Source of the DNA: Coralloluteibacterium stylophorae
Lineage (GTDB): Bacteria; Pseudomonadota; Gammaproteobacteria; Xanthomonadales; Xanthomonadaceae
Direction: 5' to 3'
DNA: 64,000 nucleotides
Assembly: GCF_018122625.2 (NCBI RefSeq)
Contig: NZ_JAGQFT020000009.1
Span: forward strand, 62,001-126,000
Below are positions 1 through 64,000 of the stretch, one piece after another (within the stretch, counting starts at the first letter, position 1; every line of letters starts with the position of its first letter). Below the pieces are notes generated by a model, which worked only from the letters and a program-made list of their open reading frames with translations, was not told the origin of the DNA and did not search any database. Position numbers and translations under genes: made by a program.

Positions 1-10
1 AGTCACGATC

Positions 11-412
11 ATGAGACATGTCCATACCGCCACCTATCCCGTCGGCCGTGCGCTGCTCGGGCTGCTGTTCCTCGTGTCCGGGCTCGGCAAGATCGCCGGC
101 TTCGACGCGGTCGCCGGCTGGATGGCCGCGGCCGGCCTGCCGGTCGCGCCGGCGCTGCTGGTGGCGACCATCGCGCTGGAGACGGTCGCCGGCGCGATGC
201 TGGTGCTGGGCGTGCGCCCGCGCTGGGCGGCCGCGGCGCTGGCCGTGTTCCTGGTGCCGACCACGCTGCTGTTCCACGCCTTCTGGAACGCCGGGGCCGA
301 GAGCTACCAGACCGAGCTGACCAGCTTCCTCAAGAACGCGGCGATCCTCGGCGGCATGCTGCTGGTGCTGCGCCAGGAGGCGACGCGGACGGCCCCGGCG
401 AAGGCCGGCTGA
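11..412 (+). CDS. DoxX family membrane protein
   Basis: A 133-aa protein with four predicted hydrophobic helices (about residues 13-30, 45-67, 72-90 and 106-121), the usual size and topology of DoxX proteins. The N-terminal helix carries the family-typical run G-L-L-F-L-V-S-G-L-G-K, and the last helix begins with F-L-K-N-A-A-I-L-G-G. DoxX proteins sit in the inner membrane; some act in respiratory or redox stress complexes, but the exact role here is unknown. The start ATG lies 10 bases from the window edge, so the promoter and any upstream operon partner are not visible. It converges on the dienelactone hydrolase gene. Confidence 0.85.
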   Translation: MRHVHTATYPVGRALLGLLFLVSGLGKIAGFDAVAGWMAAAGLPVAPALLVATIALETVAGAMLVLGVRPRWAAAALAVFLVPTTLLFHAFWNAGAESYQTELTSFLKNAAILGGMLLVLRQEATRTAPAKAG

Positions 413-426
413 GGCAGCGCCGTCGC

Positions 427-452
427 CCGCGGCACGCGGCGGCGTGCCGCGG
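427..452. terminator. Perfect 11-bp stem-loop between convergent genes
   Basis: CCGCGGCACGC, loop GGCG, GCGTGCCGCGG. It lies between the convergent stops of the DoxX gene (412) and the dienelactone hydrolase gene (477), so it could end transcripts from both sides. There is no clear T-tract, which is common for hairpins in this GC-rich window. Confidence 0.55.
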
Positions 453-476
453 AGTCGTTCCGGCAGTGGCCCCCGC

Positions 477-1172
477 TCAGCCCAGGTGCGCGCGCAGGAA
501 GGCGTCGGTGCGCGCATTGGCCAGCGTCGCCGCCGCCGCGTCGTAGTGCGCGCCGCCGTTGCGGGCGAAGGCATGGCGGCAGCCGGGGTAGGTGTGGACC
601 TCCACGTCGGCGCGGCCGGCCAGCGCCGCCACGATCGCCGCGCGCGCCGGCGGCGGGATGAACTCGTCGGCCTCCGCCAGGTGCATCAGCAGCGGCGCGC
701 GGATGCCGTCGGCCTCGTCGAGGCGGGCTTCGGTCCCGCCGCCGTAGTAGGCGACCGCGGCGTCGACCGGGATGCGCGCGGCGGCGAGGAAGGTCATCAG
801 TCCGCCCAGGCAGAAGCCCATGACGCCGACCCTGCCGCCCGCGCCCAGCAGCGTCCGCGCATGCGCGACGGTGGCCGCGATGTCGGCCACGCCCGCATCG
901 AAGTCGAACGCGCGGTAGTAGCCCAGCGCACGCTGCCAGTCCGCCTCGTCGAGGTGCGAGAGTTCGATGCCCGGCGCGAGGCGCCAGAACAGGTCCGGGC
1001 ACAGCGCGAGGAAGCCCTCGTCGGCCAGGCGCGCGCAGGTTTCACGCAGATCGTCGTTGATGCCGAAGATCTCCTGGACCACCACGATGGCGGCGCGCGG
1101 CCGCCCCCCGGGCTGCGCCAGCCAGGCGCCGAAGGCGCCGTCGGCGCCGGCGATGCGGATCATCGAGCCCAT
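477..1172 (-). CDS. Dienelactone hydrolase family protein
   Basis: A 231-aa alpha/beta hydrolase that fits the dienelactone hydrolase family in length and motifs. The nucleophile elbow G-F-C-L-G-G places the catalytic Cys at 121, with Asp169 (A-E-A-D-E) and His200 (C-R-H-A-F) completing the Cys-Asp-His triad. The N-terminal stretch V-V-V-Q-E-I-F-G-I-N is also characteristic. Such enzymes are cytoplasmic and hydrolyse dienelactone or related lactones and esters; the substrate cannot be read from the sequence. ATG at 1172 was chosen; an in-frame ATG three codons later is possible. A much longer open frame continues upstream but is antisense to the genes at 1405-3239 and is not credible. Confidence 0.88.
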   Translation of the reverse strand: MGSMIRIAGADGAFGAWLAQPGGRPRAAIVVVQEIFGINDDLRETCARLADEGFLALCPDLFWRLAPGIELSHLDEADWQRALGYYRAFDFDAGVADIAATVAHARTLLGAGGRVGVMGFCLGGLMTFLAAARIPVDAAVAYYGGGTEARLDEADGIRAPLLMHLAEADEFIPPPARAAIVAALAGRADVEVHTYPGCRHAFARNGGAHYDAAAATLANARTDAFLRAHLG

Positions 1173-1404
1173 GCGGTCCAGCCTCGGCGGGCGTCGCGGG
1201 CGACGCGGAGCGGCGACCATGCGCCAGCCCCGGAAAGCCACGCTTGCATCGCCTTGCGCAAGGCACGGCCGTGCAAGCCCGGCCCCGCCCGCCGGTGCAG
1301 CCTCCGCACGGGCCGATCCGCCGGCGCACCGTCCTCGACGGGCTCCGCGCGCGCCGGCACGCCTGAGCGCATGCTTGTGCGAACCCGCCACCGGAGCCGT
1401 CGCC

Positions 1405-1863
1405 ATGGGTCTTGTCCTCGCGCTACTCATCGGTCTCGCCGCTGGGCTGCGGGCGCTGCTGCCACTGGCGGTGGTGGCCTGGGCCGCGCAGGCGGGCGCA
1501 CTCGACCTCGCCGGCAGCTGGCTGGCGTGGCTCGCGCACCCGGCGAGCGCGTGGATCCTCACCGCGCTGGCGCTGGGCGAGCTGGTCAGCGACACCCTGC
1601 CGTCGACGCCCAGCCGCACGGTGCCGCTGCAGTTCGGCACGCGCGTGCTCGCCGGCGCACTGGCCGGCGCGGCACTGGGCGCGGACGCGGGCATCTGGGT
1701 CGCCGGCCTGGGCGCCGGCGCGCTCGGTGCGGTGGCCGGCACCTTCGGCGGGCGCGCACTGCGCGCGCGGCTGGCCGCGGGCTTCCGCCGCGACCTGCCG
1801 GCGGCACTGGTCGAGGACGCGGTCGCGCTGGTGCTGGCCCTGCTGGTCGTGGCCGCAGCATGA
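1405..1863 (+). CDS. DUF4126 family membrane protein
   Basis: A 152-aa, very hydrophobic Ala/Gly/Leu-rich protein with about four membrane segments. Conserved-looking loops include G-L-R-A-L-L-P near residues 14-20 and G-E-L-V-S-D-T-L-P-S-T-P-S-R-T near 58-72, the hallmark of the DUF4126 family, whose function is unknown. Its stop codon overlaps the ATG of the FAD oxidoreductase (ATGA at 1860-1863), so the two are translationally coupled. This suggests a shared inner-membrane redox or transport context, which is inference. Confidence 0.75.
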   Translation: MGLVLALLIGLAAGLRALLPLAVVAWAAQAGALDLAGSWLAWLAHPASAWILTALALGELVSDTLPSTPSRTVPLQFGTRVLAGALAGAALGADAGIWVAGLGAGALGAVAGTFGGRALRARLAAGFRRDLPAALVEDAVALVLALLVVAAA

Positions 1864-3239
1864 GCCGGGCCTTCGACGCCATCGTGATCGGCGCGGGCCA
1901 GGCCGGCCCAGCGCTGGCCGGGCGCCTCGGCGCGGCGGGCATGACGGTGGCGGTGATCGAACGCAAGCTGTTCGGCGGCACCTGCGTCAACACCGGCTGC
2001 ATGCCGACCAAGACCCTGGTCGCCAGCGCGCGCGCCGCCTGGGTCGCCCGCCGCGCGGCGGACTGGGGCGTCGAGGTGGAGGGTGGAGTCCGCGTCGACA
2101 TGCGCCGGGTCAAGGCGCGCGCCGACAGCGTCGCCGGCACCGCGCGCGAAGGTCTCGAGCGCTGGCTGCGCGGGCTGCCCGGCTGCACCGTCGTGCAGGG
2201 TCATGCGCGCTTCGAGGACGCACGCACCGTGCGCGTGGGCGACCAGCGCCTCACCGCGCCGCGGATCTTCATCGACGTCGGCGGCCGCGCAGCGGTGCCG
2301 GCGCTGCCCGGCATCGACCAGGTGCCGACCCTGACCAACAGCGGGATCCTCGCGCTCGATACGCTGCCGCGGCACCTGGTGGTGGTCGGCGGCAGCTACA
2401 TCGGGCTGGAGTTCGCGCAGATGTACCGGCGCTTCGGCGCCGAGGTCACGGTGATCGAGAAGGGGCCGCGCCTGATCGGGCGCGAGGACCCGGACATCTC
2501 CGCGGAGGTGCGCGCGATCCTCGAGGCCGAGGGCGTCGCGGTCCGCACCGGCGCCGAATGCATCCGCTTCGCGCCGCATGCCGATGGCGTGGCGGTCGGC
2601 GTCGACTGCGAGACGGGCGCGCCGGAGGTCGTGGGCAGCCACGTGCTGCTGGCGATGGGCCGCCGCCCCAACACCGACGACCTCGGCCTCGACGCCGCCG
2701 GCGTGGCCATCGATGCGCGCGGCTACATCACCGTCGACGACCGCCTCGCCACCAGCGCGCCCGGCATCTGGGCGCTGGGCGAGTGCAACGGCCACGGCGC
2801 GTTCACCCACACCGCCTACGACGACTTCGAGATCGTCGCCGCGAACCTGCTCGACGGCGGCGACCGCAGCCTCGCCGCTCGGGTGCCGGCCTACGCGCTG
2901 TTCATCGACCCGCCGCTGGGCCGCGCCGGCCTGACCGAGGCCGAGGCGCGCGCGACCGGGCGTCCGCTGCGCATCGCCACGCGGCCGATGTCGCGGGTCG
3001 GTCGTGCGGTCGAGAAGGGCGAGACGCAGGGGCTGATGAAGGTCACCGTCGACGCCGGAAGCGGCCGCATCCTCGGCGCGGCCATCCTCGGCACCGGCGG
3101 CGACGAGGCGATCCACGGCCTGCTCGACGTGATGAACGCGGGCCTGCCCTACACCGCGCTGCAGCGCGCGATGCCGATCCACCCGACCGTGTCGGAGCTG
3201 ATCCCCACCCTGCTCGGCGACCTGCAGCCCGCGGAGTGA
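1860..3239 (+). CDS. FAD-dependent pyridine nucleotide-disulfide oxidoreductase, mercuric reductase-like
   Basis: A 459-aa class I flavoprotein disulfide reductase. It shows an N-terminal FAD-binding G-A-G-Q-A-G (residues 11-16), the redox-active C-V-N-T-G-C pair (Cys42, Cys47), an NAD(P)-binding V-V-V-G-G-S-Y-I-G-L-E stretch near 175, a second FAD motif around A-P-G-I-W-A-L-G-E, and the C-terminal H-P-T-V-S-E catalytic His-Glu motif. It has no N-terminal heavy-metal domain and no C-terminal Cys-Cys pair, so it is unlikely to reduce Hg(II) like true MerA. It is also not obviously a lipoamide dehydrogenase in context. The substrate is unknown. It is coupled to the upstream DUF4126 gene by a 4-nt overlap. 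Confidence 0.85.
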   Translation: MSRAFDAIVIGAGQAGPALAGRLGAAGMTVAVIERKLFGGTCVNTGCMPTKTLVASARAAWVARRAADWGVEVEGGVRVDMRRVKARADSVAGTAREGLERWLRGLPGCTVVQGHARFEDARTVRVGDQRLTAPRIFIDVGGRAAVPALPGIDQVPTLTNSGILALDTLPRHLVVVGGSYIGLEFAQMYRRFGAEVTVIEKGPRLIGREDPDISAEVRAILEAEGVAVRTGAECIRFAPHADGVAVGVDCETGAPEVVGSHVLLAMGRRPNTDDLGLDAAGVAIDARGYITVDDRLATSAPGIWALGECNGHGAFTHTAYDDFEIVAANLLDGGDRSLAARVPAYALFIDPPLGRAGLTEAEARATGRPLRIATRPMSRVGRAVEKGETQGLMKVTVDAGSGRILGAAILGTGGDEAIHGLLDVMNAGLPYTALQRAMPIHPTVSELIPTLLGDLQPAE

Positions 3240-3252
3240 GCGGCGCGGCCGC

Positions 3253-3258
3253 TAGAAT
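3253..3258 (+). promoter_or_regulatory. -10 element TAGAAT of queF, leaderless spacing
   Basis: TAGAAT ends 6 bases before the ATG at 3265. With the usual distance from -10 element to start site, transcription would begin at or next to the A of ATG. No Shine-Dalgarno sequence lies in the short gap, so the mRNA is probably leaderless. Confidence 0.55.
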
Positions 3259-3264
3259 CCGCGG

Positions 3265-4089
3265 ATGTCCTCGCCCCACGACTCCGGGCTCGGCCGCGCC
3301 ACGGCCTACCCCACCCGCTACGACCCCTCGCTGCTGTTTCCGATCCCGCGCGCGGAGGGCCGCGCGGCGCTCGACCGCGGCGTGCTCGCCGGCATGCGCG
3401 GGGTCGACATCTGGAACGCCTACGAGCTGTCCTGGCGCACGCCGCGCGGCAGGCCGGTGGTCGCCATGGCCGAGTTCCGCGTGCCCGCCGACAGCAGCCA
3501 CCTGATCGAGTCCAAGAGCTTCAAGCTGTACCTGAATTCGCTCAACGCGCACGCCTTCGACGGCGAGGAGGCGGTGCGCGAGACCCTGGCGCGCGACCTC
3601 TCCGCCGCCGCCGGCGGCGCGGTCGAGGTGACCCTGGTGCCGGCCTCGCGCTTCGGCGCGCTGGCGCTGGCCGAGCCGGAGGGCGAATCGATCGACGACC
3701 AGGACATCGACATCGACCACTACGCGCCGCCGCGGCCGGAGTTCCTGGCCGCCGATGCGGACGACGTGGTCGAGGAGACCCTGGTGTCGCACCTGCTGAA
3801 GTCCAACTGCCCGGTCACCGGGCAGCCGGACTGGGCCAGCGTGCAGGTCCGCTACGCCGGCCCCCGCATCGACCGCGCCGGCCTGCTGCGCTACGTGGTC
3901 TCGTTCCGCGAGCACTGCGACTTCCACGAGCAGTGCGTGGAACGGATGTACGCCGACCTCCACGCACGCTGCGCGCCGACGCGGCTGAGCGTCTTCGCGC
4001 GCTACACGCGCCGCGGCGGGCTCGACATCAATCCCTGGCGGAGCAGCGGGGACGCCAGGCCGCCGAACCCGCGCGGCGCGCGCCAGTAG
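3265..4089 (+). CDS. queF: NADPH-dependent 7-cyano-7-deazaguanine (preQ0) reductase QueF
   Basis: Reduces the nitrile of preQ0 to preQ1 in queuosine biosynthesis (cytoplasm). At 274 aa it is the long, two-half form typical of gammaproteobacteria. The N-half carries the NADPH-associated [13 protein letters not shown] motif (residues 82-94). The C-half has the catalytic Cys182 in [11 protein letters not shown], with Asp189 nearby. The C-terminal R-R-G-G-L-D-I-N-P and the run F-R-E-H-C-D-F-H-E are also family features. It is a single gene between the FAD oxidoreductase and hglS; no other queuosine gene is in the window. Confidence 0.96.
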
Positions 4090-4130
4090 CGGAGGCTGCG
4101 GCGCGCCTCGTCGCGGAGCGGCCGCGGCGC

Positions 4131-4136
4131 GACAAT
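4131..4136 (+). promoter_or_regulatory. Candidate -10 GACAAT upstream of hglS
   Basis: GACAAT lies 46 bases before the ATG at 4183. Similar ACAAT boxes occur before icd and mlaF in this window. No convincing -35 is visible. Confidence 0.35.
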
Positions 4137-4182
4137 GCTCCATCCGATCCGGCCGCGCCGGATGTTTCGCGAGAGAGGACCG

Positions 4183-5553
4183 ATGACCGCCACCGCCTTC
4201 GTCAGCCCCGACGAAATCCGCGCCCGCTTCGCGCGCGCGATGTCGGAGATGTACCGCAGCGAGGTGCCGCAGTACGGCACGCTGGTGGAGCTGGTGGCCG
4301 AGGTCAACGCGGCCACGCGCGCGGCGGACCCGGCGCTCGCGGCGCGGCTGGCGCGCAACGACGAACTCGCGCGGATCGACCTCGAGCGCCACGGCGCGAT
4401 CCGCGTCGGCACCGCCGCCGAGCTCGCCACCCTGCGCCGGCTGTTCGCGGTGATGGGCATGGTCCCGGTCGGCTACTACGACCTCTCCGTCGCCGGCGTG
4501 CCGGTGCATTCGACCGCGTTCCGGCCGGTCGAGGCGGCGGCGCTGGCGGCCAATCCGTTCCGTGTGTTCACCTCGCTGCTGCGCCTGGAGCTGATCGAGG
4601 ACGCCGCGCTGCGCGCGCGCGCCGAGGCCATCCTCGCCCGCCGCGACATCTTCACCGACCGGGTGCGGCGCCTGATCCAGCGGCACGCGGATGCCGGCGG
4701 GCTGACCGCGGACGAGGCGGACGCCTTCGTCGCCGAGGCGCTGGAGACGTTCCGCTGGCACGGCGAGGCGACCGTCGACGCCGAGACCTACCGCGCGCTG
4801 GCCGCAGCGCACCGCCTGATCGCCGACGTGGTTTGCTTCAGGGGCCCGCACATCAACCACCTGACCCCGCGCACGCTCGACATCGACGCCGCGCAGGCGG
4901 CGATGCCGGCGCGCGGGATCGCCGCCAAGGCGGTGATCGAGGGCCCGCCGCGGCGCCGGGTGCCGATCCTGCTGCGGCAGACCAGCTTCAAGGCGCTGGA
5001 GGAGCCGATCCTGTTCCTCGACGGCGACGGCCGCACGCCCGGCACGCACACCGCGCGCTTCGGCGAGATCGAACAGCGCGGGCTCGCGCTCACTCCCGCC
5101 GGCCGCGCCCGCTACGACGCTTTGCTGGCCGAAGCGCGCGCCGACAGCGGCAGCACCGACGCCGGCTACGCCGCGCGGCTGGAGGAGGTCTTCGCCGCCC
5201 TCCCCGACGACGCGGACGCGCTGCGCCGCGAGGGTCTGGGCTACTTCCGCTACGAGCTCACCGCGGCCGGGCGCGCGGCGGCGGGCACGGTCGCTCGCGA
5301 CACGACGCTCGACGAGTTGGTGGCGCGCGGCCTGGTGGTCGCCGATCCCATCGTCTACGAGGACTTCCTGCCGGTCAGCGCGGCCGGGATCTTCCAGTCC
5401 AACCTCGGCGGCGGCGAGCAGAAGGCCTACGCCGCCAACGCCAACCGCGCCGCGTTCGAGGCCGCGCTCGGCGCCGCGGTGGCCGACGAGTTCGCGCTGT
5501 ACCAGGCCCTGCAGGACGACTCCATCGCCGCGGTCCGCGCGGCGCTCGGCTGA
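4183..5553 (+). CDS. hglS: 2-oxoadipate dioxygenase/decarboxylase (HglS, DUF1338/YdcJ family)
   Basis: A 456-aa Fe(II)-dependent enzyme that converts 2-oxoadipate to 2-hydroxyglutarate, a late step of D-lysine and pipecolate catabolism. The metal ligands known for the family are in place: His70 (E-R-H-G-A-I-R), His226 (H-I-N-H-L-T-P-R) and Glu295 (R-F-G-E-I-E). The length is normal for the family. The start is set by a strong GAGAGAGGA ribosome binding site at 4171-4179; in-frame ATGs at 4135 and 4162 are less well placed. No other lysine-degradation gene is nearby, so the gene stands alone and converges on an SDR gene. Confidence 0.9.
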   Translation: MTATAFVSPDEIRARFARAMSEMYRSEVPQYGTLVELVAEVNAATRAADPALAARLARNDELARIDLERHGAIRVGTAAELATLRRLFAVMGMVPVGYYDLSVAGVPVHSTAFRPVEAAALAANPFRVFTSLLRLELIEDAALRARAEAILARRDIFTDRVRRLIQRHADAGGLTADEADAFVAEALETFRWHGEATVDAETYRALAAAHRLIADVVCFRGPHINHLTPRTLDIDAAQAAMPARGIAAKAVIEGPPRRRVPILLRQTSFKALEEPILFLDGDGRTPGTHTARFGEIEQRGLALTPAGRARYDALLAEARADSGSTDAGYAARLEEVFAALPDDADALRREGLGYFRYELTAAGRAAAGTVARDTTLDELVARGLVVADPIVYEDFLPVSAAGIFQSNLGGGEQKAYAANANRAAFEAALGAAVADEFALYQALQDDSIAAVRAALG

Positions 5554-5570
5554 CGCCGCTGCGCCGCGCC

Positions 5571-5590
5571 AGCGGCCGCGGGCGGCCGCT
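5571..5590. terminator. 8-bp stem-loop between hglS and the SDR gene
   Basis: AGCGGCCG, loop CGGG, CGGCCGCT. It sits 18 bases after the hglS stop and reaches the first base of the convergent SDR stop codon. There is no T-tract, so termination is plausible but unproven. Confidence 0.45.
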
Positions 5591-6345
5591 CAGATGACCT
5601 GGCCTCCCGAGACCTCGATGCGCTGACCGGTGATCCAGCGGTTGGCCGGTCCGAGCAGGCCGGCGATCATCGGACCGATATCGTCGGGCACGCCGACCCG
5701 TCCGAGCGCGATCATGCCGGCGAACTGCGCGTTGAGGTCCGGGATGTCGCGCACGGCGCCGCCGAGGAAGTCGGTCTCGATCGCGCCGGGCGCCACGGTG
5801 TTGACGGTGATGCCGCGACTGCCGAGTTCGCGGGCCAGGCACACGCTGAGGATCTCGACCGCGCCCTTGGCCGCGCAGTAGGCCGAGAAGCCGGGATGGG
5901 TGACGCGGGTCAGCCCCGACGACAGGTTGACGATGCGTCCGCCGTCGGCGAGCAGGGGCAGCAGCGCCTGGGTGAGGAAGAACACGCCCCTGACGTGGAC
6001 GTCGAACAGCGCGTCGAACTGCGCCACCGTCGTCTCCGCGAAGGCGGCCATCTCGCCGTGGCCCGCGTTGTTGACCAGGTGGTCGAAGGTGTCGCGCCCC
6101 CACGCCTCCCGCAGCGTCGCGCCGACCTGCCCGGCGAACGCCGCGAACGTCGGCACGTCGCCGGCGTCCAGCGGCAGGGCGACGGCCCGCCGGCCGAGGG
6201 CCTCGATCTGGCGGACGACCTCGCGCGCCTCGGCTTCGCCGCTGCGGTAGGTCAGGATCACGTCGCCCCCGTTGCGGGCGATGCTCAGGGCGGTGTTGCG
6301 GCCGAGGCCGCGGCTGGCGCCGGTGACGAGAGAGATGGTGGTCAT
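5590..6345 (-). CDS. SDR family NAD(P)-dependent oxidoreductase
   Basis: A 251-aa classical short-chain dehydrogenase. The cofactor motif T-G-A-S-R-G-L-G is at residues 8-15, N-N-A-G at 92-95, catalytic Ser at 142-143, and Y-C-A-A-K (Tyr156, Lys160). The start at 6345 is preceded by an AAGGAG ribosome binding site; an upstream in-frame ATG lacks one. The substrate is unknown. A 26-bp box about 90 bp upstream resembles one next to the AraC-family gene at 10761, so this gene may belong to that regulator's regulon together with the DJ-1/aldehyde dehydrogenase operon. Confidence 0.9.
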   Translation of the reverse strand: MTTISLVTGASRGLGRNTALSIARNGGDVILTYRSGEAEAREVVRQIEALGRRAVALPLDAGDVPTFAAFAGQVGATLREAWGRDTFDHLVNNAGHGEMAAFAETTVAQFDALFDVHVRGVFFLTQALLPLLADGGRIVNLSSGLTRVTHPGFSAYCAAKGAVEILSVCLARELGSRGITVNTVAPGAIETDFLGGAVRDIPDLNAQFAGMIALGRVGVPDDIGPMIAGLLGPANRWITGQRIEVSGGQVI

Positions 6346-6433
6346 GCTGGGCTCCTTCGGGATGAGGTGGTGTCGTTGCGACAGGACCAGCATCGGCCGG
6401 TGCCTTGGCCCGGGGTTGCTGCTTCCTCGGGTG

Positions 6434-6459
6434 TTCTTGCTCATTCCTCCGGTGGCGAT
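6434..6459. promoter_or_regulatory. 26-bp box shared with the region upstream of the AraC-family gene
   Basis: The box begins TTCTTGC and contains TCCTCCGG and GGCG. It matches 20 of 26 positions with 10699-10724, in the intergenic region of the divergent araC-like and DJ-1 genes. It lies about 90 bp upstream of the SDR start. This is a candidate binding site for the AraC-family regulator encoded at 10761-11651 (inference from position and similarity). Confidence 0.4.
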
Positions 6460-6650
6460 CCGGCACCGCCGCGATCCGCCGCCCATGCATGCTGGCCGGC
6501 ACGGCAGTGGCGGCCCGGAGCGCGGGATGCGAAGTTCCGCGCGGCCACTGCGCGGGCGGCAGCAGGAGCGGTTCCATGGGTCCTGCGTCGGGTGCGGGAC
6601 CTGGCCGCGGGCCGCCGATCCGGAGTGCGGGTGTTACCGACCCACGGACG

Positions 6651-6671
6651 CCACCGCGGCATGCGCGGTGG
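6651..6671 (-). terminator. Weak hairpin downstream of the PcaB-like gene
   Basis: CCACCGCG, loop GCATG, CGCGGTGG. It lies 42 bp past the stop of the minus-strand lyase gene and has no T-tract. Confidence 0.3.
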
Positions 6672-6713
6672 CGGTGGGGATGCGTCTGTCGATCGCCCGG
6701 CCGCTGCCGGCGG

Positions 6714-8057
6714 TCAGCAGCGCGCGAGCATGCGGTCGACCATGGCCGGGGCGCTGCCGAGGTAGTGCGCGGGGTCGGTGAGCGCGCGCAGCCGCTCCAG
6801 GCCCAGCGGCACGGCGACCTCCTGCATCTTCGAGAGCGCCTCGAACAGCGACTGCCCCGACTCCACGGCACGGCGGCAGCCGGCATACACCAGGTCGTGC
6901 GCCGCCTGGCGCCCGGTCAGTGGCGCCAGGGCCATCATCACCGCTTCGGCGACGATGAGGCCGCGCGAGGCGTCCAGATTCGCGCGCATCCGCGCCGCGT
7001 CGACCTCGAGTCCCGACAGCAGGAAGGCCGCCTGCGCCAGCGCACCCGACGCCAGCGCAAAGCTCTCCGGCAGCGCGCTCCACTCCAGGTGCCAGGCACC
7101 GGTGGCGCGTTCGAAGTCGTGCACCAGCGCGTCGAGCATGAGGCCTGCGTGCTGCCGCACCATCCGTGCGCACGCCAGGATCAGCTCGCAGGAGATCGGG
7201 TTGCGCTTCTGCGGCATGGTGCTGGACGCGCCACGGTGCCGCACATACGGCTCGGCCACCTCGCCGAGTTCGGTGGTCATCATCACCGACACGTCGAATG
7301 CGATCTTGCCCAGGCTTCCGCAGATCATGGCCAGCAGCTGGACCACCTCGGCCATGCCGTCGCGCGCGGCGTGCCAGGTGATGTCCGCTACCCCGAGCCC
7401 GAGGTCACGCGCCAGTTCCGCCTGCACCGCCAGGCCAGCGTCGCCCAACGAGGCCAGGGTGCCGGATGCGCCGGACAGCTGCACGACCAGCACCCGCGGC
7501 CTGGCCTGCGTCAGGCGCTCACGGTGGCGCACCAGCCCGCTCAGCCACACCGCGGCCTTGTAGCCGAAGGTGATCGGCAGCGCGTGCTGGAGGTGCGTGC
7601 GCCCTGCCATGGGCGTCTGCCGGTGCGCAGCCGCCAGTGCCCGCAGTGCGTCGATGGTGTCGTCCAGTCGGTTCTCGACCAGGCCCAGCGCCTCGCGCAC
7701 CTGCAGCACGCGCGCGGTGTCCATCACGTCCTGCGTGGTGGCGCCCCAGTGCAGGTGGCGCCCGGCGTCCTCCGCGGCATCGGCGAGCTGCTCGACGATG
7801 GGCAGGACGGGATAACCGACCAGCGCCGTCTCGTGGCGCAGCCGCTCCATGTCGAAGACGTGGTGCGCCGCCGCCCGCGCGATGCCCTCGGCCGCCGCCT
7901 CGGGAACGATGCCGAGCCGCGCCTGCGCCGCGGCCAGCGCGACCTCCACCTCGACGCAGCGCCGGACGAAGGCATCGGATCCGAAGACCGCGCGCATCCC
8001 TGCATCCACCAGGCTGTCGCCGAACAGCGGCGAGTCCACCAGCGATACCGCGCTCAT
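6714..8057 (-). CDS. Fumarate lyase superfamily enzyme, 3-carboxy-cis,cis-muconate cycloisomerase (PcaB)/adenylosuccinate lyase-like
   Basis: A 447-aa protein with the superfamily signature S-S-T-M-P-Q-K-R-N-P at residues 278-287, on the flexible loop carrying the catalytic Ser. Earlier conserved regions include H-W-G-A-T-T-Q-D (103-110) and G-R-T-H-L-Q-H-A (152-159). The order and size fit PcaB-type cycloisomerases and the C-terminally extended adenylosuccinate-lyase family. No other protocatechuate genes are nearby, so the substrate may be another carboxylic acid. It is the last gene of a minus-strand unit after DJ-1, aldehyde dehydrogenase and DUF2721; its ATG overlaps the stop of the DUF2721 gene by 4 nt (8054-8057), so the pair is translationally coupled. 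Confidence 0.82.
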   Translation of the reverse strand: MSAVSLVDSPLFGDSLVDAGMRAVFGSDAFVRRCVEVEVALAAAQARLGIVPEAAAEGIARAAAHHVFDMERLRHETALVGYPVLPIVEQLADAAEDAGRHLHWGATTQDVMDTARVLQVREALGLVENRLDDTIDALRALAAAHRQTPMAGRTHLQHALPITFGYKAAVWLSGLVRHRERLTQARPRVLVVQLSGASGTLASLGDAGLAVQAELARDLGLGVADITWHAARDGMAEVVQLLAMICGSLGKIAFDVSVMMTTELGEVAEPYVRHRGASSTMPQKRNPISCELILACARMVRQHAGLMLDALVHDFERATGAWHLEWSALPESFALASGALAQAAFLLSGLEVDAARMRANLDASRGLIVAEAVMMALAPLTGRQAAHDLVYAGCRRAVESGQSLFEALSKMQEVAVPLGLERLRALTDPAHYLGSAPAMVDRMLARC

Positions 8058-8557
8058 GGCAGCGGCGCCGCGCCGTCCAGCGGTGCGTCGAGCATCGCGT
8101 GCAGCCGGATCATCCGCCGGGCGCACAGGCTCTCGACGACGAAGCAGGCGCTGACCGCGACCATCAGCGCCAGCCCCAGCCCGCCGGTCGTGAGCAGCGC
8201 GACGACGAAGGCCGCGATGACCGGGCCGTCGCCCGAGAGGGCCCCGGACGAGCCGACGACAGCGATGAGGCTGGTCAGGCCGAACAGACAGGCGGCGACC
8301 AGCAGCATCTCGGTCTGGCGCAACTGCAGGCGGAGGCGCCGCCGCGCGATGACGAGCACCTGCACCGGATCGGCATAGAGTGCAGGAAGCCTCGGATCGG
8401 TCGTGGACCGCCACGCGCTGAGCTCGCGCCACTGGGCGACGGCCAGGCTGTGCCGCAGGGCGACGCCGTTCTGCAGGATCGCGCAGGCATTGGCGAGGAT
8501 GGCCGGACCGGCGATGAAGGACAGGGGCAGGCTCGCGTTCTGGAGCAGGGCGCTCAT
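8054..8557 (-). CDS. DUF2721-like membrane protein
   Basis: A 167-aa protein with a hydrophobic segment near the N-terminus (S-F-I-A-G-P-A-I-L-A-N-A), a basic central region rich in Arg (A-R-R-R-L-R-L-Q-L-R-Q), and two C-terminal membrane helices around residues 90-145. This layout resembles DUF2721 proteins, whose function is unknown. The start at 8557 has GGAG upstream. It begins 31 bp after the aldehyde dehydrogenase stop and overlaps the next gene by ATGA, so it sits inside a catabolic operon, an unusual place for a membrane protein of this kind. Confidence 0.6.
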   Translation of the reverse strand: MSALLQNASLPLSFIAGPAILANACAILQNGVALRHSLAVAQWRELSAWRSTTDPRLPALYADPVQVLVIARRRLRLQLRQTEMLLVAACLFGLTSLIAVVGSSGALSGDGPVIAAFVVALLTTGGLGLALMVAVSACFVVESLCARRMIRLHAMLDAPLDGAAPLP

Positions 8558-8588
8558 GGGGACTCCGGTGGACGCGACGGACGCAGGC

Positions 8589-10016
8589 TCAGTCCAGCGC
8601 GAGGTGCTTGGTGGTCTGGTACGGCTCGAGAATCTCGATCCCGCCCTCGGTGCCGATGCCGCTCTCCTTCCAGCCGCCGAGTGGCGCCTCTGCCTGGTGC
8701 ACGAGCGCGCCGTTGATGGCCACCGCGCCGTACTCGAGTGCATCGACCAGCCGCCGCTGGCGCTGCGCATCGTGTGTGAACACATAGGCCGACAGGCCGA
8801 ACTCGATGCGGTTGGCGCAGGACAGCATCTCGGCCTCGTCGCTGAAGGGAAGGATCGGCGCGAGGGGGCCGAACGGCTCCTCGTCGAGCACGGCCGCCTG
8901 CGCCGGGACCCTGGTCAGCACCGTCGGCGCGTAGAAATTGCCGCGCGTGCCGAGACGCCGCCCGCCCGTGGCGACCTCGGCGCCCCGCGACCGGGCGTCG
9001 TCGACCAGCTGGGCCACGGCCTCCAGCCGGCGGGCGTTGGCCAGCGGCCCCATCTGCGTGGCGGGCGCGAGGCCGTCGCCGACGCGGAGCGCCGCGGCGT
9101 GCGCGACGAAACGCGCGGTGAAGCGTTCGGCGATGCGCGCCTCGACGAAGAAGCGCGACGGGCACAGGCAGATCTGGCCCGCGTTCTTGTACTTGGCCGC
9201 GACCAGGACATCGGCGGCGCGCTCGGGATCGACGTCGCCGCAGACGATGACCGGGGCATGTCCGCCCAGCTCCATCGTGACTGGCTTCATCGCCGCACCG
9301 GCGGCCGCCGCAAGCTGCTTGCCGACCGCGATGGAGCCGGTGAAGGTGATCTTGCCCACCGCGCGGGCGTCGATGAGACGCTGCGAGATCATGCCGGCAT
9401 CGCCGAACAGGATCGCGATGGCCTGAGCGGGTACGCCGGCCTCCAGCAGCGCCTGCGCGAGCGCCAGCACGCAGCCTGGCGTCTCCTGCGACGGCTTGCA
9501 CACGATCGCGCAGCCGGCGCCGAGGGCACCGGCGAACTTCTTCGCCGCGAGCGCCAGCGGGACGTTCCAGGGCGTGAACGCCGCGACCACGCCGATGGGA
9601 TGCGGCTGGATCTCCACCCGCTGCGACGCGTGCCGACCCGGCACGACGCGCCCGCTGATCCGGCGCGCCTGCTCGCCGCCCCACTCGATGAAGTCGGCCG
9701 CACGCTCGACCTCCTCGTGCGCCTCGGCCAGGGGCTTGCCCTGCTCGAGGGTGAGGGTGCGCGCAATCCTGTCAGCGTCGCGGCGCAGCAGGTCGGCCGC
9801 GTGCCCGAGGATGCGGCCGCGCTCCCACGGCGGCACCGCCCGCCACACCGCCAGTCCGTGGGCGGCGAGTGCCACGGCCTCGTCGACGTCGTCGACGGTC
9901 GCACAGGCGACGTCGCCGATGCACTCGCCGGTGGCAGGGTTGTGCACGGCGGCCGCGTCCAGCCGGCTCCCCTCACGGTGCCTGCCCCCGATCAACAGCC
10001 GGAACATGCTCGACAT
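8589..10016 (-). CDS. NAD(P)-dependent aldehyde dehydrogenase, succinate-semialdehyde dehydrogenase-like
   Basis: A 475-aa enzyme of the aldehyde dehydrogenase superfamily that oxidises aldehydes to acids in the cytoplasm. Diagnostic residues are the oxyanion/cofactor stretch T-P-W-N-V-P (148-153), K174 in C-K-P-S, the general base Glu249 in M-E-L-G-G, and the nucleophile Cys283 in G-Q-I-C. A second Cys follows at 285. Overall it looks like the succinate-semialdehyde/medium-chain group; the physiological aldehyde is not known. It starts 28 bp after the DJ-1/PfpI stop and continues into the DUF2721 and lyase genes, forming a likely operon for aldehyde or carboxylate metabolism. Confidence 0.9.
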   Translation of the reverse strand: MSSMFRLLIGGRHREGSRLDAAAVHNPATGECIGDVACATVDDVDEAVALAAHGLAVWRAVPPWERGRILGHAADLLRRDADRIARTLTLEQGKPLAEAHEEVERAADFIEWGGEQARRISGRVVPGRHASQRVEIQPHPIGVVAAFTPWNVPLALAAKKFAGALGAGCAIVCKPSQETPGCVLALAQALLEAGVPAQAIAILFGDAGMISQRLIDARAVGKITFTGSIAVGKQLAAAAGAAMKPVTMELGGHAPVIVCGDVDPERAADVLVAAKYKNAGQICLCPSRFFVEARIAERFTARFVAHAAALRVGDGLAPATQMGPLANARRLEAVAQLVDDARSRGAEVATGGRRLGTRGNFYAPTVLTRVPAQAAVLDEEPFGPLAPILPFSDEAEMLSCANRIEFGLSAYVFTHDAQRQRRLVDALEYGAVAINGALVHQAEAPLGGWKESGIGTEGGIEILEPYQTTKHLALD

Positions 10017-10044
10017 GGCGTCGTCTCCGCTCGCGCCGGGCCGC

Positions 10045-10593
10045 TCAGCGCAGGGCGCCGAGGATGGCCCGGTTGAACGCGGGGATGTCGCTCGGCATGC
10101 GGCTGGTGATGAGGTTGCCGTCGACCACGACCTCGGCGTCGACCACCTCGGAACCGGCGTTCCTGAGGTCGGTGCGGATCGTGTACCAGCCGGTGGTGCG
10201 GCGACCGCGCACGAGATCGGCCTCGATCAGCAGCCAGGGGCCGTGGCAGATCGAGGCGACCGGCTTCCCCGCTGCGGCGACGGCGCGAATGATCTCGATC
10301 GCCCGCGGCACCATGCGCAGCGTGTCCGGATTGGTGACGCCGCCCGGCAGGACGAGCGCGTCGAAGGCGGCGGGATCGACCGCGTCGAAGGTGGTGTCCG
10401 GGGTGAGCGCCTCGGCCGCGGGCGGCGAGGTCCCGGTGGCGGGGTCGTAGTTCACGCCGCGGATGGGCCGCGCGTCCGGCGCGGCCAGGGTGACGGTGTG
10501 GCCGGCGTCGAGCAGGGCCTGGCGCGGCTGGACCAGCTCGGCCTCCTCGAAACCGTTGGTGGCCAGCATCAGGACGCGGGTCGTGCGGGTCAT
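10045..10593 (-). CDS. DJ-1/PfpI family protein
   Basis: A 182-aa class I glutamine amidotransferase-like protein. The conserved nucleophile elbow A-S-I-C-H-G-P-W gives Cys116-His117, and Glu17 in F-E-E-A-E-L is the residue that usually polarises this Cys. Family members act as deglycases, glyoxalase III or stress chaperones; the exact role here is unknown. An AAGGAG site precedes the ATG. It heads the operon with aldehyde dehydrogenase, DUF2721 and the PcaB-like lyase, divergent from the AraC-family gene, and pairing with an aldehyde dehydrogenase suggests reactive-aldehyde handling (inference). Confidence 0.9.
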   Translation of the reverse strand: MTRTTRVLMLATNGFEEAELVQPRQALLDAGHTVTLAAPDARPIRGVNYDPATGTSPPAAEALTPDTTFDAVDPAAFDALVLPGGVTNPDTLRMVPRAIEIIRAVAAAGKPVASICHGPWLLIEADLVRGRRTTGWYTIRTDLRNAGSEVVDAEVVVDGNLITSRMPSDIPAFNRAILGALR

Positions 10594-10698
10594 GGCGTAT
10601 CTCCTTGGGAGGATCGGCCCGGGCGGACTGCCCGGGGTTCGGGATTCGGGGCCACTGTCGTGCCGCCCGCGCCCGGCGCGTTGCCGGAAGCTCGGCTC

Positions 10699-10724
10699 TT
10701 CTTGCCCGATCCTCCGGAGGCGGC
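10699..10724. promoter_or_regulatory. 26-bp box in the divergent araC-like/DJ-1 promoter region
   Basis: The box contains CCTCCGGAGG, a perfect 10-bp palindrome, and matches the box at 6434-6459 in 20 of 26 positions. It lies 106 bp upstream of the DJ-1 gene and 36 bp upstream of the AraC-family start codon. It is a candidate operator for that regulator, controlling itself and the divergent operon. Confidence 0.4.
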
Positions 10725-10760
10725 TTGCGGGGCCGGGTCCGCGCCCCTACCGTCCAGGCC

Positions 10761-11651
10761 ATGCCCGACACCCTGCTCGCCGCCGTCCGCGGCCACGCCG
10801 ACTTCCGCGCCGATGCGCACGGCGTCGCCTCCACGCCGATCCCGGGGCTGACGACGATCCGCGCCACCACGCCCAGCGAGCTGCAGTACGCGATCTCGCG
10901 CCCGCTCGTGGCCCTGGTCGTGCAGGGCAGCAAGCGGGTGACCATGGGCAGCCGCACGTTCGACTTCGGCGCGGGCGACTCGCTGCTGATCACCGCGGAC
11001 GTGCCCACGGTCAGCCAGGTCACCCGGGCCAACGCCAGCGTCCCGTACTACTCGCTGGTGTTCGACCTCGACCCGGCGGTGATCGAGGCACTCGCGCTGG
11101 AGATGGAGATCGCGCGCGGGGAGGTCGGCGCACCGGTGCGGGTGGAGCCGACCGAGGCCGAGGTCGCCGACGCCGCGCTGCGCCTGATGCGTCTGCTCGA
11201 CCGCCCCGCCGCCGTCCCCGTGCTGAAGACGCAGCTGGTCCGCGAGATGCACTTCTGGCTGCTCGCCGGGCGCCATGGGCCCGCGATCCGCAACCTCGGC
11301 GTCGCCGAAGGCAACATCCAGCGCATCGCACGCGCGGTCGCCATCATCCGTGCCGACTACGCGCGGCCGCTGCGGGTCGAGCGCCTCGCCGGGGCGGCCG
11401 GAATGAGCCCGTCGACGTTCCACCAGCACTTCCGCGCGGTGACGACGCTCTCGCCCCTGCAGTTCCAGAAGCAGCTGCGTCTGATCGAGGCGCGGCGGAT
11501 GATGCTGGCCGACGGCGTCTCGTCGAGCGTGGCGGCGCACGCGGTCGGCTACGAGAGCGTGCCGCAGTTCACCCGCGAGTACGGCCGCATGTTCGGTGCG
11601 TCGCCGGTGCGCGACATCCGCACCGCCAGGACGCGGCCCGCACCGGCCTGA
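10761..11651 (+). CDS. AraC family transcriptional regulator
   Basis: A 296-aa regulator. The N-terminal half matches the AraC_N cupin-type effector domain (A-L-V-V-Q-G-S-K-R-V near residues 51-60, then Y-Y-S-L-V-F-D-L). The C-terminal part carries two helix-turn-helix motifs: L-A-G-A-A-G-M-S-P-S-T-F-H-Q-H-F at about 210-225 and A-A-H-A-V-G-Y-E-S-V-P-Q-F at about 257-269. It is divergently transcribed from the DJ-1 operon, which is the usual arrangement for a local activator. The candidate binding boxes at 10699 and 6434 suggest it also controls the SDR gene. Confidence 0.92.
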   Translation: MPDTLLAAVRGHADFRADAHGVASTPIPGLTTIRATTPSELQYAISRPLVALVVQGSKRVTMGSRTFDFGAGDSLLITADVPTVSQVTRANASVPYYSLVFDLDPAVIEALALEMEIARGEVGAPVRVEPTEAEVADAALRLMRLLDRPAAVPVLKTQLVREMHFWLLAGRHGPAIRNLGVAEGNIQRIARAVAIIRADYARPLRVERLAGAAGMSPSTFHQHFRAVTTLSPLQFQKQLRLIEARRMMLADGVSSSVAAHAVGYESVPQFTREYGRMFGASPVRDIRTARTRPAPA

Positions 11652-11673
11652 CGGGCGCCGCCGGAACGGCTGC

Positions 11674-11679
11674 TAGCAT
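11674..11679 (+). promoter_or_regulatory. -10-like TAGCAT upstream of the M20 gene
   Basis: TAGCAT lies 30 bp before the ATG at 11710 and fits the recurrent GCTAGxxT pattern seen before several genes here. No -35 is clear. Confidence 0.4.
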
Positions 11680-11709
11680 CCGGGCACGTCATTCCGGGAT
11701 CGCCCCACC

Positions 11710-13026
11710 ATGCCGCGCCTCGCCCTGCTCGCCCTCGCCTGCCTGTCCGCCCTGCCCGCCACCGCCGCGGAACCGCCTGCGGTGGCCGCCGCGGCCGACG
11801 CGGTGCGCGGGAAGGTCGTCGCCTGGCGCCGCGACATCCATGAGCACCCGGAACTCAGCAACCGCGAGACGCGCACCGCCGCACTGGTGGCCGCGCACCT
11901 GCGCGAGCTGGGGCTGGAGCCGACCACCGGCATCGCCCACCACGGCGTCACCGCGGTGCTCAAGGGCGGGCGGCCGGGTCCGCGCATCGCGCTGCGGGCG
12001 GACATGGACGCGCTGCCGGTGACCGAGCGGGTCGACCTGCCGTTCGCCTCCAAGGTCACGACCACCTATCGCGGCCAGGAGACGGGGGTCATGCATGCCT
12101 GCGGCCACGACGCGCACACCGCGATCCTGATGGGCGTGGCCGAGGCGCTGGTCGGGATGCGCGAGGACCTGCCGGGCGAGGTGCTGTTCGTGTTCCAGCC
12201 GGCGGAGGAGGGCGCACCGGAGGGCGAGCAGGGCGGCGCCGGGCTGATGCTTGCCGAGGGCGTGTTCGACGGCTTCGAGCCCGATGCCGTGTTCGGCCTG
12301 CATGTCTTCAGCACGCTCGCGGCCGGCAAGGTCGGCGTGCGCAGCGGCCCGACGATGGCCGCCTCCGACCGCTTCACGATGACCGTCAACGGCCGCCAGA
12401 CCCACGGCTCGCGGCCGTGGGGCGGGGTCGACCCGATCGTCGCCGCGGCGCAGATCGTCGCCGACTCGCAGGTCGTGGTCAGCCGGCAGATGGACATCAG
12501 CAGGCAGCCGGTGGTGGTGAGCTACGGCGCGATCCAGGGCGGCATTCGCTACAACATCATTCCCGACTCGGTGGAGCTGGTCGGCACCATCCGCACCTTC
12601 GACGAGGACATGCGCGCGGAGGTGTTCGAGAAGCTCGCCCACGTCGCCGAGCACGTCGCCGCCGCCAACGGCGCCACCGTGGAGGCGCGGATCCCGGCCG
12701 ACGAGGGCAATCCGGTCACCTTCAACAACGGGGCGCTGACCGCGCGGGTCCGGCCGAGCCTGGAGAAGGCGGTGGGCGCGGAGAACGTGGTCGAGATGCC
12801 GCTGATCATGGGCGCCGAGGACTTCTCGATGTACGCGCAGCGGGTGCCGGGCGTGTTCTTCTTCGTCGGCGCCACGCCGCCGGACCGGGATCCGGAGACC
12901 GCGCCGAGCAACCATTCGCCGGAGTTCTTCCTCGACGAGTCCGCGCTGGAGGTGGGCACCCGCAGCATGCTGCAGGTCGCGCTGGACTACCTGGAGGCGG
13001 GTGCGGCGCCGCCGGACGGGGCCTGA
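11710..13026 (+). CDS. Secreted M20 family amidohydrolase/aminoacylase
   Basis: A 438-aa protein with a cleavable signal peptide (about residues 1-20, ending A-T-A-A), so it acts in the periplasm or outside. The M20D amidohydrolase motifs are complete: H-E-H-P-E-L-S-N (44-51), A-D-M-D (97-100), H-A-C-G-H-D (129-134; the Cys and His bind metal), E-E-G-A-P near 190, and a C-terminal N-H-S-P-E-F-F. Relatives hydrolyse N-acyl amino acids, hippurate or IAA conjugates; the substrate is not known. It is transcribed alone after the AraC-family gene and followed by a small lipoprotein gene. Confidence 0.9.
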   Translation: MPRLALLALACLSALPATAAEPPAVAAAADAVRGKVVAWRRDIHEHPELSNRETRTAALVAAHLRELGLEPTTGIAHHGVTAVLKGGRPGPRIALRADMDALPVTERVDLPFASKVTTTYRGQETGVMHACGHDAHTAILMGVAEALVGMREDLPGEVLFVFQPAEEGAPEGEQGGAGLMLAEGVFDGFEPDAVFGLHVFSTLAAGKVGVRSGPTMAASDRFTMTVNGRQTHGSRPWGGVDPIVAAAQIVADSQVVVSRQMDISRQPVVVSYGAIQGGIRYNIIPDSVELVGTIRTFDEDMRAEVFEKLAHVAEHVAAANGATVEARIPADEGNPVTFNNGALTARVRPSLEKAVGAENVVEMPLIMGAEDFSMYAQRVPGVFFFVGATPPDRDPETAPSNHSPEFFLDESALEVGTRSMLQVALDYLEAGAAPPDGA

Positions 13027-13125
13027 GCACGCCTCGCGCGCCGCTCACCCTGCCGGCGCGAGCCTGTCGCTGGCGCGCCGGCTGGCGGTGCGTCACCACG
13101 ACTCCCGCCCTGTGAGGACCTTCCG

Positions 13126-13251
13126 ATGACCCCGCCCCTCCGCCGCCTGCTTTCCCTCGCCGCCGCGCTCGGCATGGCGCTCGCCCTCGGCGCCTGCCAA
13201 CCGGAGCCGCCCGAGCCGACGCCCGAACCCGCCCCCGCACCCGGCACCTGA
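13126..13251 (+). CDS. Small Pro/Glu-rich lipoprotein (41 aa)
   Basis: A short frame encoding an Arg-containing N-terminus, an Ala/Leu-rich hydrophobic core and the lipobox L-G-A-C (Cys24), followed by a 17-residue tail with repeated P-E-P and P-A-P. This is the structure of a minimal bacterial lipoprotein, like entericidin-type or unannotated small lipoproteins. The upstream sequence GTGAGGACC can serve as a ribosome binding site, and a strong hairpin follows 31 bp downstream. Its function is unknown. Confidence 0.65.
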   Translation: MTPPLRRLLSLAAALGMALALGACQPEPPEPTPEPAPAPGT

Positions 13252-13282
13252 GGCCCTCGGCGGCATGCAACGCAGGCAACGA

Positions 13283-13310
13283 AAGAGGCGCGGCCGGAGC
13301 CGCGCCTCTT
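13283..13310. terminator. Perfect 12-bp stem-loop, bidirectional terminator
   Basis: AAGAGGCGCGGC, loop CGGA, GCCGCGCCTCTT. It lies between the convergent lipoprotein and SulP genes. The A-rich 5' side and T-containing 3' side suit termination in either direction. Confidence 0.75.
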
Positions 13311-13344
13311 CATTCCCATCCGGCCGCCGCACGACGGCCTGCAC

Positions 13345-14871
13345 TCACGCCAGCGCCGCTTCCCGCGGCTGTGGACGCGCACCCTCGCAGCGCTGCTGCA
13401 GGAGATGCCAGTCCACCACCAGCTCGCTGCCCTTGGCCTTCGCCCCGCGCGCCCACTCCTTGAGCAGCTCGAGGTAGGCCTGGTCGACGTGCTGCAGGCG
13501 GTCGATGTTGAGCGTGAGCTGGGTTCCCGGCGGAATCTGCTCCAGCGTCCGCGCCATCGCCGGGACCTTGAGGAAGGTCGCCGAGCCCTGCAGGTCGAGC
13601 GCCACCTCGTTCTCGGCCGACTGCTTCACGCCGATGTCCAGGCGCGAGGACAGCAGGGCGAGCCGGAACAGCGAAGCGGCGAAGCCGATCACCACGCCGG
13701 TCAGCAGGTCGGTGGCCACGATCGCCAGCATCGTCACCACGTACACCACCGCGGTGCCGCGGCCGTACTGCGCCAGCGTCCTGATCTGCCCGAGGTTGAC
13801 CATCTTCACGCCGGTGTAGACCAGGATGCCGGCGAGGCAGGCGACCGGGGTCATCCGCATCAGCCACGGCAGCAGCATGGCGAACACCAGCAGCCAGCTG
13901 CCGTGCAGCATCGTCGCCAGCCGCGTGGCCGAGCCCGCCTGCACGTTGGCCGCGCTGCGCACGATCACGCCGGTCATCGGCAGCGCACCGAGCAGGCCGC
14001 ACACGAAGTTGCCGACGCCCTGCGCACCCAGCTCGCGGTTGAAGTTGGTGCGCACGCCGTCGTGCATGCGGTCCACCGCCGCCGCCGACAGCAGGGTCTC
14101 CGCGCTGGCGATGAAGGCGAAGGTGACGCCCGCCAGCACCAGGGTCGGATCGATCAGCATGCCCAGCCATTCCGCATCGGGCAGGTGGATCGCCGAGAGC
14201 AGGTTGGAGGGCACGTCGACCAGGTTTACGGCGATGCCGCCGAACTGCACCGCCGCGGTCACTCCGACCACGGCCAGCAGGGCGCCGGGCAGGAACTTCA
14301 GCTTCGCCGGACGCAGCTTGTCCCACGCCAGCATGATGCCGATGGTGGCCAGGCCCACGGCCAGGGCCGCCACGCCCGTGCCCTCGCCGGTCACCGCCTC
14401 CCACAGCGCACCCGGCAGCGCGGCGAAGTTCTCCAGGCCGCGGGCCAGCGGTTCGGCATCCATCAGCACGTGCAGCTGCGAGGCGACGATCAGGATGCCG
14501 ATGCCCGAGAGCATGCCGGCCACGACCGCCGGCGCGACCATCCGGAACCAGACGCCCGCCCGGCACAGCCCGGCGATGAACTGGATCACGCCCGCGATCA
14601 CGATCACCGGCCCCAGCGCCTCGGCACCGTGCTGGCGGACCAGCTCGAACACCAGCACCGCCAGGCCGGCGGCGGGGCCGCTGACCTGCAGCGGCGAACC
14701 GGCGATCGCACCGACCAGGATGCCGCCGACGATGCCGGTGATGAGGCCGGCGGCCGGCGGCATGCCCGAGGCGATGGCCACGCCCATGCACAGCGGCAGT
14801 GCCACCAGGAACACCACCACCGAGCCGAGCAGGTCGCGCCCGAACAGGCCCTTCGCGAAATAGTCCTTCAT
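13345..14871 (-). CDS. SulP family anion transporter with STAS domain, probable bicarbonate transporter
   Basis: A 508-aa protein with 10-12 transmembrane helices (about residues 15-400) and a C-terminal STAS domain (about 415-490). Typical SulP features are the early G-V-A-I-A-S-G-M-P-P-A-A-G-L and I-A-G-S-P-L-Q-V-S-G-P-A-A-G segments. It starts 11 bp after the stop of the beta-carbonic anhydrase gene, with an AGGAGG site before the ATG. SulP proteins carry sulfate or bicarbonate; the operon with carbonic anhydrase points to bicarbonate (inference). Confidence 0.88.
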   Translation of the reverse strand: MKDYFAKGLFGRDLLGSVVVFLVALPLCMGVAIASGMPPAAGLITGIVGGILVGAIAGSPLQVSGPAAGLAVLVFELVRQHGAEALGPVIVIAGVIQFIAGLCRAGVWFRMVAPAVVAGMLSGIGILIVASQLHVLMDAEPLARGLENFAALPGALWEAVTGEGTGVAALAVGLATIGIMLAWDKLRPAKLKFLPGALLAVVGVTAAVQFGGIAVNLVDVPSNLLSAIHLPDAEWLGMLIDPTLVLAGVTFAFIASAETLLSAAAVDRMHDGVRTNFNRELGAQGVGNFVCGLLGALPMTGVIVRSAANVQAGSATRLATMLHGSWLLVFAMLLPWLMRMTPVACLAGILVYTGVKMVNLGQIRTLAQYGRGTAVVYVVTMLAIVATDLLTGVVIGFAASLFRLALLSSRLDIGVKQSAENEVALDLQGSATFLKVPAMARTLEQIPPGTQLTLNIDRLQHVDQAYLELLKEWARGAKAKGSELVVDWHLLQQRCEGARPQPREAALA

Positions 14872-14882
14872 CGCGGGCCTCC

Positions 14883-15554
14883 TCAGGCGGCGGCGGAGGC
14901 CGGGAAGCGCGCATCGGGCGTCGCCTCCGGCTGCACGCCGTCCTGCTCGAGCGGACGGAAGCTGCGCTTCTTGCCGTCGTAGGCGGTGATCTCGCCGTGC
15001 TCGATGTCGTAGATCCAGCCGTGGATGCGCAGCGCGCCGTTGGCCAGCGCGGCGGCCACCGCGGGCAGCGTGCGCAGGTGCTCGAGCTGGGCGATGACGT
15101 TCTCCTCGGTCAGCGCGCGCAGCTTGTCCTCGACCGAACGCTCGCGGTGCTCGGCGTACACGTAGTGCGCGAGTTCGGCGTGCTTGAGCCATGCGCGGAC
15201 CGACGGCAGCTCGGTCAGCGCCTCGGGGCGCTGCAGGGCCTTCATCGCGCCGCAGTCGCTGTGCCCGCAGATGACGATGTGGCCGACCTTGAGCACCTTC
15301 ACCGCGTACTCGATCGCCGCGACGACGCCGCTGACCTGCTGGCCGTAGGGCGGGACGATGTTGCCGACGTTGCGGTAGACGAAGATCTCGCCGGGCTTGG
15401 CCGAGAGCATCAGCTCCGGCATGACCCGCGAATCGGCGCAGGTCAGGAACATGGTGTGCGGCTGCTGCCCGCTGGCCAGGCGGGCGAAGGTCTCGCGCTC
15501 GTTCGGGAACACCGACGTGCGGAACTGGTGGTAGCCCTCGATGAGGCGCTCCAT
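14883..15554 (-). CDS. can: Beta-class carbonic anhydrase
   Basis: A 223-aa zinc enzyme that interconverts CO2 and bicarbonate. The ligands Cys39 and Asp41 lie in T-C-A-D-S-R, with His98 and Cys101 in C-G-H-S-D-C-G-A. An AAGGAG site precedes the ATG. It is the first gene of a two-gene operon with a SulP transporter, so it probably supplies or uses imported bicarbonate for carboxylation reactions. A hairpin at 15720-15741 separates it from the gene upstream. Confidence 0.95.
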   Translation of the reverse strand: MERLIEGYHQFRTSVFPNERETFARLASGQQPHTMFLTCADSRVMPELMLSAKPGEIFVYRNVGNIVPPYGQQVSGVVAAIEYAVKVLKVGHIVICGHSDCGAMKALQRPEALTELPSVRAWLKHAELAHYVYAEHRERSVEDKLRALTEENVIAQLEHLRTLPAVAAALANGALRIHGWIYDIEHGEITAYDGKKRSFRPLEQDGVQPEATPDARFPASAAA

Positions 15555-15719
15555 GGCTTTCTCCTTGTTGGAATTGCAGGGGGGAAGAGCAGGCGCGCGC
15601 CGTCCCGGCGCCGGCCGCGCGAACGGACCGGTGTCATCGGAAACGGAAGGGTTGGAGTGGCTGCGGACGACGCGCGCGCTTCGCCTCGGGCCTGGGCCCG
15701 GGGCGAAGGTTCAGGGATG

Positions 15720-15741
15720 GCGCGTGCCGAGCGGCACGCGC
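15720..15741 (-). terminator. 9-bp stem-loop after the 15748-16155 gene
   Basis: GCGCGTGCC, loop GAGC, GGCACGCGC, with perfect pairing. It lies 6 bp past the stop of the minus-strand hypothetical gene and well before the carbonic anhydrase start. Confidence 0.55.
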
Positions 15742-15747
15742 GCGCGG

Positions 15748-16155
15748 TCAGGCCGCGATCGGCGGCCGCAGCAGGGAACCCGGCGGATGGCGGGGTTCCG
15801 GCACGGGGTGCGGAGTGAGGTGGCTGCCGGCGTCCGGCACCGGGGCGGCGAGCGCGGCGAGGCCGAGGAAGCCGTCGTCGCTGCCGGTCTCCACGATCTC
15901 GACCTGGGCCTCGTCGGGATCCGGCGGATCGCCGTCGATGCCTGCGGCCCCGCGCTTGCCCAGGGGCGCTGCCTCGGAGAGTTCCTCGACCGGCGAGACC
16001 GAGCCGCCGGCAGGCAGGCCGACCCGCGTCAGCGCGAGTCCGCCACCGCTGGCCGACCACTGCACCACGATCGCCAGCAGCAACAGCAGCGCGCCAACGC
16101 CGGGCAGTCCCAGGCGCTCGCGTGCTGCGGGCAGATGTCGACGTGACGTGGCCAT
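15748..16155 (-). CDS. Hypothetical protein with one N-terminal membrane helix
   Basis: A 135-aa protein not assigned to a family. An Arg-rich N-terminus precedes one hydrophobic helix (about residues 17-33), then a Gly/Pro/Asp-rich tail that includes D-G-D-P-P-D-P-D-E and ends in a Pro-rich run. The layout suggests a membrane-anchored or secreted protein with a disordered exterior. A clear hairpin follows the stop, which supports it as a real transcription unit. No ribosome binding site stands out, so the start is tentative. Confidence 0.5.
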   Translation of the reverse strand: MATSRRHLPAARERLGLPGVGALLLLLAIVVQWSASGGGLALTRVGLPAGGSVSPVEELSEAAPLGKRGAAGIDGDPPDPDEAQVEIVETGSDDGFLGLAALAAPVPDAGSHLTPHPVPEPRHPPGSLLRPPIAA

Positions 16156-16294
16156 CGTCACGGAAACTACGCAGTCGGTGTCGAGGACGTCAAGTGTTGC
16201 TGCGCAGCAGATTCCTCGCGGATCTGCCTCAGAACCAGCCTGAACAGCAAGGAAACGCCGGCAACGGCGGCCTTCCGCCCGCTGCTGCGCCGCA

Positions 16295-16570
16295 TCAGCC
16301 GCAGGGTAGACCGACCCCCTCCCAACGCTCCCGCGCAGCCGCGTCGGCAGCTGGCGCCGCAGCGGTCTCCAGCCATACCAGGCCCCGCCCACGGTCGATG
16401 CGCAGGGCCGCGTGCGGCTGCCGGCGCCGCTGTTCGTCCTGGGCAAGGACCAGGGCGGCGGCCAGCGCGGCGTCGCGGCACGGCAGGCCGCGCTCGACCG
16501 GGATGTCGTTGCGGCGGACCTGCCAGCGACGGCTGCCCGCGTCGTGGCAGACCTGGAAGACGAGGCTCAT
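16295..16570 (-). CDS. Small hypothetical protein, DUF2188-like
   Basis: A 91-aa protein with the order F-Q-V-C-H-D-A-G-S-R-R-W-Q-V-R-R-N early on, then A-L-A-A-A-L-V-L-A-Q-D, then a beta-like R-I-D-R-G-R-G-L-V-W-L. This beta-beta-alpha-beta pattern weakly resembles DUF2188 proteins, which lack a known function. The ATG at 16570 was chosen because similarity begins there; an upstream ATG would add 28 low-complexity residues. It stands alone on the minus strand. Confidence 0.45.
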   Translation of the reverse strand: MSLVFQVCHDAGSRRWQVRRNDIPVERGLPCRDAALAAALVLAQDEQRRRQPHAALRIDRGRGLVWLETAAAPAADAAARERWEGVGLPCG

Positions 16571-16702
16571 GGACGCTCCGGATGAGGAACTCCCGGCGGC
16601 GCTCCGCGCGAGCCTCGCCTCCATGCGATGACGGGCGCCGCCGGGAACCGGCAAGACTCGCGCCGGCGTCGCCGCGGCGCGTGCGTCCGTCGCCGTCGCG
16701 AG

Positions 16703-16722
16703 GGGTAGGAAAATTCCTATCC
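16703..16722 (-). terminator. AT-containing stem-loop after the SNF2 gene
   Basis: GGGTAGGAA, short AA loop, TTCCTATCC (one G-T pair). It begins 4 bp past the stop of the minus-strand helicase gene and stands out as an AT-containing palindrome in GC-rich DNA. Confidence 0.4.
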
Positions 16723-16726
16723 GCGC

Positions 16727-20038
<3,312 letters not shown>

Positions 20039-20180
20039 CGGTCCGTTTCGCACGCGCGACCGGTGAGCGTAGCCCGGCGCGCGCCGCAGGTCAGCCCTGC
20101 GGCGACGACGCGGCGTCGGCTCCCTCCCCGCGGAGCGGCGCATCGATACGCCCGCGTTTTCCGTCGCGGCGCAAACGCGC

Positions 20181-20186
20181 CACAAT
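20181..20186 (+). promoter_or_regulatory. Candidate -10 CACAAT of icd
   Basis: CACAAT lies 56 bp before the icd ATG. TTTCCG about 16 bp further upstream is a weak -35 match. Confidence 0.35.
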
Positions 20187-20242
20187 GGCCGTCTCTCCGC
20201 CGCTCCCCGGGCGGCGTCCCTGGACGTACTGCAGGAGGTTTC

Positions 20243-21502
<1,260 letters not shown>

Positions 21503-21526
21503 CCGGCCCGATCCGCACGTGTGTCG

Positions 21527-21550
21527 ACGGGGCGCCTTCGGGCGCCCCGT
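21527..21550 (+). terminator. icd terminator with TTCG tetraloop
   Basis: ACGGGGCGCC, loop TTCG, GGCGCCCCGT, followed by TGCGTTT. A 10-bp perfect stem 24 bp after the icd stop. Confidence 0.8.
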
Positions 21551-21566
21551 TGCGTTTCGAAACGCC

Positions 21567-21773
21567 TCATGCGCAGCCGGCGACCGACGTGCCGCCATCG
21601 CAGGGCGCGGGTCCGGGCCGCGACCGCGGCGGGCGCGCGTCCGGCGCATGCAGCGGCGCTGCGGCCGCGCCATCGGTGGGCGCGAGCGTGTCCAGCGCGC
21701 GCGGCGTGACGACGTGACCGTGCAGGAACAGCAGGCCCCGGCTCAGCTCCGACAGGGAATGCAGGAAGGTCAT
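21567..21773 (-). CDS. Small hypothetical protein divergent from the LysR gene
   Basis: A 68-aa frame beginning T-F-L-H-S-L-S-E-L-S-R-G-L-L-F-L-H-G-H-V, an orderly amphipathic/hydrophobic N-terminus, then a Pro/Ala-rich tail. The upstream side shares a short AT-richer promoter region (about 21774-21872) with the divergent LysR-type gene, the typical layout for a LysR target gene. I do not recognise the family. The start has GGAG 11 bp upstream. It converges on the icd terminator. Confidence 0.45.
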   Translation of the reverse strand: MTFLHSLSELSRGLLFLHGHVVTPRALDTLAPTDGAAAAPLHAPDARPPRSRPGPAPCDGGTSVAGCA

Positions 21774-21872
21774 GGCGGGAGGCTCCGGCGACTTGAGTAG
21801 GGCTGAAGCTACTGGTGCTATCCGCGCGCAAAAAGCGAAACTTGCGCAACCCAGGCTTGAGCTCCAGTCAAG

Positions 21873-23114
21873 GTGCACCGGCTTCCGCTCGCCCTCGTCG
21901 AAGCCTTCGTCGCAGTGGCCCGCTGCGGCAACCTGACCCGCGCCGCCGCGGCGATGCACGTCACCGTCAGCGCGCTCAGCCACCGCATGCGCCAGCTCGA
22001 GGAGCGGGTCGGCTGCCGCCTGTTCGTGCGCGGCCCACGCGGGGTGACGCTGACCGCGGACGGGCGCCGCCTGTTCGAGGCGATGGCTGCGCCCCTGGGC
22101 GAGATCGAGCGCGCGTGGCGCGACTTCCGCGTGCGCAGCGGCGATCGACTGACCCTGAGCCTGGTGCCCCTGGTCGCCAGCGGCTGGCTGGTCCCGCGGC
22201 TGCCGGGCTTCGTCGCCAGACACCCCGACATCGGCATCAACCTGCAGTCGACCACCGCCCTGGTCGATTTCGACCGCGAAGACGTCGACGCGGCGCTGCG
22301 CCTGGGCCGCGGCAACTGGCCCGGCCTGCACGCCGAACATCTTTTCGACGAGTGGGCCACGCCGGTAGCGAGCCCGGCACTGCTCGCGCGCACCGGGCCG
22401 CTGAGCGAGGACAACCTCGGCACGGCACCGCTGCTGGGCGATCCCGACACCCGCCCCGACGACCATGCCGAGCACTGGCGTCCGTGGTTCGCGCGCTTCG
22501 GCGGCGAAGCGCCGGCGCACTACGTCGCCAGCTTCGACAACTCCGAGACGCTGCACCAGGCGGCGGTGCAGGGCCTGGGCGTGGCGCTGGGCCGCCTGAC
22601 CCTGGCGCAGCCGCTGGTCGATGCCGGCCTGCTGGTGCGCCTGAGCCGCAAACGGCTGCGCATGAACTACGCGCACTGGCTGGTGTATCCCCCGCGCAGC
22701 CTCGGGCACGCCGGCTTCCTCGCCTTCCGCGCATGGCTGCATGCGCAGCTCGGGCGCGAAGCGCCGCCGCCGCCGTCGAGTGCCGATGCGCTCACGTCGG
22801 CTTGGCGCGGTGCATCTAGATTGGGGCTCTCGGTCCCCAGGAGCGCAGCCATGGCCAACCGCGTCGATCCGCCACAGCCCGAGGACGGTTCCGGCGCCGT
22901 CTCCAACGACCAGGTCGACGACCGCATGCCGTCGGCCTATCTCGCCGGCGCCGGCTACACCGTGCTCGAAGGCGACACCCTCGCCTCGATCGCGCGCGCG
23001 CGCTATGGCGACGAGGCCGCCGCGGACCTCATCCTCGAGGCCAACCGCGAGGTCATCGGCGACCGCGAGACGCTCACGCCCGGGGTGGTCCTGAGCCTGC
23101 CCGAGAGCAGGTGA
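21873..23114 (+). CDS. LysR-family regulator reading in frame into a LysM domain
   Basis: One uninterrupted frame of 413 codons. Residues 1-60 form a LysR-type winged helix (L-T-R-A-A-A-A-M-H-V-T-V-S-A-L-S-H-R); residues 88-300 resemble the GcvA-type periplasmic-binding-like effector domain. After a Pro/Ser-rich linker (about 305-326) the frame continues without a stop into a complete LysM-type protein (327-413). LysR proteins are normally near 300 aa, and a ribosome binding site plus a -10-like box precede the LysM part, so either a stop codon was lost or two overlapping products are made. The start codon is GTG; no ribosome binding site is obvious. A small gene diverges from it. Confidence 0.72.
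   Translation: MHRLPLALVEAFVAVARCGNLTRAAAAMHVTVSALSHRMRQLEERVGCRLFVRGPRGVTLTADGRRLFEAMAAPLGEIERAWRDFRVRSGDRLTLSLVPLVASGWLVPRLPGFVARHPDIGINLQSTTALVDFDREDVDAALRLGRGNWPGLHAEHLFDEWATPVASPALLARTGPLSEDNLGTAPLLGDPDTRPDDHAEHWRPWFARFGGEAPAHYVASFDNSETLHQAAVQGLGVALGRLTLAQPLVDAGLLVRLSRKRLRMNYAHWLVYPPRSLGHAGFLAFRAWLHAQLGREAPPPPSSADALTSAWRGASRLGLSVPRSAAMANRVDPPQPEDGSGAVSNDQVDDRMPSAYLAGAGYTVLEGDTLASIARARYGDEAAADLILEANREVIGDRETLTPGVVLSLPESR
22817..22822 (+). promoter_or_regulatory. -10-like TAGATT within the LysR-LysM junction
   Basis: TAGATT lies 28 bp before the internal ATG at 22851, inside the coding frame, and is followed by an AGGAG ribosome binding site (22839-22843). It supports separate expression of the LysM protein. 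Confidence 0.4.
22851..23114 (+). CDS. Small LysM domain protein (probable internal start)
   Basis: An 87-aa protein whose C-terminal part (about residues 34-85) is a single LysM domain: Y-T-V-L-E-G-D-T-L-A-S-I-A-R-A-R-Y-G-D near its start and L-T-P-G-V-V-L-S-L-P at its end. No signal peptide is seen, so like YgaU-type proteins it may be cytoplasmic. The N-terminus has a conserved-looking D-G-S-G-A-V-S-N-D-Q-V-D-D-R-M-P-S-A-Y-L block. AGGAG lies 8 bp upstream of the ATG. It is in the same frame as the preceding LysR gene, with no stop between them. Confidence 0.65.
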   Translation: MANRVDPPQPEDGSGAVSNDQVDDRMPSAYLAGAGYTVLEGDTLASIARARYGDEAAADLILEANREVIGDRETLTPGVVLSLPESR

Positions 23115-23152
23115 GCCGGCGCCGGCCGCGACCGCCGCGATCGCTCCCGGGC

Positions 23153-23158
23153 TAGGCT
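23153..23158 (+). promoter_or_regulatory. -10 element TAGGCT of aceK, near-leaderless spacing
   Basis: TAGGCT ends 7 bp before the aceK ATG (23166) and no ribosome binding site fits in the gap, so a leaderless or near-leaderless mRNA is likely. Confidence 0.5.
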
Positions 23159-23165
23159 GGCGCGC

Positions 23166-24905
23166 ATGCCCTCCCGCCCCGCTCCCTCGCGCCGCGACGC
23201 GCGTGCGATCGCCAGCCTGATCGCGGACGCCTTCGCCGACTACGACGCCCGCTTCGGCGACATCACCCGGCGTGCGCAGCGCCGGTTCGCGCAGTGCGAC
23301 TGGACCGGCGCGCAGGCCGACGCGGTGGCGCGCATCGACCTCTACGAGCAGTGCGTGGGCGAGACCCTGGCGCGGCTGGACGCGCGCTTCGGCGACCGCC
23401 TGCGTGCGCGCATGCTGTGGAACCAGGTCCGCGACGCCTACGCCGGCGCCATCGCCGAGCGGCTCGACTGCGAGCTCGACAAGACCTTCTTCAATTCGCT
23501 GTCGCGACGCCTGTTCGGCACCCGCGGCGCGGATGCGCGGCTGGAGTTCCTGGCGGTCGACATCGAGCCGACCGACCGCATCACCCATCCGGTGGCGCGC
23601 CACGTCTACGTGATCGGCGACGACCTCGCCACGAGCTGCGGGCGCCTGCTGCGCGACCACGCCTTCGTCGGCCGCTTCGCCGACCTCGAGGCCAGCGCAC
23701 GTGCGCTGGCCGCGGCGCTGCGGGCGCGTTCGGACACCCGCGGGCGCGCGATCGAGCTGCTGCGCACGGTGTTCTACCGCGAGCGCCGCGCCTACCTGGT
23801 CGGGCGCATCTTCGACGACGAGACCTGGGCGCCGCTGGTGGTGGCGCTCACCAACGGTGATGGGGGTGTCGCGGTCGACGCGGTGCTGACCGAACGCCGG
23901 CAGGTGTCGATGCTGTTCGGCTTCGCGCGGAGCTACTTCCACGCCGACCTGCCGACGGTGGGCGACGCGGTGGTGTTCTTGCGCACGCTGATGCCGCACA
24001 AGCCGGTCGACGAGATCTACGCGGTGCTGGGTCGGGCCAAGCAGGCCAAGACCGAGCGCTACCGGCGCCTGCTGCGGCATCTGCAGCTCAACCCGGACGA
24101 ACGCTTCGTCGTCGCCGAGGGCGAGCGCGGGCTGGTGATGCAGGTGTTCACCCTGCCCACCTACCCGATCGTGTTCAAGCTGATCCGCGACCGCTTCGGC
24201 TACGGCAAGTCGATTTCGCGCGCCGGGGTGATCGCCCGCTACCGGCTGGTGGCGCGGCACGACCGCGTCGGGCGGCTGGTCGACGCGCAGGAGTTCCGCG
24301 AGCTGCGCTTCGCGGCCGCGCGCTTCGAACCGGCGCTGCTGGACGCGCTGCTGGCCGAGTGCAGCGAGACCGTCTACCGCGACGGCGGGGAGATCGTGCT
24401 CCGGCACTGCTACATCGAGCGCCGCCTGCGCCCGCTCAACCTCTACCTCCGCGAGGTGGACGAAGCCGCCGCGCTGGCCGCGGCGCTCGACTACGGCCAG
24501 GCGATCAAGGACCTCGCCCGCAGCGGCATCTTCCCCGGCGACATGCTGCTGAAGAACTTCGGCGTCAGCCGCAACGGCCGCGCGATCTTCTACGACTACG
24601 ACGAACTCTGTCCGCTCGAGGCCTGCAGCTTCCGCCGGCTGCCGGCGCTGTCGGGGGACGAGGCGCTGCAGCCGCTGGAGGACGTGGTCTACGCGGCGGA
24701 GGGCGACGTGTTCCCCGAGGAGTTCGCGCGCTTCCTGGGCCTTGCGCCCGCGCTGCGCGAGGCCTTCGTCGCCGCGCACCCGGAGCTGTTCGACCCGGAC
24801 TGGTGGCGCGGCCTGCAGGCGGCGCGCCTGCGCGGCGAGGCGCCGGACGTGCCGCCCTATCCCGACTCGGCGCGCACCGCCGTGCGCGCGCAGACGTCGG
24901 CCTGA
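23166..24905 (+). CDS. aceK: Isocitrate dehydrogenase kinase/phosphatase AceK
   Basis: A 579-aa bifunctional enzyme that phosphorylates and dephosphorylates isocitrate dehydrogenase, steering carbon into the glyoxylate shunt during growth on acetate or fatty acids. The family length is normal. The kinase part shows F-T-L-P-T-Y-P-I-V-F-K-L-I (about residues 329-341, ATP-binding Lys), G-I-F-P-G-D-M-L-L-K-N-F-G near 457, and Y-D-Y-D-E-L near 477. Its substrate icd, with the target Ser, lies just upstream in the same orientation. The aceA and aceB genes are not in the window. It converges with a GntR-type gene, 6 bp apart. Confidence 0.95.
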   Translation: MPSRPAPSRRDARAIASLIADAFADYDARFGDITRRAQRRFAQCDWTGAQADAVARIDLYEQCVGETLARLDARFGDRLRARMLWNQVRDAYAGAIAERLDCELDKTFFNSLSRRLFGTRGADARLEFLAVDIEPTDRITHPVARHVYVIGDDLATSCGRLLRDHAFVGRFADLEASARALAAALRARSDTRGRAIELLRTVFYRERRAYLVGRIFDDETWAPLVVALTNGDGGVAVDAVLTERRQVSMLFGFARSYFHADLPTVGDAVVFLRTLMPHKPVDEIYAVLGRAKQAKTERYRRLLRHLQLNPDERFVVAEGERGLVMQVFTLPTYPIVFKLIRDRFGYGKSISRAGVIARYRLVARHDRVGRLVDAQEFRELRFAAARFEPALLDALLAECSETVYRDGGEIVLRHCYIERRLRPLNLYLREVDEAAALAAALDYGQAIKDLARSGIFPGDMLLKNFGVSRNGRAIFYDYDELCPLEACSFRRLPALSGDEALQPLEDVVYAAEGDVFPEEFARFLGLAPALREAFVAAHPELFDPDWWRGLQAARLRGEAPDVPPYPDSARTAVRAQTSA

Positions 24906-24911
24906 CCCGCC

Positions 24912-25631
24912 TCAGCGCGCCGCGCGCGCGCCCGGCAGGGGCGCCGGCGCGTGCAGGCGCCCGCCCTCGGCCACGTAGCGCTGCAGCGCGAGCCCCTGGT
25001 CCTCCAGGTGCGCGGCCATGACCCGCTGCGCGGCGTCGGGATCGCGTCGCCGGAAGCAGTCCATCAGGATGCGGTGCTCGGCGAGCGAGGCTTCCATGCG
25101 GCCCGGCGCCAGCAGCTGGCGCCCGCGGTGCATCTTCAGGATGCGGCGCAGGTCGCTGGTGGCGCGGATCAGCCAGCGGTTGCCGGACAGGGTCTGCACG
25201 CATTCGTGGAAGCGGTAGTTGCCCGCGTAGTAGGCGGCGATGTCGCCCGCGGCCGCCGCCGCCTCGAGCTCGGCGTGGATCGCCTCGAGCGTCTCCAGGT
25301 CGCCCGCGCCGAGCTTGCGCGCGGCCTCGAAGGCGCAGCGGCCCTCCAGCAGCGCCATCACCGGGAACAGCTCGGCCAGGTCCTCCAGCGAGATCTTGAC
25401 CACGCGGCAGCCGCGGCCCGGTTCCATCTGCACCAGGCCCTCGGCGGCGAGCAGCTTCAGGCTCTCGCGCAGCGGCGTGCGGCTGATGCCGAGCTCCGCG
25501 GCGAGCGCGGGCTCGTCGATCCAGCTGTCGGGCAGAAGCTCGTAGTCGTAGATCTTCTCGCGCAGGCGCTCGGCGACGTCCTGGTAGAGGGCGTTGCGCC
25601 GCTGCGGGAGAAGCTGGGATGCGTCGCTCAT
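24912..25631 (-). CDS. GntR family (FadR/FCD-type) transcriptional regulator
   Basis: A 239-aa regulator with an N-terminal winged helix (about residues 15-80: E-P-A-L-A-A-E-L-G-I-S-R-T-P-L-R-E-S-L) and an all-helical FCD effector domain (about 95-220). FCD domains bind a metal plus small organic acids; the effector here is unknown. It ends next to the aceK stop and is divergent from the lipoprotein/methyltransferase pair, so it may regulate either or a distant target. Confidence 0.9.
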   Translation of the reverse strand: MSDASQLLPQRRNALYQDVAERLREKIYDYELLPDSWIDEPALAAELGISRTPLRESLKLLAAEGLVQMEPGRGCRVVKISLEDLAELFPVMALLEGRCAFEAARKLGAGDLETLEAIHAELEAAAAAGDIAAYYAGNYRFHECVQTLSGNRWLIRATSDLRRILKMHRGRQLLAPGRMEASLAEHRILMDCFRRRDPDAAQRVMAAHLEDQGLALQRYVAEGGRLHAPAPLPGARAAR

Positions 25632-25718
25632 GGCGCGGAGGATTCGCGGCGGAGGCAGGCCTGGCGATCCCGATTATGCGTCGGCCCGGCACGCGCCGGC
25701 ATGTGCGGATGCACATGC

Positions 25719-25724
25719 TAGGCT
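25719..25724 (+). promoter_or_regulatory. -10-like TAGGCT before the first methyltransferase-fold lipoprotein
   Basis: TAGGCT lies 28 bp before the ATG at 25753, in the intergenic region shared with the divergent GntR gene. Confidence 0.4.
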
Positions 25725-25752
25725 CCGGCGCCACCGCCTCCGGGATTCCCGC

Positions 25753-26619
25753 ATGCATCGTCCGCTCGTCGCCTGCGCCGCGCTCGCGCTGCTCGCCGCC
25801 TGCGCCACGCCGGCACCGGAACCTGCCGTGCCCAGCGCCGAGGCGCTGTCGGAGCCGGCGCCGCCGCCGGACCTGGCCAGTCCCGCCGACACCTTCGACG
25901 CGCGCCTCGACGGCGTGCTCGACGGCACCTGGCGCAGCGCCGCCAACCGCGCGCGCGACCCGGCCAGGCACCCGAAGCAGACGCTGGGGTTCTTCGGGCT
26001 GCAGGCGGGACAGACGGTGCTGGAGCTGAGTCCGGGCGGCGGCTGGTACGCCGAGATCCTCGCGCCGCTGATGCGCGGCGACGGCCAGTACGTCGCGCTG
26101 GTGCCCGACGGCGGCGACCGCGGCGAGCGTCTGCGCACGCGCTTCGCCGCGGAGCCCGCGATCTTCGGCCAGCCGCAGGTGCGCACCTTCGACCCTGCGG
26201 CGCCACGCTTCGGTGCCGACGCCAGCGCCGACGTGCTGCTGACCTTCCGCAACGTGCACAACTGGATCGACAACGGCAGCGCCGCGGCCATCTTCGATGC
26301 CGCCCACGCGGTGCTCCGCGAGGGCGGCACCTTCGGCGTGGTCGACCACCGCGCGCGCCCGGGCACGGAAGCGGCGTCCGCCGGCAGCGGCTACGTCACC
26401 GTCGCCCAGGTCGTGGCGCTCGCCGAGGCGGCGGGTTTCCGTCTGGTCGAGGAGAGCGACATCAATGCCAACCCCCGCGACACCACAGAGCATCCCAACG
26501 GGGTGTGGACGCTGCCGCCGACGCTGCGCGTGCCCGACGGCGCCGACGCCGGGCGCTACCGCGCGATCGGCGAGAGCGACCGCATGACCCTGAAGTTCGT
26601 GAAGCCGCAGGCCCCCTGA
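25753..26619 (+). CDS. Lipoprotein with class I methyltransferase fold (paralogue 1)
   Basis: A 288-aa protein. The N-terminus is a lipoprotein signal (hydrophobic core, then L-L-A-A-C with the modified Cys at about 17), so it should be anchored in the envelope. The rest resembles class I SAM methyltransferases of the COG4798 type: motif I is E-L-S-P-G-G-G-W-Y, and V-L-L-T-F-R-N-V-H-N-W and G-V-V-D-H-R follow. Cytoplasmic SAM would not reach it, so the function is unclear. The next gene encodes a close paralogue, 28 bp downstream. Confidence 0.75.
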   Translation: MHRPLVACAALALLAACATPAPEPAVPSAEALSEPAPPPDLASPADTFDARLDGVLDGTWRSAANRARDPARHPKQTLGFFGLQAGQTVLELSPGGGWYAEILAPLMRGDGQYVALVPDGGDRGERLRTRFAAEPAIFGQPQVRTFDPAAPRFGADASADVLLTFRNVHNWIDNGSAAAIFDAAHAVLREGGTFGVVDHRARPGTEAASAGSGYVTVAQVVALAEAAGFRLVEESDINANPRDTTEHPNGVWTLPPTLRVPDGADAGRYRAIGESDRMTLKFVKPQAP

Positions 26620-26647
26620 TCCACCGCCCACCCGACCGGAGAGCGAC

Positions 26648-27553
26648 ATGCGCAACGCCACCCTGAGCCTGACCATCGCCCTGGCGCTCTGCGCCTGCGG
26701 CCGGATCGGTCCGCCGGACGACGCCGACCGCGTCGAGACCGCGGTCGACCAGCCCGCTCCTGCAACCGCCGCGCCCGCACCCGGCGGCACCGCCGACGCC
26801 ATCGCCACGCAGGACCCGCTCGACGCCGCCCTGGCCGGCGACTGGCGCGGCGACACCCGCGCGCGCGACCAGTACCGGCACCCGGCCGAGACGCTGCGCT
26901 TCTTCGGCGTGGAGCCGGACGACACCGTGGTCGAGATCACGCCCGGCGGCGGCTGGTACGCCCGCGTCCTGGCCCCCTACCTGCGCGCCAACGGCCACTA
27001 TGTCGCCGCGGTGGTCGATCCCGAACGCGCCGGCGAGCGCGCCCGCGACTACCAGGCCCGCGCCCGCGACCAGCTGCAGGGGCTGCTGGCCGACACCTCG
27101 GTGTACGGCGAGACCGAGATCGTCGCCTTCGACCCCGCAGCACCGGCATTCGGCGCACCCGGCAGCGCCGACGTGGTGCTGACCTTCCGCAACGTGCACA
27201 ACTGGCGCGGCGGCGGCAACGCCGAGGCGATGTTCCGCGGCTTCTTCGAGGTGCTGAAGCCCGGCGGCGTCCTCGGCGTGGTCGAGCATCGCGCCGCGCA
27301 GGACGTGCCGGACGACGACGGGACCGGCTATGTCGGCGAGGCGCAGGTCGTCGCGCTGGCCGAACAGGCGGGGTTCCGGCTCGACGGGAAGAGCGAGATC
27401 AACGCGAATCCGGCCGATACCCGCGACCACCCGAACGGGGTGTGGACCCTGCCGCCAACCTCGAACCTGCCCGAGGGTGCCGATCCGGCCCCGTTCCAGG
27501 CGATCGGCGAAAGCGACCGCATGACCCTGCGCTTCGTCAAGCCGCAGGCCTGA
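26648..27553 (+). CDS. Lipoprotein with class I methyltransferase fold (paralogue 2)
   Basis: A 301-aa protein paralogous to the preceding gene over most of its length, sharing P-G-G-G-W-Y, L-T-F-R-N-V-H-N-W, P-N-G-V-W-T-L-P-P and I-G-E-S-D-R-M-T-L. It has its own lipobox (L-C-A-C; Cys at about 17) after a short signal, then a Pro/Ala-rich linker. A GGAGAGCGAC sequence precedes the ATG. The tandem duplication with both lipoboxes kept argues that export is functional. Substrate and cofactor are unknown. Confidence 0.75.
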   Translation: MRNATLSLTIALALCACGRIGPPDDADRVETAVDQPAPATAAPAPGGTADAIATQDPLDAALAGDWRGDTRARDQYRHPAETLRFFGVEPDDTVVEITPGGGWYARVLAPYLRANGHYVAAVVDPERAGERARDYQARARDQLQGLLADTSVYGETEIVAFDPAAPAFGAPGSADVVLTFRNVHNWRGGGNAEAMFRGFFEVLKPGGVLGVVEHRAAQDVPDDDGTGYVGEAQVVALAEQAGFRLDGKSEINANPADTRDHPNGVWTLPPTSNLPEGADPAPFQAIGESDRMTLRFVKPQA

Positions 27554-27579
27554 GCAGCGCCCGTCAGCGGGCGCGCTGC
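27554..27579. terminator. Imperfect stem-loop at the convergent end of paralogue 2 and topoisomerase IB
   Basis: GCAGCGCCCG, loop TCAG, CGGGCGCGCTGC, with a two-base bulge on the 3' side. It starts right after the stop of paralogue 2 and includes the stop codon of the convergent gene. Confidence 0.4.
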
Positions 27580-28661
27580 CGCAGGCGGCGCGCCTGCGCC
27601 CGCTGGCGCCGACGCAGGTAACCCAGCAGGAAACGCTCCTGCTGGCGGCTGCCGCGGGGGAAGTCGCCGATGACCGCCTCGCGCCAGCCATCCAGGACCG
27701 CGGGGTGGATGTAGCTCTTGCGGCAGACTGCCGGCGTGTTGCGCAGTTCGCAGGCGACCTGCTTGATCGCCGCGGCGAGCGTCGATGTCACCGCGCGCTC
27801 GCCGCCGGCCTCGGGCAGCGGCGTCTGCGCCAGCACCGCCAGCGCGCGCAGGGTGCCGCCCCAGGTGCGGAAGTCCTTGGCGCTGAAATCGCCGCCCATG
27901 GCATCGCGCAGGTAGTCGTTGACCATGCCGGAGTCGACCGGCTGCCGCGCCCCGTCCTCGTCCAGGTACTGGAACAGGTGCTGCCCGGGCAGCTGCTGGC
28001 AGCGCTGCACGATCCGCGCGAGCCGCGTGTCGTCGATCGCGATCTCGTGCTCCAGCCCGCTCTTGCCGCGGAAGCGCAACCAGGCGCGGCCGGCGCGCAC
28101 GAACTGGAGATGGCGGTCGCGCAGGGTGGTCAGGCCGTAGGAGCGATTGTCGCGGGCGTACTCGATGTTGCCGATCCGGGCCAGCGTCTCGCCGAGCAGG
28201 GTGACGACGACGGCGAGGACCTTGTCGCGCGGCAGGCCCGGCAGGGCGAGATCGCGCTTGAGCCGTCTGCGCAGGCGCGGCAGCGCCTCGCCGAAGGCGA
28301 TCATGCGTCCGTACTTGTCCTCCTCGCGCACCTCGTGCCAGCGCGCGTGGTAGCGGTACTGCTTGCGTCCGCGGGCATCGCGGCCGGTGGCCTGCAGGTG
28401 GCCGTTGGGGCGCGCGCAGATCCAGACGTCGGTGTAGGCCGGCGGGATCGCCAGGGCGCGGATGCGGGTGAGGATCCGATCGTCCCGGATCGGCTGTCCC
28501 CGGGTGTCGATGTAGCTGAAGCCCTTGCCGGCCCTGCGCCTGCGGAAGCCGGGCTGCTCATCGCTCACGTGTACCAGTCCCGCCTCGGTGAGCTGCTCGG
28601 CGATCTGCGCCGCCTGGAGGTCGTGACTGTCGCCGGATGGCGCGGATGCCGGGCTGCTCAT
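27564..28661 (-). CDS. DNA topoisomerase IB (poxvirus-like)
   Basis: A 365-aa type IB topoisomerase that relaxes supercoils through a 3'-phosphotyrosine intermediate. The catalytic Tyr is in C-R-K-S-Y-I-H-P (about Tyr316); earlier active-site residues lie in [10 protein letters not shown] and R-F-R-G-K-S-G, and [11 protein letters not shown] carries another Arg. The length fits bacterial members. The ATG at 28661 was preferred to a TTG three codons upstream. It converges on the lipoprotein pair and is divergent from a DUF1328 gene. Confidence 0.93.
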
Positions 28662-28740
28662 GCGGCGCAACGCTGGCGAGCGGCTCGCGAAGGCGACGTG
28701 TGTTCGACGCCGGTCTGCGCGGTCACCGCCCGCGCCGCCC

Positions 28741-28786
28741 GCTGAACGGACGCTTTCCGCCAGCGAACATGCCGCGTTCGTTCAGC
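28741..28786. repeat. Inverted repeat upstream of the DUF1328 gene
   Basis: GCTGAACG at 28741-28748 pairs with CGTTCAGC at 28779-28786, and an inner CGAAC/GTTCG pair at 28764-28768/28776-28780 competes with it. It lies about 110 bp upstream of the DUF1328 start. It could be an operator or a folded leader. Confidence 0.3.
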
Positions 28787-28896
28787 AAGTTCATCATGCG
28801 CCTTGCACCAGCCCATTGGCAGGCTCCGTCCCCGTCGACTGCCGGCCCCCCGTCGGTCGCCATCGATTTCCACCCGAATCGAGACAGGAGTTCAAC

Positions 28897-29055
28897 ATGC
28901 TGAGCTACGCCATCATCTTCCTGATCATCGCGCTCATCGCCGGCGCCTTCGGCTTCTTCGGCGTGGCCGGCATCGCCGGCACGATCGCGAAGGTGCTGTT
29001 CGTGATCTTCCTCGTGCTGTTCGTGATCTCGCTGATCCGCGGCCGCAGGGTCTAG
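28897..29055 (+). CDS. DUF1328 small membrane protein (YtjA family)
   Basis: A 52-aa protein with two membrane helices (about residues 4-22 and 27-48) ending in R-G-R-R. The motif [17 protein letters not shown] between and in the helices identifies DUF1328. Family members are small inner-membrane proteins without a proven function, often linked to stress. ACAGGAG precedes the ATG. A lipoprotein gene follows 58 bp downstream and may be co-transcribed. Confidence 0.88.
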
Positions 29056-29113
29056 ATCCCGATCACTCCGACAAACCACCCGAAGTCATACACGTCACAC
29101 CAGGAGCAAACAC

Positions 29114-29581
29114 ATGACCAATAACAAACTGCTGCTGAGCCTCGCCGTCGCCGCCACCTTCGCGCTTTCGGCGTGCGACCAGCAGAGCACTCAGGCCGAC
29201 GTCGCCGAGGCCCAGCAGGAAGCGCAGGAGAACGTCGCAGAGGCGCGCCAGGACGCGGCCGAGAACGTGGCCGAGGAGCGCGAGGACCTGCGCGACGACA
29301 TGGGCGACCGCGACATGAACGGCCTCGACGGCGAACGCGCCGACGTCGCCGATGCGCAGGCGCAGGCCCAGTACGAGGTCGCCGTCGCCGAGGCCGAGGC
29401 CCAGCACAAGGTCGCCGTGGAGAAGGCGCAGACCATGCCGGAGGGCCCGGAGCGCGAGGCCGCCATCGCCGAGGCCGACGCCGCCCTGGAGAAGGCCAAG
29501 GCCGATGCCGAGGCCGCCCGCGCCGAGGCCGAGGCCAACGCCGAGCAGATGGACGAGAACGCCGACGCCGAGCGGATGTGA
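29114..29581 (+). CDS. Ala/Glu-rich coiled-coil lipoprotein
   Basis: A 155-aa protein with a lipoprotein signal ending L-S-A-C (Cys21). The mature part is almost entirely Ala, Glu, Asp, Gln and Lys in heptad-like patterns (A-E-A-Q-Q-E-A-Q-E-N-V-A-E-A-R-Q), predicting a long coiled coil, interrupted by an Asp/Gly-rich turn (D-D-M-G-D-R-D-M-N-G-L-D-G). It probably spans or lines the periplasm, in the manner of Lpp-like or stress lipoproteins; no family is recognised. AGGAG lies upstream. Tandem hairpins follow. Confidence 0.75.
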   Translation: MTNNKLLLSLAVAATFALSACDQQSTQADVAEAQQEAQENVAEARQDAAENVAEEREDLRDDMGDRDMNGLDGERADVADAQAQAQYEVAVAEAEAQHKVAVEKAQTMPEGPEREAAIAEADAALEKAKADAEAARAEAEANAEQMDENADAERM

Positions 29582-29595
29582 TCGTTCCCGCCGCA

Positions 29596-29618
29596 CGGGG
29601 CCGCTTCCCGCGGCCCCG
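29596..29618 (+). terminator. First of two tandem hairpins after the lipoprotein gene
   Basis: CGGGGCCGC, loop TTCCC, GCGGCCCCG, 14 bp after the stop. It precedes a longer stem at 29626. Confidence 0.5.
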
Positions 29619-29625
29619 CGCAGCC

Positions 29626-29656
29626 GAGAAGGCCGCGGTCCGTCCGCGGCCTTCTC
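29626..29656 (+). terminator. Strong 13-bp stem-loop terminator
   Basis: GAGAAGGCCGCGG, loop TCCGT, CCGCGGCCTTCTC, followed by GTGTC. Perfect pairing; it ends the DUF1328/lipoprotein transcript. Confidence 0.75.
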
Positions 29657-29696
29657 GTGTCGGCATCCTCGGCTTCCCCTGGCGTCGCCGCGCCGC

Positions 29697-29702
29697 CAGA
29701 AT
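29697..29702 (+). promoter_or_regulatory. -10-like CAGAAT with leaderless spacing
   Basis: CAGAAT ends 6 bp before the ATG of the REC-histidine kinase gene (29709). No ribosome binding site is visible, which matches the queF and aceK arrangement. Confidence 0.4.
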
Positions 29703-29708
29703 GATGCG

Positions 29709-30848
29709 ATGCAGGATCCAGCAGCCCGCGATACGCGTTCCCTTGCCATGCTCGCCGGCCGCGCACCCAGCGTGCTGGTCGTCGACGACCAGGAGCCCAA
29801 CCTCCGCCTGATCTCCACGGTGCTGCGCCAGGCCGGCCACGCGACGCTCCTGGCTGGCAGTGGCGAGCGTGCGCTCGAGCTGGCCGCACAGACGCCGCCG
29901 GACCTGGTGCTGCTGGACATGATGATGCCGGGGATGGACGGTTTCGCGGTGCTGCGTGCGCTGAAGGAAGCGCCGGCGACCGCCCATGTGCCGGCCATCT
30001 TTCTGACCGCCGCCAGCGAACGCGAGCATCTGATCCGCGCCTTCGAAGCCGGCGCCGTCGACTACCTCACCAAGCCCTTCGTGGCCGAGGAACTGCTTGC
30101 GCGGGTGCGCAACCACCTCGAGCTCAAGCTGGTGCGCGACCACCTCCGCCGCGTCGCGCACGAGCGCGAGGAACTCGCCGCGATCGTCGCCCACGACCTC
30201 AAGAACCCGCTGTCGTCGATCCACTTCAGCGCACAGCTCCTGCAGCGCGGCGGCGAGGGCCCGCCCAGCCCCGAGAAGCTGGTGCGCATCATCATGACCT
30301 CGACCGAGGACGCGCTCGCCTTCATCCGGCGCTATCTGGAACGCCGTGCCGAGGGCGAGCTGCTGCGCAGCTTCCAGAGCGAGCCGGTCGACCTGCGCGC
30401 GGTCATCGAGCGCTGCGCCGGACGCGCCGACGTCCAGGTGCAGGCCAAGCTGCTGCGGCTCGAGGTCGAGATCCAGACCGAGGCGCGCGCGCTCGGCGAT
30501 GCCGACGCCCTCCTGCAGGTGCTCGACAACCTGATCTCCAACGCGATCAAGTTCTCGCCGCCCGACGGCGAGATCCGCATCGTCGTCGGCCGCGGTTCCC
30601 CCGGCACGGTCCGGGTCGCGGTGCTGGACCGCGGCCCCGGCGTGAGTGCGGATGAACAGAAGAACCTGTTCCGCCGCTACGTCCGCCTGGCGACCCAGCC
30701 GACCGGCAACGAACCCTCGAGCGGCCTGGGCCTGGCGCTGGCCAAGCAGGACATCGCGCACATGGGTGGCGAGCTCTGGTACGAGTCGCGCGCCGGGGGC
30801 GGCTCGATGTTCGCCTTCGAACTGCCGCTCGCCGCACCCGGCACCTGA
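29709..30848 (+). CDS. Response regulator-histidine kinase hybrid (REC-HisKA-HATPase)
   Basis: A 379-aa soluble signalling protein. The receiver domain comes first (about residues 20-135; acidic pair Asp26-Asp27, phosphoacceptor Asp70, Lys122). Next is a HisKA helix with His162 in V-A-H-D-L-K-N-P, and a C-terminal ATPase domain with D-N-L-I-S-N-A-I-K-F (N box), D-R-G-P-G and S-S-G-L-G-L-A-L. No transmembrane or sensor domain is present, so it is probably an intermediate in a phosphorelay, taking input through the receiver. No partner gene is adjacent. Confidence 0.9.
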   Translation: MQDPAARDTRSLAMLAGRAPSVLVVDDQEPNLRLISTVLRQAGHATLLAGSGERALELAAQTPPDLVLLDMMMPGMDGFAVLRALKEAPATAHVPAIFLTAASEREHLIRAFEAGAVDYLTKPFVAEELLARVRNHLELKLVRDHLRRVAHEREELAAIVAHDLKNPLSSIHFSAQLLQRGGEGPPSPEKLVRIIMTSTEDALAFIRRYLERRAEGELLRSFQSEPVDLRAVIERCAGRADVQVQAKLLRLEVEIQTEARALGDADALLQVLDNLISNAIKFSPPDGEIRIVVGRGSPGTVRVAVLDRGPGVSADEQKNLFRRYVRLATQPTGNEPSSGLGLALAKQDIAHMGGELWYESRAGGGSMFAFELPLAAPGT

Positions 30849-30946
30849 GCGCCGTTCCCGTCGTTGCACCGCCAACACGCGCGTTTCATCGACGCGTCGG
30901 TATCACTGTCGCGCCCCCTCCCCACCCTTCGACAGGAGACGCCGGC

Positions 30947-31345
30947 ATGGCCGAGAACGACACCGGCAACACCACCGCCCGCAAGACCGCCGCGCGCCGC
31001 GCCGCACGGCCCGGACGGGCCACGGCGCGCAGCGAGGTCAGCGCGGTGACCACGGCGCCGGCCAAGCGCGCCACCAGCAAGAAGACGCCCGCGCGCAAGA
31101 CGGCCCAGACCGCCGCCATGATCGCGATCGGTGCCGCGGCCGCCGCCGGCGCGGTGTATGCGCTCAGGCGCGCCGGCTACCTCGGCAAGAGCAGCAGCTC
31201 GATCGCCAGCCTCAACAAGGACGTCAAGCGGCTGACCGCCGAAGCGGTGAAGTCGCTGGTCGACAAGAGCAGCGATCTCGCCGACCAGGCGGGCAAGGTC
31301 GCCACGCGGGTCGAGAAGAAGGGTCGCAAGCTGCTCGCGCGCTGA
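30947..31345 (+). CDS. Hypothetical protein with basic AlgP/histone-like N-terminus and one helix
   Basis: A 132-aa protein. Residues 1-55 are Ala/Arg/Lys/Thr-rich (A-R-K-T-A-A-R-R-A-A-R-P-G-R) like bacterial histone H1-like tails. A hydrophobic Ala-rich helix follows (about 57-72), then a Ser-rich and Lys/Asp-rich C-terminus with helical periodicity. ACAGGAG precedes the ATG. It may tether nucleic acid or polyanions to the membrane, but this is speculation; no family is recognised. It stands alone upstream of the mla operon. Confidence 0.6.
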   Translation: MAENDTGNTTARKTAARRAARPGRATARSEVSAVTTAPAKRATSKKTPARKTAQTAAMIAIGAAAAAGAVYALRRAGYLGKSSSSIASLNKDVKRLTAEAVKSLVDKSSDLADQAGKVATRVEKKGRKLLAR

Positions 31346-31386
31346 GCGCTTCGCGGCGGCACGCTCCGCTAAACATACACGCGCGT

Positions 31387-31414
31387 TTGTAAGTCATACG
31401 GCGCATGCGACAAT
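31387..31414 (+). promoter_or_regulatory. Promoter of the mla operon
   Basis: TTGTAA (31387-31392) and GACAAT (31409-31414) are separated by 16 bp, in a locally AT-richer stretch. The mlaF ATG is at 31459. Confidence 0.55.
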
Positions 31415-31458
31415 GGCGCCCCCGCAGTCCGCGGGGCGCGTTCGTATCCGGCACCGGC

Positions 31459-32265
31459 ATGGCCCAATCCGCTGACTCCCAGCCTATCGTGCGACTCGAC
31501 GGCGTCTCGCTCGCGCGGGGCGCGCGCACCATCCTGCGCGGGGTGGACATGCGGGTCGACCCGGGCACCGTCACCGCGATCCTCGGGCCCAGCGGCGTCG
31601 GCAAGTCGACCCTGCTCTCGGCGGTCACCGGCGAGCTGCGTCCGACCGCCGGGTCGGTCGAGGTGCTGGGCCGGGCGGTGCCGTACGGGCGCCGCCGGGA
31701 ACTGCTCGAGTTGCGGCGCGGAATCGGTGTACTGCTGCAGGGCAACGGTCTGCTGACCGACCTCACCGTCGCCGAGAACGTCGCCCTGCCCCTGCGTACC
31801 CATGCCGACCTGCCGCCGCCGCTGCTGGCGCGGGTGGTCGATTTCAAGCTCAACGCGGTCGGCCTGCGCGCCGCTGCCGACCTGTACCCGCGCGAGCTGT
31901 CCGGCGGCATGGCGCGGCGCGTCGCGCTGGCCCGGGCGCTCGCGCTCGATCCGCCGCTGATGCTCTACGACGAGCCGCTGACCGGCCTCGACCCGATCGC
32001 GGCGGGCGTCATCGTCAGCCTGATCCGGCGCCTCACCGACACCCTGGGCCTGAGCAGCGTCATCGTGACCCACCACGTGCACGAGACCCTGCCGATCGCC
32101 GACCGGGTGCTGGTGGTGGCCAACGCCGGCGTCGTGTTCAGCGGCACCCCGGCCGAGCTCGAGCGCAGCGCGGATCCGCTGGTACGCCAGTTCCTGGGCG
32201 GTCATCCGGACGGTCCGATTCCCTTCGAGATCGGCGCCGGCCGGCATGCGGAGGCCGCGGCATGA
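31459..32265 (+). CDS. mlaF: Phospholipid ABC transporter ATP-binding protein MlaF
   Basis: A 268-aa ATPase of the Mla system, which keeps lipid asymmetry of the outer membrane by moving phospholipids between the membranes. Walker A is G-P-S-G-V-G-K-S-T (about residues 42-50), the signature L-S-G-G-M-A-R-R near 152, and Walker B L-M-L-Y-D-E-P near 173. It is the first gene of mlaFEDCB-A and overlaps mlaE by ATGA. An in-frame ATG 54 bp upstream exists, but similarity starts here. Confidence 0.93.
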   Translation: MAQSADSQPIVRLDGVSLARGARTILRGVDMRVDPGTVTAILGPSGVGKSTLLSAVTGELRPTAGSVEVLGRAVPYGRRRELLELRRGIGVLLQGNGLLTDLTVAENVALPLRTHADLPPPLLARVVDFKLNAVGLRAAADLYPRELSGGMARRVALARALALDPPLMLYDEPLTGLDPIAAGVIVSLIRRLTDTLGLSSVIVTHHVHETLPIADRVLVVANAGVVFSGTPAELERSADPLVRQFLGGHPDGPIPFEIGAGRHAEAAA

Positions 32266-33005
32266 GCACGCTGCGCTCGATCGGGGCGACCGGGCTGTTC
32301 GCGTTCTCGGTGCTGCGCGCCAGCGTGCCGGGACGCGACTTCCTGCGCGAGCTGGCGCGGCAGATCTACGCGATCGGCGCGCGCTCGTTGCCGATCATCG
32401 CCGTCGGCGGCGCCTTCGTCGGCCTGGTCATGACCCTGCAGGGATTCCGGACGCTGTCGACCTTCGGCGCGAGCAACTCGCTCGGCACCCTGCTCGGGCT
32501 GTCGCTCTACCGGGAGCTCGGGCCGGTGCTGACGGCGCTGCTTTTCGTCGGGCGCGCGGGTTCCTCCATCGCCGCCGAGCTGGGGCTGATGCGCGCGACC
32601 GACCAGATCCAGGCGCTGGACCTGATGGCGATTGACCCCGTCTCGCGGGTGGTCGCGCCGCGCTTCTGGGCGGCGGTGCTCACCGTGCCGCTGCTGACCG
32701 GCTTCTTCTGCGCCTTCGCGATCGCCGCCGGCTACCTGGAGGCGGTGCAGGTCCTGGGCGTCGACGCCGGCTACTTCTGGTCGGCGCTGTCGGGCAGCGT
32801 CGACTTCCGCACCGACTTCGTGGTCGCCTTCCTCAAGGCCGCGGTGTTCGGCGGCACGGCGGCGCTGGTGGCGGCGCACGTCGGCTACCACGCCGAACCG
32901 ACCATCGAGGGCACCTCGGTGGCGACCACGCGGGCGGTGGTGAACGCCTCGCTGCTGGTGCTGGTCTTCAACTTCATCCTCAGCGCGCTGCTGTTCAACA
33001 GCTGA
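32262..33005 (+). CDS. mlaE: Phospholipid ABC transporter permease MlaE
   Basis: A 247-aa inner-membrane permease of the MlaE/DUF140 family. It has five to six hydrophobic segments and the family stretch F-V-G-L-V-M-T-L-Q-G (about residues 47-56), followed by E-L-G-P-V-L-T-A-L-L-F-V-G-R-A-G-S-S-I-A-A-E-L near 86-108. The overlap with mlaF and the 22-bp gap to mlaD place it in the complex MlaFEDB. Confidence 0.94.
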   Translation: MSTLRSIGATGLFAFSVLRASVPGRDFLRELARQIYAIGARSLPIIAVGGAFVGLVMTLQGFRTLSTFGASNSLGTLLGLSLYRELGPVLTALLFVGRAGSSIAAELGLMRATDQIQALDLMAIDPVSRVVAPRFWAAVLTVPLLTGFFCAFAIAAGYLEAVQVLGVDAGYFWSALSGSVDFRTDFVVAFLKAAVFGGTAALVAAHVGYHAEPTIEGTSVATTRAVVNASLLVLVFNFILSALLFNS

Positions 33006-33027
33006 CGCGCATCCTCGCGATCCGGAC

Positions 33028-33561
33028 ATGACTCCATCCAACAACCGCCTCGAACTCGCCGTCGGCGCCTTCCTGCTCCTGGCCCTGGCCACGCTGCTGG
33101 TGCTGGCCTTCGCCTCCACCAACGGCAAGGTCGGCGGCGGTGGCGGCGGCTTCCGCGTCACCGCCCGCTTCTCCAACGTCGGTGAGCTGCGGGTGCGGGC
33201 GCCGGTGAAGATCGGCGGCGTGGCGATCGGCCAGGTCGAGCGCATCGACCTCGACCCGGAACGCTTCGATGCGCTGGTCACCCTCTCGCTGGACCCGGCC
33301 TTCGGCGCAGAATTGCCCGCCGATACCGACGCCAAGATCCTCACCGCCGGCCTGCTCGGCGAGCGCTACGTCGGCCTCGGGCCGGGCGGCGACCCCGAGC
33401 CGCTGGGCGATGGCGGCGAGATCATCTACACCCAGAGCGCCGTCGTGCTCGAGGAACTGATCGCCAAGTACATCTTCGGCAGCGGCGGCGATCAGGAAGA
33501 ACCGTCCGGCGCAGCCGGCAGCCCGTCCGCGACCGACGGGATCCAAGGAGACGCACCATGA
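33028..33561 (+). CDS. mlaD: MCE-domain lipid transport protein MlaD
   Basis: A 177-aa protein with one N-terminal anchor (about residues 10-28) and an MCE domain (about 38-115: R-V-R-A-P-V-K-I-G-G-V-A-I-G-Q-V). MlaD forms a hexameric ring in the periplasm that passes phospholipids between MlaE and MlaC. It overlaps mlaC by ATGA. Confidence 0.93.
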   Translation: MTPSNNRLELAVGAFLLLALATLLVLAFASTNGKVGGGGGGFRVTARFSNVGELRVRAPVKIGGVAIGQVERIDLDPERFDALVTLSLDPAFGAELPADTDAKILTAGLLGERYVGLGPGGDPEPLGDGGEIIYTQSAVVLEELIAKYIFGSGGDQEEPSGAAGSPSATDGIQGDAP

Positions 33562-34232
33562 TCCACACCACCCTTCCCCGCCGCGCGCTGCTGGGCGCCC
33601 TGCTCGCCGTGGCATGTGCCGTCCCGGCCTTCGACGCCGTGGCGCAGGCGCCGGCCGCCGCCGGCCAGACGGCGTCGAGCCCGTCGCAGCTGGTCGAGGC
33701 CAACAGCCGCCGCGTGCTGCAGACCCTGACCTCGCGACGCGACGCGTTCCGCGCCGATCCGGCCGCCCTGCAGGCCTTCATCAAGGGCGAGTTCGACCAG
33801 ATCTTCGACAAGGTCTACGCCGCGCGGCTGGTGCTGGGCCGCAACGGCCGCAGTGCGTCCGATGCCGAGGTCGCCGCCTTCGCCGACGCGCTGGCGGGCA
33901 ACCTCATGCGCCGCTACGGCAACTCGCTGCTGGAGGTCGAGGGCGGCACCGACGTTGCCGTCACCGGCGAGCAGCCGCTGCGCGACGGCGCGGTGGTGCG
34001 GGTCACCAGCCAGATCACCCGCAGGGCGGGCTCGCCGATCCCGGTCGACTACCTGATGCGCCGGTCCGACGGGAGCTGGAAGGTGTTCGACGTGATCGTC
34101 GAGGGCGTCAGCTTCGTGCAGACCTTCCGTTCCCAGTTCGACGCCGCGCTCAGGACCAAGTCCCTCGACCAGCTCACCCAGGAGCTGCGCGCGGGCGCCC
34201 TGCAGGCCGATGCCGATGCCGCCGTCGAGTGA
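33558..34232 (+). CDS. mlaC: Periplasmic phospholipid-binding protein MlaC
   Basis: A 224-aa protein with a signal peptide (cleavage after about residue 30, V-A-Q-A). The MlaC/Ttg2D fold is supported by F-D-K-V-Y-A-A-R-L-V-L-G and by V-D-Y-L-M-R-R-S-D-G-S-W-K-V-F-D-V-I. It ferries phospholipid between the outer-membrane MlaA complex and the inner-membrane MlaFEDB complex. Its 3' end overlaps mlaB by 23 bp. Confidence 0.93.
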   Translation: MIHTTLPRRALLGALLAVACAVPAFDAVAQAPAAAGQTASSPSQLVEANSRRVLQTLTSRRDAFRADPAALQAFIKGEFDQIFDKVYAARLVLGRNGRSASDAEVAAFADALAGNLMRRYGNSLLEVEGGTDVAVTGEQPLRDGAVVRVTSQITRRAGSPIPVDYLMRRSDGSWKVFDVIVEGVSFVQTFRSQFDAALRTKSLDQLTQELRAGALQADADAAVE

Positions 34233-34506
34233 CGCGGCGGCGCGGCTGGAAGGCGGTTCGCTGCACCTGAGCGGCCGCATCGACCGCCGTACCGTGCCCT
34301 CGCTGTGGCCCGCGCTGCCGGCGGGGGGCTTCGCCAGCATCGACCTGGCCGGCGTCGTCGCGCTCGATACCGTCGGCCTCGCGCTGGTGGCCGAGGCCTG
34401 CGCACGTGCCGCCAAGACCGCCGGCGCCCCGGCGGCTATCCTGCACGCCCCCGCCGGCTTCGACGAGCTGCGTTCCGCCTACCGTCTGGCGCCGGACCTG
34501 CGCTGA
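34210..34506 (+). CDS. mlaB: STAS-domain protein MlaB
   Basis: A 98-aa cytoplasmic STAS protein that stabilises the MlaF ATPase. The conserved segment V-V-A-L-D-T-V-G-L-A-L-V-A-E-A (about residues 49-63) is the STAS signature region. The start overlaps the end of mlaC by 23 bp; a second ATG lies two codons later. Confidence 0.85.
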   Translation: MPMPPSSDAAARLEGGSLHLSGRIDRRTVPSLWPALPAGGFASIDLAGVVALDTVGLALVAEACARAAKTAGAPAAILHAPAGFDELRSAYRLAPDLR

Positions 34507-34528
34507 CGCCCTCCCCCGGACCTCCACC

Positions 34529-35503
34529 ATGTCCACTTCCCGTCCGACGGCCTTCCTCCTCGGCCTGATGCTTGCCGCCTGCGCCGGAACGGCTGCCGCG
34601 CAGTCGCCGCCCGACCCGGCGACGGCCCTGGGCACCGCCGCGGCGTCCGCCGAACCGCCGACCGCGCCCACGGAGGCCGCCCTGCTGGATGCGGAGCAGG
34701 CGGTCATCGACGACCGCTTCCGGGTCGACCCCTGGGAACCGTTCAACCGGCGCATGCACCGCTTCAACAAGGTGGTCGACCGCACCGTCGCCGAGCCGCT
34801 CGCGCACGCCTACGTCGCGGTCGTCCCGCAGCCGGTGCGGACCGGGGTGCGCAACTTCTTCACCAACCTGTTCCAGCCGCTGACCGCGCTGCACCTGCTG
34901 CTGCAGGGACATCCCGCCGACGCCGGCATCGCCGCCGGGCGCTTCCTGATCAACGCGACGCTGGGCATCGGCGGCCTGTTCGACCCCGCCAGCGCAATGG
35001 ACCTGCCGCTCTACGACGAGGACCTGGGGCAGACGCTGGCGGTCTGGGGCTGGGATCGCTCGCGCTACCTGGAGCTCCCCTTCCTGGGGCCCCGCACGGT
35101 CCGCGACGCCTTCGGCAGCGCCGGCGACGGCACCCTGTCGCCCTACCGCTTCGTCGACGACGACCAGGCCCGCTACGCGCTCATCGGTCTGTCCCTGGTC
35201 GACCTGCGCACCCAGCTGTTCGCGGTCGACGAACTCACCCAGGGCGTCGAGGACGACTACATCATCGTCCGCGACGGCTGGCTGCAGCGGCGCAACTACA
35301 TGATCCGCGACCGCTCGAGCTCGGTGCCGGGCCGCGTGATCCAGCACATCCCCGGCCTGCGCGACCACGTGCACCCGCGCCAGCAGGCCGAGCCCTCGCT
35401 GCCCGACTACCTCGACGAGCCGCTGCCCGGCGAGGAAGGCTACGACGGTGCGCCGCTGCCGGCCGAGGAGCCGGCACCGGGCGGGGACCAGCCCTTCCCC
35501 TGA
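34529..35503 (+). CDS. mlaA: Outer-membrane lipoprotein MlaA (VacJ)
   Basis: A 324-aa lipoprotein with a lipobox L-A-A-C (Cys18). The MlaA core (about residues 70-280) starts with P-W-E-P-F-N-R-R-M-H-R-F-N and contains L-P-F-L-G-P-R-T-V-R-D. It removes mislocalised phospholipids from the outer leaflet. It is extended at the C-terminus by a Pro/Glu-rich tail. Unlike in E. coli, mlaA directly follows the mlaFEDCB genes, 22 bp apart. Confidence 0.93.
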   Translation: MSTSRPTAFLLGLMLAACAGTAAAQSPPDPATALGTAAASAEPPTAPTEAALLDAEQAVIDDRFRVDPWEPFNRRMHRFNKVVDRTVAEPLAHAYVAVVPQPVRTGVRNFFTNLFQPLTALHLLLQGHPADAGIAAGRFLINATLGIGGLFDPASAMDLPLYDEDLGQTLAVWGWDRSRYLELPFLGPRTVRDAFGSAGDGTLSPYRFVDDDQARYALIGLSLVDLRTQLFAVDELTQGVEDDYIIVRDGWLQRRNYMIRDRSSSVPGRVIQHIPGLRDHVHPRQQAEPSLPDYLDEPLPGEEGYDGAPLPAEEPAPGGDQPFP

Positions 35504-35652
35504 GCCGGCGCCGCCGGCCCTTGGGAATGTGCTCAAGAAACGGCCGCCGCGGCCGATAGTCCGGGGAACGACCTTCCTGCAGGACGCCGCGTGCGTTCGA
35601 CGCCTCGCCACCGCATCGTCCTCCGGCTCCGGGTGCCGTCCCGGAGAGCGGC

Positions 35653-36981
35653 ATGACGCCGGGCTTCCCGCCGATTCCGCTGCGGCCCGGGGCACCGTCG
35701 GCACGGCCGGCGGATGCCCGCGTCCTGCTGGTCGAGAACTCGCGCATGTTCAGCGAGGTGCTGGCGACTGCCCTGCGCGAACGGCTCGGCGTCGAGGTGG
35801 TGACCGCGGGTTCGCTGGCCCAGGCGCGCCGGGCCTTGGCCGAGCAGGGTCCGTTCTTCCTGGTGCTGACCGGCCTGGTGCTGGCCGACGGCGACCAGAG
35901 CGCGGTGGTGGAGACCTTCGTCGGCCAGGGGCTGCCGACGGTGATCGTCACCGGCGTGTTCGACGAGGCCGTGCGCCAGCGCCTGCTGGGCCGCTCGATC
36001 GTCGACTACGTGCTCAAGGACACGCCCGGCGCGGTCGACTACCTCGTCTGGCTGGTGCAGCGCCTGGAGCGCAATCGCCGGATCACCGCACTGGTGGTCG
36101 ACGATTCGCCTTCGGCGCGGCAGCTCGCCGGCGCGCTGCTCGGGCTCTACGGCTTCCACGTGCGCGCGGCCGCCAGCGGCGCCGAGGCGCTCGCCGCGCT
36201 CGCCCGCGACCCGTCGATCCGGCTGGTCATCGCCGACTACGAGATGCCCGGCATGAGCGGCATCGAGTTCCTGCGCCGGCTGCGCACGCGGCGCGCGCGC
36301 GACAGCGTCGCGGTCATCGGCGTCTCCGGCAGCAACCACAGCTCGCTGGTCGCCGAGTTCCTCAAGAGCGGCGCCAACGACTTCCTGCACAAGCCGTTCT
36401 CGCGCGAGGAGTTCTTCTGCCGCATCTCGCAGAACGTCGACAGCCTCGAGCTGATCGGCTCCCTGCAGGACCTGGCCACGCGCGACTTCCTCACCGGCCT
36501 GGCCAACCGCCGCCACCTGTTCGAGCGGGGCGGCGCGCTGATCCAGGAGGCGCGCCAGCGCGGCGAGCCGGTGGCGCTGGCGATGCTCGACATCGACTTC
36601 TTCAAGCGCGTCAACGACGGCTACGGCCACGACTGCGGCGACATGGTGATCCGCGCGGTGGCCGAGGCGGTGGACGGGCACGCGCGCGCCGGCGATGTCG
36701 CGGCGCGCTTCGGCGGCGAGGAATTCTGCGTGCTCGCGCCGGGCCTCGAGGGCGAACTGGCGGAGATCTTCTTCGACGCCCTGCGCGCGCGCATCGAGGC
36801 GCTGGCGCTGCGCTTCGAGGAGCACGAGGTCGCGGTCACCATCAGCGTCGGCGTGGTCACCGCCACGCGCGGCACGCTCAACGAGATGTTGCTGGAGGCC
36901 GACCGCCGCCTCTACCTGGCGAAGGCGGCCGGACGCAACCGCGTAGTCGCGGCGGGCGCGAGCGACGAGGCCGCGGCCTGA
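35653..36981 (+). CDS. Diguanylate cyclase with two receiver domains (REC-REC-GGDEF)
   Basis: A 442-aa protein. The first receiver-like domain (about residues 22-140) has Thr73 where the phosphoacceptor Asp should be. The second (about 145-265) is complete with Asp195 in I-A-D-Y-E-M-P-G. The GGDEF domain (about 285-435) has the active-site G-G-E-E-F at 354-358 and an upstream R-A-G-D inhibitory site, so it should make c-di-GMP and be feedback inhibited. No EAL domain is present. The first receiver may be a docking or dimerisation module. Confidence 0.92.
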   Translation: MTPGFPPIPLRPGAPSARPADARVLLVENSRMFSEVLATALRERLGVEVVTAGSLAQARRALAEQGPFFLVLTGLVLADGDQSAVVETFVGQGLPTVIVTGVFDEAVRQRLLGRSIVDYVLKDTPGAVDYLVWLVQRLERNRRITALVVDDSPSARQLAGALLGLYGFHVRAAASGAEALAALARDPSIRLVIADYEMPGMSGIEFLRRLRTRRARDSVAVIGVSGSNHSSLVAEFLKSGANDFLHKPFSREEFFCRISQNVDSLELIGSLQDLATRDFLTGLANRRHLFERGGALIQEARQRGEPVALAMLDIDFFKRVNDGYGHDCGDMVIRAVAEAVDGHARAGDVAARFGGEEFCVLAPGLEGELAEIFFDALRARIEALALRFEEHEVAVTISVGVVTATRGTLNEMLLEADRRLYLAKAAGRNRVVAAGASDEAAA

Positions 36982-36985
36982 GGCC

Positions 36986-38164
36986 TCAGTCGACCCGGCA
37001 GAACACCGCCTTGAGGTAGCGCGACTCCTGCACGTGGGCCATGAACGGATGGTCGCCGCCGGCCCCGGCCACCCGCAGGACCTGCACCGTGCGGCCGGCG
37101 TAGAACGCGGCGCGGCGCAGCATGTCAAGGAACTGCTCCTCGCTCACCAGCCCGGTGCAGGAGAAGGTCGCGAACACGCCACCCGGTTTCACCACCGACA
37201 GGGCGAGCTTGTTCATGTCGAGGTACTTCTTAAGCGCCGGGATCACCTGCTCGCGGTCGCGGGTCATCTTCGCCGGGTCGAGCACGACCACGTCCCAGGC
37301 CTCGCCGCGCGTGGCCGCCTCGCGCAGCCACGGAAAGATGTCGGACTGGACGAAGCGCACCTTCGCGTCGTTGAGCTGCGCGTTCTTCCTGGCGATGGCG
37401 AGGATCTCCTCGTCGAGATCGATGCCGGTGACCTCGGCCGCGCCGCCGCGCGCCTTCGCGTAGATCGCGAAGCCTCCGGAGTTGCAGCACAGGTCGAGCA
37501 CGCGCGCGTCGCGGGTGAAGCGGGTCAGGAACTCGCGGTTGTCGCGCTGGTCGGCGAAGAACCCGGTCTTGTGCCCGCTGCCCGGGCTGGCGCGGAAGCG
37601 GACGCCGTGCTCGGTGATCAGCGCCGGCTCCGGCGCCTCCGGGGCGCGGAAGTCGAAGCTCTCCTGCTTCTGCACGTGGTCCTCGGCGAAGCTGTAGAAG
37701 CGGCAGCCCGGGAACTCGGCGCGCAGCGCGGCGTAGATCCACTCGCGGTGGCGGAAGGCGCCGGCGGAGAAGAACTCGACCACCAGCAGGTCGCCGTAGC
37801 GGTCGACCACCAGCCCCGAGATGCCGTCGCCTTCGGAGTGCACCACGCGCCAGCCGTCGGCGACCTCGTCCAGACGCAGCAGCTCGCGGCGCAGGCGCAC
37901 CGCGTCGGCGATCCTGCGCGCGAACCAGTCGGCGTCGATCGCCTCGTCGCGGCGCTCGGTCAGCACCCGCAGGGCGATCCGGGAATGGCCGTTGTAGAAC
38001 CCGCGTCCGACCCAGGCGCCCGCGCGGTCGACGATGTCGACCACGCTCCCCGGCCGCGGCTTCTCGGCGGGCTTCTCCACCATCTTCTGGAAGATCCACG
38101 GATGGTTGGAACGGCGCTCGATCTTGAGGCGGACGGTGGGCAGCGGCGGGACGGGGGCAGTCAT
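36986..38164 (-). CDS. rlmI: 23S rRNA (cytosine-C5)-methyltransferase, RlmI family
   Basis: A 392-aa SAM-dependent RNA methyltransferase modifying C1962 of 23S rRNA. It has an N-terminal PUA domain (about residues 5-75: S-N-H-P-W-I-F), a central V-V-D-R-Y-G-D stretch and a Rossmann domain with V-L-D-L-C-C-N-S-G-G (motif I) near 222. The catalytic region is D-P-A-K followed by F-S-C-T-G-L-V (Cys near 346). It converges with the diguanylate cyclase, 4 bp apart. Confidence 0.9.
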   Translation of the reverse strand: MTAPVPPLPTVRLKIERRSNHPWIFQKMVEKPAEKPRPGSVVDIVDRAGAWVGRGFYNGHSRIALRVLTERRDEAIDADWFARRIADAVRLRRELLRLDEVADGWRVVHSEGDGISGLVVDRYGDLLVVEFFSAGAFRHREWIYAALRAEFPGCRFYSFAEDHVQKQESFDFRAPEAPEPALITEHGVRFRASPGSGHKTGFFADQRDNREFLTRFTRDARVLDLCCNSGGFAIYAKARGGAAEVTGIDLDEEILAIARKNAQLNDAKVRFVQSDIFPWLREAATRGEAWDVVVLDPAKMTRDREQVIPALKKYLDMNKLALSVVKPGGVFATFSCTGLVSEEQFLDMLRRAAFYAGRTVQVLRVAGAGGDHPFMAHVQESRYLKAVFCRVD

Positions 38165-38209
38165 CGGGGCATTTTACGGGGTGGCGGGGGGAGGGGGATG
38201 GAAAATGCC

Positions 38210-38316
38210 GGGAATCGGGACTGGGGAATTGGGACCTGAGCTTGCGCGATGCCCCGGAACGCACTCTTTGGAGAGAGCGCGATCCTCGAGGTCCCGATTC
38301 CCGGTTCCCGGCTCCC
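38210..38316. repeat. Imperfect inverted repeat of GGGAATCGGGA type
   Basis: Arms 38210-38237 and 38289-38316 read GGGAATCGGGACT... and its near-complement ...TCCCGATTCCC, around a 51-bp centre holding small hairpins. Its 7-bp-like units (GGGAATC, GGGAATT) are the complement of the units in the tandem array at 54735-54853. It lies between rlmI and the riboswitch. It looks like a dispersed intergenic repeat family of this genome. Confidence 0.55.
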
Positions 38317-38373
38317 GCTTCACCACAGCCCCCATTGACACCCTCCGACCCGCCCCGCCACAGTGGCCGTCCC

Positions 38374-38508
38374 TGAAGGGGAGTAGCTCCAACGCTGCCG
38401 CGGTCGTCAGTACGGGTCGTCGCGAACGGCCCCGGTCCGGCAGGCGGGATCCATGGCGGTCGCCGTGGGCATCGCGGGCAAGACCTTCGCCGGTGACGGC
38501 GAAGGTGC
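38374..38508 (+). ncRNA. yybP-ykoY (manganese) riboswitch
   Basis: The leader of the TerC-type gene carries the conserved blocks of this riboswitch class in order: GAAGGGGAGTAG (38375-38386), GTCGTCAGTACGG (about 38403-38415) and GGGCAAGACCTTCGCC (38476-38491). The closing P1 helix can form between GAAGG (38375-38379) and CCTTC (38484-38488). A 10-bp GTGA-capped hairpin (38483-38506) would take the same 3' strand and compete with P1, a plausible switching element. The class senses Mn2+ and commonly controls TerC/Alx and MntP exporters. A terminator-like hairpin follows at 38521. Confidence 0.85.
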
Positions 38509-38520
38509 GTCCGGAATACG

Positions 38521-38550
38521 GAAACGCCTCGGCCCACGCCGGGGCGTTTC
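38521..38550 (+). terminator. Terminator-like hairpin between riboswitch and start codon
   Basis: GAAACGCCTCGG, loop CCCACG, CCGGGGCGTTTC, with one G-T pair, followed by GCTTATCC. It lies 25 bp before the TerC ATG and may be the off-state terminator of the riboswitch. Confidence 0.65.
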
Positions 38551-38574
38551 GCTTATCCAGGACCCCTGACCCGC

Positions 38575-39549
38575 ATGACTACGATCGGAACTCCCCTGAT
38601 GTGGACGGTCTTCGTCGTCCTCATCCTCGTCGCCCTCGCCGTCGACCTCCTCGTCCTGCAGCGCAACGGCGCCCACAAGGTGTCCACGCGCGAGGCGCTG
38701 CTGTGGAGCATCGCCTGGATCGCGCTGGCGATGCTGTTCAACCTCGGACTGTGGTGGTACCTCGGCACGACACTGCCGCCGGCCGACGCGCAGCGGATCT
38801 CGATGGAGTTCCTCACCGGCTACCTGGTGGAGAAGGCGCTGGCGGTCGACAACATCTTCGTGTTCCTGATGGTGTTCGGCTACTTCGCGGTCCCGGCCGA
38901 GCAGCAGCAGCGCGCGCTCATCATCGGCATCATCGGCGCGATCGTGCTGCGCGCGATCCTGATCTTCATCGGCGCCGCCCTGATCGCGCAGTTCCACTGG
39001 ATCCTCTACGTCTTCGGCGTGTTCCTGGTCCTGACCGGCGCGAAGATGCTGTTCTCGGCGGGCGACCCGCCCTCGCTGGACGACAACCCGGCGCTGAAGT
39101 TGATGCGCAGGCACCTCAAGCTCACCGACCGCTTCCACGGCAATGCGCTGGTGGTGCGCGAGGGTGGCATCCGCCGCTACACGCCGCTGTTCGTGGTGAT
39201 GATCCTGATCGCGGTGACCGACGTGATCTTCGCCGTGGATTCGATCCCGGCGATCTTCGCGATCACCACCGATCCCTTCATCGTGCTGACCTCGAACGTC
39301 TTCGCCGTGCTCGGCCTGCGCGCGCTGTATTTCCTGCTCGCCGGCATGGCCGAGAAGTTCCACCTGCTCGGCTACGGCCTGGCCCTGGTGCTGGTGTTCA
39401 TCGGCACCAAGATGCTGATCGTCGACGTCTACAAGATCCCGATCGGCATCGCGCTGGGCGTGGTCGCGCTGCTGGTCGGCGGCGCGATGCTGGCCAGCGT
39501 GCTGATGCCGAAGAAGGAACCGCCGGCGCAGCCGCCCGGGGTCGGCTGA
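38575..39549 (+). CDS. TerC/Alx family membrane protein, probable Mn2+ exporter
   Basis: A 324-aa protein with about eight membrane helices. Acidic in-membrane motifs typical of TerC/Alx are visible: V-D-N-I-F-V-F-L-M-V-F (about residues 96-106) and T-D-V-I-F-A-V-D-S-I-P-A-I-F-A-I-T (about 215-231). Alx-type members export Mn2+. The yybP-ykoY riboswitch in its leader supports this role, since it would switch the gene on when Mn2+ is high. A hairpin follows the stop, before the convergent kduD gene. Confidence 0.9.
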   Translation: MTTIGTPLMWTVFVVLILVALAVDLLVLQRNGAHKVSTREALLWSIAWIALAMLFNLGLWWYLGTTLPPADAQRISMEFLTGYLVEKALAVDNIFVFLMVFGYFAVPAEQQQRALIIGIIGAIVLRAILIFIGAALIAQFHWILYVFGVFLVLTGAKMLFSAGDPPSLDDNPALKLMRRHLKLTDRFHGNALVVREGGIRRYTPLFVVMILIAVTDVIFAVDSIPAIFAITTDPFIVLTSNVFAVLGLRALYFLLAGMAEKFHLLGYGLALVLVFIGTKMLIVDVYKIPIGIALGVVALLVGGAMLASVLMPKKEPPAQPPGVG

Positions 39550-39550
39550 G

Positions 39551-39580
39551 CGGAACCGGGACGGAACGAACCCGGTTCTG
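39551..39580. terminator. Stem-loop between the TerC gene and kduD
   Basis: CGGAACCGGG (39551-39560), loop ACGGAACGAA, CCCGGTTCTG (39571-39580), with one G-T pair. It sits between the convergent genes. Confidence 0.6.
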
Positions 39581-39596
39581 CGTTCCAGGCTCGCCC

Positions 39597-40364
39597 TCAG
39601 CGCGCCAGCCAGCCCCCGTCCACCGGCAGCACCGCACCGTTGACGTAGTCGGCGGCCCGCGACGCCAGGAACACCGCCGCGCCGCCCAGGTCGGAGGGTT
39701 CGCCCCAGCGCCCGGCGGGGATGCGGGCGAGGATGTCGCGGCTGCGCTCGGGATCGTCGCGCAGCGCCTGGGTGTTGTTGGTGGCGTAGTAGCCCGGGGC
39801 GATCGCGTTGACGTTGATGCCCTTGCCCGCCCACTCGTTGGCCAGCAGGCGGGTGATGCCGAGCAGGCCGGACTTGCTCGCGGTGTAGGAGGGCACGCGG
39901 ATGCCACCCTGGAACGACAGCAGCGAGGCGATGTTGACGATCTTGCCGCCACGCCCGGCCGCGACCCAGGTCCGCGCCACCGCCTGCGAGAGGAAGAACA
40001 CGGTCTTGAGGTTGACGCCCATCACCGCGTCCCAGTCGGCTTCGGTGAAGTCCAGCGCGTCGGCACGGCGGATGGTGCCGGCGTTGTTGACCAGGATGTC
40101 GACCGGCGCGTCGAGGGCGGCATTGCCGCGCTCGACGATGTCGGCGACGTGGGTCGCCTCGTCGAGCGCGGCCTCGACCCAGTGGCAGCGCCGCCCGGCA
40201 GCGGCGACCGCGGCCTGCGTCTCGCTCGGCGCGCTGCGGCCGACCGCGATGACGTCGGCGCCGGCCTGCGCCAGCGCCACCGCGATGCCCTGGCCGAGGC
40301 CGGTGTTGGCGCCGGTGACCATCGCCACGCGGCCGTCCAGCGAGAACGGATTCGACGTCGTCAT
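39597..40364 (-). CDS. kduD: 2-dehydro-3-deoxy-D-gluconate 5-dehydrogenase KduD
   Basis: A 255-aa SDR enzyme that reduces 2,5-diketo-3-deoxygluconate to 2-keto-3-deoxygluconate (KDG) in unsaturated uronate breakdown. Cofactor motif T-G-A-N-T-G-L-G (17-24), N-N-A-G (93-96), and the Ser147-Tyr160-Lys164 triad (Y-T-A-S-K) are intact. It directly follows kduI (5 bp apart) and uxaC upstream, so uxaC-kduI-kduD forms an operon. An operator-like box precedes uxaC. Confidence 0.93.
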   Translation of the reverse strand: MTTSNPFSLDGRVAMVTGANTGLGQGIAVALAQAGADVIAVGRSAPSETQAAVAAAGRRCHWVEAALDEATHVADIVERGNAALDAPVDILVNNAGTIRRADALDFTEADWDAVMGVNLKTVFFLSQAVARTWVAAGRGGKIVNIASLLSFQGGIRVPSYTASKSGLLGITRLLANEWAGKGINVNAIAPGYYATNNTQALRDDPERSRDILARIPAGRWGEPSDLGGAAVFLASRAADYVNGAVLPVDGGWLAR

Positions 40365-40369
40365 GGCGC

Positions 40370-41218
40370 TCACTTCAGTTGGCAGATGTCGAGGACGTGC
40401 ATGTCGGTGTAGTCGAGGTTCTCGCCGCCCATCGCCCAGATGAAGGTGTAGTTGGAGGTGCCGGCGCCCATGTGGATCGACCACGGCGGCGACACCACCG
40501 CTTCGCGGTCCTGCATCACGATGTGGCGCATGTCCTCGGGCTGGCCCATGAAGTGCATCACGCGCTGGTCGGCGCCGAGGTCGAAGTAGAAATAGACCTC
40601 GCTGCGACGGTCGTGCAGGTGCGGCGGCATGGTGTTCCAGACGCTGCCCGGCTTGAGGATGGTCAGGCCCAGCAGCAGCTGCGAGGACTTGCAGGTCTGC
40701 GGCACGATGTACTGGTAGATCGTGCGCTCGTTGGAGGTCTCCAGCGCGCCACGCTCCAGCGGCACCGCGTCGGCGATCGAGATCTTCTTGACCTCGAAGC
40801 GCGCGTGTGCCGGCGTCGAGGCGAGGTAGAAGCGCGCCGGGTCGGCGCCGTCGACCGACTCGAAGCTCACCTCCTTGCAGCCCATCGGGATGTAGAGGCC
40901 GTCCTTCGGCGCGAGGTCGTAGGCGGTGCCGTCGACGACGATGCGGCCCGCGCCGCCGCCGACGTTCACCGCGCCGAGCTCACGGCGCTCCAGGAACGGA
41001 TGGCCCTTGGCCGAGTCCGGCTCGCTCTGCACCGGCAGCGCCACCGGCTTCGACACCGGCGCGGCACCGCCGATCACGAAGCGCTCGTAGTGGGTGTAGT
41101 TGAGGCGGATGGCGTCGGCCTGGAACAGGTCGCCGATCAGGTAACGGTCGCGCAGCTGCTCGTTGCTGACGCCCGCCATCATGTCCGGGTGGGTGGCGTG
41201 GTAGGTCTTGCAGTACAT
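40370..41218 (-). CDS. kduI: 5-dehydro-4-deoxy-D-glucuronate isomerase KduI
   Basis: A 282-aa cupin-fold zinc isomerase that converts 5-keto-4-deoxyuronate, the product of pectate and unsaturated-uronide cleavage, to 2,5-diketo-3-deoxygluconate. The expected zinc ligands His200, His202, Glu207 ([10 protein letters not shown]) and His249 are present. The size matches the E. coli enzyme closely. It lies 50 bp after uxaC. Confidence 0.95.
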
Positions 41219-41268
41219 GGCGACTCCTTGCGAAAGCTTCAGGGGGCGTGTGGGACCGGCCGGCGCGA

Positions 41269-42681
41269 TCAGAGCTTGTAGGCGCGCTTGGGCAGGTTGT
41301 AGGCGAGATCCACCGCCACCTCGGCGGCGGCGTCCTCGTCCAGGCGGTGCTCGGCGACCAGGCGCGCGAGCCAGGCGCAGTCGATCCGGCGCGCGGTGTC
41401 GTGACGGGCCGGGATCGACAGGAAGGCGCGGGTGTCGTCGTTGAAGCCGACGGTGTTGTAGAAGCCCGCGGTCTCGGTGGTCTGCTCGCGGAAGCGCATC
41501 AGGCCTTCCGGCGAATCGTGGAACCACCAGGCCGGGCCGAGCTTGAGCGCCGGGTAGTGCCCGGCCAGCGGCGCAAGCTCACGGCTATAGCTGGTCTCGT
41601 CGAGGGTGAACACGATGATCGAGAGGCGCGGGTCGTTGCCGTAGCGGCCGAGCAGCGGCTGCAGCGCGCGCACGTACTCGGTGCCGCTCGGGATGTCGGC
41701 GCCCTTGTCGCGGCCGTAGCTCGAGAACAGGGTGGTGTTGTGGTTGCGGAAGGCGCCCGGGTGGATCTGCAGCACGAAGCCGTCGTCCAGGCTCATGCGC
41801 GCCATCTCGGTCAGCATCTGCGCGCGGAACAGCTCCGCGTCCTCCGCACCGGCCTTGCCGGCGACCACGCGCGCGAACAGCGTCTCGGCCTCGGCCGGCG
41901 CCAGGTCGGCGGTGCGCGCGGTCGGATGGCCGTGGTCGCTGGAGGTGGTGCCGACCGCGGCGAAGTCGGCGCGGCGTTTGCGGTGCGCGGCGAGATAGCC
42001 GCTCCAGGAGTGGGTGTCCTCGCCGGTGATCTCGGCGAAGCGTGCCAGGGCGCTCTGGAACTGCTCGTGCTCGGGATCGATCACCGCGTCCGGGCGATAG
42101 GCGCTGATCACGCGGCCGGACCAGTCGCTGTCGCGGATCGCCTCGTGGTGCGCGAGCGAGTCGATCGGCGACTCGGTGGTCGCGATCAGCTCGATGTTGT
42201 AGCGCTCGAACAGCGCGCGCGGGCGGAACTCCGGGGTGCGCAGCGCGGCGTCGATGGTGTCGTAGTAGTGGTCGGCGGTGTCGGCGTCGAGCTGCACCTC
42301 GAGCCCGAACACCTTCGAGAACACCCAGGCCAGCCAGCCCGAGGACGGGGTGCCGCGGAACAGGTGCTGGTTCGCCGCGAACAGGCGCCAGGCCGCACGC
42401 GGGTCGGCCTGCGACGGCCCCGCCAGCGAGGGCACGCCCAGGTCTTCCAGCGCGATGCCCTGGCTGTAGAGCATGCGGTAGAGGTAGTGGTCGGGTGCGA
42501 GCAGCAGCTCGGTCGGATTGGAGAACGCCTCGTTGCGTGCGAACCACGAGGGATCGGTGTGCCCGTGCGGGCTGATGATCGGCAGCGCACGCACATGCGC
42601 ATACAGCCGCTTCGCGATCGCGCGGGTGGTCGGATCGGCGGGAAACAGGCGGTCGTCGTGGAGGACCAGCGGCTTGGACAT
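41269..42681 (-). CDS. uxaC: Glucuronate/galacturonate isomerase UxaC
   Basis: A 470-aa uronate isomerase interconverting D-glucuronate/fructuronate and D-galacturonate/tagaturonate. The N-terminal metal motif S-P-H-G-H-T-D (about residues 37-43), then [20 protein letters not shown] near the C-terminus, are diagnostic. It is the first gene of uxaC-kduI-kduD; a LacI-type operator at 42737-42751 overlaps the probable -35 region. Confidence 0.95.
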
Positions 42682-42712
42682 GGGCGCGGCATCGAGAGGA
42701 TGGACGCACCCA

Positions 42713-42718
42713 ATGATA
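42713..42718 (-). promoter_or_regulatory. -10 of the uxaC promoter
   Basis: TATCAT on the minus strand. TTACCA, 17 bp further upstream at 42736-42741, would be the -35 and is part of the operator, so repressor binding would block RNA polymerase. Confidence 0.5.
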
Positions 42719-42736
42719 GCGGTGGACACCCGCTTT

Positions 42737-42751
42737 GGTAACCGGTGTCAT
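42737..42751 (-). promoter_or_regulatory. Uronate operator A (uxaC promoter)
   Basis: ATGACACCGGTTACC read on the minus strand; identical to operator B over all 15 bases. It lies 56 bp upstream of the uxaC start codon. It is a probable site for the adjacent LacI-family regulator. Confidence 0.7.
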
Positions 42752-42868
42752 CGCTGCACTGCAGCGCGCCCGCGAGGCGCTGGGGAAGCGCGGCGGGCCG
42801 CTCCGACTGCTGCAGCGCGCAAGTTTCGCACCGCGCTCCGCGCCTGCGGTGCGGCTGCGCCGGCGGGC

Positions 42869-43945
42869 TCAGCGTGCCGGCGGCTGGCAGGAATCGCGCA
42901 CGGCGAGGTAGGGCGTGAGCGTCCCCGCCGGGGCCGGCGCCGTGGCCATCAGCTGAGCGGCCGCCTGCCGGCCCATGTCGCGGATCGGCAGGCGCACCGT
43001 GGTCAGCGGCGGCCACAGCCGCGATGCCAGCGGGCTGTCGTCGAAACCGACGATGGACACGTCCTCGGGCACCTTGAGGCCGAGCCGGTAGGCGGCCTTG
43101 TAGGCGCCGGCGGCCATCTCGTCGTTGCAGGCGAAGATCGCGGTCGGGCGCGGCCGCAGCGCCAGCAGGCGTTCGGCGCAGGCGACGCCGGATTCGAAGG
43201 TGTAGCCGCCCTCGGCCACGTGCGTCGGCGGCAGCACGATCCCGCGCTTCTCGAGCGCCTCGGTGAAGCCGCCGCCGCGCTCGTGCGCGGAGCGGTAGGT
43301 CGACGGGCCGGCGATCAGCGCGACGTTGCGGTGGCCGAGCGAGTCCAGGTATTGCGCCACCTCCCCGGCGGCCTCGCGGTCGTTGGACACGACCATGTGC
43401 GGCGCGTCGTCGAGCGGCACCGACGCCACCCGCACGTAGCGCACGCCGAGCGCGCGCAGGGCCTCGGCGAGGTCGGGGTTCTCCGACACCGGCGGCAGCA
43501 GGATCACCCCGTGCAGCTTCTGCCGCTGCACGAACTGGCGCACGCCCTCGATGAACTCGCCGCTGCGGCTGTCGCAGGGATGCACGACGAGCTCGAAGCC
43601 GGAGTCGCGCAGGGTGTCGAGCGCGCCGTTCTGCACGTGCACGATGTACTGCGCGTTGGGGTTGTCGTAGACCATGCCGATCAGGAACGAGCGCCGGAAC
43701 GCGAGGCCGCGGGCCTGCGGATCGGGCACGTAGCCGACCTGGCGCATCAGCGCGGTGACGCGGTCGCGGGTGTCGGGGCGCACCAGCGGCGAGGCGTTGA
43801 TCACCCGCGACACGGTCTTCTTCGACACGCCCGCGAGGCGCGCGATGTCGTTGATGGTCACGACGCTGCCCGGCAGCGGCAGGCCGGCCTCGACGCCGTC
43901 CGCCGGCGCGGTCCTGGCGGCGCTCTTGCTGCGGGATGCGGTCAT
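42869..43945 (-). CDS. LacI family regulator of uronate/pectin catabolism (KdgR/UxuR-like)
   Basis: A 358-aa repressor. After a 30-aa Ala/Arg/Ser-rich N-terminal extension comes the LacI helix-turn-helix V-T-I-N-D-I-A-R-L-A-G-V-S-K-K-T-V-S-R-V-I (about residues 30-50), then a periplasmic-binding-like effector domain (about 88-355) with V-S-I-V-G-F-D-D-S-P-L-A. It sits between uxaC and uxaA; the operator boxes at both flanking promoters and at three more promoters in the island (42737, 44098, 53396, 53429, 54876) point to it as local master regulator. The effector is probably KDG or a uronate (inference). Confidence 0.9.
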   Translation of the reverse strand: MTASRSKSAARTAPADGVEAGLPLPGSVVTINDIARLAGVSKKTVSRVINASPLVRPDTRDRVTALMRQVGYVPDPQARGLAFRRSFLIGMVYDNPNAQYIVHVQNGALDTLRDSGFELVVHPCDSRSGEFIEGVRQFVQRQKLHGVILLPPVSENPDLAEALRALGVRYVRVASVPLDDAPHMVVSNDREAAGEVAQYLDSLGHRNVALIAGPSTYRSAHERGGGFTEALEKRGIVLPPTHVAEGGYTFESGVACAERLLALRPRPTAIFACNDEMAAGAYKAAYRLGLKVPEDVSIVGFDDSPLASRLWPPLTTVRLPIRDMGRQAAAQLMATAPAPAGTLTPYLAVRDSCQPPAR

Positions 43946-44093
43946 CGGCGCGCTCGCGTGGCGCGACGCGCCGGGAGCGGCATTTAAGCATGCGTTGTCC
44001 CGCGTCGGGACATCCGCGCCGTCTCCCGCCGCACCGCGCCGCCGGGACGATGTTTTCGCTGCGCTGCGGCTCGACACGGCGGCGGTCCCTCGT

Positions 44094-44099
44094 TCTAAT
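44094..44099 (+). promoter_or_regulatory. -10-like TCTAAT of uxaA
   Basis: TCTAAT overlaps the first bases of operator B (44098-44112), 43 bp before the uxaA ATG. Confidence 0.4.
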
Positions 44100-44112
44100 G
44101 ACACCGGTTACC
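44098..44112 (+). promoter_or_regulatory. Uronate operator B (uxaA promoter)
   Basis: ATGACACCGGTTACC, identical to operator A. It lies in the intergenic region between the divergent LacI-family gene and uxaA, so it may control both. Confidence 0.7.
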
Positions 44113-44142
44113 AGACTAGCGCGCCGGGGCGCCGCCTGCCCA

Positions 44143-45687
44143 ATGTCCAGCACTGCCGACTCCGCCACGGCTTCCGCCTCCGGCACAGCGCCACGCGCGC
44201 TGCAGGTCGCGTCGCGCGACGAGGTCGCGGTGGCGGTCGTGGACCTGCAGGCCGGCGAACGCATCGAGGTCGGCGGCGGCGCGGTGACGCTCGCGGACGG
44301 CATCCCGCGCGGGCACAAGTTCGCCCTGCGCGCCATCGCCGCCGGCGCACCGGTGCACAAGTACGGCTTCCCGATCGGCACCGCGACCGCGGCGATCGAA
44401 CCCGGCCGCCACGTGCACAGCCACAACCTGGCCACGGCGCTGTCGGGCGAACTCGACTACACATGGGCGCCCGCGCCCGCGTCCGTGTCCGCCGCGGCAG
44501 CGGCGCAGGCGGCGGCGGAGCCCGGCTTCGACGGCTACCGCCGTGCCGATGGCCGCGTCGGCACCCGCAACGAGGTCTGGGTGCTGTGCACGGTCGGCTG
44601 CGTCAGCCGCATCGCGCAGCGCGTCGCCGAGGCCGCGTCGCGCGAGTTCGCCGGGCGCATCGACGGCGTGGTGCCGATCGTGCATCCCTTCGGCTGCTCG
44701 CAGCTCGGCGATGACCTCGACCGCACCGGGCGCATGCTCGCCGCGCTCGCGCGCCATCCCAACGCCGGCGGCGTGCTGCTGATCGGGCTCGGCTGCGAAT
44801 CGCTGCAGCTCAAGCGCCTGATCGAGTCGCTCGGGCCGATGGACCCGGCGCGGATCCGCTCCTTCAATGCGCAGCAGAGCGCCGACGAGATCGCCGACGG
44901 CCTGCAGGCGGTGGCCGAGCTGGTCGAGACCCTGCAGCACGACCGCCGCGAACGCTGCCCGCTGTCGGACCTCGTCCTCGGGCTCAAGTGCGGCGGCTCC
45001 GACGCCTTCAGCGGCATCACCGCCAACCCGCTGGTCGGGCGCATGGCCGATCGCGTCGCCGACGCCGGCGGTACCCCGGTGCTGACAGAGATCCCGGAGA
45101 TCTTCGGCGCCGAGCACCTGCTGATGGAGCGTGCCGCCAGCCGCGAGGTGTTCGACGGCATGGTCGCGGTGGTCAACGACTTCAAGCGCTACTTCCTCGA
45201 CTATGGCCAGCCGGTCAGCGAGAACCCCTCGCCCGGCAACATCGCCGGCGGCATCACCACGCTGGAGGAGAAGTCGCTGGGCGCAGTGCAGAAGGGCGGC
45301 CACGCGACGGTGACCCAGGTGCTGCGCTACGGCGAGCGGACCGGCGCGAAGGGACTGGCCCTGCTCGAGGCGCCGGGCAACGACGCCGTTTCCTGCACCG
45401 CGCTCACTGCCGCCGGCGCCACGCTCATCCTGTTCACCACCGGGCGCGGCACGCCGCTGGGCTTCCCGGTGCCGACGCTGAAGCTGGCCTCCAATTCCAA
45501 GCTGGCCGCGGCCAAGCCGACCTGGATCGACTTCGACGCCGGCGCGGTGCTCGGCGGCAGGCCGATGGAGGCCGTCGCCGACGACCTCATGGACCTGGTG
45601 CTGGCCACCGCCTCCGGCCGCCAGGCCAACAACGAGCGCAACGGCGAGCGCGAGATCGCCCTCTGGAAGAATGGAGTGACGCTGTGA
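44143..45687 (+). CDS. uxaA: Altronate dehydratase UxaA
   Basis: A 514-aa iron-dependent dehydratase converting D-altronate to KDG in galacturonate catabolism. An N-terminal SAF domain (about residues 15-110) is followed by the large dehydratase domain with V-H-P-F-G-C-S-Q and L-G-L-K-C-G-G-S-D-A-F-S-G-I-T-A-N-P, the catalytic stretch. The ATG at 44143 was chosen at the beginning of similarity; the -10 and operator lie just upstream. Its TGA overlaps the GTG of the next gene. Confidence 0.93.
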   Translation: MSSTADSATASASGTAPRALQVASRDEVAVAVVDLQAGERIEVGGGAVTLADGIPRGHKFALRAIAAGAPVHKYGFPIGTATAAIEPGRHVHSHNLATALSGELDYTWAPAPASVSAAAAAQAAAEPGFDGYRRADGRVGTRNEVWVLCTVGCVSRIAQRVAEAASREFAGRIDGVVPIVHPFGCSQLGDDLDRTGRMLAALARHPNAGGVLLIGLGCESLQLKRLIESLGPMDPARIRSFNAQQSADEIADGLQAVAELVETLQHDRRERCPLSDLVLGLKCGGSDAFSGITANPLVGRMADRVADAGGTPVLTEIPEIFGAEHLLMERAASREVFDGMVAVVNDFKRYFLDYGQPVSENPSPGNIAGGITTLEEKSLGAVQKGGHATVTQVLRYGERTGAKGLALLEAPGNDAVSCTALTAAGATLILFTTGRGTPLGFPVPTLKLASNSKLAAAKPTWIDFDAGAVLGGRPMEAVADDLMDLVLATASGRQANNERNGEREIALWKNGVTL

Positions 45688-47177
45688 ACGCAGTCCCGGA
45701 TGCGACCGACCGCCCCGCGCTGGCCCGCGCGAGCCTCGCCCAGGCCAGCGCGGCCACCCGGCGGCCGGGCTACGACCCCGACGCGGTCGCGATCGGCATC
45801 GTCCATCTCGGCCCCGGCGCTTTCCATCGCGCGCACCAGGCCGAGTTCGCCGACAGCGTGCTGGCGTCCGATCCGCGCTGGGGCATCTGTGCGGTGTCGC
45901 TGCACAGCACCGGCGTGCGCGATGCGCTGATGCCGCAGGACGGCCTGTACACCGCCGCCACGCTCGATGCCGAGATCGGCTTCCGCGTGATCGGCTCGAT
46001 CCGCGAGGTGCTGGTGGCGCCCGAGGATCCCGAGCGCGTGCTCGCGCGGCTGGCCGCGGCGGGGACCCACCTGGTCACCCTGACCATCACCGAGAAGGGC
46101 TACTGCCTGGACGCGGACGGCGCGCTCGACGCGACGCACCCGGACGTCGCCCACGATCGCGCGCATCCGCACATCCCGCGCAGCGCGATCGGCTACCTGG
46201 TCGAGGGCCTGCGCCGGCGCCGCGCCGCCGGACTCGCGCCGTTCACGGTGCTGAGCTGCGACAACCTCGTCGACAACGGCCATCGCCTCGGCGCCGCGGT
46301 GCGCGCCCTGGCCGCGGCCAACGACCGCGGCCTCGCCGCCTGGATCGAGAGCGAGGGCGCGTTCCCGCGCACGATGGTCGACAGCATCGTGCCCGCCACC
46401 GACGACGCGCTGCGCGCGCGCGTGGCCGCGGCCACCGGCCTGCGCGATGCCTGGCCGGTGCAGCGCGAGGCCTTCACCCAATGGGTGATCGAAGATCGCG
46501 CCTGCGGGCCGATGCCGGATCTGGCGGCGGTCGGCGCGACCCTCACCGACGACGTGCCGGCCTACGTGCAGGCCAAGCTGCGCCTGCTCAACGGCGCGCA
46601 CTCGACGCTCGCCTACCTCGGCCTGCTCGCCGGGCATGCGAGCGTGGGCGAGGCCATGGACGACGCCGCGCTCGCGGGCTTCGTGCGCGTGCTGATGCGC
46701 GAGGACATCCTGCCGTCGCTGCGCGCGCCGCAGGGGCTGGACCTGGACGCCTACGTCGATGCCGTGCTCGCACGCTTCCGCAATCCCAGCATCCGCCACG
46801 CACTGGCGCAGATCGCCTGGGACGGCTCGCAGAAGCTGCCGTTCCGCCTGTTCGGCACCATCGCCGACGCGCTGGCCGCCGGACGCGGGATCGACCGCCT
46901 GTGCCTGCCGGTCGCGGCGTGGATGCACTTCGTGCGCCAGCGCGCCGGGGCCGGCGAGCGCGTGACCGATCCGCTGGCCGAGCGGCTGTTCGAACTCGGC
47001 CGCGCCTGCGACGGCAGCGCAGCCGCGGACGTGCCGCGCTTCCTCGCGCTGCACGACGTGTTCCCGCCCGCGCTGCGCGAGTCGCCAGCGTTCCGCGAGG
47101 CGCTGGCGCAGGCCTACGACTGCCTGCGCGTGCCCGGCTGCGTCGGCCAGGTACTGCGTCAGTTCCAGCCGGTCTGA
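45684..47177 (+). CDS. uxuB: Mannitol dehydrogenase family uronate reductase (UxuB-like)
   Basis: A 497-aa polyol dehydrogenase-type enzyme. The N-terminal G-I-V-H-L-G-P-G-A-F-H-R-A-H-Q motif is typical of fructuronate reductase (UxuB), rather than tagaturonate reductase (UxaB). The conserved catalytic region K-L-R-L-L-N-G-A-H-S is present near residue 296. The start is GTG within the uxaA stop (GTGA). Sitting next to uxaA (altronate), it would be expected to make altronate from tagaturonate, so its substrate could differ from the name. Confidence 0.85.
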   Translation: MNAVPDATDRPALARASLAQASAATRRPGYDPDAVAIGIVHLGPGAFHRAHQAEFADSVLASDPRWGICAVSLHSTGVRDALMPQDGLYTAATLDAEIGFRVIGSIREVLVAPEDPERVLARLAAAGTHLVTLTITEKGYCLDADGALDATHPDVAHDRAHPHIPRSAIGYLVEGLRRRRAAGLAPFTVLSCDNLVDNGHRLGAAVRALAAANDRGLAAWIESEGAFPRTMVDSIVPATDDALRARVAAATGLRDAWPVQREAFTQWVIEDRACGPMPDLAAVGATLTDDVPAYVQAKLRLLNGAHSTLAYLGLLAGHASVGEAMDDAALAGFVRVLMREDILPSLRAPQGLDLDAYVDAVLARFRNPSIRHALAQIAWDGSQKLPFRLFGTIADALAAGRGIDRLCLPVAAWMHFVRQRAGAGERVTDPLAERLFELGRACDGSAAADVPRFLALHDVFPPALRESPAFREALAQAYDCLRVPGCVGQVLRQFQPV

Positions 47178-47187
47178 AGCGCCGGGC

Positions 47188-48315
47188 TCAGCGCGCGAGG
47201 CGCCGGCGCCATGCCGGCACCTCCTCGTCGAGGAAGGCCTGCGGCCAGCTGCCGTACCAGTCGTAGCCGGTGCGGCGCTCGCGCGGGATGTCCGCGTAGC
47301 GGGCGACGCGCCGGCCCTCGCGCGTGGCCAGCAGCGGGGTGTTGTCGGCGAGATCGTAGAAGCGCGCCCACAGCGGCGGCGCGGTGGCGTCCGCGACCAG
47401 GCGCCGGTCGGTCCGCGAGATGTGGAAGGCGTAGCGCACCTCGGGCGCGGGCACCGTCTCCAGCCGCAGGCCATGCAGCGCCGAGCGTTCGAGCCAGGCG
47501 ATGCCGGCCTCGACCGCGGCGACGACCTCGGGCGAGGGATCCCGGATCGACATCAGGTAGCGCAGCACGGCCACGCTCTCGTCCGACACCAGCGCCGGCA
47601 GCTCGAAGGCGCGGCCCTGCGCCGGCACGAGCGTGGAGGCGTCGTACTGGCCGGCCCAGCCGGTGCGGACGCCGTCCTGCATCACCTGTAGGCGCAGCAG
47701 GCAGGCGTCGCCGCGGGCGATCGCGCGCTGCACCCGGCTGCGGGTGGCGGCATCGAGGAGTCCGGCGTCCGCATCGGCAGCGACGAGCCGTCGCAGCGTG
47801 CCCAGCACGCCGGGCGTCACCGCATCGGCGATGGTGAGGTGCGGGTGGTAGCTCGCGCGCGCCGGCACCGTGTGCGGCCAGCCGCCGCAGCCGTCGAGCT
47901 GGTGGGCGAGGATGAAGTCGAGGCCGCGCCGCGCGCCGTCGCGATGGCGCGCATCGCCGCTGCGGGCCCAGGCTGCGGCGAGGTACTCGACCTGGGTGTA
48001 GACGTTGCGATTGTCGAAGCTGCCGCCGCTGGCCTCGTTCTCCGCCTCGAGCGCCGCCATCTCGTCGGTACCGAGGACGCGCAGCGGGTCGCGGTTCTCG
48101 ATCCAGCCGCCGTCGCGCCGCTGGTACAGCAGGATGTTGTCGGCGATGGCGCGCACCGCGTCGGGCGGATGCCGCGGGTAGTCCCGGCCGTGCAGGTTCT
48201 GCCAGTGGTGGATGCCGTCGGCGAAGCCGTCGAGCGGGATCGGCGGCGCCGCCTGCGCCGCCGCCACGGCGAGGACGAGGGCAAGGGCGTGGACGGACGG
48301 ACGCGGACGCGGCAC
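47188..48315 (-). CDS. Secreted pectate lyase, polysaccharide lyase family 10
   Basis: A 375-aa enzyme with a signal peptide (about 1-22). PL10 features include the early D-G-I-H-H-W-Q-N-L-H-G-R, W-A-G-Q-Y-D-A-S-T-L-V-P-A (about residues 219-231), and the C-terminal R-T-G-Y-D-W-Y-G-S-W-P. It cleaves polygalacturonate by beta-elimination, yielding unsaturated oligogalacturonides. It is the last gene of the PL1-hydratase-TRAP-PL10 operon and converges on uxuB, 10 bp apart. Confidence 0.88.
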   Translation of the reverse strand: MPRPRPSVHALALVLAVAAAQAAPPIPLDGFADGIHHWQNLHGRDYPRHPPDAVRAIADNILLYQRRDGGWIENRDPLRVLGTDEMAALEAENEASGGSFDNRNVYTQVEYLAAAWARSGDARHRDGARRGLDFILAHQLDGCGGWPHTVPARASYHPHLTIADAVTPGVLGTLRRLVAADADAGLLDAATRSRVQRAIARGDACLLRLQVMQDGVRTGWAGQYDASTLVPAQGRAFELPALVSDESVAVLRYLMSIRDPSPEVVAAVEAGIAWLERSALHGLRLETVPAPEVRYAFHISRTDRRLVADATAPPLWARFYDLADNTPLLATREGRRVARYADIPRERRTGYDWYGSWPQAFLDEEVPAWRRRLAR

Positions 48316-48370
48316 TGCTGGAGACTCCCGGCGCGGAACGGGCCGCGGCCGCGCGCGGCCTACGGCGATG

Positions 48371-49651
48371 TCATTTGAACAGCGCCGGCAGCCACAGCGA
48401 CAGCCCGGGCACGAAGATCACCAGCGCCAGCACCGCGATCGCCGCTAGGTAGAACGGCCAGATCCCGCGCAGCGCCTGGGTCACGCTGATGCGGCCGATC
48501 GCCGCGCCGACGAACAGCACCGAGCCCACCGGCGGCGTGATCAGGCCGATGCCGGCGGTGAGGATCAGCACGATGCCGAAGTGGATCGGATCGATGCCGA
48601 AGGCCTTGGCGACCGGCAGGAAGATCGGCGTGGTGATGATGATCAGCGGCGCCATGTCCATGAAGGTGCCGAGCACCAGCAGCACCAGCACGATCAGGAG
48701 CAGGATCGCGATGCGGCTGTCGGCCACCGACTGCAGCGCCTCGACCGCGGCCGCCGGCAGCTGCAGGTAGGCCATCAGCCAGCCGAATGACGCCGCCGCG
48801 GCGATCACGAACAGGATCGCGCCGGTGGAGCGTACCGCGCCGGCGCAGGTCGCCAGGAAGGCGCGGAGCTGGAGCTGGCGATAGGCCAGGGCGGTGACCA
48901 GCAGCGCGTAGACCACCGCGACCGCCGCGCTCTCCACCGCGGTGAAGATGCCTGCGCGGATGCCGCCCAGGATCAGCGCGACCAGCAGCAGGCCGGGCAG
49001 GGCCGCCACCAGCCGCCGCAACACCGCGTGCAAGCCGGGGAAGGCCTCCACCGCGAAGCCGCGGCGTCGGGCGATGACCCAGCCGGTGATGCCCATCGCC
49101 AGCGTCACCATCAGCGCGGGGATGATGCCGGCGGTGAACAGCGAGGCGATCGAGATGCCGCCGCCGGCCGCGGCCGAGTACAGGATCAGGTTGTGCGAGG
49201 GCGGCACCAGCAGCGCCGCCAGCGCCGCCGAGATCGAGACGTTGACCGCGTAGTCCGGCGCGAAGCCGCGCTTGGTCATCTGCGGGATCATGGTGCCGCC
49301 GATGGCCGAGACGTCGGCAATGGCCGAGCCGGACACGCCGCCGAACAGCAGCGAGGCGACCACGTTGACCTGGCCCAGGCCCCCGCGCAGGTGCCCGACC
49401 AGGGAGCTGGCCAGGGCGATGATGCGGTCGGAGATGCCGCCGCGCAGCATGATCTCGCCGGTGAAGATGAACAGCGGGATCGCGATCAGCGAGATCGTCG
49501 CCGCGCCGGAGGCGGTCTGCTGCACGAACACGATCGGCGGCAGGCCGATCCAGGCGAGCGTGGCGAGCGCTGCGCTCGCCAGGGAGAAGCCGACCGGCAC
49601 GCCGAGCAGCAGCAGCACCGCGAACACGCCGAACAGCACCACCACGTCCAT
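48371..49651 (-). CDS. TRAP transporter large permease (DctM type)
   Basis: A 426-aa protein with 12 or more membrane segments, starting V-V-L-F-G-V-F-A-V-L-L-L-L-G-V-P-V-G-F. The family motif A-I-P-L-F-I-F-T-G-E-I-M-L-R-G-G-I (about residues 54-70) and D-M-A-P-L-I-I-I-T-T-P-I-F-L-P near 331 are present. It forms the ion-driven transporter with DctQ- and DctP-type proteins encoded just upstream. Context between two pectate lyases suggests uronates or oligogalacturonides as substrate (inference). Confidence 0.93.
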   Translation of the reverse strand: MDVVVLFGVFAVLLLLGVPVGFSLASAALATLAWIGLPPIVFVQQTASGAATISLIAIPLFIFTGEIMLRGGISDRIIALASSLVGHLRGGLGQVNVVASLLFGGVSGSAIADVSAIGGTMIPQMTKRGFAPDYAVNVSISAALAALLVPPSHNLILYSAAAGGGISIASLFTAGIIPALMVTLAMGITGWVIARRRGFAVEAFPGLHAVLRRLVAALPGLLLVALILGGIRAGIFTAVESAAVAVVYALLVTALAYRQLQLRAFLATCAGAVRSTGAILFVIAAAASFGWLMAYLQLPAAAVEALQSVADSRIAILLLIVLVLLVLGTFMDMAPLIIITTPIFLPVAKAFGIDPIHFGIVLILTAGIGLITPPVGSVLFVGAAIGRISVTQALRGIWPFYLAAIAVLALVIFVPGLSLWLPALFK

Positions 49652-50145
49652 CACTCCGCCTCCGTTTCGTATGCGGGCGGCACCGGCTGCACAAGGCGCT
49701 CGAGCCCGAACAGCGCGACCAGCGCGCCGCCGATGCAGATCGGCAGGAACATCAGTCCCTGCGGCAGCGGTGCGCCCGCCATCGGCGCGTCCCAGTCGGC
49801 CAGCAGCAGCTGCAGTCCCCATGCCGCGAGCGCGGCGCCGATCGCGATCACCACCACGCTCGCCAGCGCGCGCAGGGCGCGCGCCAGCGGCGGCGGCGCG
49901 AGCTGCACCAGCAGGAAGAAGCCGAAGTGCGAGTTGGCGCGCACGCACACCGCCGCGCCGAACATCATCGTGGTCGACATCAGCAGCAGGGTCACCGGCT
50001 CGGTCCAGCCCGGCGAGTCGTTGAGCACGTAGCGCGCGAACACCTGCCAGGCCTGCACCAGCGCCATGCCCACCAGGCCGATGCCGGCGACGGCCGTGGC
50101 CGCCTGCGCCAGGCGCGCGAGCGCCCGATGAAGTCCGCCCGTCAT
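49651..50145 (-). CDS. TRAP transporter small permease (DctQ type)
   Basis: A 164-aa protein with four membrane helices, with W-Q-V-F-A-R-Y-V-L-N-D-S-P-G-W-T-E near residues 38-54, the DctQ hallmark. Its stop shares a base with the DctM ATG, and its ATG is 1 bp from the DctP stop. Confidence 0.9.
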   Translation of the reverse strand: MTGGLHRALARLAQAATAVAGIGLVGMALVQAWQVFARYVLNDSPGWTEPVTLLLMSTTMMFGAAVCVRANSHFGFFLLVQLAPPPLARALRALASVVVIAIGAALAAWGLQLLLADWDAPMAGAPLPQGLMFLPICIGGALVALFGLERLVQPVPPAYETEAE

Positions 50146-50146
50146 C

Positions 50147-51130
50147 TCAGGCCTCCCGCAGTGCGTGGTACAGGCGCCGCAGCGCGGCATCCCGGAGGTA
50201 GGGCGCCACGATCGGTTCGGCGGCACGCCGGAACGCGTCGCGGTCGACCTCGTTGAAGGCGATGCCGGCGTCCAGCACCGCCTGCCGCGACGCGGCTTCG
50301 CTCGCGTCCCACAGGCCGCGCATGTAGGGCACCGAGCGCGCGGCGGCGTCGAGCACGAGGTCGCGGTCGGCGGGCGGCAGCGCGTCGAAGCGCTGCTTCG
50401 ACATCAACAGCACCTCCGGCGCGTACGAATGCTCCGACTGCGACCAGTAGCGCGCGACCTCGAACTGGCGACTGGTGTGGAAGGTCTGCCAGTTGTTCTC
50501 GGCGCCGTCGATGAGCCGGGTGCCGAGCGCCGAGAACACGTCGCCGTAGGGCAGGGGCGTGGCGTTGGCGCCGAGGCCGCCGACCACGTCCATGAAGATG
50601 TCCGAGGGCGGCGTACGGATCTTCAGCCCGTCGAGGTCCTCCGGCACCACGATCGGGCGCTGGGTGTTGTAGAAGCAGCGCGCGCCGGAGTCGTAGTAGG
50701 CCAGGCCGACCAGCCCGCGCGCGGCGAAGGCATCCAGGATCTCGCGCCCGATCGGCCCGTCGAGCCCGCGGTGCAGGTGGTCGGCTGACTCGAACACGTA
50801 GGGCAGGGCCAGCACGCGGGTGAGCGGGAAGGCGTTGTTGAGGGCGGCGACGTTCACGCGGACCAGGTCGAGCGCGCCGAAGCGGGCGAGGTTGACGGTG
50901 TCGCCCTCGCGCCCGATCTGCCCGGCGTGGTACATGCGCAGGCCGATGCGCCCGTCGGTCGCGCGCGCCAGCTCCCCGCCCATCCATTCGACCGCGCGCA
51001 CCGTCGGATAGTCGGCGACGTGCACGTCGGCGGCGGTCAGGGTCAGCGGGGCCGGCGCCGCGGTCGCGCCGCGCCAGCCCAGCGCGGCCAGCGCCGCGCC
51101 CGCGGCGAGGACTCCGCGGCGCGAGATCAC
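50147..51130 (-). CDS. TRAP transporter substrate-binding protein (DctP type)
   Basis: A 327-aa periplasmic binding protein with a twin-arginine-like signal (S-R-R-G-V-L-A-A) and cleavage after about residue 24. The DctP fold is supported by Y-H-A-G-Q-I-G-R-E-G-D-T-V and by L-K-I-R-T-P-P-S-D-I-F, with the conserved Arg that binds the substrate carboxylate. The start codon is GTG, overlapping the stop of the hydratase gene. Confidence 0.92.
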   Translation of the reverse strand: MISRRGVLAAGAALAALGWRGATAAPAPLTLTAADVHVADYPTVRAVEWMGGELARATDGRIGLRMYHAGQIGREGDTVNLARFGALDLVRVNVAALNNAFPLTRVLALPYVFESADHLHRGLDGPIGREILDAFAARGLVGLAYYDSGARCFYNTQRPIVVPEDLDGLKIRTPPSDIFMDVVGGLGANATPLPYGDVFSALGTRLIDGAENNWQTFHTSRQFEVARYWSQSEHSYAPEVLLMSKQRFDALPPADRDLVLDAAARSVPYMRGLWDASEAASRQAVLDAGIAFNEVDRDAFRRAAEPIVAPYLRDAALRRLYHALREA

Positions 51131-51927
51131 CGCGCCGCGTCCTCGGCCGCCGCCGCCACCGCATGGCAGCGGATAGGCGCGAGCTCGCCGCAGCGCACCT
51201 CGGCGTGCTGGCCGACCGCGATCGGATGGATGCCGGTGGCCGCGCCGGTGGTGACCAGGTCGCCGGCGCGCAGCGGCCGGCCGCGGCGCGCGCAGCGGTT
51301 GAGCGCGAAGGCGAACGCCGCCAGCGGGCCGCCGGGAATCGAGCCGGGCCGACCGCGCCCGACCTCGACGCCGTCGAGCAGCGTGCGGCATTCCGGGCCG
51401 TCGGCATCCCAGCCGGCCAGCTCCGGGCCGAGGATCAGGCCGGCGTTGTTGCCGAAGTCGGAGACGGTCACGCCCGGGCCGTGGTCGTTGATGCCGGCGA
51501 AGGGGCTGGCCGCGAACTCCACGCCGATGTGCAGCGCGCCGACCAGGCCGGCCGCGGCCTCGGCGGTCCAGTCGAGCCGGCGCGGATCGGCGTCGCGGGC
51601 GACGCGGACCACGTACTCCGCCTCCACCGCGGCGAAGCCGCCGTCGATCACCGGCAGCGCGACGGGATCTCCGGCGCGGCCCACGCGCCGGGCGAACACC
51701 GGCCCGACCAGGCGCTCCTCCGGATAGCGCTCGCGCCACGTCGGCGCGATGGCGCCGACCTTCCAGCCGGCCACGGCGTCGCCCCAGCGCCCGATCGCGG
51801 CGTCCTGGATGGCGTAGGCTGCATCGAGATCGGCCGGGATCGGGCCGGGATAGGTCGGCAGCGCACGCGCCTCGCGGCGCGCGGCGACGAAGGCGGTGGC
51901 GATCGCGTTGGCGTCAGCCGTGGTCAT
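51127..51927 (-). CDS. FAH/MhpD-family 2-keto-4-pentenoate hydratase-like protein
   Basis: A 266-aa protein of the fumarylacetoacetate hydrolase fold, hydratase branch. The early G-W-K-V-G-A (about 54-59) and the metal-site E-A-E-Y-V near residue 101 are typical; [12 protein letters not shown] near 147 is the usual later site. It is placed between a PL1 lyase (14-bp overlap) and the TRAP binding protein (4-nt overlap), an unusual setting for an aromatic meta-cleavage enzyme, so it may act on a keto-deoxyuronate. This function is inference. Confidence 0.82.
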
Positions 51928-53194
51928 CGAAGCCTCCCTTGGGCGTGAGCGTGTCGAGATCCCAGTCGGCGGGATCGAAGGCGCGGCGGGTCTCCTCGTA
52001 GGCGGGGTAGCCGCCGACCTGGTCCTGGCTGTCGAGGATGCGGCCGCGGCCCTCGACCACGTCGGCGATGATCCGGATGTCGTGCGGATCGCGGTCCCAC
52101 GGCCGCGCGCCGGCCTCGGCGAGCACGGCCTCCTCGACCTCCGCGGCCGGACGCAGCGCGAAGCCGCGCGGCAGGTCCATGCCCGTGTCGGTCTCGACCA
52201 GGCGCGCGGGACCGGTGGTGTAGCGCCCGCTCGTGGGCAGCGGCTGGCCGAAGCGGTCGACCGCGATGTTGTCGGCGAGATGCGCGCGCAGGTCGCCGCT
52301 GCCGCCGAAGGTCAGCAGCGGCAGGCCCTCCGCCGTGTCCATGCCACCGCGCAGGACGTTGCCGCGGATGTCCATCACGCCGTCCTGGTAGTCCTCGCCT
52401 TCCCACTCCCAGGCGATCAGGTTGTAGTGGATCGCGCGCTGGCCGGGGTTGTAGATCAGGTTGTTGAGGACCGCGCCGTGGACGCCGCCCTTGAACAGCG
52501 GGTTGCGCTCGAAGTTGTGGGCGAACAGGTTGCCGGTCATCAGGATGCCGGTGGCGTTGTCGTGGACCAGCACGCCCTTGGAGTGCTCGCCCTTGGCATG
52601 CGTCGCATGCGCCAGCGCCTCGGCGATCAGGTTGTTGCTGAAGGTGATGCGGTGCGAGGTCGCCTCGCGCCAGTCCGCCGGACCGCCGCCATCGAAGCGC
52701 GGACCGGAGGCCGAGCCGTTCTCGTCGATCGCCCAGGTCAGCGAGTTGTGGTCGAAGACCACGTCGTGCGCGCCCGAGGCGGAGAGGCCGTCGGATTCCC
52801 ATTCGCCGCGTGCGGCGCCGGCGTCGCCCGGCCGGATGTGCAGGTGCTGCACGATCACGTCGTGGGTGCGCACGCCGATGCCGCCGCGGATCAGGGTGAT
52901 GCCGGGCGAGGGGGCGGTCTGCCCGGCGACGGTGACTTCGGGCTCGGTGATGGTGATGCCCTTGCGGTCGAGATCGATCACGCCGCCGACCTCGAACACC
53001 ACGATGCGGCGCCCGCGCTCGGCCAGCGCCGCGCGCAGCGAACCGGGGCCGTCGGCGGCGAGCGTGGTCACCCGCACGATGCGGCCGCCGCGGCCGCCGT
53101 CGGTCTGCGCCCACTGTGCGGCGGCGACGGCAGGCAGCGCCGCGAACAGCAGGCCCAGGGCCAGGGCGGGCAAGGCGAGGCGGCGCAGGATCAT
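51914..53194 (-). CDS. Secreted pectate lyase, PL1 family
   Basis: A 426-aa right-handed beta-helix protein with a signal peptide (about 1-26). PL1-type features are the early [20 protein letters not shown] near 64, and [11 protein letters not shown]. It cleaves pectate extracellularly or in the periplasm. AAGGAG precedes the ATG. It is the first gene of the minus-strand operon ending with PL10; two operators (53396, 53429) lie upstream, shared with divergent kdgK. Confidence 0.85.
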
Positions 53195-53395
53195 GCGGGA
53201 ATCTCCTTCGGAAGACGTTGTCGCGGGCCGCGCTGCGGCCACGGCGCTGGAAGCGGCGCGGTCGCACCCGGTGACGCGGGGAAGACTGCGGCGCACGCCG
53301 CCCTCACCTGGCGCCTCGGCGCACGTGGCTGTGCATGGCTGCGACCCCCTCCGATCCGCGTCCGCCGCAGCGCTGCCGGCGGCTGGTATGACGTG

Positions 53396-53410
53396 ATGAC
53401 ACCGGTAACA
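53396..53410 (+). promoter_or_regulatory. Uronate operator C (PL1/kdgK region)
   Basis: ATGACACCGGTAACA, matching 12 of 15 bases of operators A and B. Confidence 0.65.
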
Positions 53411-53428
53411 TCGGCCACAATCGCTGCA

Positions 53429-53443
53429 GTGACACCGGTGGTC
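53429..53443 (+). promoter_or_regulatory. Uronate operator D (PL1/kdgK region)
   Basis: GTGACACCGGTGGTC, sharing the TGACACCGGT core with the others but diverging on the 3' side. Its centre is 33 bp from operator C, about three helical turns. Confidence 0.55.
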
Positions 53444-53630
53444 AAAAACGCTACCAGACACCGCAGCGCAGCAACAAGAAGGTCGCCCGGCGTGTTCGAA
53501 TGCGCGCTTCGACCGCGCCGGAACATGCGCGGCTGGCGACTTTTCCGGCGTGGCGATGGCGCGCGCCGGTCGATGCTGCAGGCCAGCATCGACGTCGCGA
53601 CGACCATGACGATCACAATCGGGAGGAGAA

Positions 53631-54650
53631 ATGGCGGCTCGCATCGTGTGCTTCGGGGAACTCCTGCTGCGGCTGTCCGCACCCGGCCGGCAGCTGCTGC
53701 TGCAGTCGCCCCAGCTCGACGTCCATGTCGGTGGGGCGGAGGCCAACGTCGCCGTCGCGCTGGCGCGCTGGGGCCATGCGGTGCGATTCGCCAGCGTGGT
53801 CGCCGACAACCCGCTCGGCGGCGCCGCGCTCGGCGAACTGCGCCGGCACGGCGTCGACACCGCGCGCGTGCTGCGCGCACCGGGCCGCATGGGCCTGTAT
53901 TTCCTCTCGCCGGGGGCGGTGCACCGCGCGAGCGAAGTGGTCTACGACCGCGCGCGCTCGGCCTTCGCCGAAGCCGCGGCCGATGCGATCGACTGGGACG
54001 CCGCGCTCGAGGGCGCCGACCATTTCCACCTGTCCGGCGTCACCCCCGCGCTCGGTCCGGCCAGCGCGGAGGCGGCCCTGCGGGCGGCGCGCGCCGCCCG
54101 CGCGGCGGGGCTGACGGTGTCCTTCGACGGCAACTACCGCGGGCGCCTGTGGCAGGCCTGGCAGGGCGACGCGCCGGCCCTGCTGCGCCAGCTCATGGCC
54201 GAGGCCGACATCGCCTTCGCCGACCACCGCGACTTCGCCCTGGTGCTCGGCCGCAGCTTCGATGCCGAGGATCCCGAGCGCCGCTTCGCCGAGGCCGCCG
54301 ACGCCGCGTTCGCCGCCTTCCCGAATCTGCGCCGCATCGCCTGCACCCGCCGCGACGTGCACAGCGTCGACCACCATGCGCTGTGCGCACGGATGGCGGT
54401 GCGCGACGGCGCGCGCCACGCCACGCCCGGCTATACGGTCGCGGGCATCGTCGACCGCATCGGCGGCGGCGACGCCTTCGCCGCCGGCGTGCTGCACGGC
54501 CTGCGCAGCGGCATGGACGACGACGCCGCCCTCCGCTTCGGCCTCGCTTCCGGCGTACTCAAGCACTCCCTTCCCGGCGACTTCATGCTGCTGGACGCCA
54601 GCGACATCGCCGCCTTCGTCGCGACCGGCCAGTTCGACGTGCGGCGCTGA
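53631..54650 (+). CDS. kdgK: 2-dehydro-3-deoxygluconokinase KdgK (PfkB family)
   Basis: A 339-aa sugar kinase that phosphorylates KDG to KDPG. The N-terminal [15 protein letters not shown] motif (about residues 36-50) and the C-terminal PfkB signature [12 protein letters not shown] (catalytic Asp about 281) identify the family. Placement with kduD and uxaA, which make KDG, supports the assignment. A strong GGGAGGAGAA site precedes the ATG. It stands alone, followed by the tandem repeat. Confidence 0.9.
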
Positions 54651-54734
54651 GGGGAGAGGGCGGGCGACGCGGGGCATGGGGCGTGGCGCTCGGGACATGG
54701 ACGCCGCCCCCAGCGCCCAGGCGCGACCCGCAAG

Positions 54735-54853
54735 TCCCGATTCCCGATTCCCGATTCCCAATTCCCAATTCCCAATTCCCAATTCCCAATTCCCAATTCC
54801 CGTTTCCCGTTTCCCGTTTCCCGTTTCCCGTTTCCCGTTCCCCGTTCCCCCTT
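54735..54853 (+). repeat. Tandem 7-bp minisatellite, 17 units
   Basis: Consecutive 7-mers fall into homogeneous blocks: TCCCGAT x3, TCCCAAT x6, TCCCGTT x6, then CCCCGTT and CCCCCTT. The abrupt block borders suggest repeated slippage or expansion events. It lies between kdgK (stop at 54648-54650) and the ABC operon, ending 22 bp before operator E. The rest of the 54651-54964 gap holds no gene. The units are complementary to those of the inverted repeat at 38210-38316. Confidence 0.9.
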
Positions 54854-54875
54854 CCCGCCCCACCCGCGATTGCGC

Positions 54876-54890
54876 ATGACACCGGTTTCC
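54876..54890 (+). promoter_or_regulatory. Uronate operator E (ABC transporter operon)
   Basis: ATGACACCGGTTTCC, 14 of 15 matches to operators A and B, 74 bp upstream of the GTG start of the ABC ATPase gene. Confidence 0.65.
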
Positions 54891-54964
54891 CCTCAACATG
54901 CCCGACGCGATCCGGCGACCCGTGCCGACAGAGCTGCGGGCGTCCGGGGCATCGGAGGGTCCAC

Positions 54965-56067
<1,103 letters not shown>

Positions 56068-56071
<4 letters not shown>

Positions 56072-56964
56072 TCTACGCCGACCGCCGCAGCGGCCTGCTC
56101 TACCTGATGCCCTTCCTGCTCGGGCTGCTGGCCTTCACCCTGTTCCCGTTCGTGGCCTCGCTGCTGCTGAGCCTGTCGGACTACCAGCTGCAGGATCCGG
56201 TCGGCGAGGCCGGCTTCATCGGCGCGGCCAACTACGCGGCCATGGCGCAGGACCCGACCTTCCACCGCTCGCTCGGCGTGACCGTGGTCTACGTGCTGGT
56301 GACGGTGCCGCTGAAGCTCGCCTTCGCGCTGTTCATCGCCTTCGTCCTCAACTTCCGCCTGCGCGCGATCGGCCTGTTCCGCACCGCCTACTACCTGCCC
56401 TCGATCCTCGGCGGCAGCGTGGCGATTGCGGTGGTGTGGCGCTACGTGTTCGCCGGCGACGGCCTGCTCAACCAGGCGCTGGAGGCGATCGGCCTGGATG
56501 GGGTCAACTGGCTCGGCGAGCCGGGCTATGCGATGGCGACCATCGTGGCGCTGCGGCTGTGGCAGTTCGGCTCGGCGATGGTGGTGTTCCTCGCCGGCCT
56601 GCAGGCGATCCCGGACGACCTCTACGAGGCCGCGCGGCTGGACGGTGCGTCGCTGTGGCAGACCTTCCTGCGGGTGACCCTGCCGCTGCTGACGCCGGTG
56701 ATCTTCTTCAACTTCATCATGCAGATGGTGCAGGCGTTCCAGGAGTTCAACGGGCCCTACATCATCACCGGCGGCGGTCCGCTGAAGTCGACCTACCTGC
56801 TGCCGATGATGATCTACGAGGAGGCGTTCAAGTACTTCGACGTCGGCTACGCCAGCGCGCTGTCGTGGGCGCTGTTCACGATCATCGCGGTGCTGACCGC
56901 CATCGCCTTCCTGTCGTCGAAGTACTGGGTGTTCTACGCCAACGAGCGCGGGGACGACGCATGA
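56068..56964 (+). CDS. Sugar ABC transporter permease (MalF type)
   Basis: A 298-aa inner-membrane permease with six helices. The EAA loop is [14 protein letters not shown] near residues 189-202, the contact site for the ATPase. Its context with pectin genes resembles the TogM-type oligogalacturonide importer. It overlaps its neighbours by ATGA at both ends. Confidence 0.92.
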
Positions 56965-57827
56965 GCGCGGTCGCGCCCGCGACCGCGCGCGCCGCGCGCT
57001 GGCTGCAGCCGGCGCTGCGCTACACGGTGCTGGTCGTGGTCGGCCTGCTGATGCTGTACCCGCTGTTCTGGATGGTCGGCGGCGCGTTCAAGCCCAACCA
57101 CGAGATCTTCGGCTCGATCGGCTTCATCCCCCAGGATCCGACGCTGGAGGGCGTGCGCGAGGGCTGGCGCACCAGCACCGAGTACAGCTTCGCGACCTAC
57201 CTCGCCAACACCTTCCGCATCGTGATCCCCAAGGTCATCGTCACCGTGATCTCGTCGGTGCTGGTGGCCTTCGGCTTCGCCCGCTTCAACGTGCCGGGGA
57301 AGAAGCTGCTGTTCGCGGCGCTGATCGCCACCGTGCTGCTGCCCAAGAGCGTGCTGCTGATCCCGCAGTACCTCATGTTCCGCGAGCTCGGCTGGCTCGA
57401 TACCTTCCTGCCGCTGTACGTGCCGTCGGCGTTCGCGACCGAGGGCTTCTTCGTGTTCCTGATCATCCAGTTCATGCGCGGGCTGCCGCGCGAGCTGGAG
57501 GAAGCCGCGGTGATCGACGGCTGCAACAGCCTGCAGGTGCTCTGGCACGTGGTCGTGCCGCTGCTGGTGCCGGCGATGATCGCGGTCGCGCTGTTCCAGT
57601 TCATGTGGACGATGAACGACTTCATCGGACCGCTGGTCTACCTGTCGAGCGTGGAGCACTACCCCGTCTCGCTCGCCCTGAAGATGTCGATCGACGTCAC
57701 CGAGGCGACGAGCTGGAACCAGATCCTGGCGATGTCGACGATCGCGCTGATGCCCTCGCTGATCCTGTTCTTCCTCGCCCAGAAGTATTTCGTCGAGGGC
57801 ACCACGGCCGGGGCGGTGAAGGGATGA
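56961..57827 (+). CDS. Sugar ABC transporter permease (MalG type)
   Basis: A 288-aa permease with six helices and the EAA loop E-E-A-A-V-I-D-G-C-N-S-L-Q-V-L near residues 179-193. It starts with a variable cytoplasmic N-terminus, then L-M-L-Y-P-L-F-W-M-V-G-G-A-F-K, the usual MalG-type opening. It partners the preceding permease. Confidence 0.92.
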   Translation: MSAVAPATARAARWLQPALRYTVLVVVGLLMLYPLFWMVGGAFKPNHEIFGSIGFIPQDPTLEGVREGWRTSTEYSFATYLANTFRIVIPKVIVTVISSVLVAFGFARFNVPGKKLLFAALIATVLLPKSVLLIPQYLMFRELGWLDTFLPLYVPSAFATEGFFVFLIIQFMRGLPRELEEAAVIDGCNSLQVLWHVVVPLLVPAMIAVALFQFMWTMNDFIGPLVYLSSVEHYPVSLALKMSIDVTEATSWNQILAMSTIALMPSLILFFLAQKYFVEGTTAGAVKG

Positions 57828-59119
57828 TGCGCAGCCTGCTGTTCGTGCTCGCCCTGCTGGTGGCGCTGCCCGCCGCCGCCGCGGCCGCGGAACCGGTGGA
57901 ACTGCGGCTGTCGTGGTGGGGCGGCAACGAGGTGCACCGGGCGATGCTGGACTCGGTGCGCGCCTTCGAGCGCGGCCATCCCGGGATCACGGTCAAGACC
58001 GAGTACACCGGCTGGGTCGGCCACCTCGAGCGCCTCACCACCCAGATCGCCGGCGGCACCGCGCCGGACGTGATGCAGGTCAACTGGAACTGGCTGGTGC
58101 TGTTCTCGCGCGACGGCGAGGGCTTCTACGACCTGCGCCGCCTCGACGACGTCGTCGACCTCGACGCCTTCGACGCCGAGGCGCTGGCGATGGGCACGAT
58201 CGACGGCCGCCTCAATGCGATTCCGGTGTCGATGTCGGCGCGGCTGTTCTACTTCAACGCCACCACCTTCGCGAAGGCGGGCCTCGAGGTGCCGTCGAGC
58301 TGGGAGGAGCTGGTCGCCGCCGGTCCCGTGTTCCGCGACCGCCTCGGCCCGCAGTACTACCCGCTCGACCTGCCGACGCAGGAGCTGGTCGCGGTGCTGC
58401 GCGCGCGCCTGGTGCAGCGCACCGGCCTGCCCTTCATCGACGAACGCGGGCGCCGGGTCAATGCCACGCCCGGGCAGCTCGCCGACCTCGCACGCTTCTA
58501 CACGCGCCTGGTCGATGCGCACGTGATCCCCGACCTGCCGACCCGCGCCTCCTACGGCCACGTCGCCGCACAGGAACTCAGGCCGTGGATCAACGGCGAG
58601 TTCGCCGGCGCCTACCAATGGGTGAGCTCGGTCGGCAAGTTCATCGAGACCCTGGCCCCGGGCCAGGAGGTGGTGCTCGCCCCACACCCGGTGCAGGCGG
58701 GTGCGCGCGACGCTGGGCTCATCTACCGCCCGTCGATGATGCTGGCGATCAACGCCGACACCGCGCACCCGCACGAGGCCGCGCAGCTGCTCGACTTCCT
58801 GCTCAACGACCCGGTCGCCGCCACGGCGATGGGCCTGCAGCGCGGCGTGCCGACCAGCGCGCACGCCGCCCGCACGCTGGACGCGGCCGGTGCGCTCACG
58901 GGGCTCGCCGTCGAGGGCGGCGCCGAGATCGCGACGCTGCCGCGCCACGTCACCGAGAGCGCCTGGTTCGAGCATGCGCGCGTGCGCGATGCCTTCATCG
59001 ACCTGGTCGAGCTCTACGCCTACGGCCGCATCGACGCCGAGACCTTCGGCCAGCGCCTGCACGACGACCTCAACCGGATCCTGGAGCGGACCATCCGCAC
59101 GCCGCGGAGCGGGCGGTGA
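57824..59119 (+). CDS. Sugar ABC transporter substrate-binding protein
   Basis: A 431-aa periplasmic protein with a Sec signal peptide (cleavage near residue 22). The family 1 solute-binding fold is indicated by L-S-W-W-G-G-N-E-V, G-G-T-A-P-D-V-M-Q-V-N-W-N-W, and I-P-V-S-M-S-A-R-L-F-Y-F-N. In this locus the likely ligand is an oligogalacturonide or unsaturated digalacturonate. The binding protein comes after the two permeases, and its stop overlaps the GTG of the GH28 gene. Confidence 0.9.
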   Translation: MMRSLLFVLALLVALPAAAAAAEPVELRLSWWGGNEVHRAMLDSVRAFERGHPGITVKTEYTGWVGHLERLTTQIAGGTAPDVMQVNWNWLVLFSRDGEGFYDLRRLDDVVDLDAFDAEALAMGTIDGRLNAIPVSMSARLFYFNATTFAKAGLEVPSSWEELVAAGPVFRDRLGPQYYPLDLPTQELVAVLRARLVQRTGLPFIDERGRRVNATPGQLADLARFYTRLVDAHVIPDLPTRASYGHVAAQELRPWINGEFAGAYQWVSSVGKFIETLAPGQEVVLAPHPVQAGARDAGLIYRPSMMLAINADTAHPHEAAQLLDFLLNDPVAATAMGLQRGVPTSAHAARTLDAAGALTGLAVEGGAEIATLPRHVTESAWFEHARVRDAFIDLVELYAYGRIDAETFGQRLHDDLNRILERTIRTPRSGR

Positions 59120-60693
59120 GCGACGCGGCGCGACCGACCGTCGAGCTGCTGGTCGCCGGCAGCGAACGGCTGACCTTCGAGCTGCGCAACGGGCATCCCT
59201 GGGCGGCGCCGACCCCGCACCTCGTGCGCGTGGACGGACGCGAGGTGCATCGCGATGCGCGCAACGTGTTCACGCTGCGCGGGCTGGCGCCGGAGCGGCT
59301 CCACGCCCTCGCGATCGAGAGCGGCGGCGACGTGCTGCGCATCGACGCCCGCACCGCGGCGGCCAGCCCGGGCCTCGACGTGCGCGACTTCGGCGCGGTC
59401 GGCGACGGCCGCCACGACGACACCGCGGCGCTGCAGGCGGCACTGTCGTGCTGTCCCGAAGGCGGCACGGTGCTGCTGCCCGCCGGCACCTGGCTCAGCG
59501 GCCCGCTGTTCCTGCGCAGCCGCACGGTGCTGCACCTGCAGGAGGGCGCCGGCCTGCTCGGCCATCCCGACATCGCGCGCTGGCCGCTGCTGCCGGCGAC
59601 GCTTCCGGGCGCCGCCGGCGCGCGTGTGCTCGGCAGCTGGGAAGGACGTCCCGCCGCCTGCCACGCCAGCCTGCTCAACGTCATCGATGCTGAGGACGTG
59701 CGCATCGAGGGCGACGGCACGATCGACGCCAACGCCTCCTTCGCCACCTGGTGGAGCCGGCCGAAGACGCCGTTCGCCGGCTGGCGCCCGCGCACGCTGC
59801 TGATCGCGCACGCGCGGCGGGTCGCGGTCGAGGGCCTGACCTTCCGCAACGCCCCGGCGTGGACCGTCCACGCGCTGCGTTCGCGCGCGCTGCTGTTCGC
59901 GCGGCTGACGATCGAGGCGCCAGCGGATTCGCCCAATACCGACGGCATCGATCCCGAGTCCTGCGAGGACGTGCGCATCCTCGGCTGCCGCATCGACACC
60001 GGCGACGACTGCATCGCGGTCAAGTCCGGCAAGCCGGGATCCGAGGGCGCGCCGCCGCCGAGCCGCGGCGTGCGCATCGGCAACTGCCTGCTGCAGCGCG
60101 GCCACGGCGCGGTGGTGCTGGGCTCGGAATGCGCCGGCGGCATCCACGACGTGGAGGCGCGCGACTGCGTGTTCGACGGCACCGACCGCGGCCTGCGCAT
60201 CAAGACCCGGCGCGGGCGCGGGCGCGCGGCGGTGATCGCCGGCGTGCGCCTCGCCAACGTGCGCATGCGCGGCGTCGGTACGCCGTTCGTGGTCAACAGC
60301 TTCTACTGGTGCGACCCCGACGGCCGCGAACCGCACGTCGGCGACCGCGCGCCGCGGCCGATCGACGCCGGCACGCCCACGGTGCGCGACATCGCGCTCG
60401 AGGACGTCGACTGCGCCGGGGTCGCCCACGCCGCCGCCTACGTGCTGGGGCTGCCGGAGCGGCCGGTCGAGGGCCTGCGCATCGACGGCCTGCGCGTGCG
60501 CTATGCGGACGCCGCCGCGCCCGGCCATCCGGACATGGCCGAGGGCATTCCCGCCCTGCGCCGCGCCGGGCTGACCTTCGAGAACGTGCGCGGGCTCGCG
60601 CTGCACGGCATCGACGTCGCCGGTGCAGAGGGGCCGCTCTACGCCACCCGCAACGTCGACCCCGACATCCACGACGAGGACACCGCCGCATGA
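59116..60693 (+). CDS. Glycoside hydrolase family 28, cytoplasmic (exo)polygalacturonase
   Basis: A 525-aa beta-helix hydrolase. GH28 active-site motifs are complete: N-T-D-G at 274-277, D-D-C (Asp297-Asp298), H-G near 330, and R-I-K at 361-363. No signal peptide is present and a GTG start overlaps the upstream stop, so it should act on imported oligogalacturonides in the cytoplasm, releasing galacturonate. An N-terminal extension of about 90 residues precedes the beta-helix domain. Confidence 0.9.
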   Translation: MSDAARPTVELLVAGSERLTFELRNGHPWAAPTPHLVRVDGREVHRDARNVFTLRGLAPERLHALAIESGGDVLRIDARTAAASPGLDVRDFGAVGDGRHDDTAALQAALSCCPEGGTVLLPAGTWLSGPLFLRSRTVLHLQEGAGLLGHPDIARWPLLPATLPGAAGARVLGSWEGRPAACHASLLNVIDAEDVRIEGDGTIDANASFATWWSRPKTPFAGWRPRTLLIAHARRVAVEGLTFRNAPAWTVHALRSRALLFARLTIEAPADSPNTDGIDPESCEDVRILGCRIDTGDDCIAVKSGKPGSEGAPPPSRGVRIGNCLLQRGHGAVVLGSECAGGIHDVEARDCVFDGTDRGLRIKTRRGRGRAAVIAGVRLANVRMRGVGTPFVVNSFYWCDPDGREPHVGDRAPRPIDAGTPTVRDIALEDVDCAGVAHAAAYVLGLPERPVEGLRIDGLRVRYADAAAPGHPDMAEGIPALRRAGLTFENVRGLALHGIDVAGAEGPLYATRNVDPDIHDEDTAA

Positions 60694-61802
60694 CCGCCGT
60701 ACCCGTCCGCCTGCTCGAGGATGCCTTCGCCGGTCTCGGTGCCGAGGTCGCGCCGTTCGTGCGCGGCGCCCTGCAGCGCTGGCGCAGCTACAAGCCGAGC
60801 TGGAACTACGAGGACGGCGTGGTCTGGAAGGGCGCGCTCGACCTCGCCGCGGCCGGCGTCGAGCGCACGCTGGCCGACTTCGTCTACCGCGAGGTCTCGC
60901 GCCGGATCGGATGCGACGGCCGCATCGACGGCTACGACCCCGGCGAGTTCAACATCGACAACGTCAATCCCGGGCGCGTGCTGTTCGCGCTGTGGAAGGA
61001 CTCGGGCGAGGAGCGCTTCCGCCTCGCGCTCGACCACCAGCTCGCCCAGCTCGCCGCGCACCCGCGCACCGCCTCCGGCAACTTCTGGCACAAGCGCATC
61101 TATCCGAACCAGGTGTGGCTGGACGGGCTGTACATGGCGCAGCCGCTGCGTTGCCTGGTCGCACGCGACGCCGGCGACGCGGCGACCCTGGACGACGTGG
61201 TCGGCCAGTTCGGGCAGACCCACGCGCACCTGCGCGACCCCGACAGCGGGCTGCTGGTGCACGGCTGGGACGAGAGCCGCAGCGAGCGCTGGAGCGACTC
61301 CGCCACCGGGCGCTCGCCGAACGTCTGGGGCCGCGCGCTGGGCTGGTACCTGATGGCGCTGGTCGACTGCATCGAGGCCATCGACGCGCCCGACCGCAGC
61401 GGACCGCTCGCCGCGCAGCTGCGCGGACAGGTCGACCTGCTGCTGCCGCTGCGCAGCGCGGACGGGCTGTGGTACCAGCTCGCCGCGCTGCCGGGGCAGG
61501 CCGGCAACTACGAGGAGACCTCCGCCTCGCTGATGATCGCCTACGCGCTGATGAAGGCGGCGCGGCTCGAGGTCCTGGAACCGGCCTGCGGCGAGGCGGG
61601 CGCACAGGCGCTGCGTGCGGTGGTCGCGCGCTTCCTCGACCGCGACGCGCTCGGCGGCATCTGCGGCGTGGCCGGCCTGGGCAACGTGCCCTACCGCGAC
61701 GGCAGCATCGACTACTACCTCGGCGAAGCGATCGTGCCGAACGATCCCAAGGGCGTCGGCGCGCTGCTGATGGCGCTGTCGGAGTTCCTGCGCCGCGGCT
61801 GA
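60690..61802 (+). CDS. Glycoside hydrolase family 105, unsaturated galacturonyl/rhamnogalacturonyl hydrolase
   Basis: A 370-aa alpha6/alpha6-barrel enzyme that hydrates and removes a terminal 4,5-unsaturated galacturonate. Motifs include G-Y-D-P-G-E-F-N-I-D-N-V-N-P-G (about residues 80-94), W-L-D-G-L-Y-M-A-Q-P, and H-G-W-D-E-S-R-S-E-R-W-S-D. No signal peptide. Its product, unsaturated galacturonate, turns into 5-keto-4-deoxyuronate, the KduI substrate. It ends the six-gene operon. Confidence 0.9.
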   Translation: MTAVPVRLLEDAFAGLGAEVAPFVRGALQRWRSYKPSWNYEDGVVWKGALDLAAAGVERTLADFVYREVSRRIGCDGRIDGYDPGEFNIDNVNPGRVLFALWKDSGEERFRLALDHQLAQLAAHPRTASGNFWHKRIYPNQVWLDGLYMAQPLRCLVARDAGDAATLDDVVGQFGQTHAHLRDPDSGLLVHGWDESRSERWSDSATGRSPNVWGRALGWYLMALVDCIEAIDAPDRSGPLAAQLRGQVDLLLPLRSADGLWYQLAALPGQAGNYEETSASLMIAYALMKAARLEVLEPACGEAGAQALRAVVARFLDRDALGGICGVAGLGNVPYRDGSIDYYLGEAIVPNDPKGVGALLMALSEFLRRG

Positions 61803-61896
61803 CGCGACGCTCGGCGCGGCTGGCGCGTATTGACCCTGCACAGAAGCCGGATGCGGCAGGCTTGCGCCGTCCGGTACCGCTTCGCAGGAGACCGTC

Positions 61897-62439
61897 ATGC
61901 CGTCCACACATCCCGTTCGCCTTGCGCTCGCCGCGCTCCTCGCCCTCGGCGGCGGCAGCGCCCTCGCCGACGTCCCCGAGGGCCCGGGCGGGCTGCCGGA
62001 GCAGGGCCCGGTCCAGGTGCACTGGACCGATCCGCAGGAGTTCAGCGAGCTCAGGCACAGCGGCAACCGCTGGGAAGCCCGGCGTGGCGAATGGCTGCAG
62101 CAGCTGGCCGAGTACACCCGGCGCCGGGCCGAGAAGCGGCTGCCACCGGAGCATGCGCTGGAGGTCACGTTCACCGACATCGAGCGCGCCGGCAGCTACG
62201 AACCGTGGCGCGGGCCGCGCGCCGACAACATCCGCATCGTGCGCGACATCTACCCGCCGCGGATCGAGCTGACCTACGTCCTCACCGGCCCCGGCGGCAC
62301 CGTGCTTGACCGCGGCGAGGAGGAGCTGCGCGACATGGGCTTCCTGCAGAGCGGCACCACCGCCGGCACCAGCGATCCGCTGCGCTACGAGAAGCAGATG
62401 CTCGACCGCTGGCTGCGCGAGCTGCTGCCGGACGCCTGA
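61897..62439 (+). CDS. DUF3016 family protein
   Basis: A 180-aa secreted protein with a signal peptide (about residues 1-24). The DUF3016 pattern is visible: V-H-W-T-D-P-Q-E-F-S-E near 41-51, and L-E-V-T-F-T-D-I-E-R-A-G near 88-99. Function unknown. AGGAG precedes the ATG. Confidence 0.8.
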   Translation: MPSTHPVRLALAALLALGGGSALADVPEGPGGLPEQGPVQVHWTDPQEFSELRHSGNRWEARRGEWLQQLAEYTRRRAEKRLPPEHALEVTFTDIERAGSYEPWRGPRADNIRIVRDIYPPRIELTYVLTGPGGTVLDRGEEELRDMGFLQSGTTAGTSDPLRYEKQMLDRWLRELLPDA

Positions 62440-62483
62440 GCCCCGCCCTTGCGGCCCGCCGGCGACGGCCCCACGTCGCCGGC

Positions 62484-63173
62484 ATGGACAGCACCGCCGA
62501 ACCCGATTCCCAGCGACGCGCCGACGCGCGTCGCTTCCGTCTGGCGGCCTGGTCGACCGTGGCCTTCGTCGCGGTGCTCTACGTCATCCACGCGCTGCTG
62601 CCCCTGGTCGGCGACCCTGCCCCGCTCGCCGTGCGCCCGCGCACGCCGGCCGGGCTCGTCGGGGTGCTGACGGCGCCGCTGGTACACGGCTCCTGGGCGC
62701 ACCTGCTCGCCAACACCCTGCCGCTGCTGGTGCTGGGCACGCTGAGCCTGTCGGCCTACCCTCGCGCGAGCCTGCGCGCGCTGCCGCTGGTGTGGCTGGG
62801 TTCGGGCCTGGGCGTGTGGCTGATCGGCCGCGACGCCGCCCATCTCGGCGCCAGCGGCGTCGCCCACGGCCTGCTGTGGTTCGTGTTCTTCCTCGGCCTG
62901 CTGCGCCGCGACCGCGCGGCGATCGCGGCCGCGCTGATCGCCTTCCTGCTCTACGGCGGGATGCTGCTGACCGTGCTGCCGCAGGCGCCGGACATCAGCT
63001 GGGAATCGCACCTGTGCGGCGCGCTCATGGGCCTGGCCGCGGCGTTTGCCTGGCGCGGGCTCGACCCGGGCGCACCGCGTGCGCGCTACTCCTGGGAGAT
63101 CGAGGAGGCCGCGCACGACGACGCGGAGCGGATGCACGGCCCGCGCCCGCGCCCGGACGAACCCCGGAACTAG
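62484..63173 (+). CDS. Rhomboid family intramembrane serine protease
   Basis: A 229-aa inner-membrane protease with six helices. The catalytic Ser lies in L-G-A-S-G-V-A-H-G (about residue 134), His in I-S-W-E-S-H-L-C-G-A (about 178), and the H-G-S-W-A-H-L-L-A-N loop (68-77) helps bind substrate. The substrate is unknown. Its TAG stop touches the stop codon of the convergent permease gene with no spacing. Confidence 0.9.
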   Translation: MDSTAEPDSQRRADARRFRLAAWSTVAFVAVLYVIHALLPLVGDPAPLAVRPRTPAGLVGVLTAPLVHGSWAHLLANTLPLLVLGTLSLSAYPRASLRALPLVWLGSGLGVWLIGRDAAHLGASGVAHGLLWFVFFLGLLRRDRAAIAAALIAFLLYGGMLLTVLPQAPDISWESHLCGALMGLAAAFAWRGLDPGAPRARYSWEIEEAAHDDAERMHGPRPRPDEPRN

Positions 63174-64000
63174 CTAGCGCAGGCCGCGCGGCGTGAGCCG
63201 GCGCTCCAGCAGCTCGAACAGGCCCTGCGCGGCCAGCGCCAGCAGCGCGGCCGGCACTGCGCCCTCCAGGATCAGGCCCATGTCGTCGAGGCGGATGCCG
63301 GTCAGGATCGGCTGCCCGTAGCCGCCCGCGCCGATCAGCGCGCCCAGGGTGGCGGTGCCGATGTCGATCACCGCCGCAGTCTTGATGCCGGCGAGGATCG
63401 ACGCCCGCGCGAGGGGCAGTTCGATCCGCCACAGCCGCGCGCGCGGCGGCAGGCCGATGACCGCCGCGGTCTCGCGCAGCGGCCGCGGGATCCCGGTGAG
63501 GCCGGCATGCGTGTTGCGCACGATCGGCAGCAGGCTGTACAGGAACAGTGCCGCGATGGCAGGCGCCGCGCCGATCCCCAGCAGCGGGATCATGAACACG
63601 AACACCGCCAGCGACGGCAGGGTCTGCAGCAGCCCGGTCAGGGCGAGCACGCCCTGGCCCAGGTGCGGCCGCCGCGCGGCGAGTACGCCCAGCGGCAGGC
63701 CGATCGCGATCGCCAGCACCAGCGAGGCGCCGACCAGCGCGAGATGCTCGCCGGTGCGCCCGAGGATGCGCGCGCCGCGGCCGGCGCCGGCCGCGATGTC
63801 GATGCCGAGCCAGTCGGCGGCGACCTGCGGCTCCGGCACGCGCTCCAGCTTGGCCGCGGCGTTGAGCCGGCGCATGGCGTCGGCATCGATGCGCCCGGCC
63901 AGCGCCTCGAGCGCCGCGGCGGCGGCGGGCGCGCGGGTGCGCAGGTCGAGCCGGTAGAGGTAGACCGCGCTGTAGTCGGGAAAGAAGCCGCGCGCGTCCG
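63174..64000 (-). CDS. Osmoprotectant ABC transporter binding protein-permease fusion (partial, 5' end outside the window)
   Basis: The open frame runs off the right edge. The C-terminal 230 residues are an OpuBB/YehW-type permease with five to six helices (L-V-L-A-I-A-I-G-L-P-L-G-V-L-A-A-R and G-I-K-T-A-A-V-I-D-I-G-T-A-T-L-G-A-L-I-G-A). Before it, residues at the edge (F-F-P-D-Y-S-A-V-Y-L-Y) look like the end of an OpuAC/OsmF-type glycine-betaine binding domain. So the gene encodes a binding domain followed by the permease in one chain. The ATG at 63875 is probably internal. Confidence 0.8.
   Translation of the reverse strand, partial: DARGFFPDYSAVYLYRLDLRTRAPAAAAALEALAGRIDADAMRRLNAAAKLERVPEPQVAADWLGIDIAAGAGRGARILGRTGEHLALVGASLVLAIAIGLPLGVLAARRPHLGQGVLALTGLLQTLPSLAVFVFMIPLLGIGAAPAIAALFLYSLLPIVRNTHAGLTGIPRPLRETAAVIGLPPRARLWRIELPLARASILAGIKTAAVIDIGTATLGALIGAGGYGQPILTGIRLDDMGLILEGAVPAALLALAAQGLFELLERRLTPRGLR

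Follow-up and report, generated by a model that had tools for sequence, protein, structure and literature searches.

Tandem putative lipoproteins with a predicted class I methyltransferase fold belong to a widespread family bearing export signals

To our knowledge, S-adenosylmethionine (SAM) in bacteria is usually taken to be restricted to the cytoplasm, and the OmpB methyltransferases, FliB and PilD reach it from the cytoplasmic side. A review (PMC10450907) deals with methylation of envelope proteins by the OmpB lysine methyltransferases of Rickettsia, by FliB, which modifies flagellin, and by the prepilin peptidase PilD; these enzymes act on surface proteins, and the review gives SAM as the donor for protein methylation. 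The two adjacent genes described here, designated g1 and g2, differ from these systems in that their products bear their own export signal. They were analyzed within a stretch of 64,000 nucleotides, referred to below as the window.

In structure, g1 and g2 resemble class I SAM-dependent methyltransferases (Pfam Methyltransf_11/12/23/25; 3dh0, 1vl5 (BH2331) and 3bus (RebM)), with which they share the predicted fold, the order of strands and helices, a glycine-rich motif I and the strand-4 motif. They depart from these enzymes in scoring below the Pfam cut-offs, in carrying an export signal with a lipobox, and in an insert between strands 6 and 7. The family to which their relatives belong may correspond to the database entry COG4798, a 'predicted methyltransferase'. 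In the 20 records covered of the 23 plasmid records that contain relatives, these carried the names 'class I SAM-dependent methyltransferase', 'methyltransferase', 'methyltransferase domain-containing protein' or 'conserved hypothetical protein', or no gene was listed. Searches of open-access full text found no published work on this exported family and no paper under the name COG4798; passages of PMC5192318 and PMC10215855 have no bearing on it. The methyltransferase fold and the 'methyltransferase' record names were already known, while the exported family is apparently unstudied.

The features of the locus are as follows.

24912..25631, minus strand: GntR-FCD regulator, divergent from g1 (Pfam PF00392, PF07729)
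25753..26619, plus strand: g1 (288 aa), predicted to be an exported lipoprotein of class I methyltransferase fold
25753..25803, plus strand: g1 predicted lipoprotein signal peptide, lipobox LAAC, through Cys17 (sequence, signal rule, codon-position composition)
26023..26049, plus strand: g1 motif I, E91-x-x-P-G-G-G-W-Y99, expected SAM loop (alignment; strand 88-92 and loop in the model)
26230..26265, plus strand: g1 motif IV region, D160...TFRNVHNW171, expected active-site strand 4 (model)
26566..26592, plus strand: g1 C-terminal family signature IGESDRMTL, residues 272-280 (alignment)
26648..27553, plus strand: g2 (301 aa), predicted to be an exported lipoprotein of class I methyltransferase fold; GGAGA upstream of the start
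26648..26698, plus strand: g2 predicted lipoprotein signal peptide, lipobox LCAC, through Cys17 (sequence, signal rule)
26933..26959, plus strand: g2 motif I, E96-x-x-P-G-G-G-W-Y104 (alignment, model)
27170..27205, plus strand: g2 motif IV region, D175...TFRNVHNW186 (model)
27503..27529, plus strand: g2 C-terminal family signature IGESDRMTL, residues 286-294 (alignment)

Both open reading frames were found where the original prediction had placed them. They lie on the plus strand with a spacing of 28 bases and are probably co-transcribed, and their products are 52-55% identical. Each protein consists of a signal, a variable linker of ∼27 (g1) to ∼40 (g2) residues and then the domain. The signals have a short n-region with an arginine close to the N-terminus, followed by a hydrophobic stretch and a lipobox (L14-A-A-C17 in g1, L14-C-A-C17 in g2); neither contains a twin arginine, and no aspartate stands behind Cys17. 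Under the stricter form of a home-made signal rule g2 was assigned to the Sec type, and under the form that allows cysteine at position -2, as the PROSITE lipoprotein rule permits, g1 and g2 were both lipoproteins. With cysteine allowed there, both proteins have a signal peptide with lipobox and cysteine, and the lipobox claimed for them is borne out. The sole contact with NCBIfam was a match below the cut-off between the g2 signal region and LptM.

The start codons are supported by codon-position composition and by the presence of export signals at the same place in relatives. G+C content at the three codon positions was 0.82/0.68/0.86 in the signal region of g1 and 0.55/0.60/1.00 in that of g2, and the open frame 5' of g1 (25594-25752) had a flat profile of 0.72/0.72/0.72 with no coding signature. 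Relatives were scored with the same crude, home-made rule, which chose start codons in favor of signals, in the control as well, and which gave at least one false call. Among named-genome relatives (L004-L083, the best 80 of 559 confirmed), 80 of 80 had a signal, 32 of them of the lipoprotein class; in a second set of further distinct relatives the figures were 85 of 85 and 31. The second set had contained 89 proteins, from which g1, g2 and two copies of proteins in the first set were removed; these rows do not enter the combined count of 165 and were taken out ahead of both the 167-row tree and the 219-row alignment described below. A Sec or lipoprotein signal was thus called in 165/165 distinct relatives, as against 56/173 neighboring genes treated alike (50 Sec-like and 6 lipoprotein; these genes lie beside relatives at 29 of 30 loci, L188 having given none). 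A further set, from a bacterial family of the same phylum and another class (f196), had signals in 51 of 52 proteins, four of the 52 being already counted in the other sets. Judged from these sequences, export is a trait of the family.

Weakly matching, remote relatives were read at 15 hand-picked loci (18 open reading frames). The rule called a signal in 17 of 18, or 16 of 18 once a false call in L234 was discounted; L234 and L235 are apparently without a signal, and the superfamily therefore seems to include a cytoplasmic branch. An end motif resembling that of the family is retained in L235. These signal-less relatives, the bias of the rule toward starts that yield signals, and the position of the g1 start (25753), which has no clear ribosome-binding site whereas GGAGA precedes that of g2, would each suit a cytoplasmic location for g1 and g2, with the true start downstream and the signal an artefact of an early start codon. 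The original prediction had named such a start as what would overturn it. The signals in every distinct relative, set against the control, and the coding-like composition of both signal regions, with nothing of the kind upstream of g1, make this highly improbable, and a wrong start was rejected as an explanation.

Pfam methyltransferase matches all fell under the curated cut-offs (best scores 22.9 bits for g2, cut-off 30, and 14.6 bits for g1, cut-off 27), and the fold was therefore checked by structure prediction, a check that the original prediction had itself proposed. AlphaFold2 models built with 60 of 82 alignment rows had a mean pLDDT of 82.6 for g2 (176/301 residues at 90 or above) and 84.6 for g1 (171/288), and both showed a class I methyltransferase fold with the element order of class I enzymes. 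The best PDB match was 3dh0 for g2 (VIA-align Z 18.8, rmsd 2.4, 173 aligned) and for g1 (Z 19.1, rmsd 3.0, 176 aligned), and Z was at least 8 for 1000 of 1000 compared chains with either model. The class I methyltransferase-like domain that had been proposed for the two proteins is upheld by these matches to SAM-dependent methyltransferases. Foldseek returned 764 chains at E ≤0.001 for the g2 model, and the best 50 of these were methyltransferases or cyclases of the same fold (SpnF and SpnL, the latter of which we take to be a cyclase of methyltransferase fold). Neither single-sequence nor 60-row profile searches gave a sequence match between the proteins and solved structures. Between strands 6 and 7 the models have an insert, specific to the family and some 40 residues long, that carries NANPxD...GVWTLPP...IGESDRMTL, much of the family signature. 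Block mean pLDDT was 50-69 in g2 residues 251-280 (252-280 correspond to window positions 27401-27487), and part of this stretch (252-270) is almost invariant among relatives; it may be a lid that becomes ordered on a ligand or partner, or an interface.

Conservation was read from an alignment of 219 rows, comprising 217 relatives together with g1 and g2, after four of the 52 f196 rows were dropped as repeats. Fifty-two positions were conserved in at least 95% of the 217 relatives, and g2 kept 52 and g1 51 of them; decay of the two copies is therefore unlikely, and decayed copies were rejected as an explanation on these counts. Many of the 52 are polar (in g2 numbering Arg67, Arg73, Arg77, Asp175, Arg181, His184, His214, Arg215, Asn252, Asn254, Asp257, Glu288, Asp290 and Arg291), and Trp186, GVW, LPP and the C-terminal IGESDRMTL are conserved to the same degree. 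On the alignment, the polar positions form a pattern like that of an active site and unlike that of a degenerate fold. The P-G-G-G-W motif of the original prediction is present in both proteins (g1 94-98, g2 99-103), within a glycine-rich motif I that includes an acidic residue and reads E-x-x-P-G-x-G in both; among the 217 relatives Glu96 (g2 numbering) was found in 211, Pro99 in 216, Gly100 in 216 and Gly102 in 215. The usual first glycine of motif I is mostly threonine, tryptophan or serine in relatives. The acidic residue that ends strand 2 usually holds the ribose of SAM. At this position aspartate or glutamate occurs in 156/217 relatives and aspartate in g2; in g1 the alignment has a gap there and an aspartate nearby.

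The main rival to methyl transfer, possible though rather doubtful, is that the fold has been repurposed, in the envelope, for an enzyme or binding protein with a different ligand, such as a non-SAM adenosyl compound or an anionic metabolite of the envelope. The problem of SAM supply would then disappear; the only moderate retention of the ribose-binding acid, the deviation of motif I at its first glycine and the amount of signature borne by the family-specific insert would fit, the many invariant arginines would suit an anionic ligand, and the structural matches include SpnF, whose title gives it as a [4+2]-cyclase. The near-invariant Glu96, Gly100 and Gly102, however, are difficult to account for if no SAM-like ligand is bound, and a similar end motif recurs in a remote relative that apparently lacks a signal (L235).

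We tentatively prefer, at a little under even confidence, the reading that g1 and g2 are putative active extracytoplasmic SAM-dependent methyltransferases anchored in the outer membrane. It is supported by the predicted fold, the conservation, the broad distribution and the family-wide export signals called by the crude rule; against it stand the moderately kept strand-2 acid, the replaced first glycine of motif I, the low model confidence in the almost invariant stretch 252-270, the failure to find a solved structure among relatives by sequence and the lack of a constant neighboring gene. The proteins would leave the cytoplasm unfolded via Sec, be lipidated on Cys17 and probably be sorted to the inner leaflet of the outer membrane, a destination made probable by the lack of aspartate after Cys17 under a sorting rule that comes from E. 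coli. The domain would refold there and most likely transfer methyl groups from SAM onto an envelope or diffusible substrate. We know of no supply of SAM to the periplasm, which also counts against this reading; leakage, efflux or lysed neighbors could provide it. The paradox pointed out in the original prediction, that of an envelope methyltransferase with a cytoplasmic cofactor, is upheld; SAM is made in the cytoplasm.

One way around this paradox would be for SAM or SAH to be loaded in the cytoplasm and for the protein to be exported folded, delivering the ligand itself. Tat carries folded proteins, often loaded with ligand, and export by this route implies that the protein folds in the cytoplasm, in the presence of SAM. 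Twin-arginine signals do occur in the family. In f196 the gene was detected in 73/80 genomes at E 1e-20, and all of the 30 lipoprotein copies that best matched the query had a twin-arginine motif together with a lipobox; these copies are not a random draw, and their starts (19 ATG, 11 GTG or TTG) were chosen in favor of RR. The partner copy, read at 22 of these 30 loci, had a twin-arginine motif in 6/22 (starts again chosen in favor of RR) and a lipobox in 0/22. The relatives read from Variovorax, Rhizobium and Nostoc also had RR motifs. The RR-x-hydrophobic motif was nevertheless found in only 2/80 proteins of the first set and 7/85 of the second, and among those seven several came from f196; g1 and g2 lack a twin arginine and should pass unfolded through Sec, so that Tat is not a general answer to the paradox. 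A single load would moreover allow a single turnover, and we consider delivery of a preloaded ligand quite improbable.

The f196 copies form an adjacent pair in 35/80 genomes, a count that omits the last search rows (weak, partial matches) and from which contig breaks can hide pairs. At the pair loci (L160-L165 and L191-L220), one copy is soluble-type and the other a twin-arginine lipoprotein. In a quick tree of 167 rows the two kinds of partner fell into separate clades with support of 99 and 88, each comprising seven rows (from six f196 pairs and one f228 pair, whose copies both lack a lipobox by the rule), and the division into soluble and lipoprotein copies is therefore probably old. Pairs were also seen at 3/15 of the hand-picked loci of remote relatives (L225, L226 and L227). 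These recurrent pairs would agree with g1 and g2 acting together, as a heterodimer or as an enzyme with its regulator, which is compatible with the methyltransferase reading. In the window's bacterial family, however, a match was found in 139/149 genomes at E 1e-10 and a close match in 129 at E 1e-30 (own genome included), and adjacent copies occurred in the window's genome only (1/149, contig breaks again being able to hide pairs). A single copy therefore usually suffices, and we regard cooperation between g1 and g2 as unlikely. Among the other genomes of this family, two copies lie 68 kb from each other in G310, and two adjacent pieces in G329 look like one broken gene.

The origin of the pair was evaluated from identities and trees. 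The g1 protein was 62% identical to L115, a relative of another clade, and 52% identical to g2. In a careful tree of 60 rows g1 was unplaced, on a long branch. When g1 was held with the L115-type clade, which was named for this constraint after the tree had been seen, the log-likelihood was 14.6 above that of the free tree (AU p 0.675), whereas holding g1 with g2 lowered it by 5.7 (AU p 0.398) and holding it with L169, the second copy of G310, lowered it by 4.0 (AU p 0.43). Neither placement was rejected; a recent duplication in place is thus not supported, though not disproved, and was dropped as an established fact on the identities and AU tests taken together. On the sequences compared, g1 may be an old paralogue or have arrived by transfer instead of being a copy of g2. 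The original prediction had argued for selection from motifs kept after duplication; the core motifs are kept in both copies, which does point to selection, and it is a recent duplication that lacks support.

Beyond the window's bacterial family, matches were found in 51/274 genomes of its class (46 at 1e-30) and in 49/299 genomes of its phylum (44 at 1e-30), the own genome being included in both. The closest named relatives of g2, among the best 80 of 559 confirmed, were from Luteimonas and other Lysobacteraceae, a set from which records very near the window may be absent. The 23 plasmid records with relatives came from Paraburkholderia, Caballeronia, Variovorax, Indioceanicola and Rhizobium, and from the cyanobacteria Nostoc, Pseudanabaena and Tolypothrix. 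The family is therefore widespread, large, conserved and, by its predicted signals, exported, in Pseudomonadota and Cyanobacteria. In L167 (open reading frame at 5771, reverse strand), a proline/lysine-rich tail, roughly 280 residues long, is joined to a relative; the tail gave no functional clue, and the relative adjoins a second copy.

No constant neighbor across lineages was found beside the relatives' genes at 80 loci, and the neighbors gave no hint of a substrate; aceK stood upstream at 14/80 loci, and a response-regulator/kinase gene occurred at 19-20/80. The divergent GntR-FCD gene at 24912-25631 is a possible regulator of g1 and g2. It had 0 tblastn matches at E 1e-15 in the flanks (up to 6 kb) of 80 relatives, which would suit a joint arrival of this regulator and g1.

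With a family of this kind, of nearly invariant putative active site, either SAM must be within reach beyond the cytoplasm or a common fold has taken on a novel function in the envelope, and methylation in the envelope of bacteria becomes a puzzle that can be put to the test. Pairing of a soluble-type copy with a Tat lipoprotein, recurrent in another class, offers a second handle on the question. It is conceivable, at well short of even confidence, that SAM-dependent methylation outside the cytoplasm is widespread and draws on a periplasmic SAM pool, with some lineages dividing the labor between a soluble copy and a membrane-anchored, twin-arginine copy.

Two other genes in the window were noted. 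The open reading frame at 29114-29581, which had no Pfam match at E 0.001, encodes a small Ala/Glu-rich putative lipoprotein (LSAC) of repeat-like sequence. The LysR-type regulator at 21873-23114 (Pfam) is encoded by a frame that extends ∼115 residues into a LysM-like-looking tail; the LysR and LysM-like parts are separate in both relatives that match the two (L030 and L081), and the frame may represent a fusion or a lost stop codon.
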